64,000 nucleotides of DNA from Candidatus Bathyarchaeota archaeon (lineage in GTDB: Archaea; Thermoproteota; Bathyarchaeia; Bathyarchaeales; Bathycorpusculaceae). A program made the translations under genes and the position numbers. The DNA is taken from NCBI GenBank assembly GCA_026014665.1, contig JAOZHX010000022.1, positions 62,001-126,000 of the forward strand. Reading direction: 5' to 3'. The notes beneath the pieces are model-generated. The model was not told the DNA's origin. It was given only the letters and a program-made list of their open reading frames with translations, and did no database searches. Positions within the stretch are counted from its first letter, which is position 1. Every line of letters starts with the position of its first letter. Positions 1 through 64,000 of this stretch are shown in pieces.

Positions 1-99
1 CGGCTTCCCCTGTCCACAGAAATTCAAGAAGCTGTTCGACTTTTTAATCAAAACCTGCTAAAGCTACTGACTGAGCCGACTGAAAAGCAGGAAGAATAA
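1..99 (+). CDS. C-terminal end of a gene cut by the window edge
   Basis: Frame 1 is open from the first base to a TAA at 97-99 and encodes 32 residues ending in a charged, Glu/Gln/Lys-rich tail (…EPTEKQEE). The composition (two Leu-rich helix turns followed by an acidic tail) is what a soluble protein C-terminus looks like. It overlaps a 63-codon reading frame on the other strand (44-235), and the two cannot both be easily real. The product cannot be named from this fragment. Confidence 0.4.
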   Translation, partial: RLPLSTEIQEAVRLFNQNLLKLLTEPTEKQEE

Positions 100-342
100 G
101 CAACCTCGCAGCCAAATAAAATGCGATTGATATGGGGACTTGAGCGACAATTTTGGTCAAAGTCATCGCTGCAGGTTGAAACAGTATCGAGCCAAGGATG
201 ACTAAGAATAGGCTTGCTTTGAGATGGTTTGTCATTGTTTTATAGGTCTATGCGTTCGGCGGATGCGATGGATAACTCTGGTATTTAGAGGTTGTACCCT
301 TTCACGCAGGTGTGCTTCAACGAAGGCTAAAGTTGCCAAGGG

Positions 343-1833
343 TTAATGGTTGATGGGCAGTAGTATAGTGAATGTTGTGCCCTTTCCCTCTTGACTCTCG
401 AACGTTATGTTGCCGTCCAGAGCATCGACTAAACGTTTTACCACAGCTAAGCCCAAGCCCTGCCCCTTTGCCTTTGTAGTCATCATTGGCTTGAAAATTT
501 TGGTTTTGATTTCTTCAGGGATTCCAACGCCAGTATCGGAAACGGTGAGGGTGATTTGGTTTTCGGTTTGGCAGCAAGTGACCGTTAATTTGCCGCCATT
601 GGGCATGGCTTGGACAGCGTTGTTGACGAGGTTGGTAATTGTGCGCTTTATGAATGTGGGTTCGGTCTTGATGTTTCTTTTGATTCTCACTTCGGTTTGG
701 AGCTCGATGTTTTCCGGCAGGTTGATGGCGTTGAGGATATCGCCAATGAGGTTAGAGAGGTTCACAAGCGAATACTCAGGTTTGAGGGGGCGTGCATAAT
801 CTTGCAGGTCGGCGACTATCTTGTTTATGTAGCAGATGTTCTGTTCCATGCCGTCCACGCTCTCCGCAATGTTGCTCTTAGCCTCGTCGTTGGGCATGCT
901 TTGGAGGTAATCTTTGAGCAGGTAAATATCGCTCATCATGGCTTGCAGGGGGTTGCGTATGTCATGCCCCACCATACCGGCGGTTTGACCGATGGCTGCC
1001 AGCCGTTCTTGCTCCTTAAGTTGAGCTTCGAGATTCTTGCGTTTAGTTATGTCCGTAAATAGGATGCCGACTCTGCCCTTGGCAAAGGGGAAGAAGTGGG
1101 CATTGAACCATTTTTTAGTATGGCTGTTGTAGTTTTCAAAGCGCACGGATTTGCCGGTTTTTGCCACTTGACCGCTTAAGGTTATCCAGACAGCCTCCAA
1201 ATCGGGTGCAACCTCCAGCGCGTTCTTCCCTTCGACTACGGATGCTTTACCGCCAGTTTGCTGCTCATATGCATTGTTGACTTTCAAGATGCAAAGATCC
1301 ACAGCGTTGCCGGTGGCATCGTAGAGTGGGTCAACTAGTATGAAGCCGTCTTCGCTGTTGTCGAAAAGGGTCTTATAGAGTTCCTCGCTTTCTCGCAAGG
1401 CTTCTTCAGCTTTCTTGCGTGCTGTGATGTCTTCGGATAGGATAGCAAAGTGGTACTTTCGAGGGCTGAATGCGAAGACGGAGTACCACGCGTGCATACG
1501 GGAAAAGTACCATTCGAGTCGCGCGTGCTGTCCAGTCAGCGCAACATGCCCCAATATGTTAATCCAGTTGAGGGGGTCGTTGTGGATGGCAGGATACACC
1601 TCGGTGATTCTGCGTCCGATTATATCCTTGCTCTTCCACCCCATCACCTCCTCGTTCTTCTCGTTGACTGCTAGGTAAACAAAATCCACAGGTTTTCCCT
1701 GCTGATCAAGGATGACCCGGCAGAAAGCAAAGGGGTATGGGATCTTGTCGAAGAAACGGGTGAGTTGGCGGCGGTTTTGCCACAAAGCCTCAATTGTGTT
1801 TAGGTTGTTTTTTCTGTTTGGATGCTTGTACAT
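343..1833 (-). CDS. PAS-PAS sensor histidine kinase
   Basis: A 496-residue cytosolic sensor kinase with no membrane segment. Two PAS domains (about residues 25-140 and 152-265) are followed by a short coiled linker and a HisKA domain with the phospho-acceptor H290 in GHDIRNPLQ. The HATPase_c domain has the N box (N405), the G1 motif DTGVGIP (D433) and the G2 motif GQGLGLAVV (457-465). It should autophosphorylate in response to a ligand or redox cue sensed by the PAS domains. No response regulator lies next to it. The catalytic half closely resembles the broken kinase at 21811-22437, so the two are paralogues. Confidence 0.93.
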   Translation of the reverse strand: MYKHPNRKNNLNTIEALWQNRRQLTRFFDKIPYPFAFCRVILDQQGKPVDFVYLAVNEKNEEVMGWKSKDIIGRRITEVYPAIHNDPLNWINILGHVALTGQHARLEWYFSRMHAWYSVFAFSPRKYHFAILSEDITARKKAEEALRESEELYKTLFDNSEDGFILVDPLYDATGNAVDLCILKVNNAYEQQTGGKASVVEGKNALEVAPDLEAVWITLSGQVAKTGKSVRFENYNSHTKKWFNAHFFPFAKGRVGILFTDITKRKNLEAQLKEQERLAAIGQTAGMVGHDIRNPLQAMMSDIYLLKDYLQSMPNDEAKSNIAESVDGMEQNICYINKIVADLQDYARPLKPEYSLVNLSNLIGDILNAINLPENIELQTEVRIKRNIKTEPTFIKRTITNLVNNAVQAMPNGGKLTVTCCQTENQITLTVSDTGVGIPEEIKTKIFKPMMTTKAKGQGLGLAVVKRLVDALDGNITFESQEGKGTTFTILLPINH

Positions 1834-1972
1834 GTTTTTTTCTTTTGGCAGAAGGAGACCCCAAAACGGGTATTTAATCTATCATTGTCTCAATGTAGAT
1901 AAAAGTTTTACTCACCTGTGCTGCATTAAGCTAATATTTTGCTTAATGGAAATGATGTTCTCTTGCGGGGGT

Positions 1973-2182
1973 TCAACCTTGCCTTAGCCGTACGGCTTTG
2001 TTTACTATCCTTTCCTCTTCTATGGCTTTCTGCATTAGACTATGGACAGCTTGGTTCATGTTGCCGTTGAAGTATGGTTTGACGATTTTTTGGATGAAAT
2101 CTTTTAGCGTGCTTGCAGAGAAGTTGTGGATTGTAATTGAAACAAACAAGTCCTCTTGCGTTACAGTTTGCGGTTGGGTCAT
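1973..2182 (-). CDS. small ribbon-helix-helix-like protein
   Basis: A 69-residue protein with a short beta-strand (LFVSITIHNF) followed by two helices (STLKDFIQKIVKPYF and NMNQAVHSLMQKAIEEE). That order is typical of ribbon-helix-helix DNA-binding proteins, though the family cannot be confirmed by eye. The C-terminus is basic. It lies upstream of the histidine kinase on the same strand with a 139-base gap, so the two may be co-transcribed. Function is unknown; a small transcription factor is the most natural guess. Confidence 0.55.
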   Translation of the reverse strand: MTQPQTVTQEDLFVSITIHNFSASTLKDFIQKIVKPYFNGNMNQAVHSLMQKAIEEERIVNKAVRLRQG

Positions 2183-2376
2183 GTTCTATTCACAAAACCG
2201 GCAGTATTGTCTAAAATGGTTAAAAGGCAAGTGTATAAGCTACAATACGCATCCGGGGAGAGGTCGGTGAAAGTAATTTCCTCGTTCGCACGCTTCTTTA
2301 ATGGTTCATGAACGCAAGATTATCGTAGAATCATGGAATAAAAAATGTGGTGTTTGTTTGGTGGCGTATGCTTGGT

Positions 2377-2659
2377 TTACGCTCGTTTGCGAAGCATTAG
2401 GATTATTACTAATCCTATGATTACGATTGCCAAAATTATGCCTACAGTTGCTGGAACAAAGTATAGGTCGGCAATCGATTGAGGCGGTGTCGGCATTGCA
2501 ATTTATGATGAAGTTTGCGGGCTTTCCACGGTTATGTATGTTGTTGGAGAGGAGGAACCGTATGCTTTGGACCCATCAAAGGTAGCGATGATTTGGTAGG
2601 TGCCTGGGACTTCTGGCTGATAGGATGAGACGTAGTTGCCATTAATGGGTTTGCGGAGC
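2377..2659 (-). pseudogene. C-terminal remnant of a PQQ-propeller/Ig-like surface protein
   Basis: On the minus strand this stretch encodes an Ig-like segment (GNYVSSYQPEVPGTYQIIA, ATFDGSKAYGSSS) that matches the C-terminal domain of the secreted protein at 49886-52345 (VPGQYKIIASFKGSKSY). An in-frame TAA at 2503-2505 follows, and then the same frame continues through a proline-rich linker, a hydrophobic segment and a basic stop-transfer end (LRKRA, stop 2377-2379). The order Ig domain, linker, membrane anchor is that of the intact homologue. The propeller part is missing because the 5' side runs into the end of the MobA-like gene. I read it as a truncated, stop-containing remnant. Confidence 0.6.
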
Positions 2660-3304
2660 TTAGTCTCTGCTTGCAGGCGATCTTCTTGTTTCCGTGGGTT
2701 TGGTCGTTCGTGCTTTTTTAAGATACAAAGGCGTATTGATACTGAAAAATGTGCGTAAGTCAGGGTCTAACTGCTCAATCACCATCATAGAGATATACCG
2801 TACCCCACGAAGTTTCTCGACCATCGCTTCAACATCTGTAGCTCCTTCGCTCAAGGCTACTTCAGCTGCCTTTATCGCTTGTTTTGTATGGTAAACTGCA
2901 TGTAAAGGCTCAATTTGCATGTTAGTCCATCTTGGAATGACTGCGGCTTTGCCAACGCATAATTCAAAAAGCAAGGATACAACCTCTCGGGATACAAACG
3001 GGCTGTCAAAAGGCAAAAGCAAAGAGTAATCACCACCAACCGCCTCAAAACCTGTTAACGCACTGGTTAGCGGTCCCTTGGATTCCTGCATATCGATTAT
3101 GAACTGAACATTTGGGGGCACGATTTTAGCGTAAGAGTTGGCACAATCCTTGCTACTCGTCACCACGAATATTTCACCAGCAAGCCCCTGCACGGCATCC
3201 ACAACATGCCGCAGCAAAGGTTTGCCTGCAAGTTCTAAAAGACCTTTATCTCCGCTAAATCCACCTGATATGCCACTTGCCAGAATAATCGCTGACCTAT
3301 CCAT
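2660..3304 (-). CDS. mobA: MobA-like molybdenum cofactor guanylyltransferase
   Basis: A 214-residue nucleotidyltransferase of the GT-A/MobA type, which attaches GMP to molybdopterin. The N-terminal loop (ILASGISGGFSGDKG, residues 7-21) occupies the place of the usual LAGGxSxRxGxDK loop, with the family Arg replaced by Gly. D100 in LLPFDSPFV stands where MobA has its metal-binding CDMPF motif, and EPLHAVY matches the family's EPLxAxY. The last ~15 residues are basic and low in complexity and read over remnant sequence, so the original C-terminus may have been altered. A secreted molybdopterin-domain protein is encoded at 47442-48248. Another small-molecule nucleotidyltransferase role remains possible. 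Confidence 0.72.
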   Translation of the reverse strand: MDRSAIILASGISGGFSGDKGLLELAGKPLLRHVVDAVQGLAGEIFVVTSSKDCANSYAKIVPPNVQFIIDMQESKGPLTSALTGFEAVGGDYSLLLPFDSPFVSREVVSLLFELCVGKAAVIPRWTNMQIEPLHAVYHTKQAIKAAEVALSEGATDVEAMVEKLRGVRYISMMVIEQLDPDLRTFFSINTPLYLKKARTTKPTETRRSPASRD

Positions 3305-3747
3305 AATTCAAATGCCTTCAGAGCACTCTATAAAACAGTAGAGTTTAAGGCTTTTGTACAAGAGGCGTCAACAATAGTCATCAACATAGTGCACCCTAAA
3401 AAAAATAAATGCCGCTGAATCGAACGTGCAATTGATAGAAAAAACGACTATTGGGATGTGAAAACTGAAGCAATCACAACATGCTGCCACATGCACACAG
3501 CTTCATTTTCAACATGGAGCCATGTTGGATGTGCGGAGTAGTTTGCTTGTGCCACACCATAATGGAATTTGAAACGGTTGCGAACCCAAAAAGCAAACGC
3601 CTCCACAAAGCACCATGTGGCAACCATAAAACCGCCACACCCACATAAAAGCTTACAGTAAATAAGCTTGCGGTCTTTGTTGCTGCAGCTTGATGCAGCC
3701 AATACTAATTAAAAACGTGCGCTTCATAACTATTTGGATTGATACCT
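3305..3747. other. intergenic stretch holding one copy of the palindromic repeat
   Basis: This gap of about 440 bases between two divergent genes contains no convincing gene. Most of it (3481-3649) is copy A of the dispersed repeat. An 84-codon reading frame covering it on the minus strand is explained by the repeat and is not accepted as a gene. Confidence 0.6.
3481..3649 (+). repeat. dispersed palindromic repeat, copy A
   Basis: One of three near-identical ~170-base elements in the window (others at 24259-24429 and, inverted, 30132-30297). It has nested inverted repeats: an outer stem TGCCACATG (3485-3493) with CATGTGGCA (3614-3622); an inner hairpin CAACATGG (3510-3517) with CCATGTTG (3520-3527); a stem GTTTGCTT (3541-3548) with AAGCAAAC (3591-3598); and a tail hairpin GTGGC (3617-3621) with GCCAC (3634-3638). 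Together these could fold as a multi-arm junction. No transposase is nearby. It could be a structured non-coding RNA or a miniature inverted-repeat element. Confidence 0.85.
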
Positions 3748-4674
3748 ATGACAAATTCACTAAGCAAAGTCTTTGTAATAAAAACAACAGATCGCGCCAA
3801 AGGCATACCAGCGCTCCTTGAAAAATTTAACTTAAACGACTTCGCAGGAAAAACAGTGGCTTTGAAAGCAAACTACAACAGCGCCGACCCTTATCCTGCA
3901 TCCACCCATATCGACACGTTGCGAGCCGTCGTTGAGGCGCTCAAAGATGCAGGAGCCATGAAGGTTACGATGGCAGAACGTAGCGGCATGGGCGACACCC
4001 GTAAGGTGCTCGAGCAGATGGGCGTTTTTAGGTTGTCAGAGGAGTTGGGGTTTGAAACAGTTGTTTTAGATGAACTGGGCAGGGAGGGGTGGATAAAGTT
4101 TGAACGGGACCAAACCCATTGGTTACGTGGCTTCTACCTTGCAAAAGTGTTCCAAGATGCCGATAAAGTTGTACAAACATGTTGCCTCAAAACCCACCGC
4201 TTCGGCGGCCACTTTACCTTATCCCTCAAAAACTCGGTTGGATTAGTCGCTAAAAAAGTGCCAGGCGGACACTACGACTACATGTGGGAACTACACGGAT
4301 CACCCTTTCAACGGCTAATGATCGCCGAAATAAACAGTCGCTATGCCGTGGACTTCGTCATCATGGATGGCATAAAAGCCTTCGTAACAGGCGGACCTGA
4401 AAGCGGCAAAGTGGTTGAACCTGGCCTGCTCTTAGCAAGCCAAGACCGAGTTGCAATAGATGCGGTTGGAGTAGCCATCCTCAAACTCTACGGCGCCAAA
4501 GGCAAAGTCGGCCAAGAACATGTCTTTGAGCAGGATCAACTTAAGCGAGCTGCTGAGTTGGGCTTTGGTGTGCGGTCCGCAGACGAAATCCAGCTGACAT
4601 CTCTCGACGATAACACTCAAGCCGATGTGGAACGCATCGAACAAATCCTTAGAGCGCCAGTCGCCATTCATTAG
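3748..4674 (+). CDS. DUF362 domain protein
   Basis: A 308-residue soluble protein of the DUF362 family. Characteristic segments are the N-terminal KTVALKANYNSADPYPASTH, the middle QTCCLKTHRFGGHFTLSLKN, and MDGIKAFVTGGPESG. Family members often carry or sit next to 4Fe-4S ferredoxin domains, but none is present here and the function is unknown. A TTG at 3739 could extend it by three codons; the ATG at 3748 is preferred. The gene is isolated and converges with the downstream ABM-like gene. Confidence 0.85.
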   Translation: MTNSLSKVFVIKTTDRAKGIPALLEKFNLNDFAGKTVALKANYNSADPYPASTHIDTLRAVVEALKDAGAMKVTMAERSGMGDTRKVLEQMGVFRLSEELGFETVVLDELGREGWIKFERDQTHWLRGFYLAKVFQDADKVVQTCCLKTHRFGGHFTLSLKNSVGLVAKKVPGGHYDYMWELHGSPFQRLMIAEINSRYAVDFVIMDGIKAFVTGGPESGKVVEPGLLLASQDRVAIDAVGVAILKLYGAKGKVGQEHVFEQDQLKRAAELGFGVRSADEIQLTSLDDNTQADVERIEQILRAPVAIH

Positions 4675-4699
4675 TAGCTTCGTGGATCGTTAATTGAAA

Positions 4700-4717
4700 A
4701 AGCGTTTTTATACGCTT
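4700..4717. terminator. hairpin between convergent genes
   Basis: A perfect 6-base inverted repeat, AAGCGT (4700-4705) and ACGCTT (4712-4717), with a T-rich loop, lies in the 55-base gap between two convergent genes. Archaeal termination relies mainly on T-runs, so a role as a two-way terminator is only a suggestion. Confidence 0.3.
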
Positions 4718-4729
4718 GGGTTGCAGGAG

Positions 4730-5041
4730 TTAAAGCGTTGATTTTTCAAGCCTTTGGAAAAGCTCAGTCGAGAATACCCTAAAATTCTTAACTTCAGGCG
4801 GCTTGGTAAGCGAATATTTTACTTTTTTAATTGCTTTGGCAAATATTCCCTTCTCTGTTGCTCTCAGCGAATCTTCATCTTGCCAAAGAGTCAGAATGAC
4901 CGCAGAATTGACATCTTCATGCGACAGCAAAGACATGTAACCACGGAAACCCTGTGCATGACGGGTTGATATATTCAGTATGTTATCAAGCTCTAAAAAG
5001 CCCTCTTCACGTTTACCCGGCTTAAAAGTCCAAACAGACAT
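4730..5041 (-). CDS. ABM-like (dimeric alpha/beta barrel) protein
   Basis: A 103-residue protein resembling the antibiotic-biosynthesis-monooxygenase (ABM) fold: a strand SVWTFKPGKREEGF, a helix, the strand GFRGYMSLLSHED and then VILTLWQDEDSLRATEKG. Such proteins are small dimers that act as oxygenases or heme-degrading enzymes, or have unknown roles. The start at 5041 is chosen over an upstream ATG at 5086 because a TATA-like TTTAAATAA on the minus strand lies at about 5090-5098, which puts the upstream ATG too close to it. Substrate is unknown. Confidence 0.7.
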   Translation of the reverse strand: MSVWTFKPGKREEGFLELDNILNISTRHAQGFRGYMSLLSHEDVNSAVILTLWQDEDSLRATEKGIFAKAIKKVKYSLTKPPEVKNFRVFSTELFQRLEKSTL

Positions 5042-5479
5042 CCTAGCAAAAACCAAACTACTCACCACCACATACTTTTGTTGCACTTATTATTTAAACT
5101 CTCACAATTAACAGGCTCATCAAAAACTTGGCATTCAAACCCAACAGAATGATGCATGCCAGCAGATAATTGACGTGCCAAAGGGTAGGAGGACTCGGGC
5201 GACGTCTTGCGTTCTTTCTGCGTTTTTGTTTTGGATGAGCTTGTTGGTTCAGTCTTTAAGGCATAAGTATGCTTCTGCCTATCACCTCTTCTATGGATGG
5301 AGCCGTAGCTAGGCATCTTAATTCGCCAAACCCATCTACGGTGACACCCTCTTCCAAAATTTTTGATCTACTGTCAAAGGGAAGTTGTAAAAAATTGCTG
5401 CAGTTTTTGCTTTCTCCGTCGTTTTTAGCCGTAAATTCTAAAAGGGTACAGTGTAGTGTATAGTTTATGAACAGGGGAT
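5042..5479. other. intergenic region, no clear gene
   Basis: This stretch holds the minus-strand TATA-like box near 5090-5098 and, near its right end, the leader of the gene at 5480. Two short overlapping reading frames on the minus strand (5062-5316 and 5256-5507) have unconvincing composition. I see no RNA gene or repeat here. Confidence 0.5.
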
Positions 5480-5959
5480 TTGGCTGGATTGAAGCAGATT
5501 GAAGCACGGATTAAAACGGGTTTTGGCGAGGTTGTCATTTCGGGCGAGAACCCGCAGGAAATTTTGGATCTGTTGCAGAGTATGCCTGAGAATTTTGTTG
5601 AAAAAATCTCGGATTTTGTTTCTAACCGGTTGACGCCTTCAGGAGCACAGCTCAAAGGCATCATTGAGCCTACAACTGAAGGTCCAGTGATTGTTACCCG
5701 TGAAAACCTTACCCATTACGAAGCCGTGGGTTTGGTGCTTTACGCTTCAGATGATAAACGAAACACAGCGGCGCAAATCCAAAAGCTCCTCGAATCCAGC
5801 GGAATCAAATGCATGGTGCCAGCAAGGCTCAACGAGATGACTAAGCGTGGACAAATCTTCAAACCAGACCCAAGCAAACCAGAGTTCAAGCTCACGATTC
5901 AGGGTGAGAAATGGATTGAAGATGAAGTTCTCTCCAAGCTTCGAGGAAAGATGGCTTGA
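5480..5959 (+). CDS. archaeal protein of unknown function, winged-helix-like C-terminus
   Basis: A 159-residue protein starting with TTG preceded by an AGGGGA ribosome site. The N-terminal half is an alpha/beta domain (IKTGFGEVVISGENPQEILDLL). The C-terminal half resembles a winged helix: helix HYEAVGLVLYASDD, then TAAQIQKLLESSGI, then LNEMTKRGQIF and a beta-wing before TIQGEKWIEDE. The next gene overlaps its stop by four bases (TTGA) and has the same two-part plan, so the pair probably acts together. I do not recognise a named family. Confidence 0.75.
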   Translation: MAGLKQIEARIKTGFGEVVISGENPQEILDLLQSMPENFVEKISDFVSNRLTPSGAQLKGIIEPTTEGPVIVTRENLTHYEAVGLVLYASDDKRNTAAQIQKLLESSGIKCMVPARLNEMTKRGQIFKPDPSKPEFKLTIQGEKWIEDEVLSKLRGKMA

Positions 5960-6465
5960 CTCAAAATGAGAAAGTCACCATAAACATAAAGTACAAAGGC
6001 ATCGAACAAGAATTCACGGCAGCACCTCAAGAAGCATGGCTTTTACTCAACCAATTCTTCAAGGAACTGATTCCTGCCTTTGATCTCGCAGAAAACTTAA
6101 CACTAAAAGTTGACCTCCAACAGCTTGCACGTGACTTAGAAGGCATTGTGGCTTTTTCTGGTGATGGCGCAAGTTTGCTGGTGCCAAAAAACAAGTTAAC
6201 CGACAACGAAGCGTTGCTGCTATGGCTCTTAGCCGCTTACTTTGGACACAAACTCGGGTTAGTAAAAAGCGAATACGTCTCCAAAGCAGACTTGCAAGCA
6301 AAACTGGGCAAAAGCGCCAAAATAGTCAGCACACGTTTAGGCGAATTGGTAAAAGGCGAGGCGGCAGCAAGAACAGCGGATGACCGTTTTAGGATAACCG
6401 AGTTCGGTGTAGTTATGACACAAAAAGAAGCATTGCCAAAAATCAAAGCAAAAATTGCCAGTTAA
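5956..6465 (+). CDS. archaeal protein of unknown function, partner of the preceding gene
   Basis: A 169-residue protein that starts with a TTG overlapping the upstream stop, so its translation is probably coupled. The N-terminal alpha/beta part (VTINIKYKGIEQEFTAAPQE) is followed by a helical region and a winged-helix-like end (TDNEALLLWLLAAYFGHKLG, SKADLQAKLGKSAKIVSTRL, FRITEFGVVMTQ). It has the same plan as the 5480 gene, suggesting an old duplication or a heterodimer. DNA or RNA binding is plausible but not shown. Confidence 0.75.
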   Translation: MTQNEKVTINIKYKGIEQEFTAAPQEAWLLLNQFFKELIPAFDLAENLTLKVDLQQLARDLEGIVAFSGDGASLLVPKNKLTDNEALLLWLLAAYFGHKLGLVKSEYVSKADLQAKLGKSAKIVSTRLGELVKGEAAARTADDRFRITEFGVVMTQKEALPKIKAKIAS

Positions 6466-6536
6466 CCCTGTTGGCACTGACTTGCCTAAAAACGCTTATA
6501 ACCAACTTGCCACAACCATTAATTGAGGAACAAAAA

Positions 6537-6791
6537 ATGAACTTTTTCCTGCTGCTAACAGTCGTCTACGGCATACTGGAAAGTATAGGGCTTGGCAGTT
6601 TCAGTCTTCCATTACTGATAATTCTAGTAATCATCGGCTTAATCATCATCGTACTCATCAAGCTGTTCTTAGTGTTGATTCCAGCAATCCTTGTCGCCAT
6701 CGTAGTGTGGTTCTTAACTGGCGGTGACTTATTCTGGACGGGCATTGCCTTCCTGATCGTTGCGGCGTTGTCGTTGATTTCTAAACTCTAG
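6537..6791 (+). CDS. small membrane protein
   Basis: An 84-residue, very hydrophobic protein with about three membrane segments (MNFFLLLTVVYGILES; LPLLIILVIIGLIIIVLIKL; LVAIVVWFLTG through FLIVAALSLI) and almost no soluble part. The ATG at 6537 is preceded by a TGAGGA ribosome site, which favours it over an upstream TTG at 6471. It follows the two winged-helix-like genes on the same strand by about 70 bases. Function is unknown. Confidence 0.65.
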   Translation: MNFFLLLTVVYGILESIGLGSFSLPLLIILVIIGLIIIVLIKLFLVLIPAILVAIVVWFLTGGDLFWTGIAFLIVAALSLISKL

Positions 6792-6926
6792 ACCAGCTTC
6801 CTCCTTCCCTTTTTCTATGAAAAACTCTTTTTCATGGCACTTCAATAGACGCTTGCGTCATAAGCTTTCTTTTTAGCGACGACTTTTTTGCTTTTTATAA
6901 AAAGTTGCTGATTGATTTAGTAAACG

Positions 6927-7142
6927 TTAGGGATCTGTTGGTTTTAGGATTAGGTAGCCTTTTTCTATGAGCCAGTGGTGGAACTGCCATGTCGTGTAGA
7001 GGCAGGAAACACTGCATTTTTGGCGTGTCCGCTCGTATTCTGCTGAACCCTCAGGTTGTAGGTTGAGTTCAAGCTGCACGGGACATGCTACGTCCTTGCA
7101 GAATTCTCTACGCTTATATTCCACGTAACCAGGCGGAGTCAT
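6927..7142 (-). CDS. small cysteine-rich archaeal protein
   Basis: A 71-residue protein with four cysteines in two pairs, FCKDVACP and KCSVSCLYTTW, followed by the conserved-looking QFHHWLIEKGYLI. The Cys pattern suggests a bound zinc ion or an iron-sulfur cluster. Small proteins with this ending seem familiar from anaerobic archaea, but I cannot assign a function. It stands alone between convergent and divergent neighbours. Confidence 0.65.
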   Translation of the reverse strand: MTPPGYVEYKRREFCKDVACPVQLELNLQPEGSAEYERTRQKCSVSCLYTTWQFHHWLIEKGYLILKPTDP

Positions 7143-7401
7143 CTTGCATCTGCGGTTACTTTTCTACTGAGAGATATAAGCCTTCTTTATTTTGCACTCA
7201 ACCAAACTGCCACAAAGGACAATGTAGACCGATGGATTAATTCCGAAGTTACTGACAATCGGTTCGTTAGCGTTAAGGGACGCTGTCGCATTCCTTAATG
7301 GTTTACTGGAAAACTAACGATCAAGCTGTAGGAGGCCGCTTCCAGACAATTTTGATAAAGAAGACAAGTTTTAAGTTGAAAACCATTTTTAATATGACTG
7401 T

Positions 7402-8721
7402 ATGTCAACTCTTCAACCGGAAGCTGGCAAACCGCGCCTTACTCGTTTTCATTACAGTCTCCTTGCTCTAAGCAGCTTTATCTATGCCTTCACGGCAATG
7501 AACGTCCTGCTCATAGCCGCCGTTTTAACGCCCATAATATCGGAGTTTAATTTAGCTAATCAGCCGTTAACAGCAGGTTTACTTTTAAGCGCTGGATACC
7601 TTGGGATGTTTGCAGGAGCATTGATCTGCGGGATCCTTGCAGATAGGGTTGGCAGAAGGAAAACCTTACTTTTCACTCTGTTGATGATGACAACCTTCAC
7701 AGCACTAAACGCTGTTGCTATCGACCCCTTGACTATGGGGATTCTACGTTTCTTTGCGGGGATAGGTTTAGGTGGAGCATTACCGCAACCAGGCATTTAC
7801 ATTTCTGAGTACATTCCAGCCAAGTACCGTGGACGTTTTTTGGGCTTGGTTGAGGCATCATGGGTTTATGGAGCTTTGTTATCGCTGGCTTTTCCGTTCG
7901 TGCTTTTTCCAATGCTTGGTTGGCGCTTGACCTTTCTGATTTCTTTGTTGCCGCTTGTTTTGGTGCCGTTTGTCTATTTGTTTGCTCCTGAATCCCTACG
8001 TTTTTTGCAGTACAAGGGGAAAAAACAGGAAATTACGAGATTGCTGGAGAAGCATAAGCTTTCAATGGACGAGTTTGAGGAGAAAACTCCAGTGACACGG
8101 GATTATAGTGCAAAGAATGCTTTGGGTGAAATTTGGTCAAGGCGTTTTAGGAGACGAACGTTGATGCTTTGGTTAGCATGGGCTGTTCTGGTTTATAGCT
8201 ACCATGGAATCTTCACGTGGCTGCCCACGTTTTACTCGTCAACGCTTGGTTTTACGGTTGTTCGCTCGATTCAATGGGTCCTTATCGTCACTTTGGCACA
8301 GGTGCCAGGCTACTACACTGGAGCGTTGCTGCTTGATAGGGTGGGGAGAAAGCGAATTGCTGTTTTTTATCTCTTATTTGCAGCTGCTGGGAGTGCCCTG
8401 TTAAGTTTAGCTGTTGAACCTAATAGCATACTACTTTGGAGCATCGTCATTTCATTCTTTAATCTGGGCGCTTGGTCTGCCCTCTACGCTTACACGCCGG
8501 AACTTTACCCTACAAGAATCAGAGGCACTGCTTCTGGAGCCGCAGCAAGCATAGGTCGCTTAGCTGGCGTGATTGCGCCAACTGCAACACCACTGCTCTA
8601 CTACTACGGCGGCTTGCCTGCAGCATTCGCTGTTTTTGCTCTTGTGCAATTTGCGGGTGCAATCGGCATATTGATTCTTGGTGTAGAGACCAAGGGAAAG
8701 ACTTTGGAAGAAATCGGTTAA
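7402..8721 (+). CDS. MFS metabolite transporter
   Basis: A 439-residue major facilitator protein with 12 predicted membrane segments. The loop 2-3 motif GILADRVGRRK and its repeat in the second half (LLDRVGRKR) are clear, as are APESLRFL after segment 6 and YTPELYPTRIRGTASG, typical of the organic acid/sugar symporter branches. It likely moves a small organic substrate with protons. A TATA-like TTTTAATAT lies only about 10-20 bases before the ATG, so the message may have a very short leader. Neighbours do not reveal the substrate. Confidence 0.9.
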   Translation: MSTLQPEAGKPRLTRFHYSLLALSSFIYAFTAMNVLLIAAVLTPIISEFNLANQPLTAGLLLSAGYLGMFAGALICGILADRVGRRKTLLFTLLMMTTFTALNAVAIDPLTMGILRFFAGIGLGGALPQPGIYISEYIPAKYRGRFLGLVEASWVYGALLSLAFPFVLFPMLGWRLTFLISLLPLVLVPFVYLFAPESLRFLQYKGKKQEITRLLEKHKLSMDEFEEKTPVTRDYSAKNALGEIWSRRFRRRTLMLWLAWAVLVYSYHGIFTWLPTFYSSTLGFTVVRSIQWVLIVTLAQVPGYYTGALLLDRVGRKRIAVFYLLFAAAGSALLSLAVEPNSILLWSIVISFFNLGAWSALYAYTPELYPTRIRGTASGAAASIGRLAGVIAPTATPLLYYYGGLPAAFAVFALVQFAGAIGILILGVETKGKTLEEIG

Positions 8722-8856
8722 CAGTACCCTAAAACACGGCTCAACAACGATTAGCATAATAATCGTGCATAGGCGAGGCGCTGTCTTCCTCTCAAGTATG
8801 CTGGTAAGCAGATACGCCAAAGATTCTTTTAGCCCTCTCTGGTTTGTTTGTGTAGG

Positions 8857-9369
8857 TTACCAGTGCTCTAAATGTCGTATTTCTTCTAGCCGCTTCCTAT
8901 TTCCATTCGGTTCTTTTTCCTCTGCTCCATAGCCAACTGTCAACATAACGAGGGCACGTATTTCTTTAGGAATACTCAAAGCTTTCTTCACTTTTTCTTC
9001 GTCAAAAGCCGCAAGCCAACAAGTGCCCAAGCCTAACTCGTATGCCACAAGACTCATACTGTGGACTGCAATTGCTACGTCAACCTTCCACAATTCTTCC
9101 CCATCCTGCCTAGACCATGCCTTATTAGGGTCAGCGCAGGCAACAATCACTGCAGGCACTTCTTTGAACCATTCTCGAGGGTATGCAGAAAACAACTGCT
9201 CCTTAACATCCATGTCAGTTACAACCACAAAATGCCATGGCTGGTTGTTGTTAGCAGAAGGCGATAATCTTGCTGCCTCCAAGATTTTCTCGATTTTTTC
9301 TGGCTCTACTGGGTTGTTGAGGTATTTGCGTATGCTCCGACGCCTTCTTATGGTTTCAAAAACGGACAA
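8857..9369 (-). CDS. nitroreductase family FMN protein
   Basis: A 170-residue nitroreductase-fold protein. It begins with the family signature ETIRRRRSIRKYLNNPVEPE, followed by LEAARLSPSANNNQPWHFVVV, which forms the FMN phosphate site, and the C-terminal MLTVGYGAEEKEPNGNRKRL. These flavoproteins use NAD(P)H or other donors to reduce nitro groups, quinones or similar compounds. The size is at the short end for the family. It is a single-gene unit; the real substrate is unknown. Confidence 0.9.
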   Translation of the reverse strand: MSVFETIRRRRSIRKYLNNPVEPEKIEKILEAARLSPSANNNQPWHFVVVTDMDVKEQLFSAYPREWFKEVPAVIVACADPNKAWSRQDGEELWKVDVAIAVHSMSLVAYELGLGTCWLAAFDEEKVKKALSIPKEIRALVMLTVGYGAEEKEPNGNRKRLEEIRHLEHW

Positions 9370-9605
9370 AAGAACACCTGAATTTTAAATTAAAGCACTT
9401 CAAATAATTAACCGTTTCTTAATCTCAAAACTTGCGCGTAACAATGTTTTTAACTTTGCAATGATTCATAAAGGGTAACTTTTGGAAAGGTATCGTCTTC
9501 CGTATTTGGGGGGTGGTCGCTTGATTGAGATTATTACTTTGGGGCGTGTCCCTGAATCTATATTCCAAAGTTGCATACAAAAAAGATAAGAAAACAGGGT
9601 TTGGT

Positions 9606-9950
9606 TTATGATGGGTTTTCAGTTTTTTCTGGCATGAGTTCTTCTTCAATTCTAGATAGGCGGGTCATGCGCTTTTCCCATTTCCTGAAAAAACGATATT
9701 GATAAGCCATGAGGTAGAGGCTGTATACTAGGAAAGAGACGAGTATAACTGCCAATATTATGTCGCTAGCTGTTACTAGGCCTCTTTTAGATAATTGTAT
9801 GTAAACGAAAACGAGCGCTATCAAGAGCAGGCTTGAAATAAAGATACCTATGAGCGCACCCCTCTTGAACTTACTTCGCTCCCGATCGATTTCATAGAGG
9901 AATTCATGGAGAGTCTTTACGGGGTACACTTTTTCGTTTTCTTTGGTCAT
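9606..9950 (-). CDS. two-helix membrane protein
   Basis: A 114-residue protein with a charged N-terminal segment, two membrane helices (ALIGIFISSLLLIALVFVYI and IILAVILVSFLVYSLYLMAY) and a C-terminal coiled region rich in Arg and Glu. It follows the winged-helix gene at 10014-10304 on the same strand with a 63-base gap, and the two may form one transcript. I do not recognise the family. Confidence 0.65.
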   Translation of the reverse strand: MTKENEKVYPVKTLHEFLYEIDRERSKFKRGALIGIFISSLLLIALVFVYIQLSKRGLVTASDIILAVILVSFLVYSLYLMAYQYRFFRKWEKRMTRLSRIEEELMPEKTENPS

Positions 9951-10013
9951 GATTTTCTATTTTCCTTTCTTCTTGCTCATTATATAGGTAATGCACCTTT
10001 GGTGCAAGCAGTT

Positions 10014-10304
10014 CTACAGAAGTGACGGTAAGGAGTCGCGGAGATTTGTGTAGATTTTTCTTCCCTCATTTGTTAGCAGAATTTGTCCCTCAGTTGTTTC
10101 ATCGACGAACCCTTTGTCTTTAAGGTAGTTTAAGTGTTTGAGAAAATCGTCGTAGGAGACGTCGGTTGCTTTTCGCCAAAGATGGGTGCGCAGTAGAGGC
10201 TTACCTGAGAAAAAGAGAAATTCCAGTATTTCAAATCGTATTTGCACTGAGCCTTTCCGCTTATACGACATTTTTCCATCAGTCATTGCTTGCCTTGGGT
10301 TCAA
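10014..10304 (-). CDS. winged-helix transcriptional regulator
   Basis: A 96-residue protein consisting mainly of a winged helix: IRFEILEFLFFSG, TDVSYDDFLKHLNYLKDKGFV as recognition region and the wing TTEGQILLTNEGRKIY, as in small archaeal regulators. A minus-strand TATA box (TTATATA, 10341-10347) lies just upstream. The start could be the first ATG (10304) or an internal ATG at 10271 (MSYKRKG), which would remove 11 residues. It sits between an ABC export operon and a small membrane protein and may control the latter. Confidence 0.75.
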   Translation of the reverse strand: MNPRQAMTDGKMSYKRKGSVQIRFEILEFLFFSGKPLLRTHLWRKATDVSYDDFLKHLNYLKDKGFVDETTEGQILLTNEGRKIYTNLRDSLPSLL

Positions 10305-10384
10305 GCCTGCTATTGCTGTGGTGCAATGTGTTTAAAAGGTTATATAAAAAAAGAAGGAGGGGTTGGATGATTATCATTGCGTTT

Positions 10385-11233
10385 TTATTTGTTTAGGTAT
10401 CTCCAGGAGAGCACTACACATATGATTGTGACGATAACTGCGAAGGCACCGACGAAGGCGAAGTCGAGCGGTAGAGGACCGAAACCATCACTAAATATCA
10501 TTAGTCTTCTGACTGCATCGATGGTGTAACTGATGGGGTTAACGCTTGCTATTGCTTGAAGCCAATCAGGCATTTTGTTTATGGGGAAGTACGCGGAGCT
10601 TGCGAACATCAATGGAAGCGTGATGAGTTGGAAGATTGCTTGTGGCATTTCCATTCTTGTTGACCGCAATGTCAGGGCTGTGAACAGCGACGAGAGGCCG
10701 ACGCTTATGAGGAACACTATGGCAAATACACCAAATATGCTCCACCATGCAAAGTTGCTGCCTGTGACGAGACCCAACGCAAAGGCGATTGCTGCAACGA
10801 TTCCCGCTTGGAATATTGCGCGAACGCTTGCCGAGAGGACTTTAGCTAAGATTATAGCTGAACGTGAGACGGGTGTGCTAAGAACCTTGTTCATGAAGCC
10901 TAAGCGTTTATCCCAAACTACTGACATCCCTGTGAAGGCTGTGGTGAAGACGGTAGTGAACGCTACCATACCCATGGCCATAAAGGAGAAGTAATCGGTA
11001 GTGCCAAAGGTCTGCATCATTATGGCATCTGAGCTTACGCCTGGAATGCCTGAGGGTATCATTGCACTAAGATTCATGGCTTTGCCAAGTAGCGCCAACC
11101 ACAAAATAGGTTGGATTACACCCATTATCAGGATGAAGGGCTGCTGATACCACTTTTTGAGTTCACGATGAGTCAACGCCCAAAGACCATGGAATCTGCT
11201 TTTTGAGACTTGGGTTTCTGCGTCTTTGCTCAT
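10385..11233 (-). CDS. ABC-2 type export permease
   Basis: A 282-residue membrane protein of the ABC-2 (DrrB-like) class with six membrane helices, an N-terminal amphipathic segment (LTHRELKKWYQQPFILIMGV) and the family loop WDKRLGFMNKVLSTPVSRSA after helix 2. It forms the channel half of an exporter of drugs, lipids or polysaccharides. Its start overlaps the stop of the upstream ATPase gene by four bases, so the two proteins are made in step. With the PadR gene it forms a three-gene operon. Confidence 0.92.
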   Translation of the reverse strand: MSKDAETQVSKSRFHGLWALTHRELKKWYQQPFILIMGVIQPILWLALLGKAMNLSAMIPSGIPGVSSDAIMMQTFGTTDYFSFMAMGMVAFTTVFTTAFTGMSVVWDKRLGFMNKVLSTPVSRSAIILAKVLSASVRAIFQAGIVAAIAFALGLVTGSNFAWWSIFGVFAIVFLISVGLSSLFTALTLRSTRMEMPQAIFQLITLPLMFASSAYFPINKMPDWLQAIASVNPISYTIDAVRRLMIFSDGFGPLPLDFAFVGAFAVIVTIICVVLSWRYLNK

Positions 11234-12249
11234 GCGTGTGCCCTCCTCATTGCCATCCGCTGTGCCATAACTGTTCCCGGTGACTCCTCTGCATCTCGCA
11301 TGGATCTTCCAGTGTATTGCATGTAGACTTCGTTTAACGTTGGTTTTGTAAGCGAAAGCTTTGTTACTACATGCCCGTTCCTTCTGATTGCTTCTATGAT
11401 TAAGGGTGCAGTTAACTCGCCGTTTGAAGATTTCACGATGTAGGAACCGTTTTCTTTCTTGACCTCTTTGACATGTTCAACTTTGCTGATTAAATTAGTG
11501 ATATCTTCCTGCTCTTTTTGTATGGATAAAGTAATGATGTCTCCGCCTAAGCTGTCTTTTAGTTCTGTTGGGCTTCCGATTACAACGATTTTTCCGTGGT
11601 CTATGATTGCTATGCGGTCACAGAGTGCATCTGCCTCTTCAAGATAGTGAGTCGTCAAAAATAACGTCATGCCAAACTCTTTCTTAAGCATCTTAACATA
11701 GTTCCATGTCGCCGTTCGCGTTTGCACGTCTAAGCCTAACGTCGGCTCATCGAGGAAAAGCACCTTAGGGCGGTTGATCAAGCCGCATGCTAACTCGAGT
11801 CTTCGACGCATGCCACCTGAGTAGGTTTGAACACGTTTATCCTTGAATGCTGTCAATTCGACTAATTTTAGCAGGTCCATAGCTCGCTTTTTGGACACGG
11901 AACGTGGAATGCCATAGAGGTCGGCGCATAACAGGATGTTTTCATACCCTGTTAAATCTTCATCTGCGGTGTACTCCTGCGGAACGACGCCGATTGCGCT
12001 GCGTACATCCATGCTTTGCTTTGCGATGTCGCCGCCTAAAATTTCGGCTTTACCTTCGGTTGGCTTCATTATCGTTATGAGCATGTTTATGGTAGTGGTC
12101 TTTCCAGCGCCGTTAGGTCCCAAGAAACCGAAAATTTCACCCTGTTTCACGCTGAAGCTTATATGATCTACTGCGGTTAGGCTGTGGTTGAAAACTTTCG
12201 TTAAGCCTTCAACAACTATAACATCATCGTTTTTACTCATGCTTATCAA
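11230..12249 (-). CDS. ABC exporter ATP-binding protein (DrrA-like)
   Basis: A 339-residue ATPase with Walker A GPNGAGKTT (about residues 43-51), signature YSGGMRRRLELA, Walker B VLFLDEPTLGLD and the switch His in TTHYLEEAD. The C-terminal ~100 residues are the extra domain typical of drug/daunorubicin-type exporters (GGDIITLSI… TLNEVYMQYTGRSMRDAEE). It powers the permease encoded just downstream (4-base overlap) and overlaps the PadR gene by 17 bases. The exported substrate is not evident. Confidence 0.95.
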   Translation of the reverse strand: MISMSKNDDVIVVEGLTKVFNHSLTAVDHISFSVKQGEIFGFLGPNGAGKTTTINMLITIMKPTEGKAEILGGDIAKQSMDVRSAIGVVPQEYTADEDLTGYENILLCADLYGIPRSVSKKRAMDLLKLVELTAFKDKRVQTYSGGMRRRLELACGLINRPKVLFLDEPTLGLDVQTRTATWNYVKMLKKEFGMTLFLTTHYLEEADALCDRIAIIDHGKIVVIGSPTELKDSLGGDIITLSIQKEQEDITNLISKVEHVKEVKKENGSYIVKSSNGELTAPLIIEAIRRNGHVVTKLSLTKPTLNEVYMQYTGRSMRDAEESPGTVMAQRMAMRRAHA

Positions 12250-12838
12250 CCTTCAATTTTTCGTTCATTTCTTCCAACTTTTTTGAAGCCTCATCAAGAA
12301 TCTTCAATGCATCATCAACAACTTTTTCAGAGTAGTTTCCTCTCAGAGTTTTGCCAATCTTTATAGAAGCAAACAGCAACCGTTTCATCGACGCCCGAAT
12401 CTGAATCATTTTATCCTGCGGTATATTACTAAAGAACCCATTGAAAAGTGGACTAACCATGAACCCCGAATTTACATCGAATTTTTCTCTGATTTTCCTT
12501 TGCTCTTCAAGCAAGTCTTTTCCATTCTGAGTTAATTCATAGCGTTTGAACCCATTTTCCGTAGGCAATTCCTTTATGTACGCGTTATCTTGGAGCCATG
12601 CAAGCAATGGGTAGATTGAGCCTGGGCTGGGTTTCCAGTTTCCTCCGGTATTCTTTTGAATTTCATCCATAAGCTCGGAGCCTGACATCGCCTTTTTGTT
12701 GAGAGCTTCGAGGACATGGTAGCGTAGGAACCCTTTGGGAACCATTGCTGTATGCCGTAGCCAGTTGCGTCTGTGGAATAGCAGATGGTTATCACTGTGG
12801 AATGTATGTTTTAGCTGCTTTTCTTGGTCATCTTCCAT
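12233..12838 (-). CDS. PadR family transcriptional regulator
   Basis: A 201-residue PadR protein. The winged helix is clear (RYHVLEALNKKAMSGSELMD, GNWKPSPGSIYPLLAWLQDN, then the wing KRYELTQNGKDLL), followed by a long helical C-terminal dimerisation region. PadR proteins usually repress an adjacent exporter and release DNA on binding the exported compound. It is the first gene of the operon with the ABC exporter, and a palindromic operator covers its predicted start site (12863-12884), so autoregulation is likely. Confidence 0.93.
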   Translation of the reverse strand: MEDDQEKQLKHTFHSDNHLLFHRRNWLRHTAMVPKGFLRYHVLEALNKKAMSGSELMDEIQKNTGGNWKPSPGSIYPLLAWLQDNAYIKELPTENGFKRYELTQNGKDLLEEQRKIREKFDVNSGFMVSPLFNGFFSNIPQDKMIQIRASMKRLLFASIKIGKTLRGNYSEKVVDDALKILDEASKKLEEMNEKLKVDKHE

Positions 12839-12862
12839 TTAATATCACTATCGATATCGTTA

Positions 12863-12898
12863 TTGATTCCATACATGGAATCAAACGAAACATATAAA
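12863..12898 (-). promoter_or_regulatory. promoter and palindromic operator of the PadR/ABC operon
   Basis: A perfect inverted repeat, TTGATTCCAT (12863-12872) and ATGGAATCAA (12875-12884) separated by two bases, lies 25 bases upstream of the PadR start. On the minus strand a TATA box (TTTATATG, 12891-12898) is directly upstream, so the operator lies over the expected transcription start. A further short palindrome CGATATCG (12852-12859) sits closer to the gene. This arrangement fits repression by the PadR dimer blocking polymerase. Confidence 0.75.
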
Positions 12899-13179
12899 CC
12901 TATTGCGCAAATTTCAGCACAACACTATCTAACCCGCCAAAAACCCGCCAAAAAACCCACAAATCTTATTCGCAAACAAAAAGCCACTTTTTTAGCTGTT
13001 TAACCGGCCTTCTCCTTTAGGACAGGTAGGTGGATGTTAGCTAACCCTATGCCCATTAGCATGTTAAGTTTAACGCTCCAAAACAGAAAAAGAATCATCG
13101 CTGAAAAGCAGCATACATTTCCATATACGCCTATAAAAAAGGGGGCTATAGAAAAACCACCACTAATCAAGAAATCAAA

Positions 13180-13977
13180 CTATTTTGTGGCTAACCTACG
13201 CCATAGAACAACCATGCTTAACGCCATCACAACAACCGCAACAACCATAATTATCAAAGCCATCCTCTCAAAATCAACCCCCAACAACACACCACTCTGC
13301 ATATTCGGCATAATCGGATTTTCAGTCGGTTCAGCAGGAGGCAACGTTGGGCTATTCTGTTCCCAAGTATTATCCGGAGTTGGAAATGGCACATAAGGCT
13401 GCACGGTTGGGCTTGGCAAAGAAGCTGAGCCAATGGTAATTGTCTGAATATCGCTCCAAGGGCCTTCCTCAACCGTCGTGAAATGAATTGAGCCACAATA
13501 AGCAGCATCAGCAGCAGGATAACCAGCAATCGCCTGCACCTGAAAATCAATCTGCCCTCCCTCACGAACACTCCAATACGCAATATTAATGGACACAACA
13601 GTGTAACCGGAAGCGGAAGCCTCAAAAGCATTCACAGTACGAACACTCGCACCGTTCCAATCCTCAAAATGCCCTTTCGAACGAACATTATAGTAAAGCT
13701 GCGTCATATGCCCACTAGCATTGTACGATGCAAACGGCTGATTCCTAATAGTAACGTCGATAGTCCGATTATCAACATGATAACCACCACTAACGATGAT
13801 AGTTTGCCCAGTATAGGCATCTTTACCATAAGTTGGTGGCACATCATAAGAATGATCCACATATTGCACAGTGAACTCTGGCTTAGATAGCGAAGCAGAA
13901 GCAGAACCCACCACCAACGCCATTGGTACAGCTAAAACGAAAACAAGAAACAATGAAAGACTCATGCGGAATTGCAT
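13180..13977 (-). CDS. membrane-anchored surface protein (paralogue of the 14176 gene)
   Basis: A 265-residue exported protein: signal peptide at residues 1-29, a beta-rich extracellular domain starting PEFTVQYVDHSYDVPPTYG, a Pro/Thr-rich stalk near 195-225 and one C-terminal membrane helix (ALIIMVVAVVVMALSMVVLW) with a basic cytosolic end. The divergent neighbour at 14176-14970 has the same domain (PQFTLKFEDHSYNVAPTY), so this is a duplicated pair. Possible N-glycosylation sites (NRT, NAS) occur. The function is not known; adhesion or envelope structure is a guess. Confidence 0.8.
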   Translation of the reverse strand: MQFRMSLSLFLVFVLAVPMALVVGSASASLSKPEFTVQYVDHSYDVPPTYGKDAYTGQTIIVSGGYHVDNRTIDVTIRNQPFASYNASGHMTQLYYNVRSKGHFEDWNGASVRTVNAFEASASGYTVVSINIAYWSVREGGQIDFQVQAIAGYPAADAAYCGSIHFTTVEEGPWSDIQTITIGSASLPSPTVQPYVPFPTPDNTWEQNSPTLPPAEPTENPIMPNMQSGVLLGVDFERMALIIMVVAVVVMALSMVVLWRRLATK

Positions 13978-14175
13978 ACATAGCCAGAATGCATGTTCAA
14001 AATAAAAAGGTTCCAGTCAAAATTATTTGACTAAAGCAAGTCAAAGATTCTTGACTGAAACATAAAGAGTAAGCCAACGAAACCGATGAACCGTTCGCTT
14101 TTCTGGTCACCGCTCATGTTCAAAATGAAAAGCAGCCTTTGCAAACACACTTTTATTTCAAGGTCACATCTATCA

Positions 14176-14970
14176 ATGAGCATGAAGCACAACCTTGCCC
14201 TACTGCTCAGCCTCACAATACTCATATCCAGCCTCACCATCATCAAACCAACCACAGCGCAGATAAGCCCCTCCATCCCACAGTTCACCCTAAAGTTCGA
14301 AGACCACTCCTACAACGTTGCCCCAACCTACACAACCGACCCCAACACAGGAAACATGATCAAGGCAACCGACGGCTACCGAAAACAAATAAAATTCATC
14401 GATGTCATAATCAAAAACCCAGACACCCACTCATTTTACGGAGTCGTAAACGAAAGCATAGTAAAGCTCTACTACAACATTCGCGCCAAAGCACACACCC
14501 AAGACTGGACAAACGCAACCACCCTAAACGACAACCTAGCCCCATCAGACGCAGACTACACCACCATCAAATTCGGAATAGGCCAAACCAATCCAGACCC
14601 AAACGGCTGGAGCATATGGCTAGGCGACTTCGCCCCCGGCAGCCAAGTAGATTTCCAAGTGCAGGGCATCAACGGATTCTACACTAACCTCACAGAAACG
14701 CCTCCATGCTGGAGACTCAAAGACTACAACGTCTTCAACGAAACCGGTAGAAGCCCCTGGAGCGAGACACAAACAATAACCATTCCAAATGACTCTTCAT
14801 ATTTACCGACACCTCGGCAAACATATTTGGGCTTCACAACAGAACTCATATTTGGCATCATCGCCACTGCTACTGTGACATTCTGTGTTAGCGCATTGAT
14901 TTATTACAAAAAACAAAGAAAACAAAACCCACACAAATTAAACCCAAATCAGCGAGCCATCAACCATTAA
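14176..14970 (+). CDS. membrane-anchored surface protein (paralogue of the 13180 gene)
   Basis: About 264 residues with an N-terminal signal helix (HNLALLLSLTILISSLTII), the same extracellular domain as its divergent neighbour (FTLKFEDHSYNVAPTY, then YYNIRAKAHTQDW and SQVDFQVQGINGFY) and a C-terminal membrane helix followed by a Lys/Gln-rich tail. The ATG at 14176 is chosen because a signal peptide begins there; an open frame upstream to 14086 gives an unlikely N-terminus. The two copies are only moderately similar, so the duplication is old. Confidence 0.8.
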   Translation: MSMKHNLALLLSLTILISSLTIIKPTTAQISPSIPQFTLKFEDHSYNVAPTYTTDPNTGNMIKATDGYRKQIKFIDVIIKNPDTHSFYGVVNESIVKLYYNIRAKAHTQDWTNATTLNDNLAPSDADYTTIKFGIGQTNPDPNGWSIWLGDFAPGSQVDFQVQGINGFYTNLTETPPCWRLKDYNVFNETGRSPWSETQTITIPNDSSYLPTPRQTYLGFTTELIFGIIATATVTFCVSALIYYKKQRKQNPHKLNPNQRAINH

Positions 14971-14979
14971 TTTTTCAAG

Positions 14980-15540
14980 TCACGGTTTGTATACTTTGGG
15001 GTCTAACAAAGCAAAGTTGTTGCCGCCTGCATGATATAGCATCCGAGCTTTCTTAAGGTCATAACTCTCTGTAAAAACACCCAAATCCGCATAAGCTTCC
15101 AAGATCTTGCCAACAAAAATTGTATGATCTCCAGTGACCAATTGACCATCAACCTCACACTCGAGATGGGCTATGCATTCCCGGATTGCTGGCGCTTTCA
15201 CCTTTTTCGCCGGCATAGGCGTAAGGTTGGCTTTCTTGAATTTATCAAAACTTCTTCCAGTCAACGAACCACACGCATAGACTGCTTGAAGCAACTCAAG
15301 CGTTGGAACATTAACGACGAATTCGCCTGATTCCTCGATGAGCGTATGAGTGTGGCGAGTGGGTCCAAGACTTATGGCTAAAAGCGGTGGATTGATCGAT
15401 GTGGGCATAACCCATGCTAAGGTGGCTATGTTTGGTTTGCCGCTGTTGCCGATTGCAGAAACTAGCATGGTATGCATGGGGTGAAGAAGGCGGTAAGAAA
15501 GGTTTGGGTTTACTGGAACTTTTTGTGTCATATACTTCAC
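14980..15540 (-). CDS. flavin reductase-like FMN-binding protein
   Basis: A 186-residue protein of the flavin reductase / FMN split-barrel family, recognised from YRLLHPMHTMLVSAIG, PNIATLAWVMPTSINPPLLAISLG, SGEFVVNVPT and the C-terminal MLYHAGGNNFALLD. Archaeal members act as flavoredoxins or as reductases with FMN. It converges with the surface-protein gene and lies downstream of trpS on the same strand with a 122-base gap. The electron partner cannot be told from the sequence. Confidence 0.88.
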   Translation of the reverse strand: MKYMTQKVPVNPNLSYRLLHPMHTMLVSAIGNSGKPNIATLAWVMPTSINPPLLAISLGPTRHTHTLIEESGEFVVNVPTLELLQAVYACGSLTGRSFDKFKKANLTPMPAKKVKAPAIRECIAHLECEVDGQLVTGDHTIFVGKILEAYADLGVFTESYDLKKARMLYHAGGNNFALLDPKVYKP

Positions 15541-15662
15541 CTATAACGTATGTGTTTAGGAGTTGTAATTTAATTTTCTTTTGTTTATTAAGTAAACGAT
15601 GGATCTTTGCTATTTTTTTGCTTAAACTTGGTTTAGCTGCATCTGCGCTGTTCCATGGACGT

Positions 15663-16838
15663 TTATCGTTTAATGTGGTATTGTTCTATAGTGTCTTTGG
15701 CTTTTTCTCGACGTTGACGATGCTGCTCCAGGAAACGGTTGAGTTTTTCCGCTATATCTTTTTTGCATTCGCCGCATAAGATTTCGCCCGCTCGACAGGT
15801 TCGTTCGCGTTGCGCAAGCTTTGAGGTGTCTTCTTCGAAGAGGAAGAAGTAATATTGGAATACACTGCAGACTGCAGGATCTGCACCGCTTTTCCGCTGC
15901 TCTGCTGCTGTACCTTTGCCGCCTGTGAACGCGTTCCAAATTTTCTTTTTAACCACTTCGGGTGGATCCATGGTGAATATGCTTGTTTCTGGCATGGAGG
16001 CACTCATTTTTCCTCCTGCGCCCAAACCGGGGAGGAAGCGGCAATGAATTTGTGCTGGTTTGTAATAGCCGAGTTTTTGAGCTATGTCCCGTGTGACTCG
16101 CCAGTATGGATCTTGGTCGATGGCTGCCGGGATAAGAGCAGGAACGTTTTCGCCGGTTAGTTTTTTATGTATGAAGCAGGGTGCGGCTTGGATGGCTGGC
16201 CAGTAAATCCAGCCGATGTTGGTGCTGTCTTGGAAGCCAAACGTGCTTTTTGCGGTGCTGTAGGTTATGCGTTTAGCCACTTCCAAGGTGATATCGTAGA
16301 GTAAATCGATATCTTTTGTGTCGTAAATGATATAGGTGTCTTCGGGTTTGAAGCCAAGCGCTATCAAGTCCAAGGCGTTTTCGTAAGCCCACTTGCTTGT
16401 TTCTTTAAGGTTTGCTTCATCGTCTATAAGGAATTTTTCATCGTCAGTTATTTGAAAATAAAGACGTGTTTTGAACTTTTGTTGTACATGAAGTGTGAAT
16501 ATCCAAGGAACAAGGTGCCCGATATGGACAGGTCCGCTTGGTCCCCTGCCCGTGTAAAGGACGAATTTTGTCCCTTTTTCGTATAAGTCTAAAACCGTGT
16601 CGAGGTCTCGGTGACTAAAGAATATTTTTCGTTCCAGTTGAATGTGGAGTTTGCTTGTGTGTTTTTCTATTCTTTCGAGGAGTTGAGGTGTAAGTGGCTG
16701 GGTGCCGAATTCACGGATGAGGCGTTCGTAGTCTACTTTGCCTTTGACCTCCCAAGGCGTGACTACCATTTCATTGTTGTTTTCTTCAGCGTTAGGCACA
16801 GACATCAAGCTTACCTTTTGTTGTTTTGTTGGAATCAA
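15663..16838 (-). CDS. trpS: tryptophanyl-tRNA synthetase
   Basis: A 391-residue class I synthetase of the archaeal/eukaryotic TrpRS type that charges tRNA-Trp. The nucleotide-binding motif is HIGH at 105-108 in GRGPSGPVHIGHLVPW, and the second signature is KMSAS at 277-281. The C-terminal part (WNAFTGGKGTAAEQRKSGAD, ECKKDIAEKLN) matches archaeal TrpRS. Length is normal. A perfect 8-base inverted repeat lies upstream (16895-16913). It is probably a single-gene unit. Confidence 0.97.
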   Translation of the reverse strand: MIPTKQQKVSLMSVPNAEENNNEMVVTPWEVKGKVDYERLIREFGTQPLTPQLLERIEKHTSKLHIQLERKIFFSHRDLDTVLDLYEKGTKFVLYTGRGPSGPVHIGHLVPWIFTLHVQQKFKTRLYFQITDDEKFLIDDEANLKETSKWAYENALDLIALGFKPEDTYIIYDTKDIDLLYDITLEVAKRITYSTAKSTFGFQDSTNIGWIYWPAIQAAPCFIHKKLTGENVPALIPAAIDQDPYWRVTRDIAQKLGYYKPAQIHCRFLPGLGAGGKMSASMPETSIFTMDPPEVVKKKIWNAFTGGKGTAAEQRKSGADPAVCSVFQYYFFLFEEDTSKLAQRERTCRAGEILCGECKKDIAEKLNRFLEQHRQRREKAKDTIEQYHIKR

Positions 16839-16894
16839 AGAGGCATAAGTCCTATATCTCTTTTATCGCACGTCGTTTCAGCAAATTATTTCTG

Positions 16895-16913
16895 AGTGCG
16901 TAGCATACGCACT
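16895..16913. promoter_or_regulatory. inverted repeat upstream of trpS
   Basis: AGTGCGTA (16895-16902) and TACGCACT (16906-16913) form a perfect inverted repeat around a 3-base centre, 57 bases upstream of the trpS start. A TATA-like minus-strand TATATTTTA near 16932-16940 would place the transcription start on or beside the repeat. It may be an operator or a hairpin in the leader. No tryptophan-specific signal was recognised. Confidence 0.4.
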
Positions 16914-17082
16914 TGATGGCGAACGATTTAACATAAAATATACAGGTTTTACTTGCCTAGACCCAACAAAGGGTAGAACACAAACATTTATAGAAGGCAA
17001 TTAAAAAAAAACTAGCGCAGTCTGCTTTGTCTTGATATTATCTATTGTGTCTTTGGCTATGGAGCTGAAATCAAAAAGTATT

Positions 17083-17535
17083 CTAGTTCAGCCGCTGCCG
17101 ATAGCTTTCGTAATCGGGAAGCCGCCGATGGTAATCCTGGCACATAAGTGAAGACGAAATCAAAAAGTCAGCTGAGGCGCGGTTGCAGGCAATCGGGATG
17201 TTCCATACTACTGCAATCCTCAAGAGCGCTTTAACGTCTGGGTCATGTGGCAGCGGTGCCAGCGGGTCCCAAAAGAAAATTAAAAAGTCAATTTCTCCGT
17301 CAGCTATGCGTGCGCCTATTTGTTGGTCGCCGCCCAGTGGTCCGCTTTCGAAGATCTCGATGTCTAGGCCGAGTTCTCTTTTCAGGATTCTGCCTGTGGT
17401 TCCTGTGGCGTAGAGTTCGTGTTGGCGGAGGGTTTCGATGTTGTATTTTGCCCATTCCAGCATGTCTAGTTTTTTGTTGTCATGGGCAATGAGCGCGATT
17501 TTTTTCTTTTGTCGTATAAGCGCTGTTTTTGGCAT
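17083..17535 (-). CDS. mgsA: methylglyoxal synthase
   Basis: A 150-residue enzyme that converts dihydroxyacetone phosphate to methylglyoxal and phosphate. It matches the well-known bacterial enzyme closely: ALIAHDNKK, LYATGTTGRIL, SGPLGGDQQIGARI with catalytic Asp at D70, FFWDPLAPLPHDPDVKALLR with H97 and D100, and WNIPIACNRASADFLI. The enzyme is common in bacteria and uncommon in archaea, so acquisition by transfer is possible. The gene stands alone upstream of trpS. Confidence 0.95.
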   Translation of the reverse strand: MPKTALIRQKKKIALIAHDNKKLDMLEWAKYNIETLRQHELYATGTTGRILKRELGLDIEIFESGPLGGDQQIGARIADGEIDFLIFFWDPLAPLPHDPDVKALLRIAVVWNIPIACNRASADFLISSSLMCQDYHRRLPDYESYRQRLN

Positions 17536-17674
17536 AGGTTGCTTCCTCTGCCTTTAGCGTGTCAACAGTTGGCTTATAATTGTTCCGCTGTTCAACTTGT
17601 TGCTTGATTGTGGGTTTGGGAATAAGGGTTATTTAGGTAAACCCTCAAAGGGCATATTTTGGAGGAGAAGCGGT

Positions 17675-18301
17675 ATGGATTGTGTGAAGAGTTTAGGTCA
17701 GGGTTTCTTAGTTGCCACTGGCTTAGTTTGGATTTTCAACATAGCCGAGCTTATCCGAGACGGCGACGCTTGGCTGGGTTTCCTCTACCTGTTGATTTTG
17801 CTTCTTCCAGCAACCAGCATAACCATACTCAAACTAAATACCAGATGCACCTCACATGAAGGCGGAAGAAAATGGCGCAATCTGCTGTTTGCTTTTCAAG
17901 GTGTCGCTTTAGGCTTTTGGCTCTTTGACATCCTCACAACAGTCTACGCCATAAACGTAACAGGGTTAGCTATAGAGTTAAACCCATTGGGGTGGCCGCT
18001 CGGCATCTTGGGTGCCTTAGCCTTTTATTTTCCGACGGTGGGTTTTGCATATGTTTTGCTTTTCAAGTTTAAGGAGAAATTTTCCTTTTATGCAGCAGTC
18101 CCTTTGACTTTGGTGACTTTGGGCATGGGCACAATGAATTTGGTTGCAGGAGCACAAAATTTTCAAGTGTTCGTCATGACCGCTTCACTAGCGACGGAGG
18201 CGCGTTACGGGCTTCTCTCGCTGATTTTGGCACTTAATTTTTTGGTGCCTTTGGTTTTGAGACGTGAAATCCTGCAAAACAAAATTACCTTTAGCAGTTG
18301 A
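17675..18301 (+). CDS. multi-pass membrane protein of unknown function
   Basis: About 208 residues with five or six membrane helices (for example FLVATGLVWIFNIAELI, GFLYLLILLLPATSITIL, LLSLILALNFLVPLVL) joined by short loops. The ATG at 17675 follows a strong GGAGGAG ribosome site at 17661-17667, so an upstream TTG frame is not used. A conserved-looking acidic pair occurs in FDILTTVYAINVTGLAIELNP. No family was recognised and the neighbours give no clue. Confidence 0.72.
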   Translation: MDCVKSLGQGFLVATGLVWIFNIAELIRDGDAWLGFLYLLILLLPATSITILKLNTRCTSHEGGRKWRNLLFAFQGVALGFWLFDILTTVYAINVTGLAIELNPLGWPLGILGALAFYFPTVGFAYVLLFKFKEKFSFYAAVPLTLVTLGMGTMNLVAGAQNFQVFVMTASLATEARYGLLSLILALNFLVPLVLRREILQNKITFSS

Positions 18302-18370
18302 TAAAAATTTTTCTTTTTAAGTTTCGACTTGAGGGTGTGCTGATTCAGCTTGCCTGCAGCCTGAACATAA

Positions 18371-18481
18371 ACAAAATTTTATCTGGTTATTGCTGCATAC
18401 GCTTTTGTATTCGGCTTTATAATAGGGGGAATTGAAAAAATCGCAACAGTGCCAAGCATAGAGAACCAGAATCCGCCATAA
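18371..18481 (+). pseudogene. possible remnant of a small membrane protein
   Basis: After a stop codon, this frame encodes about 36 residues with one membrane-like segment (VIAAYAFVFGFIIGG) and a polar tail (IEKIATVPSIENQNPP). No ATG, GTG or TTG lies near its left end. It could be the surviving end of a gene or a chance open frame. It abuts the end of the opposing glycosyltransferase gene. Confidence 0.18.
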
Positions 18482-18485
18482 TTAA

Positions 18486-19748
18486 TCAGAAGACGCTTTT
18501 TGAATTCTCGGTTTTTTTAAGCAAATTAACAACCAGCCTCCAAGCAAAAATTTGCCAAACCACCACAACTACAAACTTCCCCAAAAGCCTCCAGAACCGA
18601 ATTGACTCATCCAACACCGCCAACTCCTGCATTATTGAGGGTGAAACCAAAAAGAAAAGTTGCGGAAATGCTGTGTTTAAGAACATGAAAACAAGCGGAA
18701 TTACCCAAAGAAAGTGGAAGTTGCGGAAATTAATCGGTTTAGCTCCCAAAGTCAAAAGAGCTAAAACAATCATCAAATTAATGTTGGGCTCAGACAGCCA
18801 ACTGCGTGTAAGGAAGAAAATGAGCAACAGAACAATCCCACCGCCAACCAGTTCACCCATCGTTTTTGGCGATTTCCGATAAACAAGCCAGTAGCCTAAA
18901 AGCAGAGCAGGAACCCAAAGGTAACCTAAAAATTCGACTCCGACAGGAAAAACAGCTGTGTTTTGGATAAGCTCCACAGCGCTAAAAAGCGTCATGCCTC
19001 CCGCCATCCTGAAATAAGAAGTCACTTGCAGTGGAGATGAAGGAGCCATCCAGCCTAGCAAGTAGAAGGGCAGGAAAAACAAGCCAGCTACCATTAACGC
19101 GGCAATTAAAACATAGGACACGATTTTTTTCCACTTTCCGGCTGTAGAAAAAAGAAGCGGCAAACCCGCCAGCGGAAAAGAAATCGGTTTTAAAACAAAG
19201 CTCAAAAAAAGCAGCAAACCGCTCCTGTTAACCATCCCCAAACTCAAAAAATAAAGCGCCACAACACACAAAAGAGCAATCAAAGTGTCAAATTGCCCCC
19301 AAGCCGCAGTTGTCAGCAGCGTAAAAGGGTTGAATAAGAGAAAAAGCCAAGCGAACCTTACCGTTTTTGGCGGTGCATCAAGTCGTTGCATAATGGTTTT
19401 GGTGACGTAAGCTAAGGCTACGTTGCTGATTATCACTGGAACTTTGGTTGCGAAATTGTAGAGGAATAGATTGGGCACGATGTTGTAGGTTAAACGGTAG
19501 ATCAACCCTAAAAGAAGCGGCCAAAGCGGAGGGTACCCAATGATTGGGTTTATACCCATCAAGAGAGGATTTGGAAAGACTGTTATTAGGTGCGGTTGAT
19601 AGGGGTTAAGCCCGATGCTTACCAAGTAACCCGTATCGAGGAAAGAGCGTTGGTCATAGTAGTGGCCTAAAAAAAAGGCTAGCGGCAACTGTATTGCTAC
19701 GCTTAAGCTTACAACTAAGAATTCCTTGTTAACATGTACCTTAAGCAT
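18486..19748 (-). CDS. polytopic membrane glycosyltransferase (GT-C type)
   Basis: A 420-residue protein with about ten membrane helices. The first extracytoplasmic loop (YYDQRSFLDTGYLVSIGLNP then YPPLWPLLLGLIY) has the acidic residue arrangement of dolichol-phosphate-dependent GT-C mannosyltransferases, and AWGQFDTLIALL in the middle is typical of the archaeal group related to PIG-M and GT87. It probably adds a sugar to an envelope glycan or lipid. It ends only four bases past the putative remnant on the other strand. Confidence 0.75.
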   Translation of the reverse strand: MLKVHVNKEFLVVSLSVAIQLPLAFFLGHYYDQRSFLDTGYLVSIGLNPYQPHLITVFPNPLLMGINPIIGYPPLWPLLLGLIYRLTYNIVPNLFLYNFATKVPVIISNVALAYVTKTIMQRLDAPPKTVRFAWLFLLFNPFTLLTTAAWGQFDTLIALLCVVALYFLSLGMVNRSGLLLFLSFVLKPISFPLAGLPLLFSTAGKWKKIVSYVLIAALMVAGLFFLPFYLLGWMAPSSPLQVTSYFRMAGGMTLFSAVELIQNTAVFPVGVEFLGYLWVPALLLGYWLVYRKSPKTMGELVGGGIVLLLIFFLTRSWLSEPNINLMIVLALLTLGAKPINFRNFHFLWVIPLVFMFLNTAFPQLFFLVSPSIMQELAVLDESIRFWRLLGKFVVVVVWQIFAWRLVVNLLKKTENSKSVF

Positions 19749-19794
19749 GCCGTAGCTAACCTATAGAAAAAAGAAGTTGAGGAACTAAAAAAGG

Positions 19795-20976
19795 TTAAGA
19801 AAGCATGGAGCGTGGGTGGAATCGTTTTGTCCTCGCAAACTTAGATAATAATGCTGCTACAACACCTACAACCAACAGCAAAGGTACAGCAATCATCGGC
19901 AATTCAGGAACCCAGTTGGTTCCAGTCCACGCCAAAATCTTTCCACTTTGCCCCACTGCCCACGCTTGAGTACTGGTCTCAACACCATGCACCATAGAGA
20001 CGCTTCTTAGGTTAGCACCTGATTCGACGTTGGCTTGTCCTGCCCATTCATTTCCGTCCCAGTAGAGGACGTTTCCCTTTGAGCCGACTGCCCACGCGGA
20101 AGTCGGTGTGTTCATGCTTATGGAGTAAATCGTGGCGTTAATTATGTCGGTGGGTCCTCCAGCTGTCGTGTTGGTTGCGCCGCCATAGTTAATTCTGTTT
20201 TGTACAGTCCACGTCGTTCCGTTTAGGGTCAGGATAATGCCGTTGGTGTCAGTTCCGCCTCCTGCCCATCCGCTGGTGGCATTAATCATTTCAATAGCAT
20301 AGAGAGGTGCGAAGGTAGGGCTTGTCATGGCGCTCCACTTTGTTCCATCCCACATAACGATGGTGCCTCCGTCGCCGACTGCCCAAGCGTTTGCGGAATT
20401 ATGAGCCATACTGACGCTGCGTAAGTTGTTTGGGGCGATGTTTTGGAAGCCGAACCATGCTTCTCCATTCCACCCTAATGCAAGTCCGTTAGCGCCGACT
20501 GCCCAACCGACTGTGTCAGTGCTGTCAACAGTGACTGAGTAGAGGGTGGCGTTTACTGTGTCGGTTGCTGAGGCGTTGTTGCCGAAGCTGATGTGGTTCC
20601 AGATGGTCCATGTACCGTTATAACGTAGTATGATGCCGTTATTGCCGTTGCCGCCGACAGCCCAGCCATCGGTTGCGTTGGTAAAGACAGTGGAATAGAG
20701 GTTCATAGTTGTTGGGCTATTCACCGTTGTCCATGCGTTGCCGTTCCAGTGTATGATTGTTCCGCCGTCGCCGACTGCCCAAGCATCCAGTTTGGTGAGG
20801 TCCCCGCTGGGGGTGGTGGTTAAGTTGTTGACGATGGCGACTCCGTTGAGGTTGACGGTGGTGGGACTGGTTACGCCTGTGAGGTTGCTGTTTTGTGCTC
20901 TGGCTAATGCTGCTGTGAAAATGAATGCAAAGCCTAATAGCGTTAAAAGTAAGATTGTCTTAATTGAAAATTTCAT
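19795..20976 (-). CDS. secreted YCF48/BNR-like beta-propeller with C-terminal anchor
   Basis: A 393-residue exported protein: a signal peptide (residues 1-27), then six or more repeats with the core WAVGDGGTIIHWNG, WAVGGNGNNGIILRYNG, WAVGANGLALGWNG, WAVGSKGNVLYWDGNEW. These are the blades of a YCF48/BNR-type propeller. The C-terminus is PELPMIAVPLLLVVGVV then KFARTKR, which resembles an archaeosortase-type PEF-CTERM sorting tail (short Pro motif, membrane helix, basic end). Surface display is likely; the ligand is unknown. Confidence 0.8.
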   Translation of the reverse strand: MKFSIKTILLLTLLGFAFIFTAALARAQNSNLTGVTSPTTVNLNGVAIVNNLTTTPSGDLTKLDAWAVGDGGTIIHWNGNAWTTVNSPTTMNLYSTVFTNATDGWAVGGNGNNGIILRYNGTWTIWNHISFGNNASATDTVNATLYSVTVDSTDTVGWAVGANGLALGWNGEAWFGFQNIAPNNLRSVSMAHNSANAWAVGDGGTIVMWDGTKWSAMTSPTFAPLYAIEMINATSGWAGGGTDTNGIILTLNGTTWTVQNRINYGGATNTTAGGPTDIINATIYSISMNTPTSAWAVGSKGNVLYWDGNEWAGQANVESGANLRSVSMVHGVETSTQAWAVGQSGKILAWTGTNWVPELPMIAVPLLLVVGVVAALLSKFARTKRFHPRSMLS

Positions 20977-21223
20977 TATGTTTTTTCACCTGCCTAAAAG
21001 TTCATTTTTAAGGATTCTTTTTGCAGCTAATATGTGTTTGTGACTGTATAGCATGGACATCGCCAATGCGCTGCTTTGGAATTGTTGCATAGCTATGTAA
21101 AAACAAATGTCAATCAGAAAGAATTTTTTTGGTTAATCAGGAAAAGCTAATGCTCAAGGTTAAAGATGTTTAGTCCACGTAAAAAAATGTAGGTAAACTA
21201 GATAAACATGATATTTTTTAGGG

Positions 21224-21667
21224 TTAGCGTTGGTATAGGCCTATCAATTCACCCTTAGCTAGGATATGCCCCTGCATGGCAGCCTCAAGTTCTTCGGCGG
21301 TGGTGTTAACATCTAAGTTCAGTTCAGTATCGAGGGCATACACTTTGAAAATATATCTGTGTGGTTTGCCTCTTGGGGGACAAGGTGGATGATAACCGTG
21401 CTCTTCGGCGGTGTTTAATCCTTCGGTTCCAGGAACTGAGTGTTCTGAGATTTTGTTTTTTGAGGGTGGAATGTTCCAGGTGACCCAGTGGTTGAATGTG
21501 CCCTCTACTGCGTCTGGGTCAACCATTATTATTGCTAGAGTTTTTGTGTCCTGAGGTATGTCTTCGATGCTTAGGGGTGGATTGATTCCTTGTCCTGTGC
21601 ACGTGTATTTTTCGGGAATACGTTTGTTGTGTTCAAAGGCAGAGCTTGTGATAGTTAATTGTTGCAT
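21224..21667 (-). CDS. PEBP family protein (YbhB/YbcL-like)
   Basis: A 147-residue phosphatidylethanolamine-binding-protein homologue. The signatures are IPEKYTCTGQGINPPLSIEDIP, IIMVDPDAVEGTFNHWVTWNIP (anion pocket) and GYHPPCPPRGKPHRYIFKVYAL. Length equals that of bacterial and archaeal members, whose cellular role is unsettled (kinase inhibition or ligand binding has been suggested). It stands alone. Confidence 0.95.
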   Translation of the reverse strand: MQQLTITSSAFEHNKRIPEKYTCTGQGINPPLSIEDIPQDTKTLAIIMVDPDAVEGTFNHWVTWNIPPSKNKISEHSVPGTEGLNTAEEHGYHPPCPPRGKPHRYIFKVYALDTELNLDVNTTAEELEAAMQGHILAKGELIGLYQR

Positions 21668-21810
21668 TAAAATTCCTCCATGATAGAGGATTTAATTGTT
21701 AAATAAAAAGTTGCTGAAATGAGGGTGATTGGTTGGTGCCTGATGTTGCTTGATACCGCTGTCTATGTACTTGAATATTTGGTGCTGTCTTAGAACTTTG
21801 GGGTTGACTG

Positions 21811-22437
21811 CTATGTGGGCGGTGCCGAAATCATGATATGAACGTGTGTTTCTTTTTGGGTTCTTAGAGGGATTTTTATGATGAATTTTGCGCCGTTGCC
21901 TTGTTGGCTTTCAAAGCTGACGGTTCCGCCCTGAACTTCTATTAGGCGTTTGACTACTGCTAAGCCTAAGCCTTGCCTTTTGGCTTTTGCAGTAAATAGA
22001 GGCGTGAAGAGTTTTTCTTTGACTTCTTCTGGAATGCCCGCCCCGGTGTCTTCGACTGAGATTTCAGCCGTATCAGTGGTGTAGGATGCTCTTACCGTTA
22101 GTTTTCCACAGTTTGGCATTGCTTGTATCGCATTCTGGATAAGATTTGTCAGCGACCGTTTTAGCATCATAGGATCTGCAAAAAATATTGGAACCCCTTC
22201 GGCAACATTAATCTTGATTTGGAGGTTAGGAGAGACTGGAACCATGCAAAGGGTGTCAGCGATGATTTGCTCAACGTTCGCGGTTTCTTCGAGGGGTTTT
22301 ATGGGTCTAGCGAAGTCTTAGGGGTCTGATACAATCTTGTTGATGTAGTAGAGTGCTTCTTAGATTGCCCGTAGGTTCTCGTACAGGTTTGTTTTTGTTT
22401 GGCCTTCAGGCAATGAGCTTGCTTTTTAAATATCCAT
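21811..22437 (-). pseudogene. degraded histidine kinase (HATPase end)
   Basis: The 3' part (21811-22245) reads as a complete HATPase_c domain: N box LIQNAIQAMPN, VEDTGAGIPEE and RQGLGLAVVKRLIE. Upstream, the same frame continues to match the dimerisation domain of the kinase at 343-1833 (YYINKIVSDP, DFARPIKPLEE) but is interrupted by three TAA codons (22318-22320, 22360-22362, 22426-22428). The H-box and sensor domains are missing. Two stops fall where Gln or similar codons are expected. It is a decaying paralogue lying divergent to the CheB-CheR gene; a separately translated ATPase fragment from 22245 is less likely. Confidence 0.8.
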
Positions 22438-22528
22438 TATTTTATAGGTACAGTGCGGTGCGAAGCGTTTAATGTTAAAAATTAGATTCAAGTTTTACTT
22501 TGTTGAATAAAAGACTGAGGAATAGGGC

Positions 22529-24034
22529 ATGAGTAAAAGAGCAAAAGGAGAAAAAGAGGCAAAAACAGAAACGTCAATAGCCGATATTGAGGTTAAAGTA
22601 AAAGAAGCAACTAAATCGACCAGTTTTCCAATTGTTGGCATAGGCGTCTCTGCTGGCAGTTTGATAGCCCTAAAAACTTTGCTTGAGAATCTACCTATGG
22701 ATACAGGCTTAGCGTTCGTAATTATTCACCATTTAGCTCCAGGCCAAGTAAGCATGCTAACCGAAATTCTTTCACGCTCAACCCAAATGCCCATCCACAA
22801 AGTCAAAGACGGCGTAATAGTTGAACCAAACAACGTCTATGTTATTCCCCCAGACAGCAGCATGACCATAATCAACGACACGCTAAAGCTTCATCCAAGA
22901 GGACATGAACTAAAACCCATAGATGCCTTCCTAACTTCACTAGCAGTAGAGCGAAAAGTCCAAGCTATCGGCATAATACTCTCGGGAACAGGTGCGGACG
23001 GCACCGAAGGGTTAAAATCCATTAAAGCTGAAGGTGGCATAACATTTGTCCAAGACCCCGAAACAGCCCAGTACCCTGGCATGCCCAACAGCGCCATAGT
23101 TGTGGATTCAGCGTACTTTATTTTGCCTCCAGACAAATTAGGCAGGGAACTCGTCCGCGTTGCAAGACATCCTCAAATAATCAGGGAGCTTAAAGCCGCC
23201 GAAGAACCAAAAATAGCAACTAGAAAAGAAAACATAAAAACAATATTCACTCTTTTAAAAGCAACATTTGGCGTAGATTTCTCGCACTACAAGGCATCTA
23301 CAACCAACCGCCGTATCAGCCGCCGCATGGTAATCAACCAAATTGACGATTTTAAGCATTACACCGATTTTCTGCGGGCGAACCCGCGCGAACTTCAAGC
23401 ACTATTTGATGATATGCTGATTGGTGTAACCAGCTTTTTCAGGGAACCACCCACGTTTGAAATTCTTAAAGAAAGAGTATACCCTGAATTGATTAAAACA
23501 AGAACCCCTGAAGCACCAATACGCATCTGGGTTCCTGGCTGCTCAACAGGAGAAGAGGTATACTCTATCGCCATAACAATACAAGAGTTCTTAGAAGAAC
23601 GTAACAGACTTGATCAAACAGTCCAAATCTTCGGAACAGATGTTAATGAAAGGAACATTGAAAGAGCTCGTCAAGGGATATACGCCAGAAACATAGAGAC
23701 TTACGTTTCGGAGAGGCGCTTAAGAAAATACTTCACAGTTAACGGCAACTACCAAATATCCAAATCTATTCGTGATATATGTGTTTTTGCAAAACAGGAC
23801 ATAACGAAAGACCCCCCATTGTCCAATCTAGATGTGATTTGCTTTCGAAACGTGCTAATATACTTTGATTCGACATTGCAGGAAAAGATAATTCCTATCT
23901 TGCATTACACCCTAAAATCAAATGGCTTTCTAATACTGGGCGAATCTGAAAGTGTAGGAAAATTCACTGATTTATTCAGCCCCATAGAAAAGAAAGGAGT
24001 AATCTTCGTCAAGAAACGTAAGTCTTTCCCGTAA
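22529..24034 (+). CDS. CheB-CheR fusion: methylesterase and methyltransferase
   Basis: A 501-residue two-domain protein. Residues 33-215 are a CheB-type methylesterase without a receiver domain, with the likely triad S41 (GVSAGS), H68 (IIHHL) and D157 (GTGADGTEG). Residues 230-500 are a CheR methyltransferase, with the DDMLIGVTSFFREP loop, SAM site VPGCSTGEEVYSIA, FGTDVNERNIERARQG and FRNVLIYFD. Longer relatives carry PAS and kinase domains after CheR; here the protein ends after CheR. No chemoreceptor, CheA or CheW gene is present, so the role is probably in signalling other than chemotaxis. Confidence 0.92.
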   Translation: MSKRAKGEKEAKTETSIADIEVKVKEATKSTSFPIVGIGVSAGSLIALKTLLENLPMDTGLAFVIIHHLAPGQVSMLTEILSRSTQMPIHKVKDGVIVEPNNVYVIPPDSSMTIINDTLKLHPRGHELKPIDAFLTSLAVERKVQAIGIILSGTGADGTEGLKSIKAEGGITFVQDPETAQYPGMPNSAIVVDSAYFILPPDKLGRELVRVARHPQIIRELKAAEEPKIATRKENIKTIFTLLKATFGVDFSHYKASTTNRRISRRMVINQIDDFKHYTDFLRANPRELQALFDDMLIGVTSFFREPPTFEILKERVYPELIKTRTPEAPIRIWVPGCSTGEEVYSIAITIQEFLEERNRLDQTVQIFGTDVNERNIERARQGIYARNIETYVSERRLRKYFTVNGNYQISKSIRDICVFAKQDITKDPPLSNLDVICFRNVLIYFDSTLQEKIIPILHYTLKSNGFLILGESESVGKFTDLFSPIEKKGVIFVKKRKSFP

Positions 24035-24716
24035 CATTTGATTTTGAAACCTTCAAGCAACAGGCGCCCAAACGATTACCCCGTTTTTACGGCTTTAAAT
24101 AAAAAGAAGACAAGCGTTTGAAAACAAAACCATCATAATCTATCAAAAATTTTGATTTTAAAAGTTTATTACGGTTAATTATGAAATTAGTAGACTCATA
24201 TCTGTACACATTGCGCCTAGGCATTTAAGGTGCTTGTGAAGAAATAAGACGTTGTAGCATGCTGCCACATGCACACAGCTTCATTTTCAACATGGAGTCA
24301 TGTTGGATGTGTGGTGTGGTTTGCTTTGTGCAACACCGTAACGGGCTTTGGAACGGATTGCAAACCTAAAAAGCAAACGCCCCAACAAACCACCATGTGC
24401 CAACCATAAAACCGCCACACCCACATAAAGGTGGGACAAAATTCAGTGCCTCCTCCATCATTGTTGGATTTATTGCCAAAGATTTTTCACCATAAAAAAA
24501 TCGAACAGCAACAATAATCCATCATTAAAACGAGGACTAAGCCATTGAATCTTCATATTCTGAATGTACGAAAAGTTCTTAAGCAATTGGGCATTCTCAT
24601 AAACGGCAATAACGGCGTAATCAACTGCCAATTAAGGTAACGACTGGCTTCCAAACGATGCTGGTCTGACCAACAAAAAAAAGGTTAAAATATCCCGATG
24701 AAGAGGTGAAAAGGAT
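24035..24716. other. intergenic region with repeat copy B
   Basis: A 680-base gap between CheBR and the P1 gene. It contains the palindromic repeat copy B (24259-24429). The rest (24035-24258 and 24430-24695) is AT-rich and shows no convincing gene or RNA. A GAGGTGA ribosome site (24703-24709) precedes P1. Confidence 0.55.
24259..24429 (+). repeat. dispersed palindromic repeat, copy B
   Basis: Same orientation as copy A and about 80% identical by eye. The outer arm TGCCACATG, the hairpin CAACATGG…TCATGTTG (one base change leaving a G-T pair), the GTTTGCTT…AAGCAAAC stem region and the tail ACCATAAAACCGCCAC are all kept. The peptide that copies A and C could encode is broken here by a stop and a frameshift, which argues that the element acts as DNA or RNA and not as a gene. 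Confidence 0.85.
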
Positions 24717-25043
24717 ATGGAAAACATATACGCAGCAATGCTCCTTCACAAGGCAGGAAAAGAAATCAACGAAGATTCCCTAACAAACGTTCTCAAAGCA
24801 GCAGGAATCGAAGTTGACCAAGTCCAAGTTAAAGCCCTCGTAGCTTCACTGAGCGAAGTAAACATCGACGAAGCCATCAAAGCGGCACCAACCATGATGG
24901 GAGCCGCCCCAGTCGCAGCCCCAGCGGCAAGCACAGAAGCAAAACCAGCAGCGGCACCAGCTGAAGACAAGAAGAAGAAAGCTGAAGAAGAAAAAGCCAA
25001 AGAAGAAGCAGCACTAGAAGGATTAGGCGCCCTATTCGGGTAA
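24717..25043 (+). CDS. rpl12: ribosomal protein P1 (archaeal L12)
   Basis: A 108-residue acidic stalk protein: N-terminal helical dimerisation domain ([20 protein letters not shown] through [10 protein letters not shown]), an Ala/Pro-rich hinge, a Lys/Glu-rich charged stretch and the conserved end [13 protein letters not shown] that recruits elongation factors. It binds P0 on the large subunit. In many archaea the gene lies in an L1-P0-P1 operon; here it stands alone behind a 680-base gap. It has a GAGGTGA ribosome site. Confidence 0.97.
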
Positions 25044-25185
25044 ATAAGCCGTCAACGGGCGATTTTCTGCCCACATAAATACTTTTTATTTAAATGAAAC
25101 CCCTTGATTCTGAACATTACATTCCAAGTAGTTTAAGGAAAAAATAATAGAAAGTCTTGCAATATGGGATAGAGGAGGTTGAAAA

Positions 25186-25512
25186 TTGAGCAAGTTGATT
25201 TTTCGAACTCCTGCTGGTGCAGTCTCTATTCCCGCTGGTACTTCAAAACAGTTAGGTGTTGTCGATGTCAGTGCATACTCAAGGATTCGGATTTTTGCAA
25301 ATGAACGTCCTGGACCAAGCAACGTAAACATACGCATAACCTTGACGGAAGGTGCGGAACTGGTTTCTCAATTAGATACTTTGGTGCTTTCGCCAAAATC
25401 TTCGGTTACAAGGATGTATGAGGTTCCCGGTGCAACTTTGACTATATTCGCTGATGCCTTACCGGGTACAGGAAACGATGGCGTAGATTTTCTAGTCTAT
25501 GCATCGCCGTAG
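25186..25512 (+). CDS. small beta-rich protein of unknown function
   Basis: A 108-residue protein starting with TTG behind a strong GAGGAGG ribosome site. It has no signal peptide or membrane helix. Alternating hydrophobic strands (LIFRTPAGAVSIPAGTS, SRIRIFANERPGPSNVNIRI, VTRMYEVPGATLTIFADALP) suggest a beta-sandwich. No catalytic motif is apparent and I do not recognise the family. It follows the P1 gene by 142 bases. Confidence 0.7.
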   Translation: MSKLIFRTPAGAVSIPAGTSKQLGVVDVSAYSRIRIFANERPGPSNVNIRITLTEGAELVSQLDTLVLSPKSSVTRMYEVPGATLTIFADALPGTGNDGVDFLVYASP

Positions 25513-25569
25513 AATTCTAGTTAACGATCACTTGGCGAGGAATAAATACCGCCTTTTTTTAAAATATCT

Positions 25570-26715
25570 TCATTGAAGAGGAACATTGTTGTTCGGATGC
25601 ATTTCCGGTTGCGAGATGGGCATTGTGGTTGAAGGTTTGTTTTTTGTGGTGATGAATTTCCAGGCCACAATGGGTATCCAACCGCAGATTATGCAGACGG
25701 TGGCTGGGAACCCGCCTATTTCAAAGAAGGATGTTATTTCTGGCAAAAATGCTTCCCAAATGCCAAACGCTAAAGCCATCGTGACTGCGGAAATAACGCC
25801 TGTTTTTCTTCCGAATTTATTGTAAGTTTGAACAGCCAAGATTCCAGCGAAGAAAAAGTCACCTAGACCAAGTCCCCTAAATCCTATACCGCCTGATTGG
25901 GCGTAAACAATGGGGATGTTCGGTAAATAAATCAAAACTGGCAGACCTAACCCAGTAAAAGTCTGCGCTGCTGTCACCATCGGACCAGTGAAGACCAAGA
26001 AGACGTCCATGAAAGTTAGCATGACAGCAAAAATGCCCACCGTCTTCCAACTGAAGAGCGATGAAAGGTACAAGATTATGAGTATTGCGAACGTAAAACC
26101 GAAAATATCCATTAAAATTGGAAACCAGACACTTACTGCTCCTCCATACATGACGTTGAAAAACACGAAGAGAAGCACAAACATTGCGGGTGGTTGAGCC
26201 GCAAGATACCAACGCGCTTTCGAAATAATTTTTCTCTTTTCATAGGCTACAATCGTAAAGCAAAGTACTGACAACGCAAAGAAAGCTATTGCCCTAAAGA
26301 GCGAGTAGCCATCACTTAAGGGACCCGATAGACTTACTACTGCAACAATTAAACTAGCTGTTCCAAATCCCGTGGATAGCAACTGAGCACGCTTTCTGGT
26401 TAAGTCTGAAAATATGTGCGAGAAAGTAAACAAGAGCATAGTGTAGGACGCAAGAAAAACTACCATCAAAATGTTGGGGACAACATCTAATGGACTAAAC
26501 ATCGAAGTATAAGCAATAACCGAAATTACAATCGCTATAAAAACGATGAGAAGAATTACATCACGAGTTCTAAATTCTCTCTGCTCGACCGATGCAACCA
26601 ATCTTCCCTCTGCACGTTTGTTTAGAAATATGGCGACCAGTACAACAACCAACAACGCGGTCGGCATGGCAAGGTCAAGCGTCGGCATAGACTGCACAAT
26701 ATCCAATTGAAGCAT
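25570..26715 (-). CDS. presenilin/signal peptide peptidase-type aspartyl protease
   Basis: A 381-residue protein with nine or more membrane helices. The two catalytic aspartates of the GxGD family are in place: D237 in TFMDVFLVF (equivalent to YD in helix 6) and D286 in RGLGLGDFFFAGIL (the GLGD motif of helix 7). FPATVCI near the end stands where presenilins have PAL. Such enzymes cut membrane helices inside the bilayer. It lies downstream of the SPOUT methyltransferase gene on the same strand (42-base gap), without an obvious functional link. Confidence 0.85.
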   Translation of the reverse strand: MLQLDIVQSMPTLDLAMPTALLVVVLVAIFLNKRAEGRLVASVEQREFRTRDVILLIVFIAIVISVIAYTSMFSPLDVVPNILMVVFLASYTMLLFTFSHIFSDLTRKRAQLLSTGFGTASLIVAVVSLSGPLSDGYSLFRAIAFFALSVLCFTIVAYEKRKIISKARWYLAAQPPAMFVLLFVFFNVMYGGAVSVWFPILMDIFGFTFAILIILYLSSLFSWKTVGIFAVMLTFMDVFLVFTGPMVTAAQTFTGLGLPVLIYLPNIPIVYAQSGGIGFRGLGLGDFFFAGILAVQTYNKFGRKTGVISAVTMALAFGIWEAFLPEITSFFEIGGFPATVCIICGWIPIVAWKFITTKNKPSTTMPISQPEMHPNNNVPLQ

Positions 26716-26757
26716 TTATTCCTTTACTAAAAGGATAACCCAAATGGGAAGAGAAAT

Positions 26758-27612
26758 TCAGTATTTGAAATACACATTAAAAACCGCTAAAGAAGCAAAA
26801 ATCGCTTCCTCTGTCCTTACCGTGACGGTACCTTGAGCAGGAACAGTATTCACCACAAAATCTACAAGCTTACGCAAAATCAACCCTTCATCTGCAGCGA
26901 TTTCATGCAACCCCCGAGACGGAGCCCCAAATGCAACCAAGACATGTTGGCTGCCGAGCCATTTTTCACCGATGCTTTGAGCGACATCGATGAAATTATC
27001 GCCAATTCTTGCTGTGGCAATCGTTAAGCCAAAACGTTCATCTTTGATTATTTGTCCAATAGACCTTTTTTCTTCTCTGACGCTATAGCCCCAATAGGCT
27101 GGGATGTCGTCCTTGTTTACCGCTTGGACTTCCACTTTGTCTCCTATGTTGATTATTTGCACAGTTAAACGTTCACCAACACTAAACTGTTTATGTCTCA
27201 AAAGTGCGGGTTGCTGCACACCTATTTCCACCATCAACCCTTCTTTCGCCTCGGACAAAACCAATCCTTCTCGGTATTCACCAATCTTCAGATGCTTAGT
27301 TTTTCCGCTAATGGGATGGTGAGGCGTGCGCAATGGCGGTAAGATTCCAACATACTGCAGGTCAGGTTCAAGTTTGAATAATGTTTTACGCAGGTACTGG
27401 GGGGTCTCCATATAATTGAGTAGGAGAGCAATAAAATGTAGATCCCTATGTTGGTCAACTTTGGCGTTGTCAGGATAAACTATGATTTCGTTCACTCGAA
27501 AAATCGCTCCCGCACGCCCAAGCAAACCCACCTTGCTGGTTTTTTCTCGCAGGTGAGGTGTGTCAGAAATAATGGAGGCAGGAATGGCAATTGAAAGTCC
27601 ATTTTTTTCCAT
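26758..27612 (-). CDS. SPOUT-fold RNA methyltransferase (archaeal MTH1-like)
   Basis: A 284-residue protein of the archaeal SPOUT family related to eukaryotic SPOUT1/C9orf114. The N-terminus (SIAIPASIISDTPHLREKTS, VGLLGRAGAIFRVNEIIVYP) and LKIGEYREGLVL enclose an inserted beta-barrel (GLMVEIGVQQPALL); the C-terminal knot region has GLTIATARIGD, HVLVAFGAPSRGLHEI and FVVNTVPAQGTVTVRTEEAI. It should methylate a nucleotide in rRNA or tRNA with SAM. It is divergent from the PGI/PMI gene. Confidence 0.88.
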   Translation of the reverse strand: MEKNGLSIAIPASIISDTPHLREKTSKVGLLGRAGAIFRVNEIIVYPDNAKVDQHRDLHFIALLLNYMETPQYLRKTLFKLEPDLQYVGILPPLRTPHHPISGKTKHLKIGEYREGLVLSEAKEGLMVEIGVQQPALLRHKQFSVGERLTVQIINIGDKVEVQAVNKDDIPAYWGYSVREEKRSIGQIIKDERFGLTIATARIGDNFIDVAQSIGEKWLGSQHVLVAFGAPSRGLHEIAADEGLILRKLVDFVVNTVPAQGTVTVRTEEAIFASLAVFNVYFKY

Positions 27613-27699
27613 ACTTCTCGTCCCAAGCTATCTTGTCTGCGTTGTGCTTAAAAGTGGGGGATGAGATATAAAACTGCGGGTTATTGGAGAATAAATGAT

Positions 27700-28800
27700 A
27701 TGACTGAAAATCCTCTGGATCACGCAGAAACGATAAGAGCGTTCGATAGGAGCGGCATGATAGACTACTGCCTAAACGCTGCCAAATGGTATCAAGAAGC
27801 AGCAAGTCTAGCGCAAAAAATCACGGTTAGCTATCCTAAACCAGCTAACATCATCGTTGCAGGCATGGGGGGCTCAGCCATTGGCGGCGAACTCTTTAAA
27901 GATTGGGCAAAAACCCAGCTTAAAGTACCCATCGAAGTTAATCGCGAATACCATTTGCCGGCTTATGCTAATTCGGAAACACTCGTACTGGTTTCAAGCT
28001 ATTCTGGTGATACTGAAGAAACACTCAGTGCATACTTCGAGGCACTCCAGCGTAAATGTATGATTTATTGTGTTAGCAGTGGTGGTGCGCTCATAAAATA
28101 TGCAAAAAAACATGGTGTCCCGTTTCTGCAGGTTCCAAGCGGCATACCTCCGCGCGCAGCATTGCCCTTCATGTTTGTGCCCTTGCTGGTTTACATGGAG
28201 AAGGCTGGCTTGGTTGAAGGTGTAATGGGCCAGCTTGAAGAAACCATATCTTTACTTGAAAAAATCTCTAAGGAAAACGAGGTTGAAATGCTGACGAGAG
28301 ATAACTTTGCAAAAACGGTAGCTCAGCATATCGGTGAAACTGCTCCTATTATCTATGGTCAGGGTATCTATCGGAGTGTGGCTCAGCGTTTCAAGCAGCA
28401 ATTTAATGAGAACAGCAAATCCGCTGCGAAATGGGAGGTTTTTCCCGAGGTGGACCATAACGAAATTGTAGGTTGGGAAGGTCGTGGTGAGCAATGCAGG
28501 TATTTTTCTGTTATACTAATCCGTGATAACGACGAACCAGTGGAAATTCAAAGCCGCATCGATATATCTCAACAAATAATGGAGCGCGCTGGTTTACTAA
28601 TGTTTGAACTAAAGGTGCAAGGCAAAAGTCCACTTGCCAAGATGCTCTCTACGGTTGTGCTGGGGGACTTCATAAGCGTCTATTTAGCAGTTATGCGAAG
28701 TGTTGATCCGACACCTGTGCAAACCATCAGTTACCTGAAGAGTTCTCTTAGCGAAACGGGTGTTAGAGAGAAAATAATCGCTGGGCTAGAAAAACTCTAG
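27700..28800 (+). CDS. bifunctional phosphoglucose/phosphomannose isomerase
   Basis: A 366-residue SIS-domain isomerase interconverting glucose-6-P or mannose-6-P with fructose-6-P. Signatures are GMGGSAIGGELF, SSYSGDTEETLS, SSGGALIKYAKKHGVP and the catalytic region EVFPEVDHNEIVGWEG. The family is the usual PGI of Crenarchaeota-related archaea. The start at 27700 (MTENPLDHAE) is preferred to an ATG at 27661 because a TATA-like ATATAAAA lies between them. It converges with inositol phosphate synthase, which uses glucose-6-P. Confidence 0.93.
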   Translation: MTENPLDHAETIRAFDRSGMIDYCLNAAKWYQEAASLAQKITVSYPKPANIIVAGMGGSAIGGELFKDWAKTQLKVPIEVNREYHLPAYANSETLVLVSSYSGDTEETLSAYFEALQRKCMIYCVSSGGALIKYAKKHGVPFLQVPSGIPPRAALPFMFVPLLVYMEKAGLVEGVMGQLEETISLLEKISKENEVEMLTRDNFAKTVAQHIGETAPIIYGQGIYRSVAQRFKQQFNENSKSAAKWEVFPEVDHNEIVGWEGRGEQCRYFSVILIRDNDEPVEIQSRIDISQQIMERAGLLMFELKVQGKSPLAKMLSTVVLGDFISVYLAVMRSVDPTPVQTISYLKSSLSETGVREKIIAGLEKL

Positions 28801-28801
28801 C

Positions 28802-29845
28802 TTAGGCTATAAATTCTTTGAATGCTTTTTCTGCGACTTCCAGCGAAAGCATCTTGGGCGGGTGCTTGAAGCCGTATGCACAGACCAGTTCTATTGCGCC
28901 TTTCTCTTGTTTGATTAATGCAACTTTTACTGCTCGCAGTACATCGAAGAGGACGCTGCCAGCGTTGGGTGCATCGGTAGTTTGGAATTTGAGGTCGATT
29001 ATTAGGGGTATGTTGCAGAAGTAGGTTCCGCTTATCCAGAAGTAGCTGTCCCGTTTGTTCTGCAGGAAATCCACGTAGTCGGTTGAGCCTGCAACAACTT
29101 CAGTTTTGTAGGGTAGGGCTGAGGCGACTGATTCGGTTTTGATGGTGCGTTTGGTGTCGCGTGTTCGCTCCATGGTATCTACGGATTCGGTTCCGCCTCC
29201 GACGTCAAGCTGGTAGGTTTCATTTATGTGGACGCCGTTGTCTGAGAGCAGTTTAAGGAGGGTTTTGTGAAGTGCGGTTGAGCCGACTTGGTCGACTAAG
29301 TCATCGCCGACGAGGGGAAGGTTGGCGTCAGCGAACTTTTTTGCCCAAACCGCATCGGAAGCTAAGAAGTTTGGTGTAGCGTTAATTAACGCACATCCAG
29401 CCGCTAAAGCTTGTTGTGCATACCACTCTGTGGCCTTTCGGGCGCCGCTTGGAAGCAAATTAATCATAATTTCGGCGCCAGACGCTTTTAGCACCTTAAC
29501 GACATCTGCGTCTTGTGCTTTGCTGATTTGGATTAGAAGTTTGGTTGAGTCTCCCACACCATCAAGCAGGGGTCCCTTGGCGACTTTGACGCCCGTTTTT
29601 GGGAGATCACAGACTTTCGGTGCGTTGTTGGGTTGAGCGAAAATTGCTTCCGATAGATCCTTGCCGACTTTTCTTTCATCCACGTCAAATGCAGCAACCA
29701 CCTGGATGTCTTTTGGGTCGAATCCTGCAAGGGTGGGATGGCGTAGTCCTTTAGAGTCTTTTGATGCGGTATAGTATTGGATACCTTGGATGAAGGATGA
29801 GGCGCAGTTTCCCACGCCGATTAATGCAACTTTGATTTTGGGCAT
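28802..29845 (-). CDS. myo-inositol-1-phosphate synthase
   Basis: About 347 residues with an N-terminal NAD-binding fold (KIKVALIGVGNCASSFIQGI), AAFDVDERKVGKDL, MINLLPSGARKATEWYAQ and the catalytic stretch GDDLVDQVGSTALHKTLL. It converts glucose-6-P to inositol-3-phosphate, needed for archaeal phosphoinositol lipids and for osmolytes. The start is the ATG at 29845; the open frame further upstream contains the likely TATA (CTTTTTATAAG near 29884-29894) and is not coding. It converges with the isomerase gene, one base apart. Confidence 0.92.
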   Translation of the reverse strand: MPKIKVALIGVGNCASSFIQGIQYYTASKDSKGLRHPTLAGFDPKDIQVVAAFDVDERKVGKDLSEAIFAQPNNAPKVCDLPKTGVKVAKGPLLDGVGDSTKLLIQISKAQDADVVKVLKASGAEIMINLLPSGARKATEWYAQQALAAGCALINATPNFLASDAVWAKKFADANLPLVGDDLVDQVGSTALHKTLLKLLSDNGVHINETYQLDVGGGTESVDTMERTRDTKRTIKTESVASALPYKTEVVAGSTDYVDFLQNKRDSYFWISGTYFCNIPLIIDLKFQTTDAPNAGSVLFDVLRAVKVALIKQEKGAIELVCAYGFKHPPKMLSLEVAEKAFKEFIA

Positions 29846-30432
29846 AATTTTTGCCTCTTGCTTGGCAATGGTATTTGCTGTTGCCTTATAAAAAGCTACG
29901 CAGATAAAGCTGGAAATGTTAGGCTTGAATGCTCTCGTTTTTTGATAGTTACACAAAAATAGCTAGATAACTTCAGCTAAACCTTAGTCCAAGAGGTAAA
30001 AGCAACATTGCAAAAAATCCTCATGAGTAGCCTTTAATGGCTTTTAGAATTTGTTTAGTTGGGAGAGCTGGATTTGACCCTTCAACAATCCACCGTCGCT
30101 TGTGAGTGATTTATTCTCCTTGCTGCCACTCTTTATGTGGATGTGGCGGTTTTATGGTTGCCACAAGATAGTTTATGGAGGCGTTTGCTTTTTGGGTTCG
30201 CATCCCGTTTCAAATTCCATTATGGTGTGGCACAAGCAAACCACACCACACATCCAACATGGCTCCATGTTGAAGTCGTCACGGTGTGCGTGTGGAGGAT
30301 GTATAGCTTGTTTTTTTCTCCATAAGAAGCATTTGGTAGCCAAAGCAGGGGGTATATGTCTGGGACAATCCAAAGCCCAGAAACCAAGGTAAGACATGAG
30401 CAAAATTTCTGTTGATATGGTGGGGTTGGTTG
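29846..30432. other. intergenic region with repeat copy C
   Basis: This 590-base gap between the inositol phosphate synthase promoter and the end of the hydrogenase operon contains repeat copy C (30132-30297). A short stretch at about 30055-30070 looks like a tRNA D-arm but lacks the rest of a cloverleaf. No gene is supported. Confidence 0.5.
30132..30297 (-). repeat. dispersed palindromic repeat, copy C (inverted)
   Basis: Copy C lies in the opposite orientation to A and B. Its core is nearly identical to A: CAACATGG-AG-CCATGTTG hairpin, TGGTGTGG…CCACACCA stem, AAGCAAAC…GTTTGCTT stem and the GTGGC…GCCAC tail hairpin. Its outer left end is more diverged (CTCCACACG instead of TGCCACATG) but CCACA/TGTGG pairing remains. 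The three copies differ mostly outside the stems. Confidence 0.85.
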
Positions 30433-31923
30433 TTAGATTGGAGGTATTAGTTGTAGGTTTCCGCCTGGTTGCAGCAAATTGAAGACTATCTGTGGGAATA
30501 ATCCAAGGATGAGGATGGCTGCCGCGAGGATGAAGATGGGGATGAGTATGCGTTTGGATTCATTGATTACTGTTTCATCTTTGGGTTTTCGTGCGTACAT
30601 GTAGTTTACCAGTCTGAACAGGTATGCTGTCTGAAGTACGCTTGTTAATACGCCTATGACGGCTAGCCAGCTCATGTTTGCTTCTATGGCTGAGGTGAAC
30701 ACGAGGTATTTAGCCATAAATCCGCCCAGAGGTGGAACACCTGCGAAGGATAAGCCAGCCATAACCAACGCTAAACTGACTAGTGGCATCTTTCTACCTA
30801 TGCCTGAGAAATCTTCCAGTGTCTTGTAGCCATGGCTGTTCATGACTCCGACCGCCATGAAGGCAAGTGCAGTTGTTATGCCGCCGATAAGGAAGAAGTA
30901 GAGGTTGCCGACTAAGCCAAGCGACGTGTAGCTGGTGATGGCTACTAGGTTGTATCCGACGTCTGCGACGCATATGTTGGCGATTAATCGTTTGACGTTA
31001 GTTTGTATTAGAGCGAACAAGTTGCCCACTATCATGGTTAAGGCTGCCATGACGGCTAGCATGAATATCCAGTTCAATCCTGCAGGCGTTATGATGAAGA
31101 CGAGCACTCGGATGAGGATGTAGTAGCTTCCTTGGTCGACAAGGGCAGAGAGGAAAGCAGCTGAGGTAGATGGTGCAGCAGTGTATGCATCGGGGAGCCA
31201 GAAGTGGAAGGGCACGATGGCTGATTCAATTGCATATCCTGTAGCGATGAATATGAAAGCTATAACCAGCAGTCGCTTATCCGCCAAGGTTACCAATGCT
31301 TGCTGCACGTCGGTAAAGTTGAGGCTACCCGTTATGCCATAAACGATGGATAATCCGAAGACGACAAAGGCTGACGCAATAATAATCATAACCAAATACT
31401 TGAGCGTAGAGTTGATGGTTAACGCATTTTTCTTGTACAGCATTAAGAAGCCTGCACCCGCAGCAGCTGCTTCCCAGAAAATGAACAAGGTCAAGAGGTC
31501 GCCTGAGAGGACAGCACCCAGCAATGCGGCTGTGAGCATAAGCATTATGGCGAAGTAACGTTCTGATGGTCGTTCGTTTGAGTTAATAGCGAATACGGTG
31601 TAGATTAAAATGATTGCACTTAATGCTATAACGATTATAGACATGTAGATGGAGATAACATCAATCATAAATGAGCTAGATAGACCAGCCAATGCGCCGC
31701 CGTTTAAGGTAAAGTTAAGAACGGAATATGACTCTAAACCATAATATTTGAGTGCCAAATTTGCCACGGCGGTCCCAGCGACAGCGTAGACAGCCATGAA
31801 CCAGCCGACGGTTAAGGCAAGCTTATGACTACTTTTTCTGATTAGCCTAAACACAGGAATAGTGAGCAACGCCGAAATAACTAAGCTCAGTATTGGTAAT
31901 ATGATATCTATGATTTCAATCAT
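30433..31923 (-). CDS. nuoN: complex I/group 4 hydrogenase antiporter-like subunit NuoN
   Basis: A 496-residue protein with about 14 membrane helices, the last gene of the ten-gene operon. TM5 Glu is present in LFIFWEAAAAG. In the place of the two key lysines of the proton path there is IESAIVPFHFWLPDAY (Lys to Glu in TM7) and ALVDQGSYYILIRV (Lys to Gln in TM8), so this subunit may not pump in the standard way. It follows NuoM by 19 bases. Confidence 0.92.
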   Translation of the reverse strand: MIEIIDIILPILSLVISALLTIPVFRLIRKSSHKLALTVGWFMAVYAVAGTAVANLALKYYGLESYSVLNFTLNGGALAGLSSSFMIDVISIYMSIIVIALSAIILIYTVFAINSNERPSERYFAIMLMLTAALLGAVLSGDLLTLFIFWEAAAAGAGFLMLYKKNALTINSTLKYLVMIIIASAFVVFGLSIVYGITGSLNFTDVQQALVTLADKRLLVIAFIFIATGYAIESAIVPFHFWLPDAYTAAPSTSAAFLSALVDQGSYYILIRVLVFIITPAGLNWIFMLAVMAALTMIVGNLFALIQTNVKRLIANICVADVGYNLVAITSYTSLGLVGNLYFFLIGGITTALAFMAVGVMNSHGYKTLEDFSGIGRKMPLVSLALVMAGLSFAGVPPLGGFMAKYLVFTSAIEANMSWLAVIGVLTSVLQTAYLFRLVNYMYARKPKDETVINESKRILIPIFILAAAILILGLFPQIVFNLLQPGGNLQLIPPI

Positions 31924-31942
31924 TGAGGATACCGCCGATAGT

Positions 31943-33472
31943 TTAGCCTGCTAAACCAAATTTCACAGTCTCAATTAGTTGCAGGAAGAAAGTCGGATAC
32001 ACACCTACTAATATAACCATTACGACCAGAATAGCTAAAGATACCTTCATGTAATTGGGTATATCAAAGATTTTCTTTTGTTCGCCGTCGTTCTGCTTGG
32101 GTTGTCCTAAGAACACTTTGGATGTAAACCGCAAAGAGTAGGCAAGTGAGAGAACCGTAGCTATAAGCATAAACGCAGTGGGTATCAAGTAGAAAGAGTC
32201 GTAGCTGATTACTTGGAAGGCACCGACGAATATGAGGAACTCACTTATGAAGCAGGCAAATGGAGGCGCACCAGCTATACTTAAGGCTGCGGCTGTTGCT
32301 GCAACTGCGGTGAAAGGCATTTTTCCTGCTAACCCACCCATTTCTCGGATATCTCTAGTTTCAGTTTGATGCATGACTGCACCCGCGGAAAGGAAGAGGA
32401 GCCCTTTGCTAACGCCGTGACTTACTATATGAAGCACAGTGCCCGTGATGGCTGTGGCTGAAATAAGGATAACTGCTGAGCCTGCAGCGACGCTCACAGG
32501 GAAAAGGGAAAGACCAAACATTACGTAACCCATGTGAGCGATGCTGGAATACGCGATCAAACGTTTTATGTCGTTTTCTACTAGTGCGATCAGGGAACCG
32601 AAAAACGCTGAAATTAAGCCAAAGATTGCCATGCCATGCAAGAAATCGGCTCCAAACGCTGCTCCGACAGATGGAAATACGATGCCTAGAGACAGCCGCA
32701 GAATTGCGTAAGCACCCGCACTGATGATAACTCCGCTAAGTAAAGCAGACATGGTTGCAGGTGCTTCCGAATGGGCGTCAGGCAGCCACATATGAACTGG
32801 AACCACTGCCATTTTGACGGCAAACCCAGCGGTTAAAGCTACGATTACCCATTTTGCGATATCTCCGCCATGGGTCGCCAGCGCAGCTTGCACTTGGAAC
32901 ATATCGGTGTAGCCAGTCACCATGTAGAGTGCACCTATGCCGAGTAAGACGAAAACAGCGCCAGCGTGTGTAAAGATGAATAACTTGAAGGCTGCTTTGT
33001 AGGCATCTCGGTAACCCCAGTTGCCTACTATAAAGTAGGCTGGGACCAGCATGAGTTCCCAGCAGAAATAGAACAAAAGCAAGTTAGAAGTTAAGAATAC
33101 ACCCACTAAGCCCACAGAAAGCATGCAGAGGAGCGCGTAGTAGGCAGGGAGGTTCTTTTTGTGTTCCATGTAGTTAATGGAGAAGATAGCAGCAGCTATG
33201 ATTAAAACCAAGCTAATTATGGCTATGGATGCGCTTATGCCGTCGACAAAGAGGGTGAATGAAGCGTTTAGGACGGAAATCCATTCATACGTTTCCACGT
33301 ACCTACCGCTGCTAAGAATTGTGGGGATGGTAGTGGCGATTAATGCCAAGTTTACGATGGCTATGAGAGCAACAAATATTGCTGCTGCTTTGGGTGATTT
33401 CTTTCCTGTAAGGTAAACAAAGGGTACACTTATCGTTGGTATTAAGAACACTGATAGCAATGCAAACGACAT
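31943..33472 (-). CDS. nuoM: complex I/group 4 hydrogenase antiporter-like subunit NuoM
   Basis: A 509-residue, 14-helix proton/sodium translocation subunit of the Mrp-antiporter type. TM5 Glu is in FYFCWELMLVPAYF and TM7 Lys in FAVKMAVVPVHMWLPDAH. The usual TM8 Lys position is Ser (SGVIISAGAYAILRL). ENDIKRLIAYSSIAHMGYV is the well-conserved loop. The spacing to NuoL is three bases. Confidence 0.95.
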   Translation of the reverse strand: MSFALLSVFLIPTISVPFVYLTGKKSPKAAAIFVALIAIVNLALIATTIPTILSSGRYVETYEWISVLNASFTLFVDGISASIAIISLVLIIAAAIFSINYMEHKKNLPAYYALLCMLSVGLVGVFLTSNLLLFYFCWELMLVPAYFIVGNWGYRDAYKAAFKLFIFTHAGAVFVLLGIGALYMVTGYTDMFQVQAALATHGGDIAKWVIVALTAGFAVKMAVVPVHMWLPDAHSEAPATMSALLSGVIISAGAYAILRLSLGIVFPSVGAAFGADFLHGMAIFGLISAFFGSLIALVENDIKRLIAYSSIAHMGYVMFGLSLFPVSVAAGSAVILISATAITGTVLHIVSHGVSKGLLFLSAGAVMHQTETRDIREMGGLAGKMPFTAVAATAAALSIAGAPPFACFISEFLIFVGAFQVISYDSFYLIPTAFMLIATVLSLAYSLRFTSKVFLGQPKQNDGEQKKIFDIPNYMKVSLAILVVMVILVGVYPTFFLQLIETVKFGLAG

Positions 33473-33475
33473 TTT

Positions 33476-35500
33476 TTACACTCCCATGGTTAAGATTATC
33501 AGGATTACTATGAGGACGAAACCTAACACCGCTGCTGCAATGTAGTGCTGAAGCGATGTTGATGGTGTCTTTCGTTTAATTTCTGATGCCCCGCTCACAG
33601 TCTTATTGCCTATTGCGCTTAAGAATTTATCCAATAAAACGTCAAACTTGTGGATTTCTGAAGCACCGCTGATGGAGCGGGTGGCGATAACGTTTAAGAA
33701 CTGATCTGTCGCAACATCAAAAGAGCTGTGAACTGCACTTGCAAAACGGAAGAATCCCGAAGCGACCTTTTGTGGAATCAGGTTGTACTTATCTTCGAAA
33801 TGGCCCAAACTGTTTGAGACTTTTGTGATGCCTTTGGCGATTGCATTGTAAATGTCGTCAAAGAAGTAGCCGTGGCTTAAGATGGTAGTAATTGGGTTCT
33901 TGCCGCTGACTATTGTGCGTATGTTGGATGAAGTCTTGTAGTAGGTATAGTAGATCAACAGGCCAGTAGGCAACAGTAGGGAGAGGAAAATTGGCGTCTC
34001 CAAATTCACGAATGCGCCAACTAGGCTTATTTCCAACTCTACATGCATGAAACTCGCGACTAATGGCTGAGCAACACCCCACACCACACATAAGATAGCC
34101 AAAACTATAGCCGGGTAGAGCATGGTTTTGGGTGCTTCATGCGGGTGCATCTTAGTTATATGGTCAGATTCTTTACCCATGAATATTAAAGCCATGAATC
34201 TTAAGCTGTAGGCAAACGTCAGCATAGTAGTGGCAAACAGTATTATAGTTTGAACAAGGTTGCCTGTTTCGCTGATGCTGGTGATGATTAAGCCCTTACT
34301 AAAGAACGCAGCGAAAGGCGGCAAGCCGCTAGTGGTAATGATCATAATGACTGCCAAAATGAACGTGATTGGCATAGCCTTCTTGAGTCCACCCATCAAA
34401 CGCATGTCACGCGTGCCAAGTGCATGTATGATGCCGCCGGCAAGCAGGAATCCAAGCCCTTCAAAGAATGCATGACTCATCATGTGGTAGAGGCTTGCAA
34501 ACCAACCAAGTGAACTAGCAGAGGACGCCGTGCCAAGTGCAGCCATCATAAAGCCAAGCTGACTGATGGTTGAGTAGGCGAGTACACCTTTGATGTCGTT
34601 CGTGTAGAAAGCTAATGTTGCTCCAACTATAGCAGTTAAGACGCCGATCCATGCGATTGTAGGCAACCAATAGGGTAGGGCAGCCGCTAAGGGTCCAATT
34701 ATAAGTATGAAACGGGCAATCAAGTAGATACCTGCCTTAACCATCGTTGCAGAGTGCAGCAGGGCACTTACAGAGGTCGGAGCTTCCATGGCGCTGTAGA
34801 GCCAAGTATGCAGGGGAAGTTGAGCGGATTTGGCTATGGCGCCTCCAAGCGTTAAGAACGCAATAGCTGTTAAGGTTGGTATGGGGATAGATGAAATACC
34901 CGCGATTATTTCTCTAAACGAAAACGTACCCAAAGACACATATACTAAGGCTATGGCACCAAGCAGTGCTATGTCGCCTATTCGGGTCATAATGAAGACT
35001 TTAGTTCCCGCCTTCACCGATTCAGGCCGTTTATACCAGAAAGAAATCAACGTAAACGAGCATAAGCCGACCATCTCCCAGAAAATAAACATCTGAAGCA
35101 GGTTATCGGAGATAACTAGACCAATCATGGAGCCGATGAAAAGTAACAGCAGGAAATAGTAGCGGGTTAAGCCTTCTTCATGCGCCATGTAACCCAACGA
35201 GTACACTGCTATGATTAATCCGAAAAACGCCACCAGTGAAGTGAACAATACGCTAAGCGGGTCGATGAAAACACCTGCATTGATACCTGCAAACCAAACA
35301 ACAGAACTAACCGTGGGCTCACCTGAACCAAAGAACACGCCCGGCACCATCGAAAGCGCCAGACCAGTGGTTATGGCAGCGATTAGAACAACAAAGTAGT
35401 TTCGTGCTTTAGCGCTAAACTTCGATATTAAAGGGACAAATAAGCTTGAGATGAGAGGTATAACCCAAACGAGCCAACCTGTGATGCTGTCAAGTGACAT
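33476..35500 (-). CDS. nuoL: complex I/group 4 hydrogenase antiporter-like subunit NuoL
   Basis: A 674-residue NuoL-type subunit. It has TM5 Glu in FIFWEMVGLCSF, TM7 Lys in IAKSAQLPLHTWLYSAMEAP, TM8 Lys in TMVKAGIYLIARF and the FYTNDIKGVLAYSTISQLGF loop. A C-terminal extension of more than 100 residues ends in one more membrane helix, consistent with the lateral helix that runs along the membrane arm in complex I. Its stop/start overlaps NuoK by one base. Confidence 0.95.
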   Translation of the reverse strand: MSLDSITGWLVWVIPLISSLFVPLISKFSAKARNYFVVLIAAITTGLALSMVPGVFFGSGEPTVSSVVWFAGINAGVFIDPLSVLFTSLVAFFGLIIAVYSLGYMAHEEGLTRYYFLLLLFIGSMIGLVISDNLLQMFIFWEMVGLCSFTLISFWYKRPESVKAGTKVFIMTRIGDIALLGAIALVYVSLGTFSFREIIAGISSIPIPTLTAIAFLTLGGAIAKSAQLPLHTWLYSAMEAPTSVSALLHSATMVKAGIYLIARFILIIGPLAAALPYWLPTIAWIGVLTAIVGATLAFYTNDIKGVLAYSTISQLGFMMAALGTASSASSLGWFASLYHMMSHAFFEGLGFLLAGGIIHALGTRDMRLMGGLKKAMPITFILAVIMIITTSGLPPFAAFFSKGLIITSISETGNLVQTIILFATTMLTFAYSLRFMALIFMGKESDHITKMHPHEAPKTMLYPAIVLAILCVVWGVAQPLVASFMHVELEISLVGAFVNLETPIFLSLLLPTGLLIYYTYYKTSSNIRTIVSGKNPITTILSHGYFFDDIYNAIAKGITKVSNSLGHFEDKYNLIPQKVASGFFRFASAVHSSFDVATDQFLNVIATRSISGASEIHKFDVLLDKFLSAIGNKTVSGASEIKRKTPSTSLQHYIAAAVLGFVLIVILIILTMGV

Positions 35501-35811
35501 TACTCTTCAACCTCACTATCGTTTTCTTGTAATTTCATGACTTCACTGATATCGCTTGTTCCATACTTCTTAGACACAATGACAAGCAACGCCAAAATCA
35601 CTGCGCTTACTGCCGTATCTGTTGAGAAAGCCAAAATCAAGAATGCCTCCCCTAAACCTTTACCCATGGCTGAGGCAAGCGTGACAAAGTTTAAGGTTGC
35701 ACCTGTGGCGATTAACTCGACAGATATGAAGACCTTAAGGAGATGACGGTTCGTAAGCAAACCGTATACGCCGATTGCCAGCATAACCAACGATAAGATT
35801 ACAAAGTCCAT
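35500..35811 (-). CDS. nuoK: complex I-like subunit NuoK
   Basis: A 103-residue three-helix protein (FVILSLVMLAIGVYGLLTN, VFISVELIATGATLNFVTLA, AFLILAFSTDTAVSAVILAL). The membrane Glu of helix 2 (ISVELIATG) is kept, as in NuoK and MrpC. The helix 3 acid is Asp/Thr-rich (FSTDTAVSA). It forms part of the proton channel link between the hydrogenase module and NuoL/M/N. The gene abuts both neighbours. Confidence 0.93.
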   Translation of the reverse strand: MDFVILSLVMLAIGVYGLLTNRHLLKVFISVELIATGATLNFVTLASAMGKGLGEAFLILAFSTDTAVSAVILALLVIVSKKYGTSDISEVMKLQENDSEVEE

Positions 35812-36272
35812 TATTTGCCACCGTTCCTCTTCTCATACAAGACAATGGCGATGCCCAAAGCTACCGTCAAAATAACCAACCCCTGCAAAACCACATCCAC
35901 ACCCCGCAGGTTCCAAAGTGCATCACCAAACGAAACATCCGAGCCTTCTGCAACTGCTCCTGAAACAGAAAGAAAAACCGCCGGCAACGACAAAACTATG
36001 CCAGCACCGATTAAGGCAGCAGTGTTTTTTGGCGAGGCTCTCTTGGCAGGTTTTTCGCTCAGCATTTCTCCAGACAAAAACAGGATGGCTAGGGTGCCTA
36101 CGCCCACGGCAAACTGGAATATGGCGACGAAAACTGCGCCGTTTAACACGTATATTAAGGCTGTGAAAAGGAAAGTTCCCGCTAGCGCCGCAACCGAGTA
36201 GACTGCTTCATCCAAGAACAAAGCAAGGCAAGCAGTAACAATCAAGCCGACGGAGATTATTTCAACGATCAC
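35811..36272 (-). CDS. nuoJ: complex I-like subunit NuoJ
   Basis: A 153-residue protein with five membrane helices. The conserved helix VYVLNGAVFVAIFQFAVGVG corresponds to YxxLxAxFLAxxQxxVYxGA of NuoJ, with Phe in place of the Tyr of the pi-bulge. Its start overlaps the NuoI stop by four bases. Some NuoJ proteins are split into two genes in archaea; here it appears as a single, rather short, form. Confidence 0.9.
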   Translation of the reverse strand: MIVEIISVGLIVTACLALFLDEAVYSVAALAGTFLFTALIYVLNGAVFVAIFQFAVGVGTLAILFLSGEMLSEKPAKRASPKNTAALIGAGIVLSLPAVFLSVSGAVAEGSDVSFGDALWNLRGVDVVLQGLVILTVALGIAIVLYEKRNGGK

Positions 36273-36655
36273 TGTGGTGAGGCCCTCCTCTCAACACTTG
36301 CTTGAGGCTTTAACACTAAAGAAGATTTATCGGTTGTGGCTAACTCATAGAAAACAGAGCTTTTAATGGCGTTTCTGGGGCAGCTTTCCGCGCATTGATA
36401 GCAAAAGATACAACTATCAAGTTTAAATTGCGGTCGCCGCTTCCCATCGATAACGACCATTTCAATAGCTTTTGCTGGGCAATCTCTGCTGCAGAGACCG
36501 CAACTGACACATAGGTTTATGTCAAAGACCTGTTGTCCACGGAAATCAGCCGGTAACGTGGGCTTAACAAACGGATACTTAGTTGTTACTGGCTTAGTGA
36601 ATATGTGTGAAACGGCTCTTTTGAGCATAGGCGGGATTCGTGTTTTTTTCGACAT
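36269..36655 (-). CDS. nuoI: ferredoxin-like subunit NuoI with two 4Fe-4S clusters
   Basis: A 128-residue subunit carrying electrons from the donor to the NuoB-type cluster. Two clusters are visible: INLCVSCGLCSRDCPAKAIE and LDSCIFCYQCAESCPRNAI. An amphipathic N-terminus (MLKRAVSHIFTKPVT) anchors it to the membrane. With no NuoE, F or G gene in the operon, ferredoxin or an FrhB-type protein is the probable partner. Confidence 0.95.
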   Translation of the reverse strand: MSKKTRIPPMLKRAVSHIFTKPVTTKYPFVKPTLPADFRGQQVFDINLCVSCGLCSRDCPAKAIEMVVIDGKRRPQFKLDSCIFCYQCAESCPRNAIKSSVFYELATTDKSSLVLKPQASVERRASPQ

Positions 36656-36659
36656 TTTA

Positions 36660-37649
36660 TTACACCACCAGTGGGTAAACCCAGGTAACCATAGCCACAG
36701 TCAGTATAAGCGATAACACTGCGGAGGGCAAGAGTATTTTCCAGTTCGCTGACAACACTTGATCAAGGCGTAAACGAGCGAAAACACAGGTTATGTATTC
36801 AGTGATAACTACCACTGCCAACAATTTGAGCACAAACCACAGGGAGTACCAGAACGCTGGCAACCCAAAGAACACTGGCCCGCTTGATCCACCCAAGAAC
36901 AACTCCACCACAAGGGCTGCACCGAAGACAATCTGCACGTCACGGGTCAAATGCAGAAACGCCAGCTTACCGCCGGTGTATTCAGTTTCTAAGCCGCCTA
37001 CCACTTCGCTTTCAGCATGCGGAATGTCAAAGGGATCTTTTTCCAATTCTGCCTGCATAGATATAATAAATAAAACAAAAGCCCATGGCGCCAAGACAAT
37101 GTAGGGTATTGTTTGCGCCGAAGCTATGGCAGCGATGCTGAGGCTACCGGCTATGAAAGCAGGTGTTAAGCCTACTAGAAAGAGTGGTATGTCGTAACCT
37201 AAGAACTGCGTTAAGACCCTTGCAGAACCGATTGCACCGTAAGGGTTGGATGATGCCCAACCTGAGAGGAACAAGAGAAAGTTGGCAATCGTAACAAAAG
37301 CCAATATGACAATCAAATCGCCGTTAAAACCGCTGACAGAAAGAACGCTTGCGCCATCAACGGGTAAGAAACACATTGCAAACACCATTACGGAAAACGC
37401 AACCAGTGGAGCAAATTTGAAGATGAATTTTTTGGCATCTCGAGGTTGGATGTCTTCTTTGGTTAGAAGTTTAATGAAGTCTGCTAAGGGCTGCAGAATA
37501 CCGAATGGTCCAGCAACCATGGGGCCTACTCTGTTTTGTATGCGTGCTTCGATTTTGCGTTCCATCCAGTCACAGAACAATGTTAACAATAACACAAAGG
37601 TAAAGCCTGGGAAGACAAGAATCCTAAAGATTAGCCAGAAGTCAATCAT
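36660..37649 (-). CDS. nuoH: complex I/group 4 hydrogenase subunit NuoH
   Basis: A 329-residue, eight-helix subunit linking the soluble module with the proton channel. The conserved cytoplasmic loops are present: RIQNRVGPMVAGPFGILQP, LADFIKLLTKED and ELEKDPFDIPHAESEVVGG with LETEYTG. Those acidic residues form the quinone-like cavity region in complex I and the E-channel in hydrogenases. It lies seven bases after the fused NuoCD gene. Confidence 0.95.
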   Translation of the reverse strand: MIDFWLIFRILVFPGFTFVLLLTLFCDWMERKIEARIQNRVGPMVAGPFGILQPLADFIKLLTKEDIQPRDAKKFIFKFAPLVAFSVMVFAMCFLPVDGASVLSVSGFNGDLIVILAFVTIANFLLFLSGWASSNPYGAIGSARVLTQFLGYDIPLFLVGLTPAFIAGSLSIAAIASAQTIPYIVLAPWAFVLFIISMQAELEKDPFDIPHAESEVVGGLETEYTGGKLAFLHLTRDVQIVFGAALVVELFLGGSSGPVFFGLPAFWYSLWFVLKLLAVVVITEYITCVFARLRLDQVLSANWKILLPSAVLSLILTVAMVTWVYPLVV

Positions 37650-37656
37650 GTTTTTG

Positions 37657-39228
37657 TCACCTGTCAGTGCATGAGAAGCAGGGGTCTAAGCTTACAAAGT
37701 TCGAAGGAACATCAGCTATGCTCTCACCGATGGCTGTCTTGAGGAAAGCCGGAATGTTGGCGTAAGTTGGAGTTCGCACTTTCACTCGCTCAGGCATGGC
37801 AGTACCATTGCTTTTCACGTAGTAGAACAGTTCACCTCTGGGTGCTTCTACTCGGTTAACTGCTTCACCTGCAGGCACAACTCTCGGCGCCTTAACACGA
37901 AACGGTCCAGGCGGAAGGTTGTCGATGGCATATTCGATTATGTTTATGCTTTCTTCGACTTCATCCATGCGGACGTTCATTCGCGCCCATGTGTCACCTT
38001 GCGTATAAACGATTTCTTTGAAAGGAATCTCGCCGTATGCTTCATAGGGTTCATCTTTGCGAACATCGATGTCGTACCCTGAACCTCTGGCGACAGGACC
38101 AACGACGGAGAGTTTAATGGCGTCTTCCCTTTTGAGTACGCCTACGTTTTTCATACGCATCTTTAGTGACGGCTCATCTTCGTAGACTTGCCTGTAAAAT
38201 GGCAGTTTCTTGCGTAAATCAGTAAGTGTCGCCTTGATTTTTGGGATATCTTCTTCTTTTATGTCGCGTCGTACTCCACCCACAGTCATCAGGGAAGAGT
38301 AAACGCGGTTGCCGCTGGTCAACTCGATTAAATCCATGATGGGCTCACGGTCGCGCCAGAAATACTGGAAAAGTGTTTCATAGCCGATTTCTAGGCCTGC
38401 GTGCCCAAGAGTCAGGAGGTGGCTGTGTAATCTGTTTAGCTCCAAAGCTATGACACGGAGGTATTTGGCTCTTTGAGGCACTTCAATTTTTAATATTTTC
38501 TCAACTGTTTCAACGAAGCTGCAAGCGTGGATGCTGTTACAGATGCCGCAGATTCGCTCGACCAAGTAAACGTCTTGCAGGAAAGTGCGTGATTCAGTCG
38601 CTTTCTCAATGCCCCGGTGTACATAGCCAACTCGAGGGTCCACTCGGGTAACGGTTTCGCCATCGACTGTAACTACAAATTTCTCAGGTTCAAGTAGCGC
38701 TGGATGCTGAGGACCAAGCACAATCTTTACTTGCTTTCCATCAGAAGGCTGCGTGATAACATCTTTTGAGGGGTTAAGTTTCACGTCATAGGGATTAACA
38801 TCTTTGCGAAGGGGATACACGCCTTCTGGCCAATTATCCGATAAAACGAAGTGCCCTGGGCTTGGGTGTCCTTCGAAAACTATACCAAAGAGGTCTGCGA
38901 CTTCAAGTTCATGGAAGACGGCGCCTGGCATAATGTCGGTTATGGTTTGAATTTTAGGGCTCTCTCTCGGCACTTCGGCGCGTATCGTGACAAAGGCGTT
39001 GGATGTGCGAATATGATAGAGCAAACCCAAGTTTGCGCCAAGGTCTAAGCCAGTAATGGATGTTATGGCAGTTTTTTCGTCTGCGTCCAACAGGGTTTGG
39101 ATGACTTCACGATGCAGCCCGTTGGTTGTAGCAATGGCAGCTGTGCCAAGCTGACCAGGTTGTATTTGCACTTTATCCTTAAGTTTGGATTCAATTACAC
39201 TAATGATGTTAACGTTACTGTTTGGCAA
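37657..39228 (-). CDS. [NiFe] group 4 hydrogenase large subunit, NuoC-NuoD fusion
   Basis: A 523-residue fusion: a NuoC-type domain (residues 1-150, FHELEVADLFGIVFEGHP) joined to a NuoD/hydrogenase large subunit. Both nickel-binding cysteine pairs are present: C227/C230 in ERICGICNSIH and C517/C520 in DPCFSCTDR. Respiratory NuoD lacks these. The protein stops directly after CTDR, so there is no C-terminal peptide to cleave during maturation. It should bind a NiFe(CN)2CO site and make or oxidise H2. HypA-F maturation genes are not in the window. Confidence 0.92.
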   Translation of the reverse strand: MPNSNVNIISVIESKLKDKVQIQPGQLGTAAIATTNGLHREVIQTLLDADEKTAITSITGLDLGANLGLLYHIRTSNAFVTIRAEVPRESPKIQTITDIMPGAVFHELEVADLFGIVFEGHPSPGHFVLSDNWPEGVYPLRKDVNPYDVKLNPSKDVITQPSDGKQVKIVLGPQHPALLEPEKFVVTVDGETVTRVDPRVGYVHRGIEKATESRTFLQDVYLVERICGICNSIHACSFVETVEKILKIEVPQRAKYLRVIALELNRLHSHLLTLGHAGLEIGYETLFQYFWRDREPIMDLIELTSGNRVYSSLMTVGGVRRDIKEEDIPKIKATLTDLRKKLPFYRQVYEDEPSLKMRMKNVGVLKREDAIKLSVVGPVARGSGYDIDVRKDEPYEAYGEIPFKEIVYTQGDTWARMNVRMDEVEESINIIEYAIDNLPPGPFRVKAPRVVPAGEAVNRVEAPRGELFYYVKSNGTAMPERVKVRTPTYANIPAFLKTAIGESIADVPSNFVSLDPCFSCTDR

Positions 39229-39781
39229 CTACTTTTGCCTCCTCAACAACTGGTTTAACTTCCGGTACAGGAACCGTTTCAGCTTTTGAAGCTTCAGATT
39301 CAGCTTCATTCTTTAACGGCTCAGCCTTTTTTTCGCCCTTGGGCTGTTTTTTGGGTTTAGGCGGGTTGAGAGCGTTTAAGAGCTTAACTACGCCATCCAT
39401 GATTGCTTCTGGGCGAGGGGGGCAACCAGGTATGTAAGCGGTAACGGGTATGACTTTGTCGACGCCTCCAGCCACGTTATAGCATCCGGCGAAGACACCG
39501 CCACTGCATGCGCAAGCACCTATAGCTACAACAAATTTTGGTTGAGGCATCTGATCGTAGACGCGTTTTAGGCGTTCTTCGCATTGTTTTGTTACAGCAC
39601 CTGTAACTAGCAAAACATCAGCATGCCGCGGAGAGGGCTCAAGCTTTACACCGAAGCGTTCAACGTCATATTTAGGTGTAAGTAAAGCCACGATTTCAAT
39701 GTCACAGCCATTGCAGGCCCCTGAGTTGAAATGCAAAACCCAAGGAGATTTTACTCGCGCCCATGTAACCGTGTTCGTCAT
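39215..39781 (-). CDS. [NiFe] group 4 hydrogenase small subunit (NuoB-like)
   Basis: A 188-residue subunit holding the proximal 4Fe-4S cluster. Ligands are likely C23 and C26 (SGACNGCDIE), C90 (AIGACACSGG) and C120 (IPGCPPRPE). The CNGCDIE form is typical of Ech/Hyc-type hydrogenases and differs from the CC motif of complex I. The last ~45 residues form an unusual Lys/Glu/Pro-rich tail. It overlaps the large subunit gene by 14 bases and NuoA by one base. Confidence 0.92.
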   Translation of the reverse strand: MTNTVTWARVKSPWVLHFNSGACNGCDIEIVALLTPKYDVERFGVKLEPSPRHADVLLVTGAVTKQCEERLKRVYDQMPQPKFVVAIGACACSGGVFAGCYNVAGGVDKVIPVTAYIPGCPPRPEAIMDGVVKLLNALNPPKPKKQPKGEKKAEPLKNEAESEASKAETVPVPEVKPVVEEAKVVAKQ

Positions 39782-40113
39782 TAGTCTTTGCCGCCTCCTT
39801 CTAGAAGTACCAACCCTGCAGACAGCAGTATGCCCAGGTAGAGAACCAGCAGAAGGGGGTTTGTCATACCTACGGTAAAGGAAGCGAACGCCAACAGTAG
39901 CACCGATGAGTCAAAGATTACAAAGTAAATCAAATACTTGTACAGGGAGACGTTGACCTTCAACCCATGGAAAGATACTCTTTCCCCACAGGCGTATGAG
40001 GCTTGCTCGTTTTCGCTTACGGTGGTTTTGGGCGCTAACCGCTTGCCTATAGTGTAAATCGCAAGCGTGGAAATGAAGATTAACGCGAAAGCTAAGAGGG
40101 CTTCCACAATCAC
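39781..40113 (-). CDS. nuoA: complex I-like subunit NuoA
   Basis: A 110-residue, three-helix protein starting with GTG behind an AAGGAGAG ribosome site. YACGERVSFHGLKVNVSLYK corresponds to the conserved YECGxxP-FxYY loop of NuoA, and YFVIFDSSVLLLAFAS to the F-DVE helix, with Asp kept and Glu replaced by Ser. NuoA is normally found with complex I and Fpo and not with [NiFe] hydrogenases, so its place at the head of this operon is unusual. Confidence 0.9.
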   Translation of the reverse strand: MIVEALLAFALIFISTLAIYTIGKRLAPKTTVSENEQASYACGERVSFHGLKVNVSLYKYLIYFVIFDSSVLLLAFASFTVGMTNPLLLVLYLGILLSAGLVLLEGGGKD

Positions 40114-40457
40114 TTGCTTTTCTCTCCTTGATTTTTCTTAAACAACTCAGCCCTGGGTGAAGGGCTGAATTTGCATTTGTTATAGACAAAAGCATAACTA
40201 TGAACATATTTAAGGTTATCTACATGATTACTGTTTAAATGGGCGATATTTTTTGGAATTTTCAGCTGAACGTTCTCTGTCAGATATGTGCTGCCAGCCG
40301 ATGTGCCGACAACATTCTCCCGTATTATAGCTTTTTCTCCCATAGTACCCCGAGCTAGTTCTCTATAGAGAGAAGCACTCAGATTTAAAGATTAACAAAT
40401 AAACAACGTAAACTTCATGGAGTTTAGCAGTTTAGCAAACCAAACAAGAATAGAGCG
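40114..40457 (-). promoter_or_regulatory. leader and promoter region of the hydrogenase operon
   Basis: On the minus strand a BRE/TATA-like CCTTAAATATG lies at about 40205-40217, followed by a 7-base hairpin, CAGCCCT with AGGGCTG (40148-40167), and then the AAGGAGAG ribosome site. The hairpin is in the expected leader but has no T-run, so it is not a typical terminator. A 77-codon minus-strand frame (40110-40343) spans the promoter and is rejected. No other gene is seen in this gap. Confidence 0.5.
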
Positions 40458-40922
40458 TTATTCTGTGTCGGCTGTCCCGTGCCAACGTCTTTCTAAATAC
40501 AGAATCAGGCTGAAGAGTCCCCTGCTTATGATTACAAGAATTAGAACCGTGAATTCTTCGTAGGTTCGTGTAACCACGGTCTTTATGATTTCTGCGCCGA
40601 TGAAAAATTCTAAGCTTAATGTTAAATAGCCTGAAAGGAAACGCGTGACGCAGGAAGGCTGGTAGGTATCCCTGATTTTGCATTGTATGAATCGAATCGT
40701 TACTGCTAAGGCACCGAAAATGATGATACCACCGCCGATAAGGTAAATCAGGTTGGTAGCAACATTGAGTAGGGTATCTACGATGCTTTCTAATCCAGGA
40801 ATGAATATGCCGCTGAGAGGAGACAATATAGCGCCTATAACCGCTAAGACCGCTATTACGAATATTAATGCGATAGTTAGAGGACTTATACCTCGCTTAG
40901 GTGGTACAGTGCATTCAGCCAT
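40458..40922 (-). CDS. DUF1622 membrane protein
   Basis: A 154-residue protein with three membrane helices. The central part matches DUF1622: RFLSGYLTLSLEFFIGAEII, KTVVTRTYEEFTVLILVIIS and RGLFSLILYLER. The family's function is unknown. It lies between the FrhB-CBS gene (67 bases upstream) and the hydrogenase operon, all on the minus strand, so it could be expressed with either. Confidence 0.88.
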   Translation of the reverse strand: MAECTVPPKRGISPLTIALIFVIAVLAVIGAILSPLSGIFIPGLESIVDTLLNVATNLIYLIGGGIIIFGALAVTIRFIQCKIRDTYQPSCVTRFLSGYLTLSLEFFIGAEIIKTVVTRTYEEFTVLILVIISRGLFSLILYLERRWHGTADTE

Positions 40923-40989
40923 AGCTCAAGGCAACCCAACTGGTGGTACATTTAAGATGTTTTTGCTTTATAAATGTGATTAAAAAATG

Positions 40990-42510
40990 CTATTGCTGCG
41001 TCAGTATGTGCATAAGATCTGTTTTGGTGATTACACCTGCAATTTTTTTAGGCTCATTCCTTGCTAATATGATTATTCGTCCGGTCTCGTTTTCGCTCAT
41101 TTTTTTGAAGGCTTCCAGGGCGGTCTCGTCTGTATAAGCAGTGACAAGTTTATGTCTCGCTATTTCTCCAACCGTAGTATGGCTGCGCTTTTCTTTGTCA
41201 ACACTTACTGCTTCCTCCAGGGTTATCCATCCAAGAGGTTCACCGTTTTGGTTTACCAATGGATAACCAATGTGGTGACATCGAGCAACAAGGTCTAAGA
41301 ATTGGCTTACTGTAGTAGTTTCAAGCACAGTCTTAACGTTCTTTGCCATTATATCGGCGATTTTAGTCTTGGCTAACGCCTCTGACTCTCTAAGCAAAGT
41401 TGCGGGTAAGTAACCACTTATTTTCTCGATTTCTTTGGCGTTTTTCAGCCCAGCATTTCGCTTATTCATTGCCGCAATCATTACACGTTCTATAACGGTG
41501 GGTTCTTCTTCAATAACCCATGTGTTTATGGCGCCGTTTTCAACCGCTTTGTAGAAGAAATCTTCGCCGGCTTTGGTGCGGATTATGACGGTTGACCAAT
41601 CTTTCATTGGATAAGCGCTACCGATGGATATGTCGGCCAACTCGGATGTGAAGTCTGTGCATTTGCGGCAGCTTGGCAGGATGTGTTCTGAAGCCTCAGA
41701 CATCGGAATTCGAAGTTCACCTTTTGATGTAGTGATTACGAGTTTGGAGGATAATCGCAGTTGCTTGACATCGGATGGGTCTACGTTATACTTGGTTTTT
41801 ATGTACTCTAAGAGTGCGTTAAGTGAGAGCGTGCCAAAGCAGAATAATCCGATGGTGATCTTTAAGTTGTTGCTGATTTTATGTTGCCAAGCTTCTAATT
41901 TACGTAATGCCAAGACGTGGCAGGGCACTCCAACGAAGGCAATGTTCGATTTTCCATACGCGTAAACAGCGCTTCCATAAGCTTTAGCTACGGAGGAGGG
42001 GAAAAACTTGCTTCCTATAGCAGACATTATGTCATCTGGAACAGTTGCCACTGAAGCCTTGGGCTTAGCGGGGTTGTCGGGTTCCACTTGAGATACGATG
42101 GCGCTGTCAAAGAGCTTGTTTTCGATACCAAACTTCAATAGTGAAGTCACAACGCCTCCACCTCGACTTAGTTCGCGTATTTTTGGGTCCACGGCTTGAG
42201 CGAGGACTATTTTGCGATAGTAACCTAAAGCCTCATTTTTCACCGGTGTATCAGCGACAAAACTTAGGCTTCTAAGTAGGAGCGCTTCGGAGTGTGGACA
42301 AATCTCGTAGCAGATAGGGCATAAATCCATATCTTTTGAGCAATCGTATGTATGCTTTACCTTTTCGCCTTCCACATGTAAAGCGCTAACTGGACAAGCT
42401 GCCTCACAGGCGCCACATTGGGTGCAGAAACCAGCGTCAATTATTCTCTTTTCCAAGACATTGTATGCTATTAACGAATCACTTTTTTGTCCCATCGGTA
42501 CCCTCGCCAA
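40990..42510 (-). CDS. FrhB/FpoF-type F420 oxidoreductase subunit fused to CBS domains
   Basis: A 506-residue protein. The N-terminal ferredoxin region has C29, C32, C35 and C39 (GFCTQCGACEAACP) and a second set C57, C64, C67, C71. The FrhB N- and C-domains follow (RELSRGGGVVTSLLKFGIEN, VGVPCHVLALRKLE, CRKCTDFTSELADISIG), which bind FAD and F420. Residues about 385-506 are two CBS domains (KIADIMAKNVKTVLETTTVS; TVGEIARHKLVTAYTDETAL), probably binding adenine nucleotides. The protein may feed F420H2 electrons to the adjacent membrane complex, with control by energy charge. The fusion is uncommon. Confidence 0.85.
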   Translation of the reverse strand: MARVPMGQKSDSLIAYNVLEKRIIDAGFCTQCGACEAACPVSALHVEGEKVKHTYDCSKDMDLCPICYEICPHSEALLLRSLSFVADTPVKNEALGYYRKIVLAQAVDPKIRELSRGGGVVTSLLKFGIENKLFDSAIVSQVEPDNPAKPKASVATVPDDIMSAIGSKFFPSSVAKAYGSAVYAYGKSNIAFVGVPCHVLALRKLEAWQHKISNNLKITIGLFCFGTLSLNALLEYIKTKYNVDPSDVKQLRLSSKLVITTSKGELRIPMSEASEHILPSCRKCTDFTSELADISIGSAYPMKDWSTVIIRTKAGEDFFYKAVENGAINTWVIEEEPTVIERVMIAAMNKRNAGLKNAKEIEKISGYLPATLLRESEALAKTKIADIMAKNVKTVLETTTVSQFLDLVARCHHIGYPLVNQNGEPLGWITLEEAVSVDKEKRSHTTVGEIARHKLVTAYTDETALEAFKKMSENETGRIIILARNEPKKIAGVITKTDLMHILTQQ

Positions 42511-42611
42511 TAAAAAGAAACATGGCTCTTAAAAGGTTAATTGAAAAAAATAAGAAATTAAACATCTCTACATACGACGTCAGCAATATGTTCCCATCAA
42601 TCAACCAAGCC

Positions 42612-43730
42612 TTAAACCGAAATTTCTTCGGTTAAGCCAGCCTCAGGATAGGGGAACAAATGTGCCTTATCTAACGGATACGTTATGGTTACTTCATCAC
42701 CTACGTTAATCCATTGCTCGGTTAACGAGGGCCTATTTATTACAAAGCGGTCACCATTATCAAGCCTGATTTCATAGCGAACAATGGTGCCTTCAAAAGT
42801 GGTTTTATCCACTTGACCAAACAATGCATTTTCAGCCTTAATGTGTCCTCGTTTCATTTCACAGGTCTCAGGCCTGATGGCTAAGACCACACGCTCTTCT
42901 TTCTTGATGTCTCGAGGATTTAGCGCTTTAATTCTCAAACCTTGGCGGAGTTCGATTTCCGAGTAAGCATCATTGACTTCGGTAATGTAACCCTCTAGGA
43001 AGTTAGATTCACCGATGAAGTGGGCAACAAACAAGCTGTTAGGGTGCATATAGAGTTCTTGAGGAGTGCCAATTTGCACTACCTTGCCCTTCTTCATAAC
43101 AGCGATTCTATCAGAAATCGACATGGCTTCTGCCTGATCGTGAGTTACGTGAATCGCGGTTAACTTGAGGTCCTTTGCCATCCTGCGGATTTCATATCGA
43201 ATTTCATTTCGGACTTTAGCGTCCAGCTGTCCGAGAGGCTCGTCTAAAAGCAAGGTTTTTGCACCCGCGGCCAACGCTCGGGCAACAGCTATCCGCTGCA
43301 TCATCCCGCCGCTAAGTTCCGAAGGATAAGCGTTCAACCGCTCGTTGAGTTTAACTAGTTCAAGGACTTCGTGTCCGATTGTTTCTGATTGTTTAGCATC
43401 ATAGTTTTTAACTTTTGGACCGTAAAGCACGTTGCTCCAAGCCGTCATATGCGGGAAGAGAGCAAAAGTTTGGAAGACGAAACCGATGTCTCGATCTTCA
43501 GGCGGCACTTTGTCGACGCGTCGGTCTCCGATGTAGATTTCGCCGCTCGTAGGCTCGATTAGGCCAGCTATGAGTCGTAAAAGGGTCGTTTTGCCACAAC
43601 CGCTGGGTCCCAGCAGAGAGAAGTATTCTTGGTCCTGAATGGTTAAGCTGACGTTGTCTAAGGCATAGAGGTTGCCGTATTTTTTGGTAACGTTTACTAT
43701 GCGGACTTCGGGCATGATTGGATTCTCCAT
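42612..43730 (-). CDS. ABC importer ATP-binding protein (PotA/FbpC/ModC-like)
   Basis: A 372-residue ATPase with Walker A GPSGCGKTTLL, signature ELSGGMMQRIAVARA, Walker B TLLLDEPLGQLD and H-loop HVTHDQAEAM. The C-terminal ~130 residues form a TOBE-like domain (VVLAIRPETCEM, VGDEVTITYP). It energises the fused permease encoded 36 bases upstream. The class includes iron, thiamine, molybdate, sulfate and polyamine importers. The start may be the ATG five codons inside (MPEVRI). Confidence 0.92.
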   Translation of the reverse strand: MENPIMPEVRIVNVTKKYGNLYALDNVSLTIQDQEYFSLLGPSGCGKTTLLRLIAGLIEPTSGEIYIGDRRVDKVPPEDRDIGFVFQTFALFPHMTAWSNVLYGPKVKNYDAKQSETIGHEVLELVKLNERLNAYPSELSGGMMQRIAVARALAAGAKTLLLDEPLGQLDAKVRNEIRYEIRRMAKDLKLTAIHVTHDQAEAMSISDRIAVMKKGKVVQIGTPQELYMHPNSLFVAHFIGESNFLEGYITEVNDAYSEIELRQGLRIKALNPRDIKKEERVVLAIRPETCEMKRGHIKAENALFGQVDKTTFEGTIVRYEIRLDNGDRFVINRPSLTEQWINVGDEVTITYPLDKAHLFPYPEAGLTEEISV

Positions 43731-43766
43731 TTGTGTTTTGTTTGGGTGTTTTTATTAGTTGCCATT

Positions 43767-45449
43767 CTAAACCTTCCCTTTCCTAGTTAAAAGCCGCAAA
43801 ACCAGCAGGATGATGAAGCTAAAGAGTATTAACAGTCCGCATGCTAAACCCACGGTTAGGGCGTTGACTCCAGCAATGGGGGATATGCCTCTTAGAGAAT
43901 TAACCCAGTTCACGACCAACACAGGCGCAGTTTGCAGGGTAGAAGTCACCGCCAACGTTGCACCAGTTTCACTTACACTTCGAGTAAACACTATGATTGC
44001 ACCTGACAAAATCGAGTACTTTGTAAGGGGCAACACGATGGTTCTAAAGAGGGTGAAGGGCTTGGCACCCAAAGTTTTAGCGGCTTCCTCCATGTCGATG
44101 TTTATTCGTTCCATAGCCGCCGACATCGACCTAACGAAATATGGATAAGTAATCGCTAAATGTGCAAAAACTAAGAGGGCAAAATCTGGTATGCCAGGGA
44201 TGCCCTGCCAGAAAAACCTCAAAGATAATCCTAACGCAATGGAGGGCACGATTATTGGGACGTTTATGAGTGTGTCTATGATGGCTGAGGGCAACTTGCC
44301 GAACGTTTTGCGTGCAATAAGAATAGCAATAGGTATGCCAAGAATAATCCCTAAAACGGTTACTATAGCGGCTAAGCCGTATGAAAGCAGGAGGCTTTGC
44401 CAGTAACTTGCCCATATACCTGATCCAGTGAAAGCCTCAACAAAGGTTGTTCCGGTAGCGACTGCTTGGAAAGCAGGTAATGCGACAAAAAGCGAGGGAA
44501 TGAGCACTATGACCAAGAATACAAACAGGGTTATGCTGTTACGTGACCAAGCTGCTTTAGCATAGCTTAGTTTCTTTTCAAAAATGGGCAAGCCATGCCC
44601 AAACGGCAGTTTAATGCGTTGACCCAAAACTCGTATTATCGCAAAAATCGTCAGCGAAACTACGATAAGGATGAGACTGGCAAAGACTGTTGCACCCTCG
44701 TATTGTGCTTGAGTTAACGAACCATTTTTAAACGCATTGCTGAGATTTTGTAGAAACACTGGCCCATTCTGAAATGCACCTGCCACGATAAAGGTGGCGC
44801 CCGTCTCTGAAAGTGAGCGGGCAAACGCAAGCGAAAAAGCAGCGATTAAAGACGGCTTAATAATTGGAAAAGTCACGGTTCGAGCTGCCGTCAGTGGCGG
44901 TGCTCCAAGAGTTCTCGACGCACGCTCATACTCCATCTTATAGTCAAGCATGGCTCCCACGATGACTCGAACTACGACGGGGTAAGAAAAAGTGAAATGT
45001 AAAAGCATAACTAAAAGCCAACCTGGAGAAACAAGCGTTGAACCAAACAAGTCGGAGAGGCCACCGCTTGAACTCCAAAACAGCAACAGCGAATAACCCA
45101 AAGCAGCGGTTGGCACCACAAATGGAATATCAGCAAACGTGTCGAGGACGCTTAGCCACCTTGATTTTCCACGCGAGATAATCCAGGCTAAAGGCAAGCC
45201 AGCAATAAGGTCCAATGCAGCTACGACTAAGCCTATTATGAACGAGTTAGAAATGGCGCCTAACGCTGCGTTCATCAGCTCCGGCTGCCCAAAAACGGCC
45301 TGCAAAGACCCGGCTTTTATAAGGATGCCTATAATGGGGGGAATAAGTATGATGGCAAAAAAAATAATGATTGCAGAGAGGTACAGGGTGTATTTTAAGG
45401 GTTTTTTGGCAGATAAAGTGTTGAGTGTGTTCCACAGTTTACTAAGCAA
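43767..45449 (-). CDS. fused two-domain ABC importer permease (ThiP/FbpB-like)
   Basis: A 560-residue protein with 12 membrane helices made of two binding-protein-dependent permease domains, each with an EAA loop (YERASRTLGAPPLTAARTVTFP near 175 and DMEEAAKTLGAKPFTLFRTI near 460). Such fusions occur in ferric iron (FbpB) and thiamine (ThiP) importers. No substrate-binding protein gene lies beside it within the window, so the substrate remains open. Confidence 0.92.
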   Translation of the reverse strand: MLSKLWNTLNTLSAKKPLKYTLYLSAIIIFFAIILIPPIIGILIKAGSLQAVFGQPELMNAALGAISNSFIIGLVVAALDLIAGLPLAWIISRGKSRWLSVLDTFADIPFVVPTAALGYSLLLFWSSSGGLSDLFGSTLVSPGWLLVMLLHFTFSYPVVVRVIVGAMLDYKMEYERASRTLGAPPLTAARTVTFPIIKPSLIAAFSLAFARSLSETGATFIVAGAFQNGPVFLQNLSNAFKNGSLTQAQYEGATVFASLILIVVSLTIFAIIRVLGQRIKLPFGHGLPIFEKKLSYAKAAWSRNSITLFVFLVIVLIPSLFVALPAFQAVATGTTFVEAFTGSGIWASYWQSLLLSYGLAAIVTVLGIILGIPIAILIARKTFGKLPSAIIDTLINVPIIVPSIALGLSLRFFWQGIPGIPDFALLVFAHLAITYPYFVRSMSAAMERINIDMEEAAKTLGAKPFTLFRTIVLPLTKYSILSGAIIVFTRSVSETGATLAVTSTLQTAPVLVVNWVNSLRGISPIAGVNALTVGLACGLLILFSFIILLVLRLLTRKGKV

Positions 45450-45657
45450 GGTGCCGCTCCTATCTTAGAGACTATTTTTTGCTCAAAAAAGAACTTAATT
45501 AACCATTCAAGTATATTAGCTGTTACATAGAGCAAGCGGTTTTCTACAAGCTAATAAATAAAAATCAGTTAGCCAATGTTTAAAAAACATGATTGCACAA
45601 TTTTTGGAACAGAAGGCTTATCAGCGAAAAAAAGGATAAATTAATTGGTGAAATTTT

Positions 45658-45885
45658 TTGGAAGAAAGTCATAGAGTAATGAAAAAATTTTTTCAAACAG
45701 AAATGTACGTTGATGGAAACAAGTTGCCGCTTAACAACTTCGTGCAGGAAACCATCGGTAACATAATGATGGGTTTCTCAAAAACCCTAAAAGGCCTCGA
45801 CGCCACTCCTGACGTAATCGAAGTAAAAATAAAGCGATTACCAACACCGGCAGAGGTAGATGCCCACATCTACCCAATTCAGTAA
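45658..45885 (+). CDS. small protein of unknown function
   Basis: A 75-residue soluble protein starting with TTG after a GGTGA ribosome site six bases away (or with the ATG at 45679). The core FQTEMYVDGNKLPLNNFVQE, followed by TIGNIMMGFSKTLKGLD and DVIEVKIKRLP, suggests a strand-helix-strand fold. The look is that of a genuine conserved archaeal protein, but I cannot name the family. It diverges from the ABC permease gene. Confidence 0.65.
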   Translation: MEESHRVMKKFFQTEMYVDGNKLPLNNFVQETIGNIMMGFSKTLKGLDATPDVIEVKIKRLPTPAEVDAHIYPIQ

Positions 45886-45934
45886 CCAAACCTCGTATTT
45901 AGATTCTATAAATTCGAAAGAAGCAAAGGTTACT

Positions 45935-47350
45935 TCACGCAAGACGACTCTTTTTCATCCAGCGGCTTATTGACTGTAAAGAAAACAGCAGTCGGCATCC
46001 GCCAACTGAAAGAAGCCCGCCTAAAACCAGCGTAAACCCAACATATTGAAGATGCATCACTGGGCTGTTTTGGGTGATTGGAAAACGGTTAAAAAGCGAG
46101 TAACCAAAGTTTGTACCCAATTTAACTTCGAATACCACATAGCTATGAGTGGACATTTGATGAACAAAATTTATGTTGGAAAAAATGGCTACAGCAAGCA
46201 GAATTATTCCAGCCGCCGATAATATGATAAACATAATTTTTCGAGGTTTCAGCGAATTTTTTGCGGCAGAAAGAAATGAAACGCTTTTTGCAGCCAGCGA
46301 CCCTGCCACCAAGCTGAAGAAGGGCAATGCTTGATAGAGATATTTAACTGCGCTGGTGTAGGGAACTTTCAGGTTTTGATTTACCGCCAAAAAAGCATCA
46401 ACACCAACAATAACAGCAATTGAAATTAGGCAGACCATGTCAAAGAGAAGGAATTTTGAGAAACGCTTGCGAAAGACAAAGGTAAGCACTAAAGAAAAAA
46501 TAGCAGCAACGACAAAGAATAATCCTAAGGCAAAGTTTACAAGAAAAGTGCTAACAAAAGTGTAGGAGGGCACGACTCCCGCCACGTTAACTTCGCTGAA
46601 ATCTCCATGCTGGATAATGTAGAGGAAGCCTTTCTGCAAAACAAGCTGGTACCACAAGAACGTCAAATATATCGTTGGGAAGCAAAACACAGCCAGCTGG
46701 CTTAGAATTTGCTTTGGGTTTTTCGGTCGGTGATGCAAGTAGAGCAGAAGCAGGGGGATTAGTACAAAAGCGGCATAGAGCTTAGTTAGAAGCGCTAGAG
46801 CAAAAAATATGCCTGCGACTGCAGTGAGTTTTACCGAATCTCTGCGAATTGCCAAAACTCCAACGTAAAGGGTTAGCAAGCTTAGAAAAAGGCACTGGGT
46901 GTCTATGAGAAAGCTTCGGGTTAACACGAATTCCCATGGACTGAGGGCAAAAAGAGCGGCAGCAAATACTCCTGCGGTTTTGCTGTAAAAATCTTTACCG
47001 AATTTATAAATCAGCATAGTGCATCCAAGCCCAAAAAGCGTCACCAACGCAACGCCATTTTCAACGGAGAGCCCGAAAATTTTGAATATTAGCCCTGAAG
47101 TGTAAAAGCCCAGAGGTGGCTCATCGATGATGTTTGGGATACTGTAAGCGTAAGGCATCCCCCAGTTGACGACTCCCGTTGCAGCAGCGTATTCCAGCCT
47201 TGTGTCACCGTTGCGGTAAGGACCTATTGAAGCGGATACCAACACAGTGCCGGCTAAGATGAGGATAAGCGGGTAATTTTCTCGAAAGAGTCTAGTTATG
47301 GTTTGCTTGCTAAACATTCGAACCCATTCAGTACTGAACACAGGCAACAC
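45935..47350 (-). CDS. GT39-like membrane glycosyltransferase
   Basis: A 471-residue protein with 10-12 membrane helices. The first outer loop has the acid-rich IGPYRNGDTRLEYAAATGVV and the motif NIIDEPPLGFY, matching the D-x-PPL signature of dolichol-phosphate mannosyltransferase/ArnT-type enzymes. LTRSFLIDTQCLFLSLL follows as in the family. It probably transfers a sugar from a lipid carrier to a protein or lipid outside the cell. A start 11 codons further in (MFSKQT) is possible. Confidence 0.8.
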   Translation of the reverse strand: MLPVFSTEWVRMFSKQTITRLFRENYPLILILAGTVLVSASIGPYRNGDTRLEYAAATGVVNWGMPYAYSIPNIIDEPPLGFYTSGLIFKIFGLSVENGVALVTLFGLGCTMLIYKFGKDFYSKTAGVFAAALFALSPWEFVLTRSFLIDTQCLFLSLLTLYVGVLAIRRDSVKLTAVAGIFFALALLTKLYAAFVLIPLLLLYLHHRPKNPKQILSQLAVFCFPTIYLTFLWYQLVLQKGFLYIIQHGDFSEVNVAGVVPSYTFVSTFLVNFALGLFFVVAAIFSLVLTFVFRKRFSKFLLFDMVCLISIAVIVGVDAFLAVNQNLKVPYTSAVKYLYQALPFFSLVAGSLAAKSVSFLSAAKNSLKPRKIMFIILSAAGIILLAVAIFSNINFVHQMSTHSYVVFEVKLGTNFGYSLFNRFPITQNSPVMHLQYVGFTLVLGGLLSVGGCRLLFSLQSISRWMKKSRLA

Positions 47351-47441
47351 TTAGCTTTGGCCTTTCGAGCCAGGCGTTGTTTACACTCAAATATCAAACT
47401 TGCATTTTTAATGTTGTCGCAAAAAAGATTCGATGTATGCG

Positions 47442-48248
47442 TTAACCCTTGCGTTTAAGCCGTATAGCTACTATAAAACCTATCACCACAGCCATGGCTG
47501 CACCAATGAGCCATAGTACCAGTAAAGTGGAAGGCTTGCTTTCTTTGGTTTGCCCAGAAGTTTCTGCTTGTTGATTAGTCGGATTAGTTTGCGAAGTAGG
47601 CGTAGGTTGAGCAGTTGGTTGTGCGGTTTCCTTTGGGGCAATCGATGGTGTAGGTGTCGGCGACAAGGTGGTGCCTTGGCTTTGAACACCTCCGATGATG
47701 GCGGTAGCTGCACCAGGATTGACGGCGTTGGCGTAGATGGGGTTGTTTACCGATATTTCAGTAATCATGCTAATCCAAGCTTCCCCGTTTGCGTCAGGAA
47801 CTACGAGACGAAGCGTCTCGCTTAGAGGATTGCCATCTAGTTCATAAGCGACGATGACATTTTCCGAGCTAGAGTTTGAAAAATGGTAATTAACTGTGTA
47901 CCCGTCAATGGCGTGGAACTGTAGATTTGCTTCCTCAACGTTGCATCCAGCGTTGGCAAGTAAATCGCCAAGGCTTACACCTCCCCAATCGCCGCTTGCT
48001 ATAAATCTGCCAAAACAAGACAGTTCAGCGTAAACTATGGTTTTGGGCATGGCGTGCAGGTCGTCAAGTGAGAAGCTTACGGTGCTATTAGGGGATGTGT
48101 GGACTGCGAGGGTGCCCAAACTGCTTCCAGTTGAGGCATTGCTGCTCTCTGAAGAGGCAAGGGCTGCCGCTTGTGATAGAGAACTTGTTATTGTTAAGCA
48201 AACGATGATTAGCAGTATTGTTGTTGTTTGAAAAGGGTATTTTTTCAA
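47442..48248 (-). CDS. secreted, membrane-anchored molybdopterin-domain protein
   Basis: A 268-residue protein: signal peptide (1-30), a domain resembling the oxidoreductase molybdopterin-binding fold (SFSLDDLHAMPKTIVYAELS, CFGRFIASGDWGGVSLGDLL, AYELDGNPLSETLRLVVPDA), a Thr/Pro/Gln-rich stalk (200-240) and one membrane helix before a basic end. Sulfite-oxidase-type enzymes use a conserved Cys to bind Mo; C78 in ELSCFG could serve. Many exported relatives have lost the cofactor. A MobA-like gene is present at 2660-3304. Confidence 0.72.
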   Translation of the reverse strand: MKKYPFQTTTILLIIVCLTITSSLSQAAALASSESSNASTGSSLGTLAVHTSPNSTVSFSLDDLHAMPKTIVYAELSCFGRFIASGDWGGVSLGDLLANAGCNVEEANLQFHAIDGYTVNYHFSNSSSENVIVAYELDGNPLSETLRLVVPDANGEAWISMITEISVNNPIYANAVNPGAATAIIGGVQSQGTTLSPTPTPSIAPKETAQPTAQPTPTSQTNPTNQQAETSGQTKESKPSTLLVLWLIGAAMAVVIGFIVAIRLKRKG

Positions 48249-48477
48249 AGAGGCGCCTCACAGTGACTACTAGATTATGCCACGTGTCATACTCTTAAAC
48301 TTGCCGCGTCCAAACAACCAACCGCACCATAATTTATCAAAAAACCAGCCTGCCGGAAAAGAGAAATTAATCAGATCTGTTTTCTTTCCAAAGCGTTTGT
48401 TGTGTACAGCGTGCAGTCACAATGGTTTAAAACAAGAGAGCGATAATATAAATTGTTAAGTTTTGGAGAGTAAAAAA

Positions 48478-48891
48478 ATGATTATTGACAACATAACCTT
48501 AACTAGTTTACTTTTCACGATAATTAGCTTGATAATTTTATGGATTGTGATCTCCATCCCAGTTTGGCTCGCTGGAAAAGCTGTTACGGGCGGGAAAGCG
48601 ACTTTTGGGGATGCTTTACTCGCAACATTGGCAGGACCCATAATCTATGCCGTCGTAACCATTGTTGTTGATTTCTTTCTCAGTAGATTGATAGGCTCGA
48701 CTGCGTATGTGTTTGGCTTCATACTTGCTTTGATAGCGTGGATATGGGTCTTTAAAGCAAGCTTCCAAACAGGCTGGCTTAGAGCAATACTGATTGCGTT
48801 TTTGGCATGGGTAATCTTTATCGTTTTAAGCTTTATTGTGGGAGCCTTGTTTGGTGTTGCTTATCCAGCACCATTCTTTCCAACAATATAA
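48478..48891 (+). CDS. four-helix membrane protein
   Basis: A 137-residue protein with four membrane helices (SLLFTIISLIILWIVISIPV; ALLATLAGPIIYAVVTIVVD; AYVFGFILALIAWIWVFKAS; AILIAFLAWVIFIVLSFIVG). The ATG at 48478 lies behind a TTGGAGAG ribosome site. It precedes the metalloprotease gene by 27 bases and may be co-expressed with it. Family not recognised. Confidence 0.7.
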   Translation: MIIDNITLTSLLFTIISLIILWIVISIPVWLAGKAVTGGKATFGDALLATLAGPIIYAVVTIVVDFFLSRLIGSTAYVFGFILALIAWIWVFKASFQTGWLRAILIAFLAWVIFIVLSFIVGALFGVAYPAPFFPTI

Positions 48892-48918
48892 AAATGGAAA
48901 GGCAATGAGAAAGCTGAA

Positions 48919-49845
48919 ATGAAAGCAAAAATTGTTTTTTTCTTACTATTGTTTCTTTTAAGCCCATTCGAAATTGTTGCACCGCCTGTTTCTGCTCAAA
49001 CTTCAAACGTCTACACGTTAAATCTGCAGGCGTTCGCTTGGGACCACGCGACACTGAAGGTCTTGCTTATGCCTCCTGAAAATGAAACTTGGTGGAACCC
49101 TGTTTTTGTAAATTCAACCCTTCGTGCCATAGGGCAATGGAACGATGCCATCAGTTTTTTTGCCGCAAATTACTCTCAATACACTTATCTCTCTAGCCTT
49201 AAACTATCGGTAACCGTTAACGCCGAGAGACTACCAAATTTTGACGTTTATGTTACTTGGTCAAAATCATCGATAAGTAACGTTACCAATGATATCGGAT
49301 TAACAAGGGTGTTTTATGATACGCGGCAAAAGGTGGATTATGCAACCATCAATTTAGCGGTGAATACACAATTAGGCACTACCTTGAGTGATGGAGACGT
49401 GCAAAACGTTGCTTTGCATGAAATGGGGCATGCCCTTTGTTTGGGTCATAGCAATTACACCCGAGACGCCATGTATGCAGTTTACTTTGACTTTGGCGGT
49501 TCCCTCTCAGTTTCTACTCTCGATTGCCTTGGCGTTGCGACTGTTTTTGGCTGGTTAAAAGACCAAGCAAACTTTTATCCTGTAAATTCATGGTTAAACC
49601 AAAACAACATAGCGGTATCTTCTAATGATTTTATATACTTGCCAGTTTCAACTCAGAATCTAAACCCCAAAGTATCAGCAACCGACTCCGTCGTTAACAT
49701 CTTTATAGCTGCGCTTTTGTTCTTAAGCCGTCCGGAAGTCTTGGCAATACTGATTATATCCATAGTGCTTGCCATCATCATAATTATTTTTAAGCAAAAC
49801 AAACCCAATAAACCAAACGAAGCCATACTAAGTAGTAATCATTAG
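48919..49845 (+). CDS. membrane-anchored matrixin-like metalloprotease
   Basis: A 308-residue exported zinc protease of the metzincin type. It has a signal peptide (1-26), the zinc motif HEMGHALCLGH at 167-177 (ligands H167, H171, H177; catalytic E168), a Met-turn candidate in RDAMYAVYF (M185) and a C-terminal membrane helix (VLAILIISIVLAIIIIIF) with a Lys/Asn-rich inside tail. Several N-glycosylation sites are visible. It likely cuts proteins at the cell surface. Confidence 0.88.
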   Translation: MKAKIVFFLLLFLLSPFEIVAPPVSAQTSNVYTLNLQAFAWDHATLKVLLMPPENETWWNPVFVNSTLRAIGQWNDAISFFAANYSQYTYLSSLKLSVTVNAERLPNFDVYVTWSKSSISNVTNDIGLTRVFYDTRQKVDYATINLAVNTQLGTTLSDGDVQNVALHEMGHALCLGHSNYTRDAMYAVYFDFGGSLSVSTLDCLGVATVFGWLKDQANFYPVNSWLNQNNIAVSSNDFIYLPVSTQNLNPKVSATDSVVNIFIAALLFLSRPEVLAILIISIVLAIIIIIFKQNKPNKPNEAILSSNH

Positions 49846-49885
49846 CCTATCCTAAAAAAATAAAAAAAGGAAGGATGAAATTTTT

Positions 49886-52345
49886 TTATGGACGTTTTCT
49901 TATCGCCAACAATAGAACAGCGCCGACAATTGCAATTGCTATGATTATAGCTGCGCCTAAGCCCAGTATGTACATGCCTGTTGGTTCTTGAGCTGGCGGG
50001 CTGACTGGGGTGGCTGTGGGTACTTGTTCTGAAACGATTGTGGTTGTTTCTGCGCTCGAGCTGAAGTAGGATTTGCTTCCTTTGAAGGATGCTATGATTT
50101 TATACTGTCCAGGCACATTTGGAGTTTGCCATGCAAAGCCATAGTGTCCGCTTGAGTCGCTTACTGTGTCTCCTAAGTGTACGTAATTGTTGTTGGGGTC
50201 GATGGCGTCTATTGATACTGGGACTCCGATGGCGTTGGTAGGTTTAGGTTGCTGCATGTAGAGGTATTCCATCCATTGTGTCATGTCTTTATCGGAAATT
50301 GCTGGTGTGCCTGGAGCGCCTGGAGATTGGTCTAGCACTGTTCCTTGAATAACCATTTGTGATCCTGCGGTGACTGGTGTTAACGGTGCTTCAACGGTTG
50401 TGGAGGTTTGGCCTTTGCCTATGCTGTATACTTGGGTGTCATAGTTGTTGAACGATGCAAGATAGCCGTCTGCGATTACGGGTGTCTGCCACCAACCTGT
50501 GAGGTTCCATATGCCTTCGCCTGTAGTTGCGTTAACGCAGAATATTCTGCCGCCACGCCACATGGGTGAGTTGGGACTGTGCTCACCTGTGCAAACGTAG
50601 ACTTTTCCATCAGCTATTGAGAATATTCCGCTTCCCAGAGGAAATGTTCCGTAGGGTGTTTCAAAGCCTGCATCGCCGGTGCTGAAATCCCAGAGGTGTT
50701 GGCCTGTTGCTGTACTGTAGGCATGGAGTTTTCCATCGTAGGCAACACTGTAGAGAATGCCATATGCTGAGAGGGGGTTTGAAGCGCCTAAGCCGTTAGT
50801 ACTGGAAGTGTACATACCGAAAGCGTTCGTGTAGGGTTCTGTTGGACCCCAGACTAATGCACCTGTCTTTATGTCGTATGCATAGAATTGCATTGTTTCC
50901 TGTTTAAAGAAGTAGAATTTTCCGTCGCTGTTGGGGACGATGAAGTATGTTGGTCGTACTGCTGCGTTGCTGGTAATGTTGATTAACCACATTTGGTGCC
51001 CGTCTGTTAAGTCATAGCCGCCAACAGTTATGGTTGTGTTGTCTGCTTGACCTGCCGCAACGAGAACTCCTTGACCGATTGTGCAGGCGCTAAGAGTGGC
51101 GGTAGCCGACATCAGCGAGACCTTCGGAATAGTTACGTTCCATTGGATGCCTTTAGTCCAGTCCTGTGTTGTTCCAAGCGGGGGTCTCCATTGCCAAGCG
51201 TTGGTTCCGGTTGTTCCAGGATAGAGGTAGGATGCATAGCTTGAGTTCCACATTGCAAACCAGCCATATCTTGTGTTAAGCATGTATACGAGAATGTCGC
51301 CTTGGTCGTCCATGGTTATTCTGCCTGTGGAGGCGTTAGCAAGAGTCAACAGCAAGTTTCCTGTGAAAGCGTCAAACATACGGTAGGTTGAACCAGTCTG
51401 CCACAGATATGCATAAGCTCCGTGCTGGTTTGGTGAATCGTACTCGAAAACTTGTCCAAGCGAGATTGTTATGTTCTGCCACCATTTTTGTTGACCAGTG
51501 CGTAGGTCTACTGCAACTGCGCCGCCGCCCGTGCCACTGTTACCGTTTGGTAGGTTGAAGAAGAGGGTTCCAGATATTATAACGGGTGGTGACCATCTGC
51601 CTTCATATGATAAGCCAGTGTAGTATGAAGCATCGATGCCTGAGAGGTTGCCTCCGACTATGCCACCGAACTGTATTGGTTTATTCCATACTATGTGAGC
51701 AGATTCTGGTGCTGTTGTAAAGGGGTTAAAGGCTCCGTATGAACTAGCGCCTGTACCGAATAGTAAAGTTACACCAAGCCAGTTTCCGCCTATCTGTGAC
51801 CATTCACGATTGGTGCCATAAATGGGGCGTGCCCAATATTCAGTCGGCAAAGGCGATGCTGGCCATCCGGGTATTTGTTCTTCTTGTACTACTAAGGTTA
51901 CTGGGGGACTGGTGGAACCTGTGTAGTGAGCTCCGTCAATTTGGTCTTCTCCTGGAAAGCTGAAGATGAACGTGTAGTTGCCTACTTCTGTTGGAGTATA
52001 TGCAAAGTAAGCCGAGGATACGGCGTCTGACGTGAAGGGCCCTTGTTTTTCTACTTGTCCGTTGGGTTTTGTGATGTTTACCATGAAATTATGCCAAGCT
52101 GTTTCAGTGCCGTTGGCATAGAGGGGCGGTAGTGTATCAAGCCACATGACGACGGTGGCTGTTTGGCCGACGCCGATTGGGCTTGGAGCGACGCTGAGAA
52201 AAGCGTAAGTTGGTCGGTCAAGAGCACTAGCAGTGGGTGTTGAAGCCAAAAGCAAAAAAGAAGTCAACATGAAGACTGCGGTAAGTATAGTTATAGCTTT
52301 TTTCAGAGGGGTATTCTTTAATGCAGATATACTGGTCGATTGCAT
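49886..52345 (-). CDS. secreted PQQ-like beta-propeller protein with Ig domain and anchor
   Basis: About 819 residues. Order: signal peptide (KKAITILTAVFMLTSFLLLA), an N-terminal Ig-like domain (ATVVMWLDTLPPLYANGTE), a PQQ/WD-like propeller (AVDLRTGQQKWWQNI, TGALVWGPTEPYTNAFG, ATGQHLWDFSTGDAGFE), a C-terminal Ig-like domain (GQYKIIASFKGSKSYF) and a membrane helix with LAIRKRP. The start at 52345 follows a GGAGAC site; a minus-strand TATA (AAATATATAAC, near 52431-52443) lies inside the longer open frame and excludes its start at 52480. A broken relative is at 2377-2659. Confidence 0.85.
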   Translation of the reverse strand: MQSTSISALKNTPLKKAITILTAVFMLTSFLLLASTPTASALDRPTYAFLSVAPSPIGVGQTATVVMWLDTLPPLYANGTETAWHNFMVNITKPNGQVEKQGPFTSDAVSSAYFAYTPTEVGNYTFIFSFPGEDQIDGAHYTGSTSPPVTLVVQEEQIPGWPASPLPTEYWARPIYGTNREWSQIGGNWLGVTLLFGTGASSYGAFNPFTTAPESAHIVWNKPIQFGGIVGGNLSGIDASYYTGLSYEGRWSPPVIISGTLFFNLPNGNSGTGGGAVAVDLRTGQQKWWQNITISLGQVFEYDSPNQHGAYAYLWQTGSTYRMFDAFTGNLLLTLANASTGRITMDDQGDILVYMLNTRYGWFAMWNSSYASYLYPGTTGTNAWQWRPPLGTTQDWTKGIQWNVTIPKVSLMSATATLSACTIGQGVLVAAGQADNTTITVGGYDLTDGHQMWLINITSNAAVRPTYFIVPNSDGKFYFFKQETMQFYAYDIKTGALVWGPTEPYTNAFGMYTSSTNGLGASNPLSAYGILYSVAYDGKLHAYSTATGQHLWDFSTGDAGFETPYGTFPLGSGIFSIADGKVYVCTGEHSPNSPMWRGGRIFCVNATTGEGIWNLTGWWQTPVIADGYLASFNNYDTQVYSIGKGQTSTTVEAPLTPVTAGSQMVIQGTVLDQSPGAPGTPAISDKDMTQWMEYLYMQQPKPTNAIGVPVSIDAIDPNNNYVHLGDTVSDSSGHYGFAWQTPNVPGQYKIIASFKGSKSYFSSSAETTTIVSEQVPTATPVSPPAQEPTGMYILGLGAAIIIAIAIVGAVLLLAIRKRP

Positions 52346-52626
52346 TTTGTATTCTGTCTCCATTTTATTTTTACAATTTTCTTGCAAGCAATCCTGAGAT
52401 TCCTTGCTAGTGAAAAGGTTATTAGCGGCGGTTATATATTTTTTACGCATTTTCTTATTTAGCTGAATATAGCAAATCAAGCATCAAGATTTTATATAAA
52501 TATAGTAAAAATAGTTCAATTTCTAATCTAAATATTCTTCAAATGTCCGAATGTACGCTTCAGCCATACTGTCATGCAATGATATTCTGAAATCTCGAGA
52601 GAGTTGCCGGTCTTTGGAAGAAAATG

Positions 52627-52633
52627 TTATATT
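52627..52633 (+). promoter_or_regulatory. TATA box for riboswitch 1 transcript
   Basis: TTATATT lies 27-33 bases before the first base of the aptamer stem. The flanking AAGAAAATGTTA…CTAAAA is shared with the region upstream of riboswitch 2, where TTAATAT (54567-54573) has the same spacing. Transcription would start right at the aptamer. Confidence 0.55.
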
Positions 52634-52654
52634 CTAAAATGCGATATTCCAAAA

Positions 52655-52723
52655 GAAAAGGGTGATGAGGCTCGCCCCTTTAATCGCCTCTGCATCATCT
52701 GCAAAGGCTGATAGCTTCTACAA
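52655..52723 (+). promoter_or_regulatory. fluoride riboswitch (crcB motif) 1
   Basis: The sequence matches the fluoride aptamer element by element. P1 is GGGTG (52660-52664) with CGCCC (52673-52677) around the loop ATGAGGCT. P3 is GCCT (686-689) with AGGC (705-708), extended by TGCA/TGCA. The 3' end CTGATAGCTTCTAC supplies AGCTTC (52713-52718), which pairs with GAGGCT (52667-52672) as the pseudoknot. AAGGGTG (52730-52736), a ribosome site, could pair with the 3' strand of P1 when fluoride is absent, giving translational ON control. It leads the P-type ATPase gene. Confidence 0.93.
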
Positions 52724-52741
52724 ACAATCAAGGGTGCAGTC

Positions 52742-52819
52742 TTGGATAAAACACATATATTTCTGGTCATGGATGCGACAAAGCGAAATTGTCTTCATTC
52801 TAGGAAGCGGTGCATTTGA
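52742..52819 (+). CDS. possible 25-codon leader ORF
   Basis: A TTG five bases after the AAGGGTG site controlled by riboswitch 1 opens a 25-codon frame (MDKTHIFLVMDATKRNCLHS…) ending in TGA inside the ATPase start region (10-base overlap with the GTG at 52810). Either it is a leader peptide coupled to the ATPase, or a frameshift separates the true ATPase start from its body. The sequence alone does not decide. Confidence 0.25.
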   Translation: MDKTHIFLVMDATKRNCLHSRKRCI

Positions 52820-54516
52820 AAGGTAGCTCTCTATCAATACTGAGAACAGGTAAAATTGTTAATATCAGGGAGGATGAATTGCAGAAAGAGGATATTCTGC
52901 TTTTGCAGGCAGGCGACCTCGTTGCTGCCGATGTTAAGCTCATCGGGGCACGTGGGTTAGAAGTCGACGAATTTGATTTGACCGGAGAAATAATGCCGGT
53001 AGAAAAAAAGGTAGACAAGGAAGAAGAGGTTTTTGTCTATAAAGGTAGCAGAATCATCAGAGGTAATGGCAAGGGTATTGTTGTTGCGATAGGGGAAGAA
53101 ACGGAATACGGAAAAATTCTCAAGCAACGCTGGGGGCAGGTCAAATACAATTTTCCGCCTTTAATCAAACGGAAATATTTTATTTTAATTGCTTTCCTTT
53201 TGCCACCTTTATTTGCCTTCGTAAGCTACAATGGCGATTTTGCCTTGATCAGCTTAACATTTCTTGGCATGGCAGTTTTCATCTTGCTATTACAAAATGA
53301 TGATTTGTTTAAGTATTTTTTACTTTCAAGTGAAATCAAAAAACTGGTTAGCAAGAAAATATTGTTTCACGATGAAACTTCCCTAGAAAATCTAAGCGAA
53401 ACCGACGTCGTTTGTTTTGATAAAACTGGGGTTCTAACAACTCGAGAGATCGAAGTTAAGCGCATTTTCTTTGCTGACCAAAGCCCTGATATGGAAGCCT
53501 TTGTTTCCAATGAGGGCATTTTTAGTTTAACCAAAACAGCGTCTGCATTATGCAACGACGTAATCTTCTTTGAAAGGATAAACCAAGCTGACCCCATAGA
53601 TAGAGCGCTAATATCGTTTGCTCTTAAGAACGGCGTGGATATGGATCAACTGGGCGAGAAATATAACCGGACGTATGAGAAGCCCTTCGATTCAGAAGAT
53701 AGGTATATGTCGGCAGGTTTCTCAATGGGTAAAGAGAAAATCTACTTTGTGAAGGGCGACCCCGAGATAATATTAAAAATGTGCAGGAGATACGCGGCGA
53801 TCTCTGGTGTAGAAAATAAGATTGACCTTAACTTTTTATCATCCATCAAAACTAAAAGTAATATTATTGATGCAAGTGGAGACAGAACGATAGCTTTAGC
53901 TTACAGTTTTAGCACTTTGGATATTCCACCGCCTGATTACACTTTTCTTTGCCTTGTCCAATTTGAAAATCCATTAAAACCTGAGGCCTCAGAAGTGGTA
54001 AAAACGCTTAAAGAAACTGGGATAAGGCCACTTGCTGTGACTGGGGATAGGCCTGAAACCGCTTTAAAAGTAGCCAGCGCAGTAGGAATAGCTGATGAAT
54101 CAAGTTATGTTTTGACTGGGAAAACCATGGAAAGGATGGATTTCTCGGAAATAGCAAAGCAATCTCAATACATTTCAGCTTATGCACGGTTGCTGCCTTC
54201 GCAGAAGGGGTTGCTTGTCAGGTTGTTAAAACAAAGAAACAAATTCGTCGTTATGGTCGGCGACGGAGCGAATGATACAGTAGCCCTCAAAGTGGCAGAT
54301 GCAGGAATATCTTTTCGCGCGAACAGTTCACCCTTTGCGGAGAGAGTATCAAAAATTTTAATCAATGATTTGAGTGACTTGGTAACTATTATTCTAAACG
54401 CCAGACGAGCAAAGGCGCGAATCAAATATTTGAGGTTTCTAAGAATCACAGTCTTAGCGGCTATATTCTTAGTCTCTTATTATTTGCTTCTAAACATAGT
54501 CTTAATTTCAATATAG
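52810..54516 (+). CDS. reduced P-type ATPase-like protein under a fluoride riboswitch
   Basis: A 568-residue P-type ATPase with all catalytic parts: TGE (58-60) in the actuator domain, phosphorylated D204 in DKTGVLT, KGDPE (315-319) in the nucleotide domain, TGDRPETA (411-418) and GDGANDTVAL (484-493). It starts within the actuator domain (GTG at 52810, in-frame stop just upstream), so helices M1-M2 are absent. Only two central helices (123-140, 145-162) and one or two at the C-terminus (545-566) remain. The M4 PEGL-type ion site is not seen. Ion transport by the usual path is therefore doubtful; the riboswitch implies a role under fluoride stress. Confidence 0.88.
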   Translation: MHLKGSSLSILRTGKIVNIREDELQKEDILLLQAGDLVAADVKLIGARGLEVDEFDLTGEIMPVEKKVDKEEEVFVYKGSRIIRGNGKGIVVAIGEETEYGKILKQRWGQVKYNFPPLIKRKYFILIAFLLPPLFAFVSYNGDFALISLTFLGMAVFILLLQNDDLFKYFLLSSEIKKLVSKKILFHDETSLENLSETDVVCFDKTGVLTTREIEVKRIFFADQSPDMEAFVSNEGIFSLTKTASALCNDVIFFERINQADPIDRALISFALKNGVDMDQLGEKYNRTYEKPFDSEDRYMSAGFSMGKEKIYFVKGDPEIILKMCRRYAAISGVENKIDLNFLSSIKTKSNIIDASGDRTIALAYSFSTLDIPPPDYTFLCLVQFENPLKPEASEVVKTLKETGIRPLAVTGDRPETALKVASAVGIADESSYVLTGKTMERMDFSEIAKQSQYISAYARLLPSQKGLLVRLLKQRNKFVVMVGDGANDTVALKVADAGISFRANSSPFAERVSKILINDLSDLVTIILNARRAKARIKYLRFLRITVLAAIFLVSYYLLLNIVLISI

Positions 54517-54595
54517 CTTCCGTTTGTTAATTTCTTCAATGACCTGACTATCTTTTTAAGAAAATGTTAATATCCTAAAACGTGGTATTCAAAAA

Positions 54596-54661
54596 GAAAA
54601 GGGCGATGAGGCTCGCCTTTAACCGTCTTTGCCTTAACGTGCAAGGACTAATAGCTTCTGG
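54596..54661 (+). promoter_or_regulatory. fluoride riboswitch (crcB motif) 2
   Basis: P1 is GGCG (54602-54605) with CGCC (54614-54617) around ATGAGGCT. P3 is an 8-base stem GTCTTTGC…GCAAGGAC (two G-T pairs). AGCTTC (54653-54658) pairs with GAGGCT (54608-54613). The ribosome site AAGGTG (54668-54673) is complementary to CGCCTT (54614-54619), the 3' strand of P1, so ligand-stabilised P1 would free the site. One variation is CTAAT where most aptamers have CTGAT. It leads the three-gene toroid/DUF6062 cassette. Confidence 0.92.
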
Positions 54662-54685
54662 CAGCTTAAGGTGAGTGTGGAAATA

Positions 54686-55528
54686 ATGCTTGAGGCAAGG
54701 CGGCTTAGTGACACGGTTTGGGTTAAGAAAGTCATCGATTATGTAGTTAATCGGCAGAACGATGACGGTGGATACACTTTCTGTCAAGGTACAGAGTCTA
54801 GCGCTCAAGATACCTATTATGGGCTTGCTATTCTGAACCTGTTAGATGTTAAATTTCCCAACGTTGAAAAGACAGTCAGATTCCTAAACGAACTTAACCT
54901 CGATACCGTGTATTCTGATTATTACATCGCCAAATCTCTTTTAATGTGTAACGAAAAGATTAATGCAAAATTGACGGCACAGATTACTTCTCGCCTTAGC
55001 TCTCAAGGCTATTATGGTTCTGTAAGCATTTTCTCTGAGGTTGCTTCAGAATTTATCACCACATTAATGTCGATAGAGTTGGCTGGCATAGTTAAGGTTA
55101 ATGTTCATAGCCAAGAAATTATAAATTGGCTATTGCAATTCAGAAATAACGATGGTTGCTTTGGGACGCACGGTCTATCAAACATTAATTCTACATACTA
55201 TGCCGTCGCTTCGCTGAGCCTACTGAAACATGACTTAAATGATATGCAAAAAACCGTGGGGTTTGTTAGGTCATGCGAGAAGCCCTATGGCGGCTTCACG
55301 GTTACGCCGATTAATACCATGCCCTATATGGAACACACGTTTTATGGTGTGATGACCCTTGATCTCTTAGGCCAGAAAGCTCTGTATCCTTCTCAAACAA
55401 TTGGTTATGTATTGAGTTGCCAGAACTTCAGGGGAGGCTTTGCACGTTCCGATATGGGGATTGCTTCGTTTGTCGACACTTACTATGCCGTAGAAATACT
55501 GCAAAAACTAATCAATAATAAGATGTGA
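54686..55528 (+). CDS. prenyltransferase/squalene-cyclase-like toroid protein
   Basis: A 280-residue all-helical protein with four to five repeats of the protein prenyltransferase beta type: NDDGGYTFCQGTESSAQDTY, NNDGCFGTHGLSNINSTYYA, KPYGGFTV…MEHTFYGVMTLDLL and FRGGFARSDMGIASFVDTYY. The fold is an alpha/alpha toroid. The zinc-binding Asp-x-Cys…His set of true prenyltransferases is not obvious, so the activity is unknown. The ATG at 54686 is chosen because the riboswitch-controlled AAGGTGA overlaps the GTG at 54671. First gene of a three-gene unit. Confidence 0.82.
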   Translation: MLEARRLSDTVWVKKVIDYVVNRQNDDGGYTFCQGTESSAQDTYYGLAILNLLDVKFPNVEKTVRFLNELNLDTVYSDYYIAKSLLMCNEKINAKLTAQITSRLSSQGYYGSVSIFSEVASEFITTLMSIELAGIVKVNVHSQEIINWLLQFRNNDGCFGTHGLSNINSTYYAVASLSLLKHDLNDMQKTVGFVRSCEKPYGGFTVTPINTMPYMEHTFYGVMTLDLLGQKALYPSQTIGYVLSCQNFRGGFARSDMGIASFVDTYYAVEILQKLINNKM

Positions 55529-55533
55529 TTTTG

Positions 55534-56232
55534 ATGGAGCCTACGATTACTTTTTATCGCTTAAAGAGGGCCATCGAAAAAAATACTGAATGCTTTATTT
55601 GTGATTTAGAGGCTGAAATTGAAAGCAGGTATATGGATGTTTACCTCTCAGAGCTCGTGATGGATTCCGCTGCTAGGCAAAGAATAATTGAAAGCAGAGG
55701 ATTCTGCAATCACCACTTCTATAAAATGTTGGCTGAGGCTTTCAAGCCTGCAACCTCTGATGGCCACGGAATGGCGTTGATTTTGCAAAGCGTTGCTGGA
55801 CAACTAATTCAGGATTTAACTAAACAAACAAATCAGCGTAATCACCGTTTTGATGAAATGTTAGTCGACGTGAAAAAATGTCCCGCTTGCATGCATATAG
55901 CTGGTTATGTCAATACCTATATTGAAGAAACCGCTTCTCGACTTGTTGGTGACGACGAGTTTTTAGCAACTTTCAGCAGTTCAAAAGGTATATGCATTCC
56001 TCATTTCATCAAACTGGTCGATGTTTTAGGAACAGTAGAAGATAAAAACCTTAAGTGCATCAACAAGATTGCGGAGATTGAGAAGTCAAATCTTCAGCGG
56101 TTAAAAGCAGACCTTGAAGAGTACATAAAAAGACAAAGCTACGAGTACTCTGAGGAAGACCGATCAGCCCTTGCAAAGACAGTTCCCTTGAGTATTGAGA
56201 AAATTGCCGGTCGGAAAGGGCTGTTGAAATAA
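55534..56232 (+). CDS. DUF6062-like cysteine-motif protein
   Basis: About 232 residues with two matching halves, each having a Cys pair and a Cys-His motif: ECFICDLE with RGFCNHHF, and CPACMH with KGICIPHF. The spacing suggests bound metal or a cluster in each half; the arrangement resembles DUF6062 proteins. The middle is helical (VAGQLIQDLTKQTNQRNHRF). A GTG at 55525 overlaps the upstream stop; the ATG at 55534 is taken. It is translated from the riboswitch 2 transcript. The biochemical role is not known. Confidence 0.78.
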   Translation: MEPTITFYRLKRAIEKNTECFICDLEAEIESRYMDVYLSELVMDSAARQRIIESRGFCNHHFYKMLAEAFKPATSDGHGMALILQSVAGQLIQDLTKQTNQRNHRFDEMLVDVKKCPACMHIAGYVNTYIEETASRLVGDDEFLATFSSSKGICIPHFIKLVDVLGTVEDKNLKCINKIAEIEKSNLQRLKADLEEYIKRQSYEYSEEDRSALAKTVPLSIEKIAGRKGLLK

Positions 56233-56559
56233 ATGTATGAGATATTCAAAATTATTTTGAAGCCCAAGAAAATTGACGTAGAGAAGAGCCTTGAGAAACT
56301 GCCATCGCTTAATTGGTATCCGGTTGACCATAAGATCGTAAAGGATGATGACGGCTTAAAATACGTCATAGACTTAGCTTCTTTTGAACTTAAATGCATG
56401 CTTGGCGAGTTATTCCCCATTGAAATCGGTGAGTGGTTGCCCAAGGATTACCCTTCTAGAGAAGAATTAGTTAATTCAGCAATTGGGGAGCTGAAAAAAC
56501 TACCCTTCAGTTTGGAAGTAGACAGGATCCAGAGAGTTGTTAAGCATGAATTGGCCTAA
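56233..56559 (+). CDS. unknown protein, third gene of the riboswitch 2 unit
   Basis: A 108-residue soluble protein whose ATG directly follows the TAA of the DUF6062 gene, so they are co-expressed. It has KPKKIDVEKSLEKLPSLNWYP, a strand-turn-strand (VKDDDGLKYVIDLASFELKC) and an acidic, helical second half ending in VVKHELA. No motif or family was recognised. Confidence 0.7.
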   Translation: MYEIFKIILKPKKIDVEKSLEKLPSLNWYPVDHKIVKDDDGLKYVIDLASFELKCMLGELFPIEIGEWLPKDYPSREELVNSAIGELKKLPFSLEVDRIQRVVKHELA

Positions 56560-56604
56560 GAGAAGTTGCTACAACTTTATTAGTACAGAACCCTTCAAAA
56601 GTAG

Positions 56605-56678
56605 CAAGGGCTATGGCATTAGCCGTGACTTCGATAGTCAAAACTGCACCGTTCAACGTCAGCTGACAATGCCTACCA
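56605..56678 (+). promoter_or_regulatory. variant fluoride riboswitch 3
   Basis: A diverged aptamer with the same topology. P1 is GGCT (56609-56612) with AGCC (56621-56624) around ATGGCATT. GGCATT (56615-56620) pairs perfectly with AATGCC (56668-56673), and the 3' end CTGACAATGCCTACC resembles the usual CTGATrrYCTAC. An extra small hairpin (GAC…GTC) sits between P1 and P3. A TATA-like TTTATTA (56576-56582) lies about 26 bases before P1. The loop and pseudoknot differ from copies 1 and 2 in a compensated way. It leads the MFS gene. Confidence 0.7.
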
Positions 56679-56696
56679 CATGAAAAGAAGCAGTGG

Positions 56697-57638
56697 ATGG
56701 GCAAACAGATGAGTGACAGAGTGAACAAGAAAGAGGTTGGGTGGCTCAATAGAAACGTTGCAGCGATGGGGTTAACCAGCCTGTTTGGCGATGCAGGTCA
56801 TGAGATGGTTACTGCTGTTCTTCCCTTCTTTCTCGCTGTTATAGGCGCTGGGCCAGAAGCATTAGGTTTTATCGAAGGCTTCTCTGATGGTGCTTCTAGT
56901 TTTGTGAAATCTTTCTCGGGATACCTGAGTGATAAGATAGGAAAGAGAAAACCGATAATCAACATTGGCTACTTTTTAACAAGCGTTTTCACACCTCTTA
57001 TAGCAGTAGCCACATCATGGTTTCAAGTTCTTGGCTTGCGAGTCACTGCTTGGCTTGGAAGAGGCGCCAGAGGACCACCGCGAGATGCCCTATTAGCGGA
57101 TTCTGTTTCTTCAAATGCAACTGGCAAGGCATTCGGTTTCCATAGGACAATGGACACTTTGGGCGCCATTATTGGACCTGCTTTAGCCCTGTTTTTCTTA
57201 ACGTTTCTAAGTTACAACCAAATCATCGCATTATCAGTAATACCTGGATTGATTGCGTTTTTTATCGTGTTTTTCGTTGTGCGCGAAGTCAGACAGAAAA
57301 AAGCGCCTGAAGCACCGATTGTATCTACTCATGGTGATGTTGTGGTAAAAGATAAAGGATTTATAAAGTCAATTCGGTCGCTTCCAAAACCGTTTAAGTT
57401 GTTTCTTGTCGGAGTGGGCGTTTTTGGCTTTGGTAACTTTGCCAACAGCCTATTCACTTTGAGGGCTCAACAGGTTTTAGCTCCAAGAGTTGGTGCTTTA
57501 GAGGCGTCGGTGATTGCAGTGGGGTTATACACTCTCCTTAACGTCGCATACGCCGCATCCTCATTCCCAATTGGCGCTCTTAGTGATAGGGGGGGAGACG
57601 GAGAATTCTTGCAGCAGGTTACTTCATTTCAGCTATAG
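56697..57638 (+). CDS. MFS transporter, N-terminal part (frameshifted gene)
   Basis: This encodes the first eight to nine helices of an MFS exporter: FGDAGHEMVTAVLPFFLAVI, GYLSDKIGKRKP (loop 2-3 motif), LGRGARGPPRDALLADSV and FHRTMDTLGAIIGP. The reading frame fails in ALSDRGG at a run of seven G (57589-57595); with one more G it would go on as RRRILAAGYFISAI and continue to 57958. The whole gene would encode about 420 residues. A sequencing slip, a real mutation or phase variation are all possible. An ATG at 56709 is an alternative start. Riboswitch 3 lies directly upstream; fluoride or another stress substrate is conceivable. Confidence 0.85.
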   Translation: MGKQMSDRVNKKEVGWLNRNVAAMGLTSLFGDAGHEMVTAVLPFFLAVIGAGPEALGFIEGFSDGASSFVKSFSGYLSDKIGKRKPIINIGYFLTSVFTPLIAVATSWFQVLGLRVTAWLGRGARGPPRDALLADSVSSNATGKAFGFHRTMDTLGAIIGPALALFFLTFLSYNQIIALSVIPGLIAFFIVFFVVREVRQKKAPEAPIVSTHGDVVVKDKGFIKSIRSLPKPFKLFLVGVGVFGFGNFANSLFTLRAQQVLAPRVGALEASVIAVGLYTLLNVAYAASSFPIGALSDRGGDGEFLQQVTSFQL

Positions 57639-57958
57639 CATGTCTAGGAACAGCTTTTCTCACACCTGATTTTATATTCTTAATTCCGCTCTTTCTCATC
57701 GCTGGCCTATTCTCAGCAATCACAGACACTCTGGAAGGAACAGCGGCAGCTGACCTGTTGCCGACAGAATCAAGAGGGACTGGTTTTGGAGTACTTCAAA
57801 CGGTTGAAGGCGTCGGCGACTTTGCCTCCAGCGCAGTGGTTGGAGTGCTTTGGGCACTCATATCTCCAATAGTCGCCTTCTCGTATGCTGCATTCTTGTC
57901 TGCATCCGGAGGCGTTATTCTGCTTTACTTGACTCGGGGGAATCATCCATTACGGTAA
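57590..57958 (+). pseudogene. MFS transporter, C-terminal part after the frameshift
   Basis: In the other frame this encodes the missing last helices (RRRILAAGYFISAIACLGTA, LIPLFLIAGLFSAITDTLEG) and the typical TAAADLLPTESRGTGFGVLQ region before helices 11-12. It joins the preceding reading frame at the G7 run. Without a shift it would not be translated as part of the transporter. Confidence 0.8.
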
Positions 57959-57992
57959 ATAGGAACAATAAGGACAGGAGAAATGGTGCAAA

Positions 57993-58538
57993 ATGAATTT
58001 TTGGAGACAGATTCCAGCAGGGGATAACCCTCCAGAACTGCTTAACATGGTTATTGAGGTAGTTGGTGGTTCTAGAGATAAATATCAGTATAATATTGAG
58101 AAGGAAGTGTTCGCTTTGGACAGGATTATTCCGTCTTCTGTCGTTTTCCCTGTCGAATACGGCTTTGTTCCACAGACTTTATCGGAGGACGGTGATCCAT
58201 TGGACATAATGGCGTTGAGTTATGAACCATTAGAAGTCGGAGTTATCGCCAGAGTCAGAGTAGTGGGCGCACTAATAATTGAAGATGAAGAGGGCGTTGA
58301 CCCCAAAATTCTCTCAGTGCTCGTTAATGACGCTAGGTTCGGAGGAATTAAAGATACAACTGATATTCAAAAAAATAAGTTGATTGAAATCCAAGAGTTT
58401 TTCGAAACCTACAAGCGGTTAGAGCCCCATAAATGGACTAAGTTTAAAGAATGGAAAACCGCTAAAAAAGCCATGTCAATTGTGGAAAAAGCAATGGCAA
58501 ACTATCAGGCTTTGAAGGAGAAATCGGAGGTGAACTAA
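57993..58538 (+). CDS. ppa: inorganic pyrophosphatase (family I)
   Basis: A 181-residue soluble pyrophosphatase that hydrolyses PPi to two phosphates. The family signature is EDGDPLDIM with D66, D68 and D71 binding metal. GGSRDKYQYN and FPVEYGFVPQTL are also clear. The enzyme is strongly inhibited by fluoride, and pyrophosphatase genes are known clients of fluoride riboswitches. It lies 34 bases after the MFS gene and four bases before the NUDIX gene, so it should belong to the riboswitch 3 transcript. Confidence 0.96.
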   Translation: MNFWRQIPAGDNPPELLNMVIEVVGGSRDKYQYNIEKEVFALDRIIPSSVVFPVEYGFVPQTLSEDGDPLDIMALSYEPLEVGVIARVRVVGALIIEDEEGVDPKILSVLVNDARFGGIKDTTDIQKNKLIEIQEFFETYKRLEPHKWTKFKEWKTAKKAMSIVEKAMANYQALKEKSEVN

Positions 58539-58542
58539 CCCT

Positions 58543-59007
58543 ATGATATCTCAACGAGACATACCAAAAGGCAAGATATTGGTAAGTGCCTATGCTATAA
58601 TTGAAGGCAAAGACGATGGGATTCTGTTCATCTACGAAGGGGATGAACCCTATCATAAAATGCTGGTTTTGCCTGGCGGATACGTTAAGGCAAATGAAAC
58701 GCTTGACCAAACAGTAACACGCGAAGTTGAAGAAGAAACAGGATTAAAGGTTGATTCAACAGAATTCGTCGGAATATTCCAAGATTTCTTAACCCAAGAG
58801 GACGAGCCCATCAACCACATTATCGCAGCCTACAAAGTTGAAGTTGTTGGAGGCAGACTAATCTTCTCCAGGGAGGCAACGGCGTATAAGTGGTTAACCG
58901 TGGAAGAAACAAAAAGTTCGACAGAAGTGCCTGATGTATTCAAACGAATTTTAGATGCCGTCGGGAAAGAGCATAAAAAGCGTTTTCCAATTTGGAAGAC
59001 TTCTTAG
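58543..59007 (+). CDS. NUDIX hydrolase
   Basis: A 154-residue protein with a full Nudix box, GGYVKANETLDQTVTREV then EEETGL (residues 45-68), which binds Mg and cleaves nucleoside diphosphate derivatives. GIFQDFLTQEDEPINHI may shape the substrate pocket. Nudix cleavage can release PPi, so pairing with pyrophosphatase is logical. It is four bases after ppa. The substrate is not evident. Confidence 0.92.
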   Translation: MISQRDIPKGKILVSAYAIIEGKDDGILFIYEGDEPYHKMLVLPGGYVKANETLDQTVTREVEEETGLKVDSTEFVGIFQDFLTQEDEPINHIIAAYKVEVVGGRLIFSREATAYKWLTVEETKSSTEVPDVFKRILDAVGKEHKKRFPIWKTS

Positions 59008-59032
59008 TGCTGGGTTATTTTGAGGACTAGCC

Positions 59033-60871
59033 ATGAGTGCCGGTGTTTCCTCTTTAGACTACTCACATCAAAGGGCCGAGATAGAAAAGACAGGGCACGC
59101 TATTCTAAAAGTTGCAGAGCAAACAAACAACACGGCTATTGCCAGTTTCATAAGCGACGTTTTAGACAACCTTTCCAGAGAGGAATACTACGTAGCAATC
59201 TTTGGACTTTCCAACCGAGGTAAATCAACACTAATAAACGCCATTCTTGGGCAATCAATCATCCCAACAGGCGTTAACCCTGCAAAGTCTGTGATAACGA
59301 GAATCAGATATGGCACCAACTTGAACGCAAAAATAAGGTTCAGCGACGGGAAAGAAAAAGCAGTTCCTGTTAAAGCACTTTACGATTTTATCACAGAGGA
59401 AAAAAATCCAAATAATAAGAAAAGCTTAGCAGTCGCCGACATCTTCATGCCGACACCAATTCTGAAGGACGGCATAATATTAATCGATACACCTGAAGTA
59501 GACTCAACACATCTCGATGTGACAACGACGACCTTTCGATTTCTCGACAGAGCAGATGTTGTCTTGTTTGTACTTGCCGGTCACCTTCAAGTAGGGCAGC
59601 AGGAACTGGAATTGATTGGCAATTTGGCGTCTAAATCAAACAAAATACTTTTTGTCTTGAACACGGTCGATGATGTCGAGCCAGCAGCTGTTAATGAGTC
59701 TGTCATGTATTGCCAGAGGGTCATTAGCAAGCAACTTGGATATGGCAATGGCTCTTCGCTGGTGATTTATCCTGTATCTGCAGAACTAGCGTTAGATGGG
59801 CAACTGCATAATAGTCCTGCTCAGGTTGAAAGCAGCGGCATAAAACAGTTAGAAGCGGCCATAAAAGAAACTCTCTTAGCCCAAAAAGAGAACGCAGTAT
59901 TAAAATCTGTTTGGAAAAAACTGGAGGGAGCAGCGGCTGACCTGAAAACGCATGTGGAAGTTGAGCTTAACGCTTTAACAATGCCCTCGGATAACCTTAC
60001 GCATCTTTTGCTTGAATTTGAACAGTACCTCATTGAGGTTAACCAGAAAAAGCTGGAGATCTTTTATGCTCTTGAAGGTTGCGTAAAAGAGATTGTAAGT
60101 ATGCTGGATGAAGATTTAACTGCTTTTGAGAATGAGCATGAAAGTGCGCTTGTAAAACAGATTCAAGATTTCGCAGAGCATAGGCTGATGCCAGAAAAGA
60201 CTATTTCAAGAACGGTTGTAAATGAAGTGGATACGTTTTATAAGACAAGATTGAGGGAGGTTTATTCAGAATTTATTAGAAATGAAGACATTCGTGTTGA
60301 AAGTCGATTTAGGCAGCTTGTTGAACAAGCCAATGGCAAAACAAACACTTTGATTGGAGCGATCAAGCGGAAAGCAAAGCAGCTTTTTGGTTCTCAGACG
60401 ACAGATAGCATTTTTAGTGTTTCGTTAGATTTCGAAACACGATTCTATTATCCTCTTGACTCAATCTTTTTTGACCCCTTTACGTATGGTATCGATGCGA
60501 ATACTCAACTTCTTTCGAAATCATGGCTTAATGGCAATTCTAAAGTGAACTTGGCTGACCAGGTAAGAGCTGAATTTTTCAAGAACCGGGAAAAGGCATG
60601 CTTTAATTATTTTGTTTCGCGAATTAATCGGGCGGTTTTGATGTTGAGAAATGATATTTGCAGAGCATTAAAGTCTTCAACTGAGACTGTAAAGAAAGCT
60701 GTTTATAAAGCACAGGAATTGCGGACCAAAAACGAGACTGAGGTGTTCTCAGCGATTATTATTCTTAACAGGTTGCTAGGCCATCTGCAATTGGCTCAGG
60801 TTCAAGCGATTAGAAAACAGGTGGGGCGAGACTATGAACTTTTCCGAGAAAAACCGCCAACCGGCCTGTAA
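59033..60871 (+). CDS. dynamin-like GTPase
   Basis: A 612-residue GTPase of the dynamin superfamily. G1 is GLSNRGKST (58-66), G3 is DTPE (152-155, with Glu in place of Gly) and G4 is NTVDD (210-214). A long helical stalk follows (residues 290-600), including a less polar stretch near FSVSLDFETRFYYPLDSIFF. Bacterial relatives remodel or repair membranes. It is encoded in the fluoride-linked cassette, with the coiled-coil gene directly after it, which is an unusual setting. Confidence 0.88.
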   Translation: MSAGVSSLDYSHQRAEIEKTGHAILKVAEQTNNTAIASFISDVLDNLSREEYYVAIFGLSNRGKSTLINAILGQSIIPTGVNPAKSVITRIRYGTNLNAKIRFSDGKEKAVPVKALYDFITEEKNPNNKKSLAVADIFMPTPILKDGIILIDTPEVDSTHLDVTTTTFRFLDRADVVLFVLAGHLQVGQQELELIGNLASKSNKILFVLNTVDDVEPAAVNESVMYCQRVISKQLGYGNGSSLVIYPVSAELALDGQLHNSPAQVESSGIKQLEAAIKETLLAQKENAVLKSVWKKLEGAAADLKTHVEVELNALTMPSDNLTHLLLEFEQYLIEVNQKKLEIFYALEGCVKEIVSMLDEDLTAFENEHESALVKQIQDFAEHRLMPEKTISRTVVNEVDTFYKTRLREVYSEFIRNEDIRVESRFRQLVEQANGKTNTLIGAIKRKAKQLFGSQTTDSIFSVSLDFETRFYYPLDSIFFDPFTYGIDANTQLLSKSWLNGNSKVNLADQVRAEFFKNREKACFNYFVSRINRAVLMLRNDICRALKSSTETVKKAVYKAQELRTKNETEVFSAIIILNRLLGHLQLAQVQAIRKQVGRDYELFREKPPTGL

Positions 60872-60884
60872 CAGGGGCGATCAA

Positions 60885-61316
60885 ATGACAAAGTTACGCG
60901 AAAGCCACGAGCGGGCATTGCGAAGCAGCTTATACATTATAGAGGAGAATCTGCAACGAATAAGAAATCTTCTTACGGAGGGCAACTCAACCAACCAAAC
61001 AATCACTTACCGCATAGTGGACAACTTGGATGCTGAATCAAAACCAAAGATCGTTAATTTTATAGCTGATATGCTTGATGAAATCAGGCAGATTAAAGAA
61101 ACATTCGAGTTAGAGACTGAAAGAATCAATTTGAGAGCTGAAATCTTGGCTGCTCTTGATGAGGTGTGGATTATACTGGTTGATTTGGGGCCTGAAAGGT
61201 TGAAAGCCTATGGAGAGCTTTTGGCATCTGAAAAAGCTTTGATTGAGCCTCATACAATGTCACTGCAAGATAGATTGGAAATGCTGCGAAGGCTACTTAG
61301 AGAACAAAAAACTTGA
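60885..61316 (+). CDS. coiled-coil protein following the dynamin-like gene
   Basis: A 143-residue, mostly helical protein (ESHERALRSSLYIIEENLQR, FIADMLDEIRQIKETFELET, SLQDRLEMLRRLLREQKT). The ATG at 60885 has an AGGGGCG ribosome site 5-10 bases upstream and lies just past the GTPase stop; an ATG at 60834 that overlaps the GTPase is unlikely to be used. It is probably a partner of the GTPase. No family is recognised. Confidence 0.75.
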   Translation: MTKLRESHERALRSSLYIIEENLQRIRNLLTEGNSTNQTITYRIVDNLDAESKPKIVNFIADMLDEIRQIKETFELETERINLRAEILAALDEVWIILVDLGPERLKAYGELLASEKALIEPHTMSLQDRLEMLRRLLREQKT

Positions 61317-61403
61317 ATTAATGGTAATTATTTCTTCAGGGAACACCTATTGCCTGATGTCTCCTAACCTGTTCTTATCAGCTGTTTCTTCACTTGCTGT
61401 TCT

Positions 61404-62699
61404 CTACGTTGCCGGAATGAGACAGCCGCATTGCCTAAAGTTTATGCCCGCATACTTTGCGTTTATTTCAAGGTCTTCCTCTATTCGTAAAAGTTGATTG
61501 TATTTCGATGTACGTTCTCCACGTGCAGGCGCTCCCGTCTTAATTTGACCTGTGCCCATTGCAACGACGAAATCAGCGATTGTTGTGTCTTCTGTTTCTC
61601 CTGAGCGATGGGAAACAACCGCTGTCCAACCGTGGCTGCCTGCGAGGTTTATCGCGTCCACGGTTTCGGTTATAGTGCCTATTTGGTTTAGCTTTATTAG
61701 AACCGAATTTGCAGACTGCCGCTCTATGCCTTGCTTTATGCGCTTAACATTGGTTACGAAAATGTCGTCGCCGACAACTTGGATTTTGGAACCAATCTTT
61801 TTGGTTAATGCTGAGAAGCTGTCAAAGTCTTCCTCTTGGAACGGATCTTCGACTGAAATAATCGGATACGTCTCTGTTAATTGTGCCCAGAAATCAACGA
61901 GTTGCTGAGCTGTCAAGTCTTTCCCATCTATATGATAGGTTTTCTTGTCTGCATCGTAGAACGATGAAGCCGCAGGGTCTATGGCAAGGAATATTTCTTT
62001 TGAGTACCCAGCGTTTTCGATTGCTTTGGTCAGACAATCTAACGCTTCAGAAGTGTAAGTCATGTTTGGCGCATATCCGCCTTCGTCACCAACGTTCTTA
62101 GCGCTTACACCGTAGCGTTCCTTGACGATGTTCCCCAATTCATGATAAGTCTCAGATGCCATCCGAAGGGCTTCCCTAAAGTTGGAAGCACCGATTGGCA
62201 TTATCATAAACTCCTGAGGAGAAAGCTTAGTGCCAGCATGCTTTCCACCGTTAAGAACGTTGAGCATCGGAACTGGCAAAAGAGCAGCGTTTGGGTTGAG
62301 ACTTAGGTAAAGTGGCAGGTTCTTGCATGAAGCCGCGCATTTTGCGACTGCCATGGATGTTGCTACGGTAGCGTTGGCGCCCAAGTTTGCTTTGTTGCTG
62401 GTTCCATCGAGTTCAATGAGAGTCTGGTCTATTTCTTTCTGCAGCGTGCAGTCCAAACCGGCAAGCGCCTTAGCAATTTTCACATTAACGTTGTCGATGG
62501 CTTTAAGCACACCTCTGCCGCCATATCGTCGCGGGTCGCCGTCCCGAAGTTCCAATGCTTCATGAACGCCGGTGCTCGCGCCTGAAGGTGCGATGGCACG
62601 TCCCATGTTGTTACCTGCGTAAACTTCCACTTCTATTGTTGGGTTTCCTCGAGAATCAAGTACTTCCCGCGCTTTGACAGCTGTTATTCTGTTAACCAT
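61404..62699 (-). CDS. eno: enolase
   Basis: A 431-residue enolase converting 2-phosphoglycerate to phosphoenolpyruvate. The metal ligands are D241 (AIDPAASS), E284 (SVEDPFQ) and D311 (VVGDDIFVTN). Catalytic E206 (VGDEGGYAPN) and K336 (LIKLNQIGT) are present, as are SHRSGETEDTTIADF and GAPARGERTSKYN. Fluoride with phosphate is a classical inhibitor, and enolase is a known fluoride-riboswitch client. It lies 26 bases after the MutS-like gene, likely in one transcript; any riboswitch for it would be upstream of 64000, outside the window. Confidence 0.98.
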   Translation of the reverse strand: MVNRITAVKAREVLDSRGNPTIEVEVYAGNNMGRAIAPSGASTGVHEALELRDGDPRRYGGRGVLKAIDNVNVKIAKALAGLDCTLQKEIDQTLIELDGTSNKANLGANATVATSMAVAKCAASCKNLPLYLSLNPNAALLPVPMLNVLNGGKHAGTKLSPQEFMIMPIGASNFREALRMASETYHELGNIVKERYGVSAKNVGDEGGYAPNMTYTSEALDCLTKAIENAGYSKEIFLAIDPAASSFYDADKKTYHIDGKDLTAQQLVDFWAQLTETYPIISVEDPFQEEDFDSFSALTKKIGSKIQVVGDDIFVTNVKRIKQGIERQSANSVLIKLNQIGTITETVDAINLAGSHGWTAVVSHRSGETEDTTIADFVVAMGTGQIKTGAPARGERTSKYNQLLRIEEDLEINAKYAGINFRQCGCLIPAT

Positions 62700-62725
62700 T
62701 TCTTCACTACCCTGTTCAGTGTTAC

Positions 62726-64000
62726 CTATTCTGCAATATTAGTTTTCGCACTTTTAAAAAACAGGCTACTTTCCGACGTTTTGGGCTCAACGAATATTTG
62801 TTTATACAAATCTTCGCCATAACTGGTTGGAAGAGGTTCGCCTTCCACCATTTTAAAGGTCCTTCGTCCATCCTCCAGTCGTTCTGCTCTAAGAAACAGG
62901 GCAAAATCCAAATTACGCTGATAGAATCCCGCAGCTAAGTCAAACATGTGGGTAACGAACAAGACCTTTATGTCCGAATCTAACATTGCACAGACGATTT
63001 GCCGGGCAATCTCTGAACCTTCCCTTTCATTAGTGGATGCGAACGACTCGTTACAAAGCAGGACGCATTTTGGTTTTATCTCATCGGCAATTTTGCTCAT
63101 CCTGCTTAATTCTTCATCAAGCTTACCGCTCTTCATGGTAACATCCTCTTCACGTTTGAAATGAGTAAAAATGCCCAATGAGACGTTAGCTGAGAAACGT
63201 TCGGCAGCTACAAACATGCCGCACTGCATCATCAGATAGGCTAAGCCTACACTTCTAAGAAATGTTGATTTGCCGCCTTGGTTGGCTCCCGTTACAAAAA
63301 TGAGTTCTTTGTCATCCGCAGAAAGATCATTTGCAATGATTCTGCTTTCTAATCTGAGAGATAGGCAAATGTCGTATAGTTCCTTGGCTGAAAGTGCGGT
63401 CTTATCCACTGCCAAAGCGTCAGGGATACATGTTGGCTCACCCTTGCTTACAAGTTGTTCATGCAAGTTAAGGCAAGCAATGTAAAAGCCTAATTCATTA
63501 CGCAGCATCGTAAAGAAGTTGAGAATGTGATCAGCCGATTGCGCCAGCGCGTTAGCTACTGCGTTTATGCCTCGTTCCCTTAGCTCTGAAATCGCCCGTA
63601 TGCCGCCTTCATCTCGGTCAGCAATTTCAAAGTACAGCGGCTTTTCTCTGCTTAAGAGACGTTGCCGCCAGTTTTTCTTTTGCTCGAAGGGCTTACGAAG
63701 AGTGTAGTTGCTTCCCTTGTTGCCCTTCCCCAGTTGAGCGCTTATGAGGGTTCCGTTTGGAAACCTCAGTTGAGTCAGGTGGTCTTGGATGGTGTTTAGG
63801 TATTCGTCATCTAATTCTTCAATGATCATTTTGAAAAAGCGAACAAAGCCCTCTGAATGGAATTCGGTAGCATGCAAATCTGCAACTTGCCTTAGCTTTT
63901 TTAGAAACGGGAAAAATACTTCAAGCACTGAAATGGAGCTAGAAAGTATTGAATCAGGTGACCTAAGCATGAAGCGCCAAACGGATTTTTCAGCTTGTAT
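62726..64000 (-). CDS. MutS-like ATPase (partial, 5' end beyond window)
   Basis: At least 424 residues of a MutS family protein. The ATPase domain V is complete: Walker A TGANQGGKSTFLRS, Walker B KCVLLCNESFAST, and the H-loop VTHMFDLAAGF. Upstream is a helical lever/clamp-like part (LRERGINAVANALAQSADHI). The frame is open to the window edge, so the start is missing. MutS-like proteins without the mismatch-reading domain are known near fluoride riboswitches. Mismatch repair is not assured; it is paired with enolase. Confidence 0.88.
   Translation of the reverse strand: MQAEKSVWRFMLRSPDSILSSSISVLEVFFPFLKKLRQVADLHATEFHSEGFVRFFKMIIEELDDEYLNTIQDHLTQLRFPNGTLISAQLGKGNKGSNYTLRKPFEQKKNWRQRLLSREKPLYFEIADRDEGGIRAISELRERGINAVANALAQSADHILNFFTMLRNELGFYIACLNLHEQLVSKGEPTCIPDALAVDKTALSAKELYDICLSLRLESRIIANDLSADDKELIFVTGANQGGKSTFLRSVGLAYLMMQCGMFVAAERFSANVSLGIFTHFKREEDVTMKSGKLDEELSRMSKIADEIKPKCVLLCNESFASTNEREGSEIARQIVCAMLDSDIKVLFVTHMFDLAAGFYQRNLDFALFLRAERLEDGRRTFKMVEGEPLPTSYGEDLYKQIFVEPKTSESSLFFKSAKTNIAE

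What the first reader, a model, noticed from the sequence alone, without database searches (positions are those of the whole stretch)
52655..64000. An archaeal fluoride-stress regulon with three riboswitches and several unstudied genes
Three fluoride-type aptamers head consecutive units within 4 kb (52655, 54596, 56605). Their genes include pyrophosphatase; enolase and a MutS-like gene lie opposite. These three families are known fluoride-riboswitch clients. The rest are new candidates: reduced P-type ATPase, prenyltransferase-toroid, DUF6062, a 108-residue unknown, an MFS protein, NUDIX, dynamin-like GTPase and a coiled-coil partner. No CrcB/Fluc or CLC-F gene is in the window, so detoxification may rely on something else.
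Basis: partly seen in the sequence, partly recalled or inferred. Interest (0 to 1): 0.88.

Follow-up and report, generated by a model that had tools for sequence, protein, structure and literature searches.

The report
Archaeal fluoride-switch island with toroid protein
A bathyarchaeal genome carries a cluster of fluoride-sensing RNA switches in front of stress genes, and one switched gene, a prenyltransferase-fold protein of unknown function, turns out to sit behind a fluoride switch in distantly related archaea, including many in which no known fluoride exporter was found.

Summary
The three aptamers are real. Two pass Rfam's Fluoride cut-off. The third (27.4 bits) falls below it, but a model trained without it finds it at E 8.7e-16. 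The cluster runs past the window: five aptamers within 14 kb, plus a sixth on another contig heading CrcB/Fluc. Enolase and a MutS-like pair follow their own aptamer just beyond the window.

The real finding is the second unit's first gene, a soluble alpha-alpha toroid protein (PF00432 fold), often followed by zinc-motif DUF6062. In the Thermococcus order, 88 of 88 genomes with a fluoride aptamer carry one within 300 nt upstream of this gene. In 398 genomes of the window's phylum, 29 of 29 strong homologues have one, against 1 of 18 weaker matches. No CrcB was found in 22 of those 29; 20 also lack any CLC match. A 2014 paper found it surprising that the T. kodakarensis fluoride RNA precedes TK0513, not crcB; this family very probably explains it.

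I read the toroid protein as the core of a conserved archaeal fluoride response, possibly exporter-independent. Its chemistry is unknown; isoprenoid or diphosphate handling is my guess.

The parts
52652..52727 (+). fluoride aptamer 1 (subclass A), heads the reduced P-type ATPase
   Evidence: RF01734 41.0 bits; pseudoknot paired
52810..54516 (+). reduced P-type ATPase, 568 aa: A, P and N domain matches kept; frame starts at the A domain (no M1-M2), no PEG motif
   Evidence: Pfam PF00122, PF00702, PF13246; DKTG, TGE and GDGxND present, PEG absent; 57% orthologue just upstream of the aptamer-toroid unit in G010
54593..54667 (+). fluoride aptamer 2 (subclass A), heads toroid-DUF6062-108 aa
   Evidence: RF01734 35.7 bits; pseudoknot paired
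54671..55528 (+). toroid protein, PF00432 fold, no membrane segment; the recurrent archaeal fluoride-riboswitch client (start at 54671 GTG or 54686 ATG)
   Evidence: Pfam 87 bits; model pLDDT 90.3, RabGGTase beta chains the best fold matches; aptamer linkage
55525..56232 (+). DUF6062 protein with two CxxC...CxxH motif pairs
   Evidence: Pfam PF19538 117.4 bits; motifs in 14 of 14 aligned
56233..56559 (+). 108-aa protein of unknown family
   Evidence: no Pfam match, no NCBIfam match; one relative at 55% in the G067 toroid operon
56600..56682 (+). fluoride aptamer 3 (subclass B with an extra 4-bp hairpin), heads the MFS-to-160-aa unit
   Evidence: RF01734 27.4 bits, below cut-off; hold-out model 57.3 bits, E 8.7e-16
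56697..57955 (+). MFS transporter gene lying in two frames, broken at a G run 57589-57595
   Evidence: relatives' MFS aligns to 56697-57629 in one frame and to 57593-57955 in another
57993..58538 (+). inorganic pyrophosphatase
   Evidence: PF00719 161 bits
58543..59007 (+). NUDIX hydrolase
   Evidence: PF00293
59033..60871 (+). dynamin-like GTPase
   Evidence: PF00350; 54% relative in the G010 toroid unit
60834..61316 (+). 160-aa partner of unknown family
   Evidence: no Pfam match; relatives behind aptamers in G067 (59%) and G389 (36%)
61404..62699 (-). enolase (label from my reading of the sequence), last gene of the minus-strand unit whose aptamer lies beyond the window (window-scale 65999-66071)
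   Evidence: ORF; aptamer 23.9 bits with Rfam, 50.7 bits with R1, which was trained on it
62726..64000 (-). second MutS-like gene (runs on past the window; the first lies just beyond)
   Evidence: PF00488 for this one; full frames in L007; the first was not run against Pfam

Best explanation
This is part of a fluoride-response island in a bathyarchaeon. Five RF01734-class aptamers stand in front of adjacent units, and a sixth stands in front of crcB elsewhere.

Shown: the aptamers are conserved structured RNAs. The toroid gene, often with DUF6062 right behind it, is kept behind such aptamers in both the Thermococcus order and the window's phylum, including genomes in which no Fluc or CLC gene was found.

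Inferred: when fluoride rises, Mg-fluoride folds the aptamer and turns the unit on. The mostly short distance from aptamer to start codon suggests control of translation.

Inferred: the toroid protein with its partner (DUF6062 or a lineage-specific one) is a cytosolic protection module that works without, or beside, export. My lean, at about 0.25, is that its pocket handles an isoprenoid or isoprenyl-diphosphate substrate, either keeping isoprenoid synthesis going while fluoride blocks pyrophosphatase or altering the membrane against HF. The confidence given below is for the regulon and client claims, not for this last step.
For: Aptamers.

Linkage found from the protein side: 46 of 64 toroid loci have an aptamer upstream on the same strand (27-111 nt in 45, 484 in one; models R1/R2 at E <= 0.05). 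Rfam confirms 17 of 17 of these loci given to it.

Order of a Thermococcus genome, 94 genomes: toroid in 90, aptamer in 88, linked in 88, median gap 47 nt. Window's phylum, 398 genomes: 29 of 29 strong toroid matches linked, 1 of 18 weaker.

No exporter found: 22 of 29 without CrcB, 20 of these also without CLC.

Soluble toroid fold. Co-clients pyrophosphatase, enolase and MutS fit known fluoride clients (PMC2864571 and PMC11139923, passages). A T. kodakarensis RNA-seq paper places the crcB RNA before TK0513 and gives crcB its own start site (PMC4247193, passages).
Against: No fluoride binding, expression or resistance was measured. The 290-bit toroid cut-off was chosen after seeing the gap, and the profile was built mostly from aptamer-linked members. 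Absence of CrcB/CLC rests on draft genomes and two profiles. The toroid is not the universal client: in the 398-genome sample only 30 of 103 aptamers lie before a toroid gene or piece, and among the 59 matches in close relatives CrcB comes first more often (26) than the toroid (20). Some toroid genes have no aptamer: Archaeoglobales L100 and L101, nested inside the bathyarchaeal clade, and G168 and G237 in the Thermococcus order. The isoprenoid step rests only on the fold and the neighbours.
Confidence: 0.75

Rival explanations
1. The toroid protein is an accessory or regulator of the Fluc exporter, sharing its operon because it helps assemble or gate CrcB.
For: Toroid, DUF6062, CrcB and DUF190 lie in one gene run in seven Thermococci loci (L121, L134, L135, L137, L138, L140, L141) and, in part, in L048 and L055.
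Against: 22 of 29 genomes of the window's phylum with the strong aptamer-linked toroid show no CrcB match. In T. kodakarensis crcB has its own start site (PMC4247193 passage).
Confidence: 0.12
2. The toroid protein replaces a fluoride-sensitive housekeeping step: a fluoride-resistant stand-in made only under stress, much as extra enolase and pyrophosphatase would be.
For: It shares the island with pyrophosphatase and enolase here. In a Methanobacteriaceae contig (L127) an aptamer is followed by a Na+/H+ exchanger, a toroid piece, enolase and pyrophosphatase, all on one strand.
Against: I know of no central-metabolism enzyme of this fold for it to replace (recalled). The two active-site signatures of known enzymes of the fold that I tested are not kept.
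Confidence: 0.25
3. Fluoride is not the ligand in these archaea; the aptamers sense another signal and the clients have nothing to do with fluoride.
For: No ligand was tested in this lineage.
Against: Four of the six own-genome aptamers match RF01734 over its cut-off, and clients include CrcB, pyrophosphatase and MutS-like genes. PMC8241225 calls the T. kodakarensis riboswitch, citing Speed et al. 2018, fluoride-responsive and experimentally determined (passage; the original is not held).
Confidence: 0.04
4. The toroid-aptamer link is inherited hitch-hiking with no functional meaning.
For: Linkage could be passed down within an order.
Against: It holds in two archaeal phyla, with aptamers that fit two different subclass models and with different following genes.
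Confidence: 0.03

Closest known systems
Fluoride (crcB) riboswitch regulons, RF01734
   Same: same aptamer fold and pseudoknot; clients here and in relatives include CrcB, pyrophosphatase, enolase, MutS-like genes, a Na+/H+ exchanger and a hydrogenase-type operon
   Different: five aptamers in 14 kb; six in the genome, more than any of the 150 relatives (at most 3), though one genome of the wider sample, G508, also has six; a toroid protein is a leading client, the dominant one in the Thermococcus order, often with no exporter found
Thermococcus kodakarensis crcB RNA upstream of TK0513-TK0514 (PMC4247193)
   Same: aptamer directly before a non-crcB gene that is followed by crcB, as with the toroid in L119, L123, L124 and L130
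   Different: there noted as a surprise in one species; here it is the rule in 88 of 88 genomes of a Thermococcus order that have the aptamer. That TK0513 is the toroid gene is very probable but was not checked on the named genome
Protein prenyltransferase beta subunits (RabGGTase, FTase) and squalene-hopene cyclases
   Same: alpha-alpha toroid fold, TM 0.76-0.77 to RabGGTase beta
   Different: no invariant Cys or His for the zinc site, no DxDD motif; NCBIfam cyclase models match the window protein only weakly, far below their cut-offs; 62 of 64 loci found are archaeal by record title

Membership tests
Fluoride riboswitch RF01734 | score over Rfam's gathering cut-off | tested here: met
   two of three window aptamers; the third below the cut-off but E 8.7e-16 with a hold-out model
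Fluoride riboswitch RF01734 | P1 plus loop-to-3'-strand pseudoknot | tested here: met
   100% paired in 36 of 36 aligned aptamers; covariation score above 500 of 500 shuffles
Fluoride riboswitch RF01734 | binds fluoride and controls the gene behind it | not testable with these tools
   needs in-line probing and reporters
Protein prenyltransferase beta subunit | alpha-alpha toroid fold | tested here: met
   model pLDDT 90.3, TM 0.76-0.77 to RabGGTase beta
Protein prenyltransferase beta subunit | zinc ligands Asp, Cys, His (recalled) | tested here: not met
   no invariant Cys or His column in 49 sequences: best Cys 39 of 49, best His 22 of 49; invariant residues are E216, R254, S255 and others
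Class II terpene / squalene cyclase | DxDD acid motif (recalled) | tested here: not met
   0 of 49 sequences hold DxDD
CrcB/Fluc exporter | PF02537 protein in the genome | tested here: met
   one match in the whole genome, G000:C2:45311-45637, 85.8 bits, behind its own aptamer; so none in the window
DUF6062 (PF19538) | profile match over cut-off | tested here: met
   117.4 bits against 27
P-type ATPase pump | catalytic motifs TGE, DKTG, GDGxND | tested here: met
P-type ATPase pump | M1-M2 and the M4 proline motif for ion binding (recalled) | tested here: not met
   the frame starts at the A domain; PEG absent; 3 hydrophobic segments against 10 in the full-length neighbour

The most novel reading that the evidence does not exclude
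The toroid protein with DUF6062 (or a lineage-specific partner) is a widespread archaeal fluoride-protection system that needs no exporter: a soluble, prenyltransferase-fold module that is the only fluoride-switched unit detected in many archaea in which neither Fluc nor CLC was found.
Probability: 0.4. Interest if true: 0.92.

Novelty: new variant of a known kind. Interest (0 to 1): 0.82.

Why it matters
Known microbial fluoride defence centres on two exporters plus extra copies of inhibited enzymes. If a soluble toroid protein is a leading archaeal client, and stands alone in genomes without an exporter, then a mode of fluoride protection has been overlooked. It would probably also explain a puzzle printed in 2014: why the T. 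kodakarensis fluoride RNA precedes TK0513 and not crcB. Because T. kodakarensis has genetics, the question can be tested directly.

Tried and rejected
Rejected: 'no CrcB, so another way' for this genome. Rejected: the toroid protein as a protein prenyltransferase or squalene-type cyclase. Rejected: the toroid protein as an exporter itself; no segment of the window protein passes 1.6 on a 19-residue hydropathy scale.

Led nowhere: DUF6062 fold search, no match at E <= 0.001; sequence search of DUF6062 and of the 220-aa partner family against solved structures, only weak hits (best E 0.21 and 0.0019); Pfam for the 220-aa, 152-aa, 99-aa and 140-aa partners, no families. Paper searches for DUF6062, for fluoride + Bathyarchaeota + riboswitch, and for fluoride + archaea + alpha-alpha toroid returned none. 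TK0513 is in one paper only. The literature claim therefore covers held open-access papers only; the ids I tried for Baker 2012 (recalled) and Speed 2018 are not held.

Rows dropped: L104 was left out of the toroid alignment A6 because its match region holds stop codons; 14 others of the 64 loci were also not put in: L123, L127, L130, L141, and pieces, split or distant ones (L103, L143, L145-L147, L149-L151, L153-L155 in whole or part). A6 thus holds the window and 48 of 64 loci. A3 holds 36 of the 65 aptamer matches then known.
Full report
OBSERVATION. cmscan of the 64-kb window finds RF01734 at 52652-52727 (41.0 bits) and 54593-54667 (35.7 bits), both over the 34-bit cut-off. With relaxed thresholds on 52000-64000 it finds a third at 56600-56682, 27.4 bits. 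In the whole genome (2.37 Mb, 94% complete) there are six matches: the three in the window, two just beyond it on the same contig (C13:127999-128071 minus, 23.9 bits; C13:128522-128591 plus, 38.7 bits) and one on another contig (C2:45683-45760 minus, 36.4 bits); four of the six are over the cut-off. None of 150 relatives has more than three. One genome of a wider sample, G508, also has six, so the number is high but not unique.

THE APTAMERS ARE REAL. I aligned 36 of the 65 matches then known, 6 from this genome and 30 from relatives. P1 and the pseudoknot are fully paired in all 36; sliding the partner by 1 to 3 columns drops pairing to 59% or less. The covariation score and the paired cells exceed all 500 shuffles, but the number of pairs with double changes (7 of 10) does not. 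Two subclasses are visible. Subclass A stands before toroid genes in the bathyarchaea. Subclass B was aligned from 26 aptamers, 24 before crcB and 2 before MFS genes; it carries an extra 4-bp hairpin, three of whose four pairs have compensatory changes, 94% of cells paired. The third window aptamer is subclass B. A model from 24 relatives, with window and own genome left out, finds it at 57.3 bits, E 8.7e-16, against a next best of 12.1 bits in the window.

THE UNITS. (1) Aptamer 52652: reduced P-type ATPase. (2) Aptamer 54593: toroid, DUF6062, 108-aa protein. (3) Aptamer 56600: MFS (split by a frameshift at a G run; relatives' MFS aligns to 56697-57629 and 57593-57955 in two frames), pyrophosphatase, NUDIX, dynamin-like GTPase, 160-aa partner. 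(4) The minus-strand aptamer beyond the window: two MutS-like genes, then enolase. (5) The plus-strand aptamer beyond the window: a full-length P-type ATPase, 779 aa, which I read as a proton-pump type. (6) On C2: CrcB (PF02537) and a DUF190-like gene. Pfam was run on ten window proteins. Enolase, the first MutS-like gene, the 779-aa ATPase and DUF190 were not run against a library in this genome; their labels are my reading of the sequences. The host's nearest named relatives, by the toroid protein, are Candidatus Bathyarchaeota.

CLIENTS IN RELATIVES. RF01734 matched in 47 of 150 relatives (43 over cut-off). I fetched DNA for all 59 matches outside this genome and read the gene behind each (labels by BLAST to this genome's proteins). 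The first gene is CrcB in 26 and the toroid in 20 (one of them broken, L044); in one more the toroid is second, behind a NUDIX gene. One has MFS, one a Na+/H+ exchanger (PF00999), and 10 have no assigned gene. In the window's family DUF6062 follows the toroid in 8 of 12 loci. In two other families of the order a 220-aa family without a Pfam match takes that slot in six loci, once as a fragment.

FROM THE PROTEIN SIDE. The toroid alignment found 64 loci in named genomes. My aptamer models (E <= 0.05) find an aptamer upstream of the toroid match in 46 of 64, or 43 of 58 with more than 250 nt of upstream DNA held. Rfam itself confirms 17 of 17 loci with a model hit that I gave it, from Thermococci, Brockarchaeota and a Crenarchaeota record. 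Of 15 further loci it finds one in 2 (L127, L148) and none in 13, among them Archaeoglobales, Thermofilales, Methanothrix and Deltaproteobacteria. Seven Thermococci loci read aptamer, toroid, DUF6062, two small genes, CrcB, DUF190; PF19538 was confirmed in one of them, L135.

CENSUS. The order of the genome that holds L116 (a Thermococcus record, so Thermococcales), 94 genomes: toroid in 90, aptamer in 88, 86 of them over the cut-off, and in all 88 an aptamer lies 37-253 nt (median 47) upstream of the toroid. 15 of 103 aptamers lie elsewhere; toroid genomes without the link are G168 and G237. A few copies are broken (G225, G233; one stop in G226). Two of the 15 other aptamers were read: both head a six-gene operon of the same gene sizes, which in L178 holds complex I / group 4 hydrogenase-type families. 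The window's phylum (Thermoproteota in GTDB, recalled), 398 genomes: aptamer in 80, 72 over the cut-off, toroid profile match in 44. 29 of 29 matches over 290 bits have an aptamer within 506 nt; of 18 lower matches one does, a piece of a broken copy; 73 of the 103 aptamers in this sample lie before other genes. The cut-off was set after seeing the gap, and the profile is mostly from linked members, so the sharpness is partly built in. The link in the Thermococcus order does not depend on that cut-off.

EXPORTERS. Of those 29 genomes, 7 have a CrcB match and 22 have none (the same search rings in 10 of 14 controls, including three archaea). A CLC match is in 2 of the 22 (rings in 12 of 14 controls), leaving 20 with neither. 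By the columns, 14 of the 20 are at least 90% complete, and in 18 of the 20 the toroid aptamer is the only RF01734 match (whose stricter filters lose some weak matches). This is the strongest hint of exporter-independent protection. It is an absence in draft genomes.

THE TOROID PROTEIN. AlphaFold gives pLDDT 90.3. The best solved folds are RabGGTase beta chains, TM 0.76-0.77, 16-18% identity. In 49 aligned members E216, T43, R254, S255 and several glycines are invariant. No Cys or His column is invariant (best 39 and 22 of 49), so the prenyltransferase zinc site (recalled) is not kept, and no member has DxDD. The window protein has no hydrophobic membrane-like segment. So it has the fold but fails the membership tests of its known enzyme families. 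The tree puts aptamer-less Archaeoglobales inside the bathyarchaeal clade, and the aptamer label needs 5 changes; the program warns of long branches.

DUF6062. Two CxxC...CxxH motif pairs are kept in 14 of 14, the window protein and 13 from Thermococci, which suggests two metal sites. The model is all-helical, pLDDT 85.7, with no solved fold at E <= 0.001. In G389, in which no toroid match was listed, it is the first gene behind the aptamer. Weak DUF6062 matches also lie beside aptamer-less toroid homologues (G372, G413, G433).

MECHANISM. Aptamer-to-start distances are mostly short, which fits control of translation; this is inferred. The toroid fold's known enzymes bind isoprenoids (recalled), archaeal lipids are isoprenoid (recalled), and co-clients include pyrophosphatase and NUDIX hydrolases. 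From this I lean to isoprenoid or isoprenyl-diphosphate handling, at about 0.25. An equally serious rival is a fluoride-resistant stand-in for some housekeeping step.

LITERATURE. Weinberg 2010 (PMC2864571, passages) lists mutS, K+ or Cl- transport and formate hydrogen lyase genes. The 2024 review (PMC11139923, passages) lists exporters, Na+/H+ antiporters, pyrophosphatase, haloacid dehalogenases, enolase, formate hydrogen lyase and chorismate mutase. The passages I saw do not name a toroid or prenyltransferase protein. The T. [quoted passage not shown] I could not check TK0513 on the named genome. Speed et al. 2018 is known to me here only through PMC8241225 (passage).

Noticed in passing
window 57589-57595: A run of seven G in the MFS gene coincides with a frameshift; real or an assembly error, not decided.
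   Followed up: partly
L007:16522-18946 (beyond the window): A full-length P-type ATPase (proton-pump type by my reading) has its own fluoride aptamer, which would fit acid stress from HF.
   Followed up: partly
L178, L179 (Thermococcus order); L173-L175, L183 (window's phylum): Aptamers head a multi-gene operon (L178 by Pfam: complex I / group 4 hydrogenase-type proteins); the others resemble it by gene sizes only.
   Followed up: partly
A5: 26 aptamers, 24 of them before crcB: Aptamer subclass with an extra covarying 4-bp hairpin between P1 and P3; Rfam's model scores 4 of the 26 below its cut-off.
   Followed up: partly
L007:15999-16071 minus, and L056:3144-3215: The MutS-unit aptamer has a CCCAAC loop complementary to a downstream GGTTGGG; the downstream motif also occurs behind the G021 aptamer. 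Possible expression platform.
   Followed up: no
window 49886-52480 minus: BLAST relatives of the 864-aa protein beside the island lie in 8 of 55 loci examined, this one included; the background rate was not measured.
   Followed up: no
L122, L126 and G372, G413, G433: More distant toroid homologues without aptamers sit, in L122, beside a relative of the 220-aa partner and, in the three G genomes, beside weak DUF6062 matches, so the pairing may be older than the switch.
   Followed up: partly
L100, L101: Archaeoglobales toroid genes nest in the bathyarchaeal clade but have no aptamer: transfer and loss?
   Followed up: no
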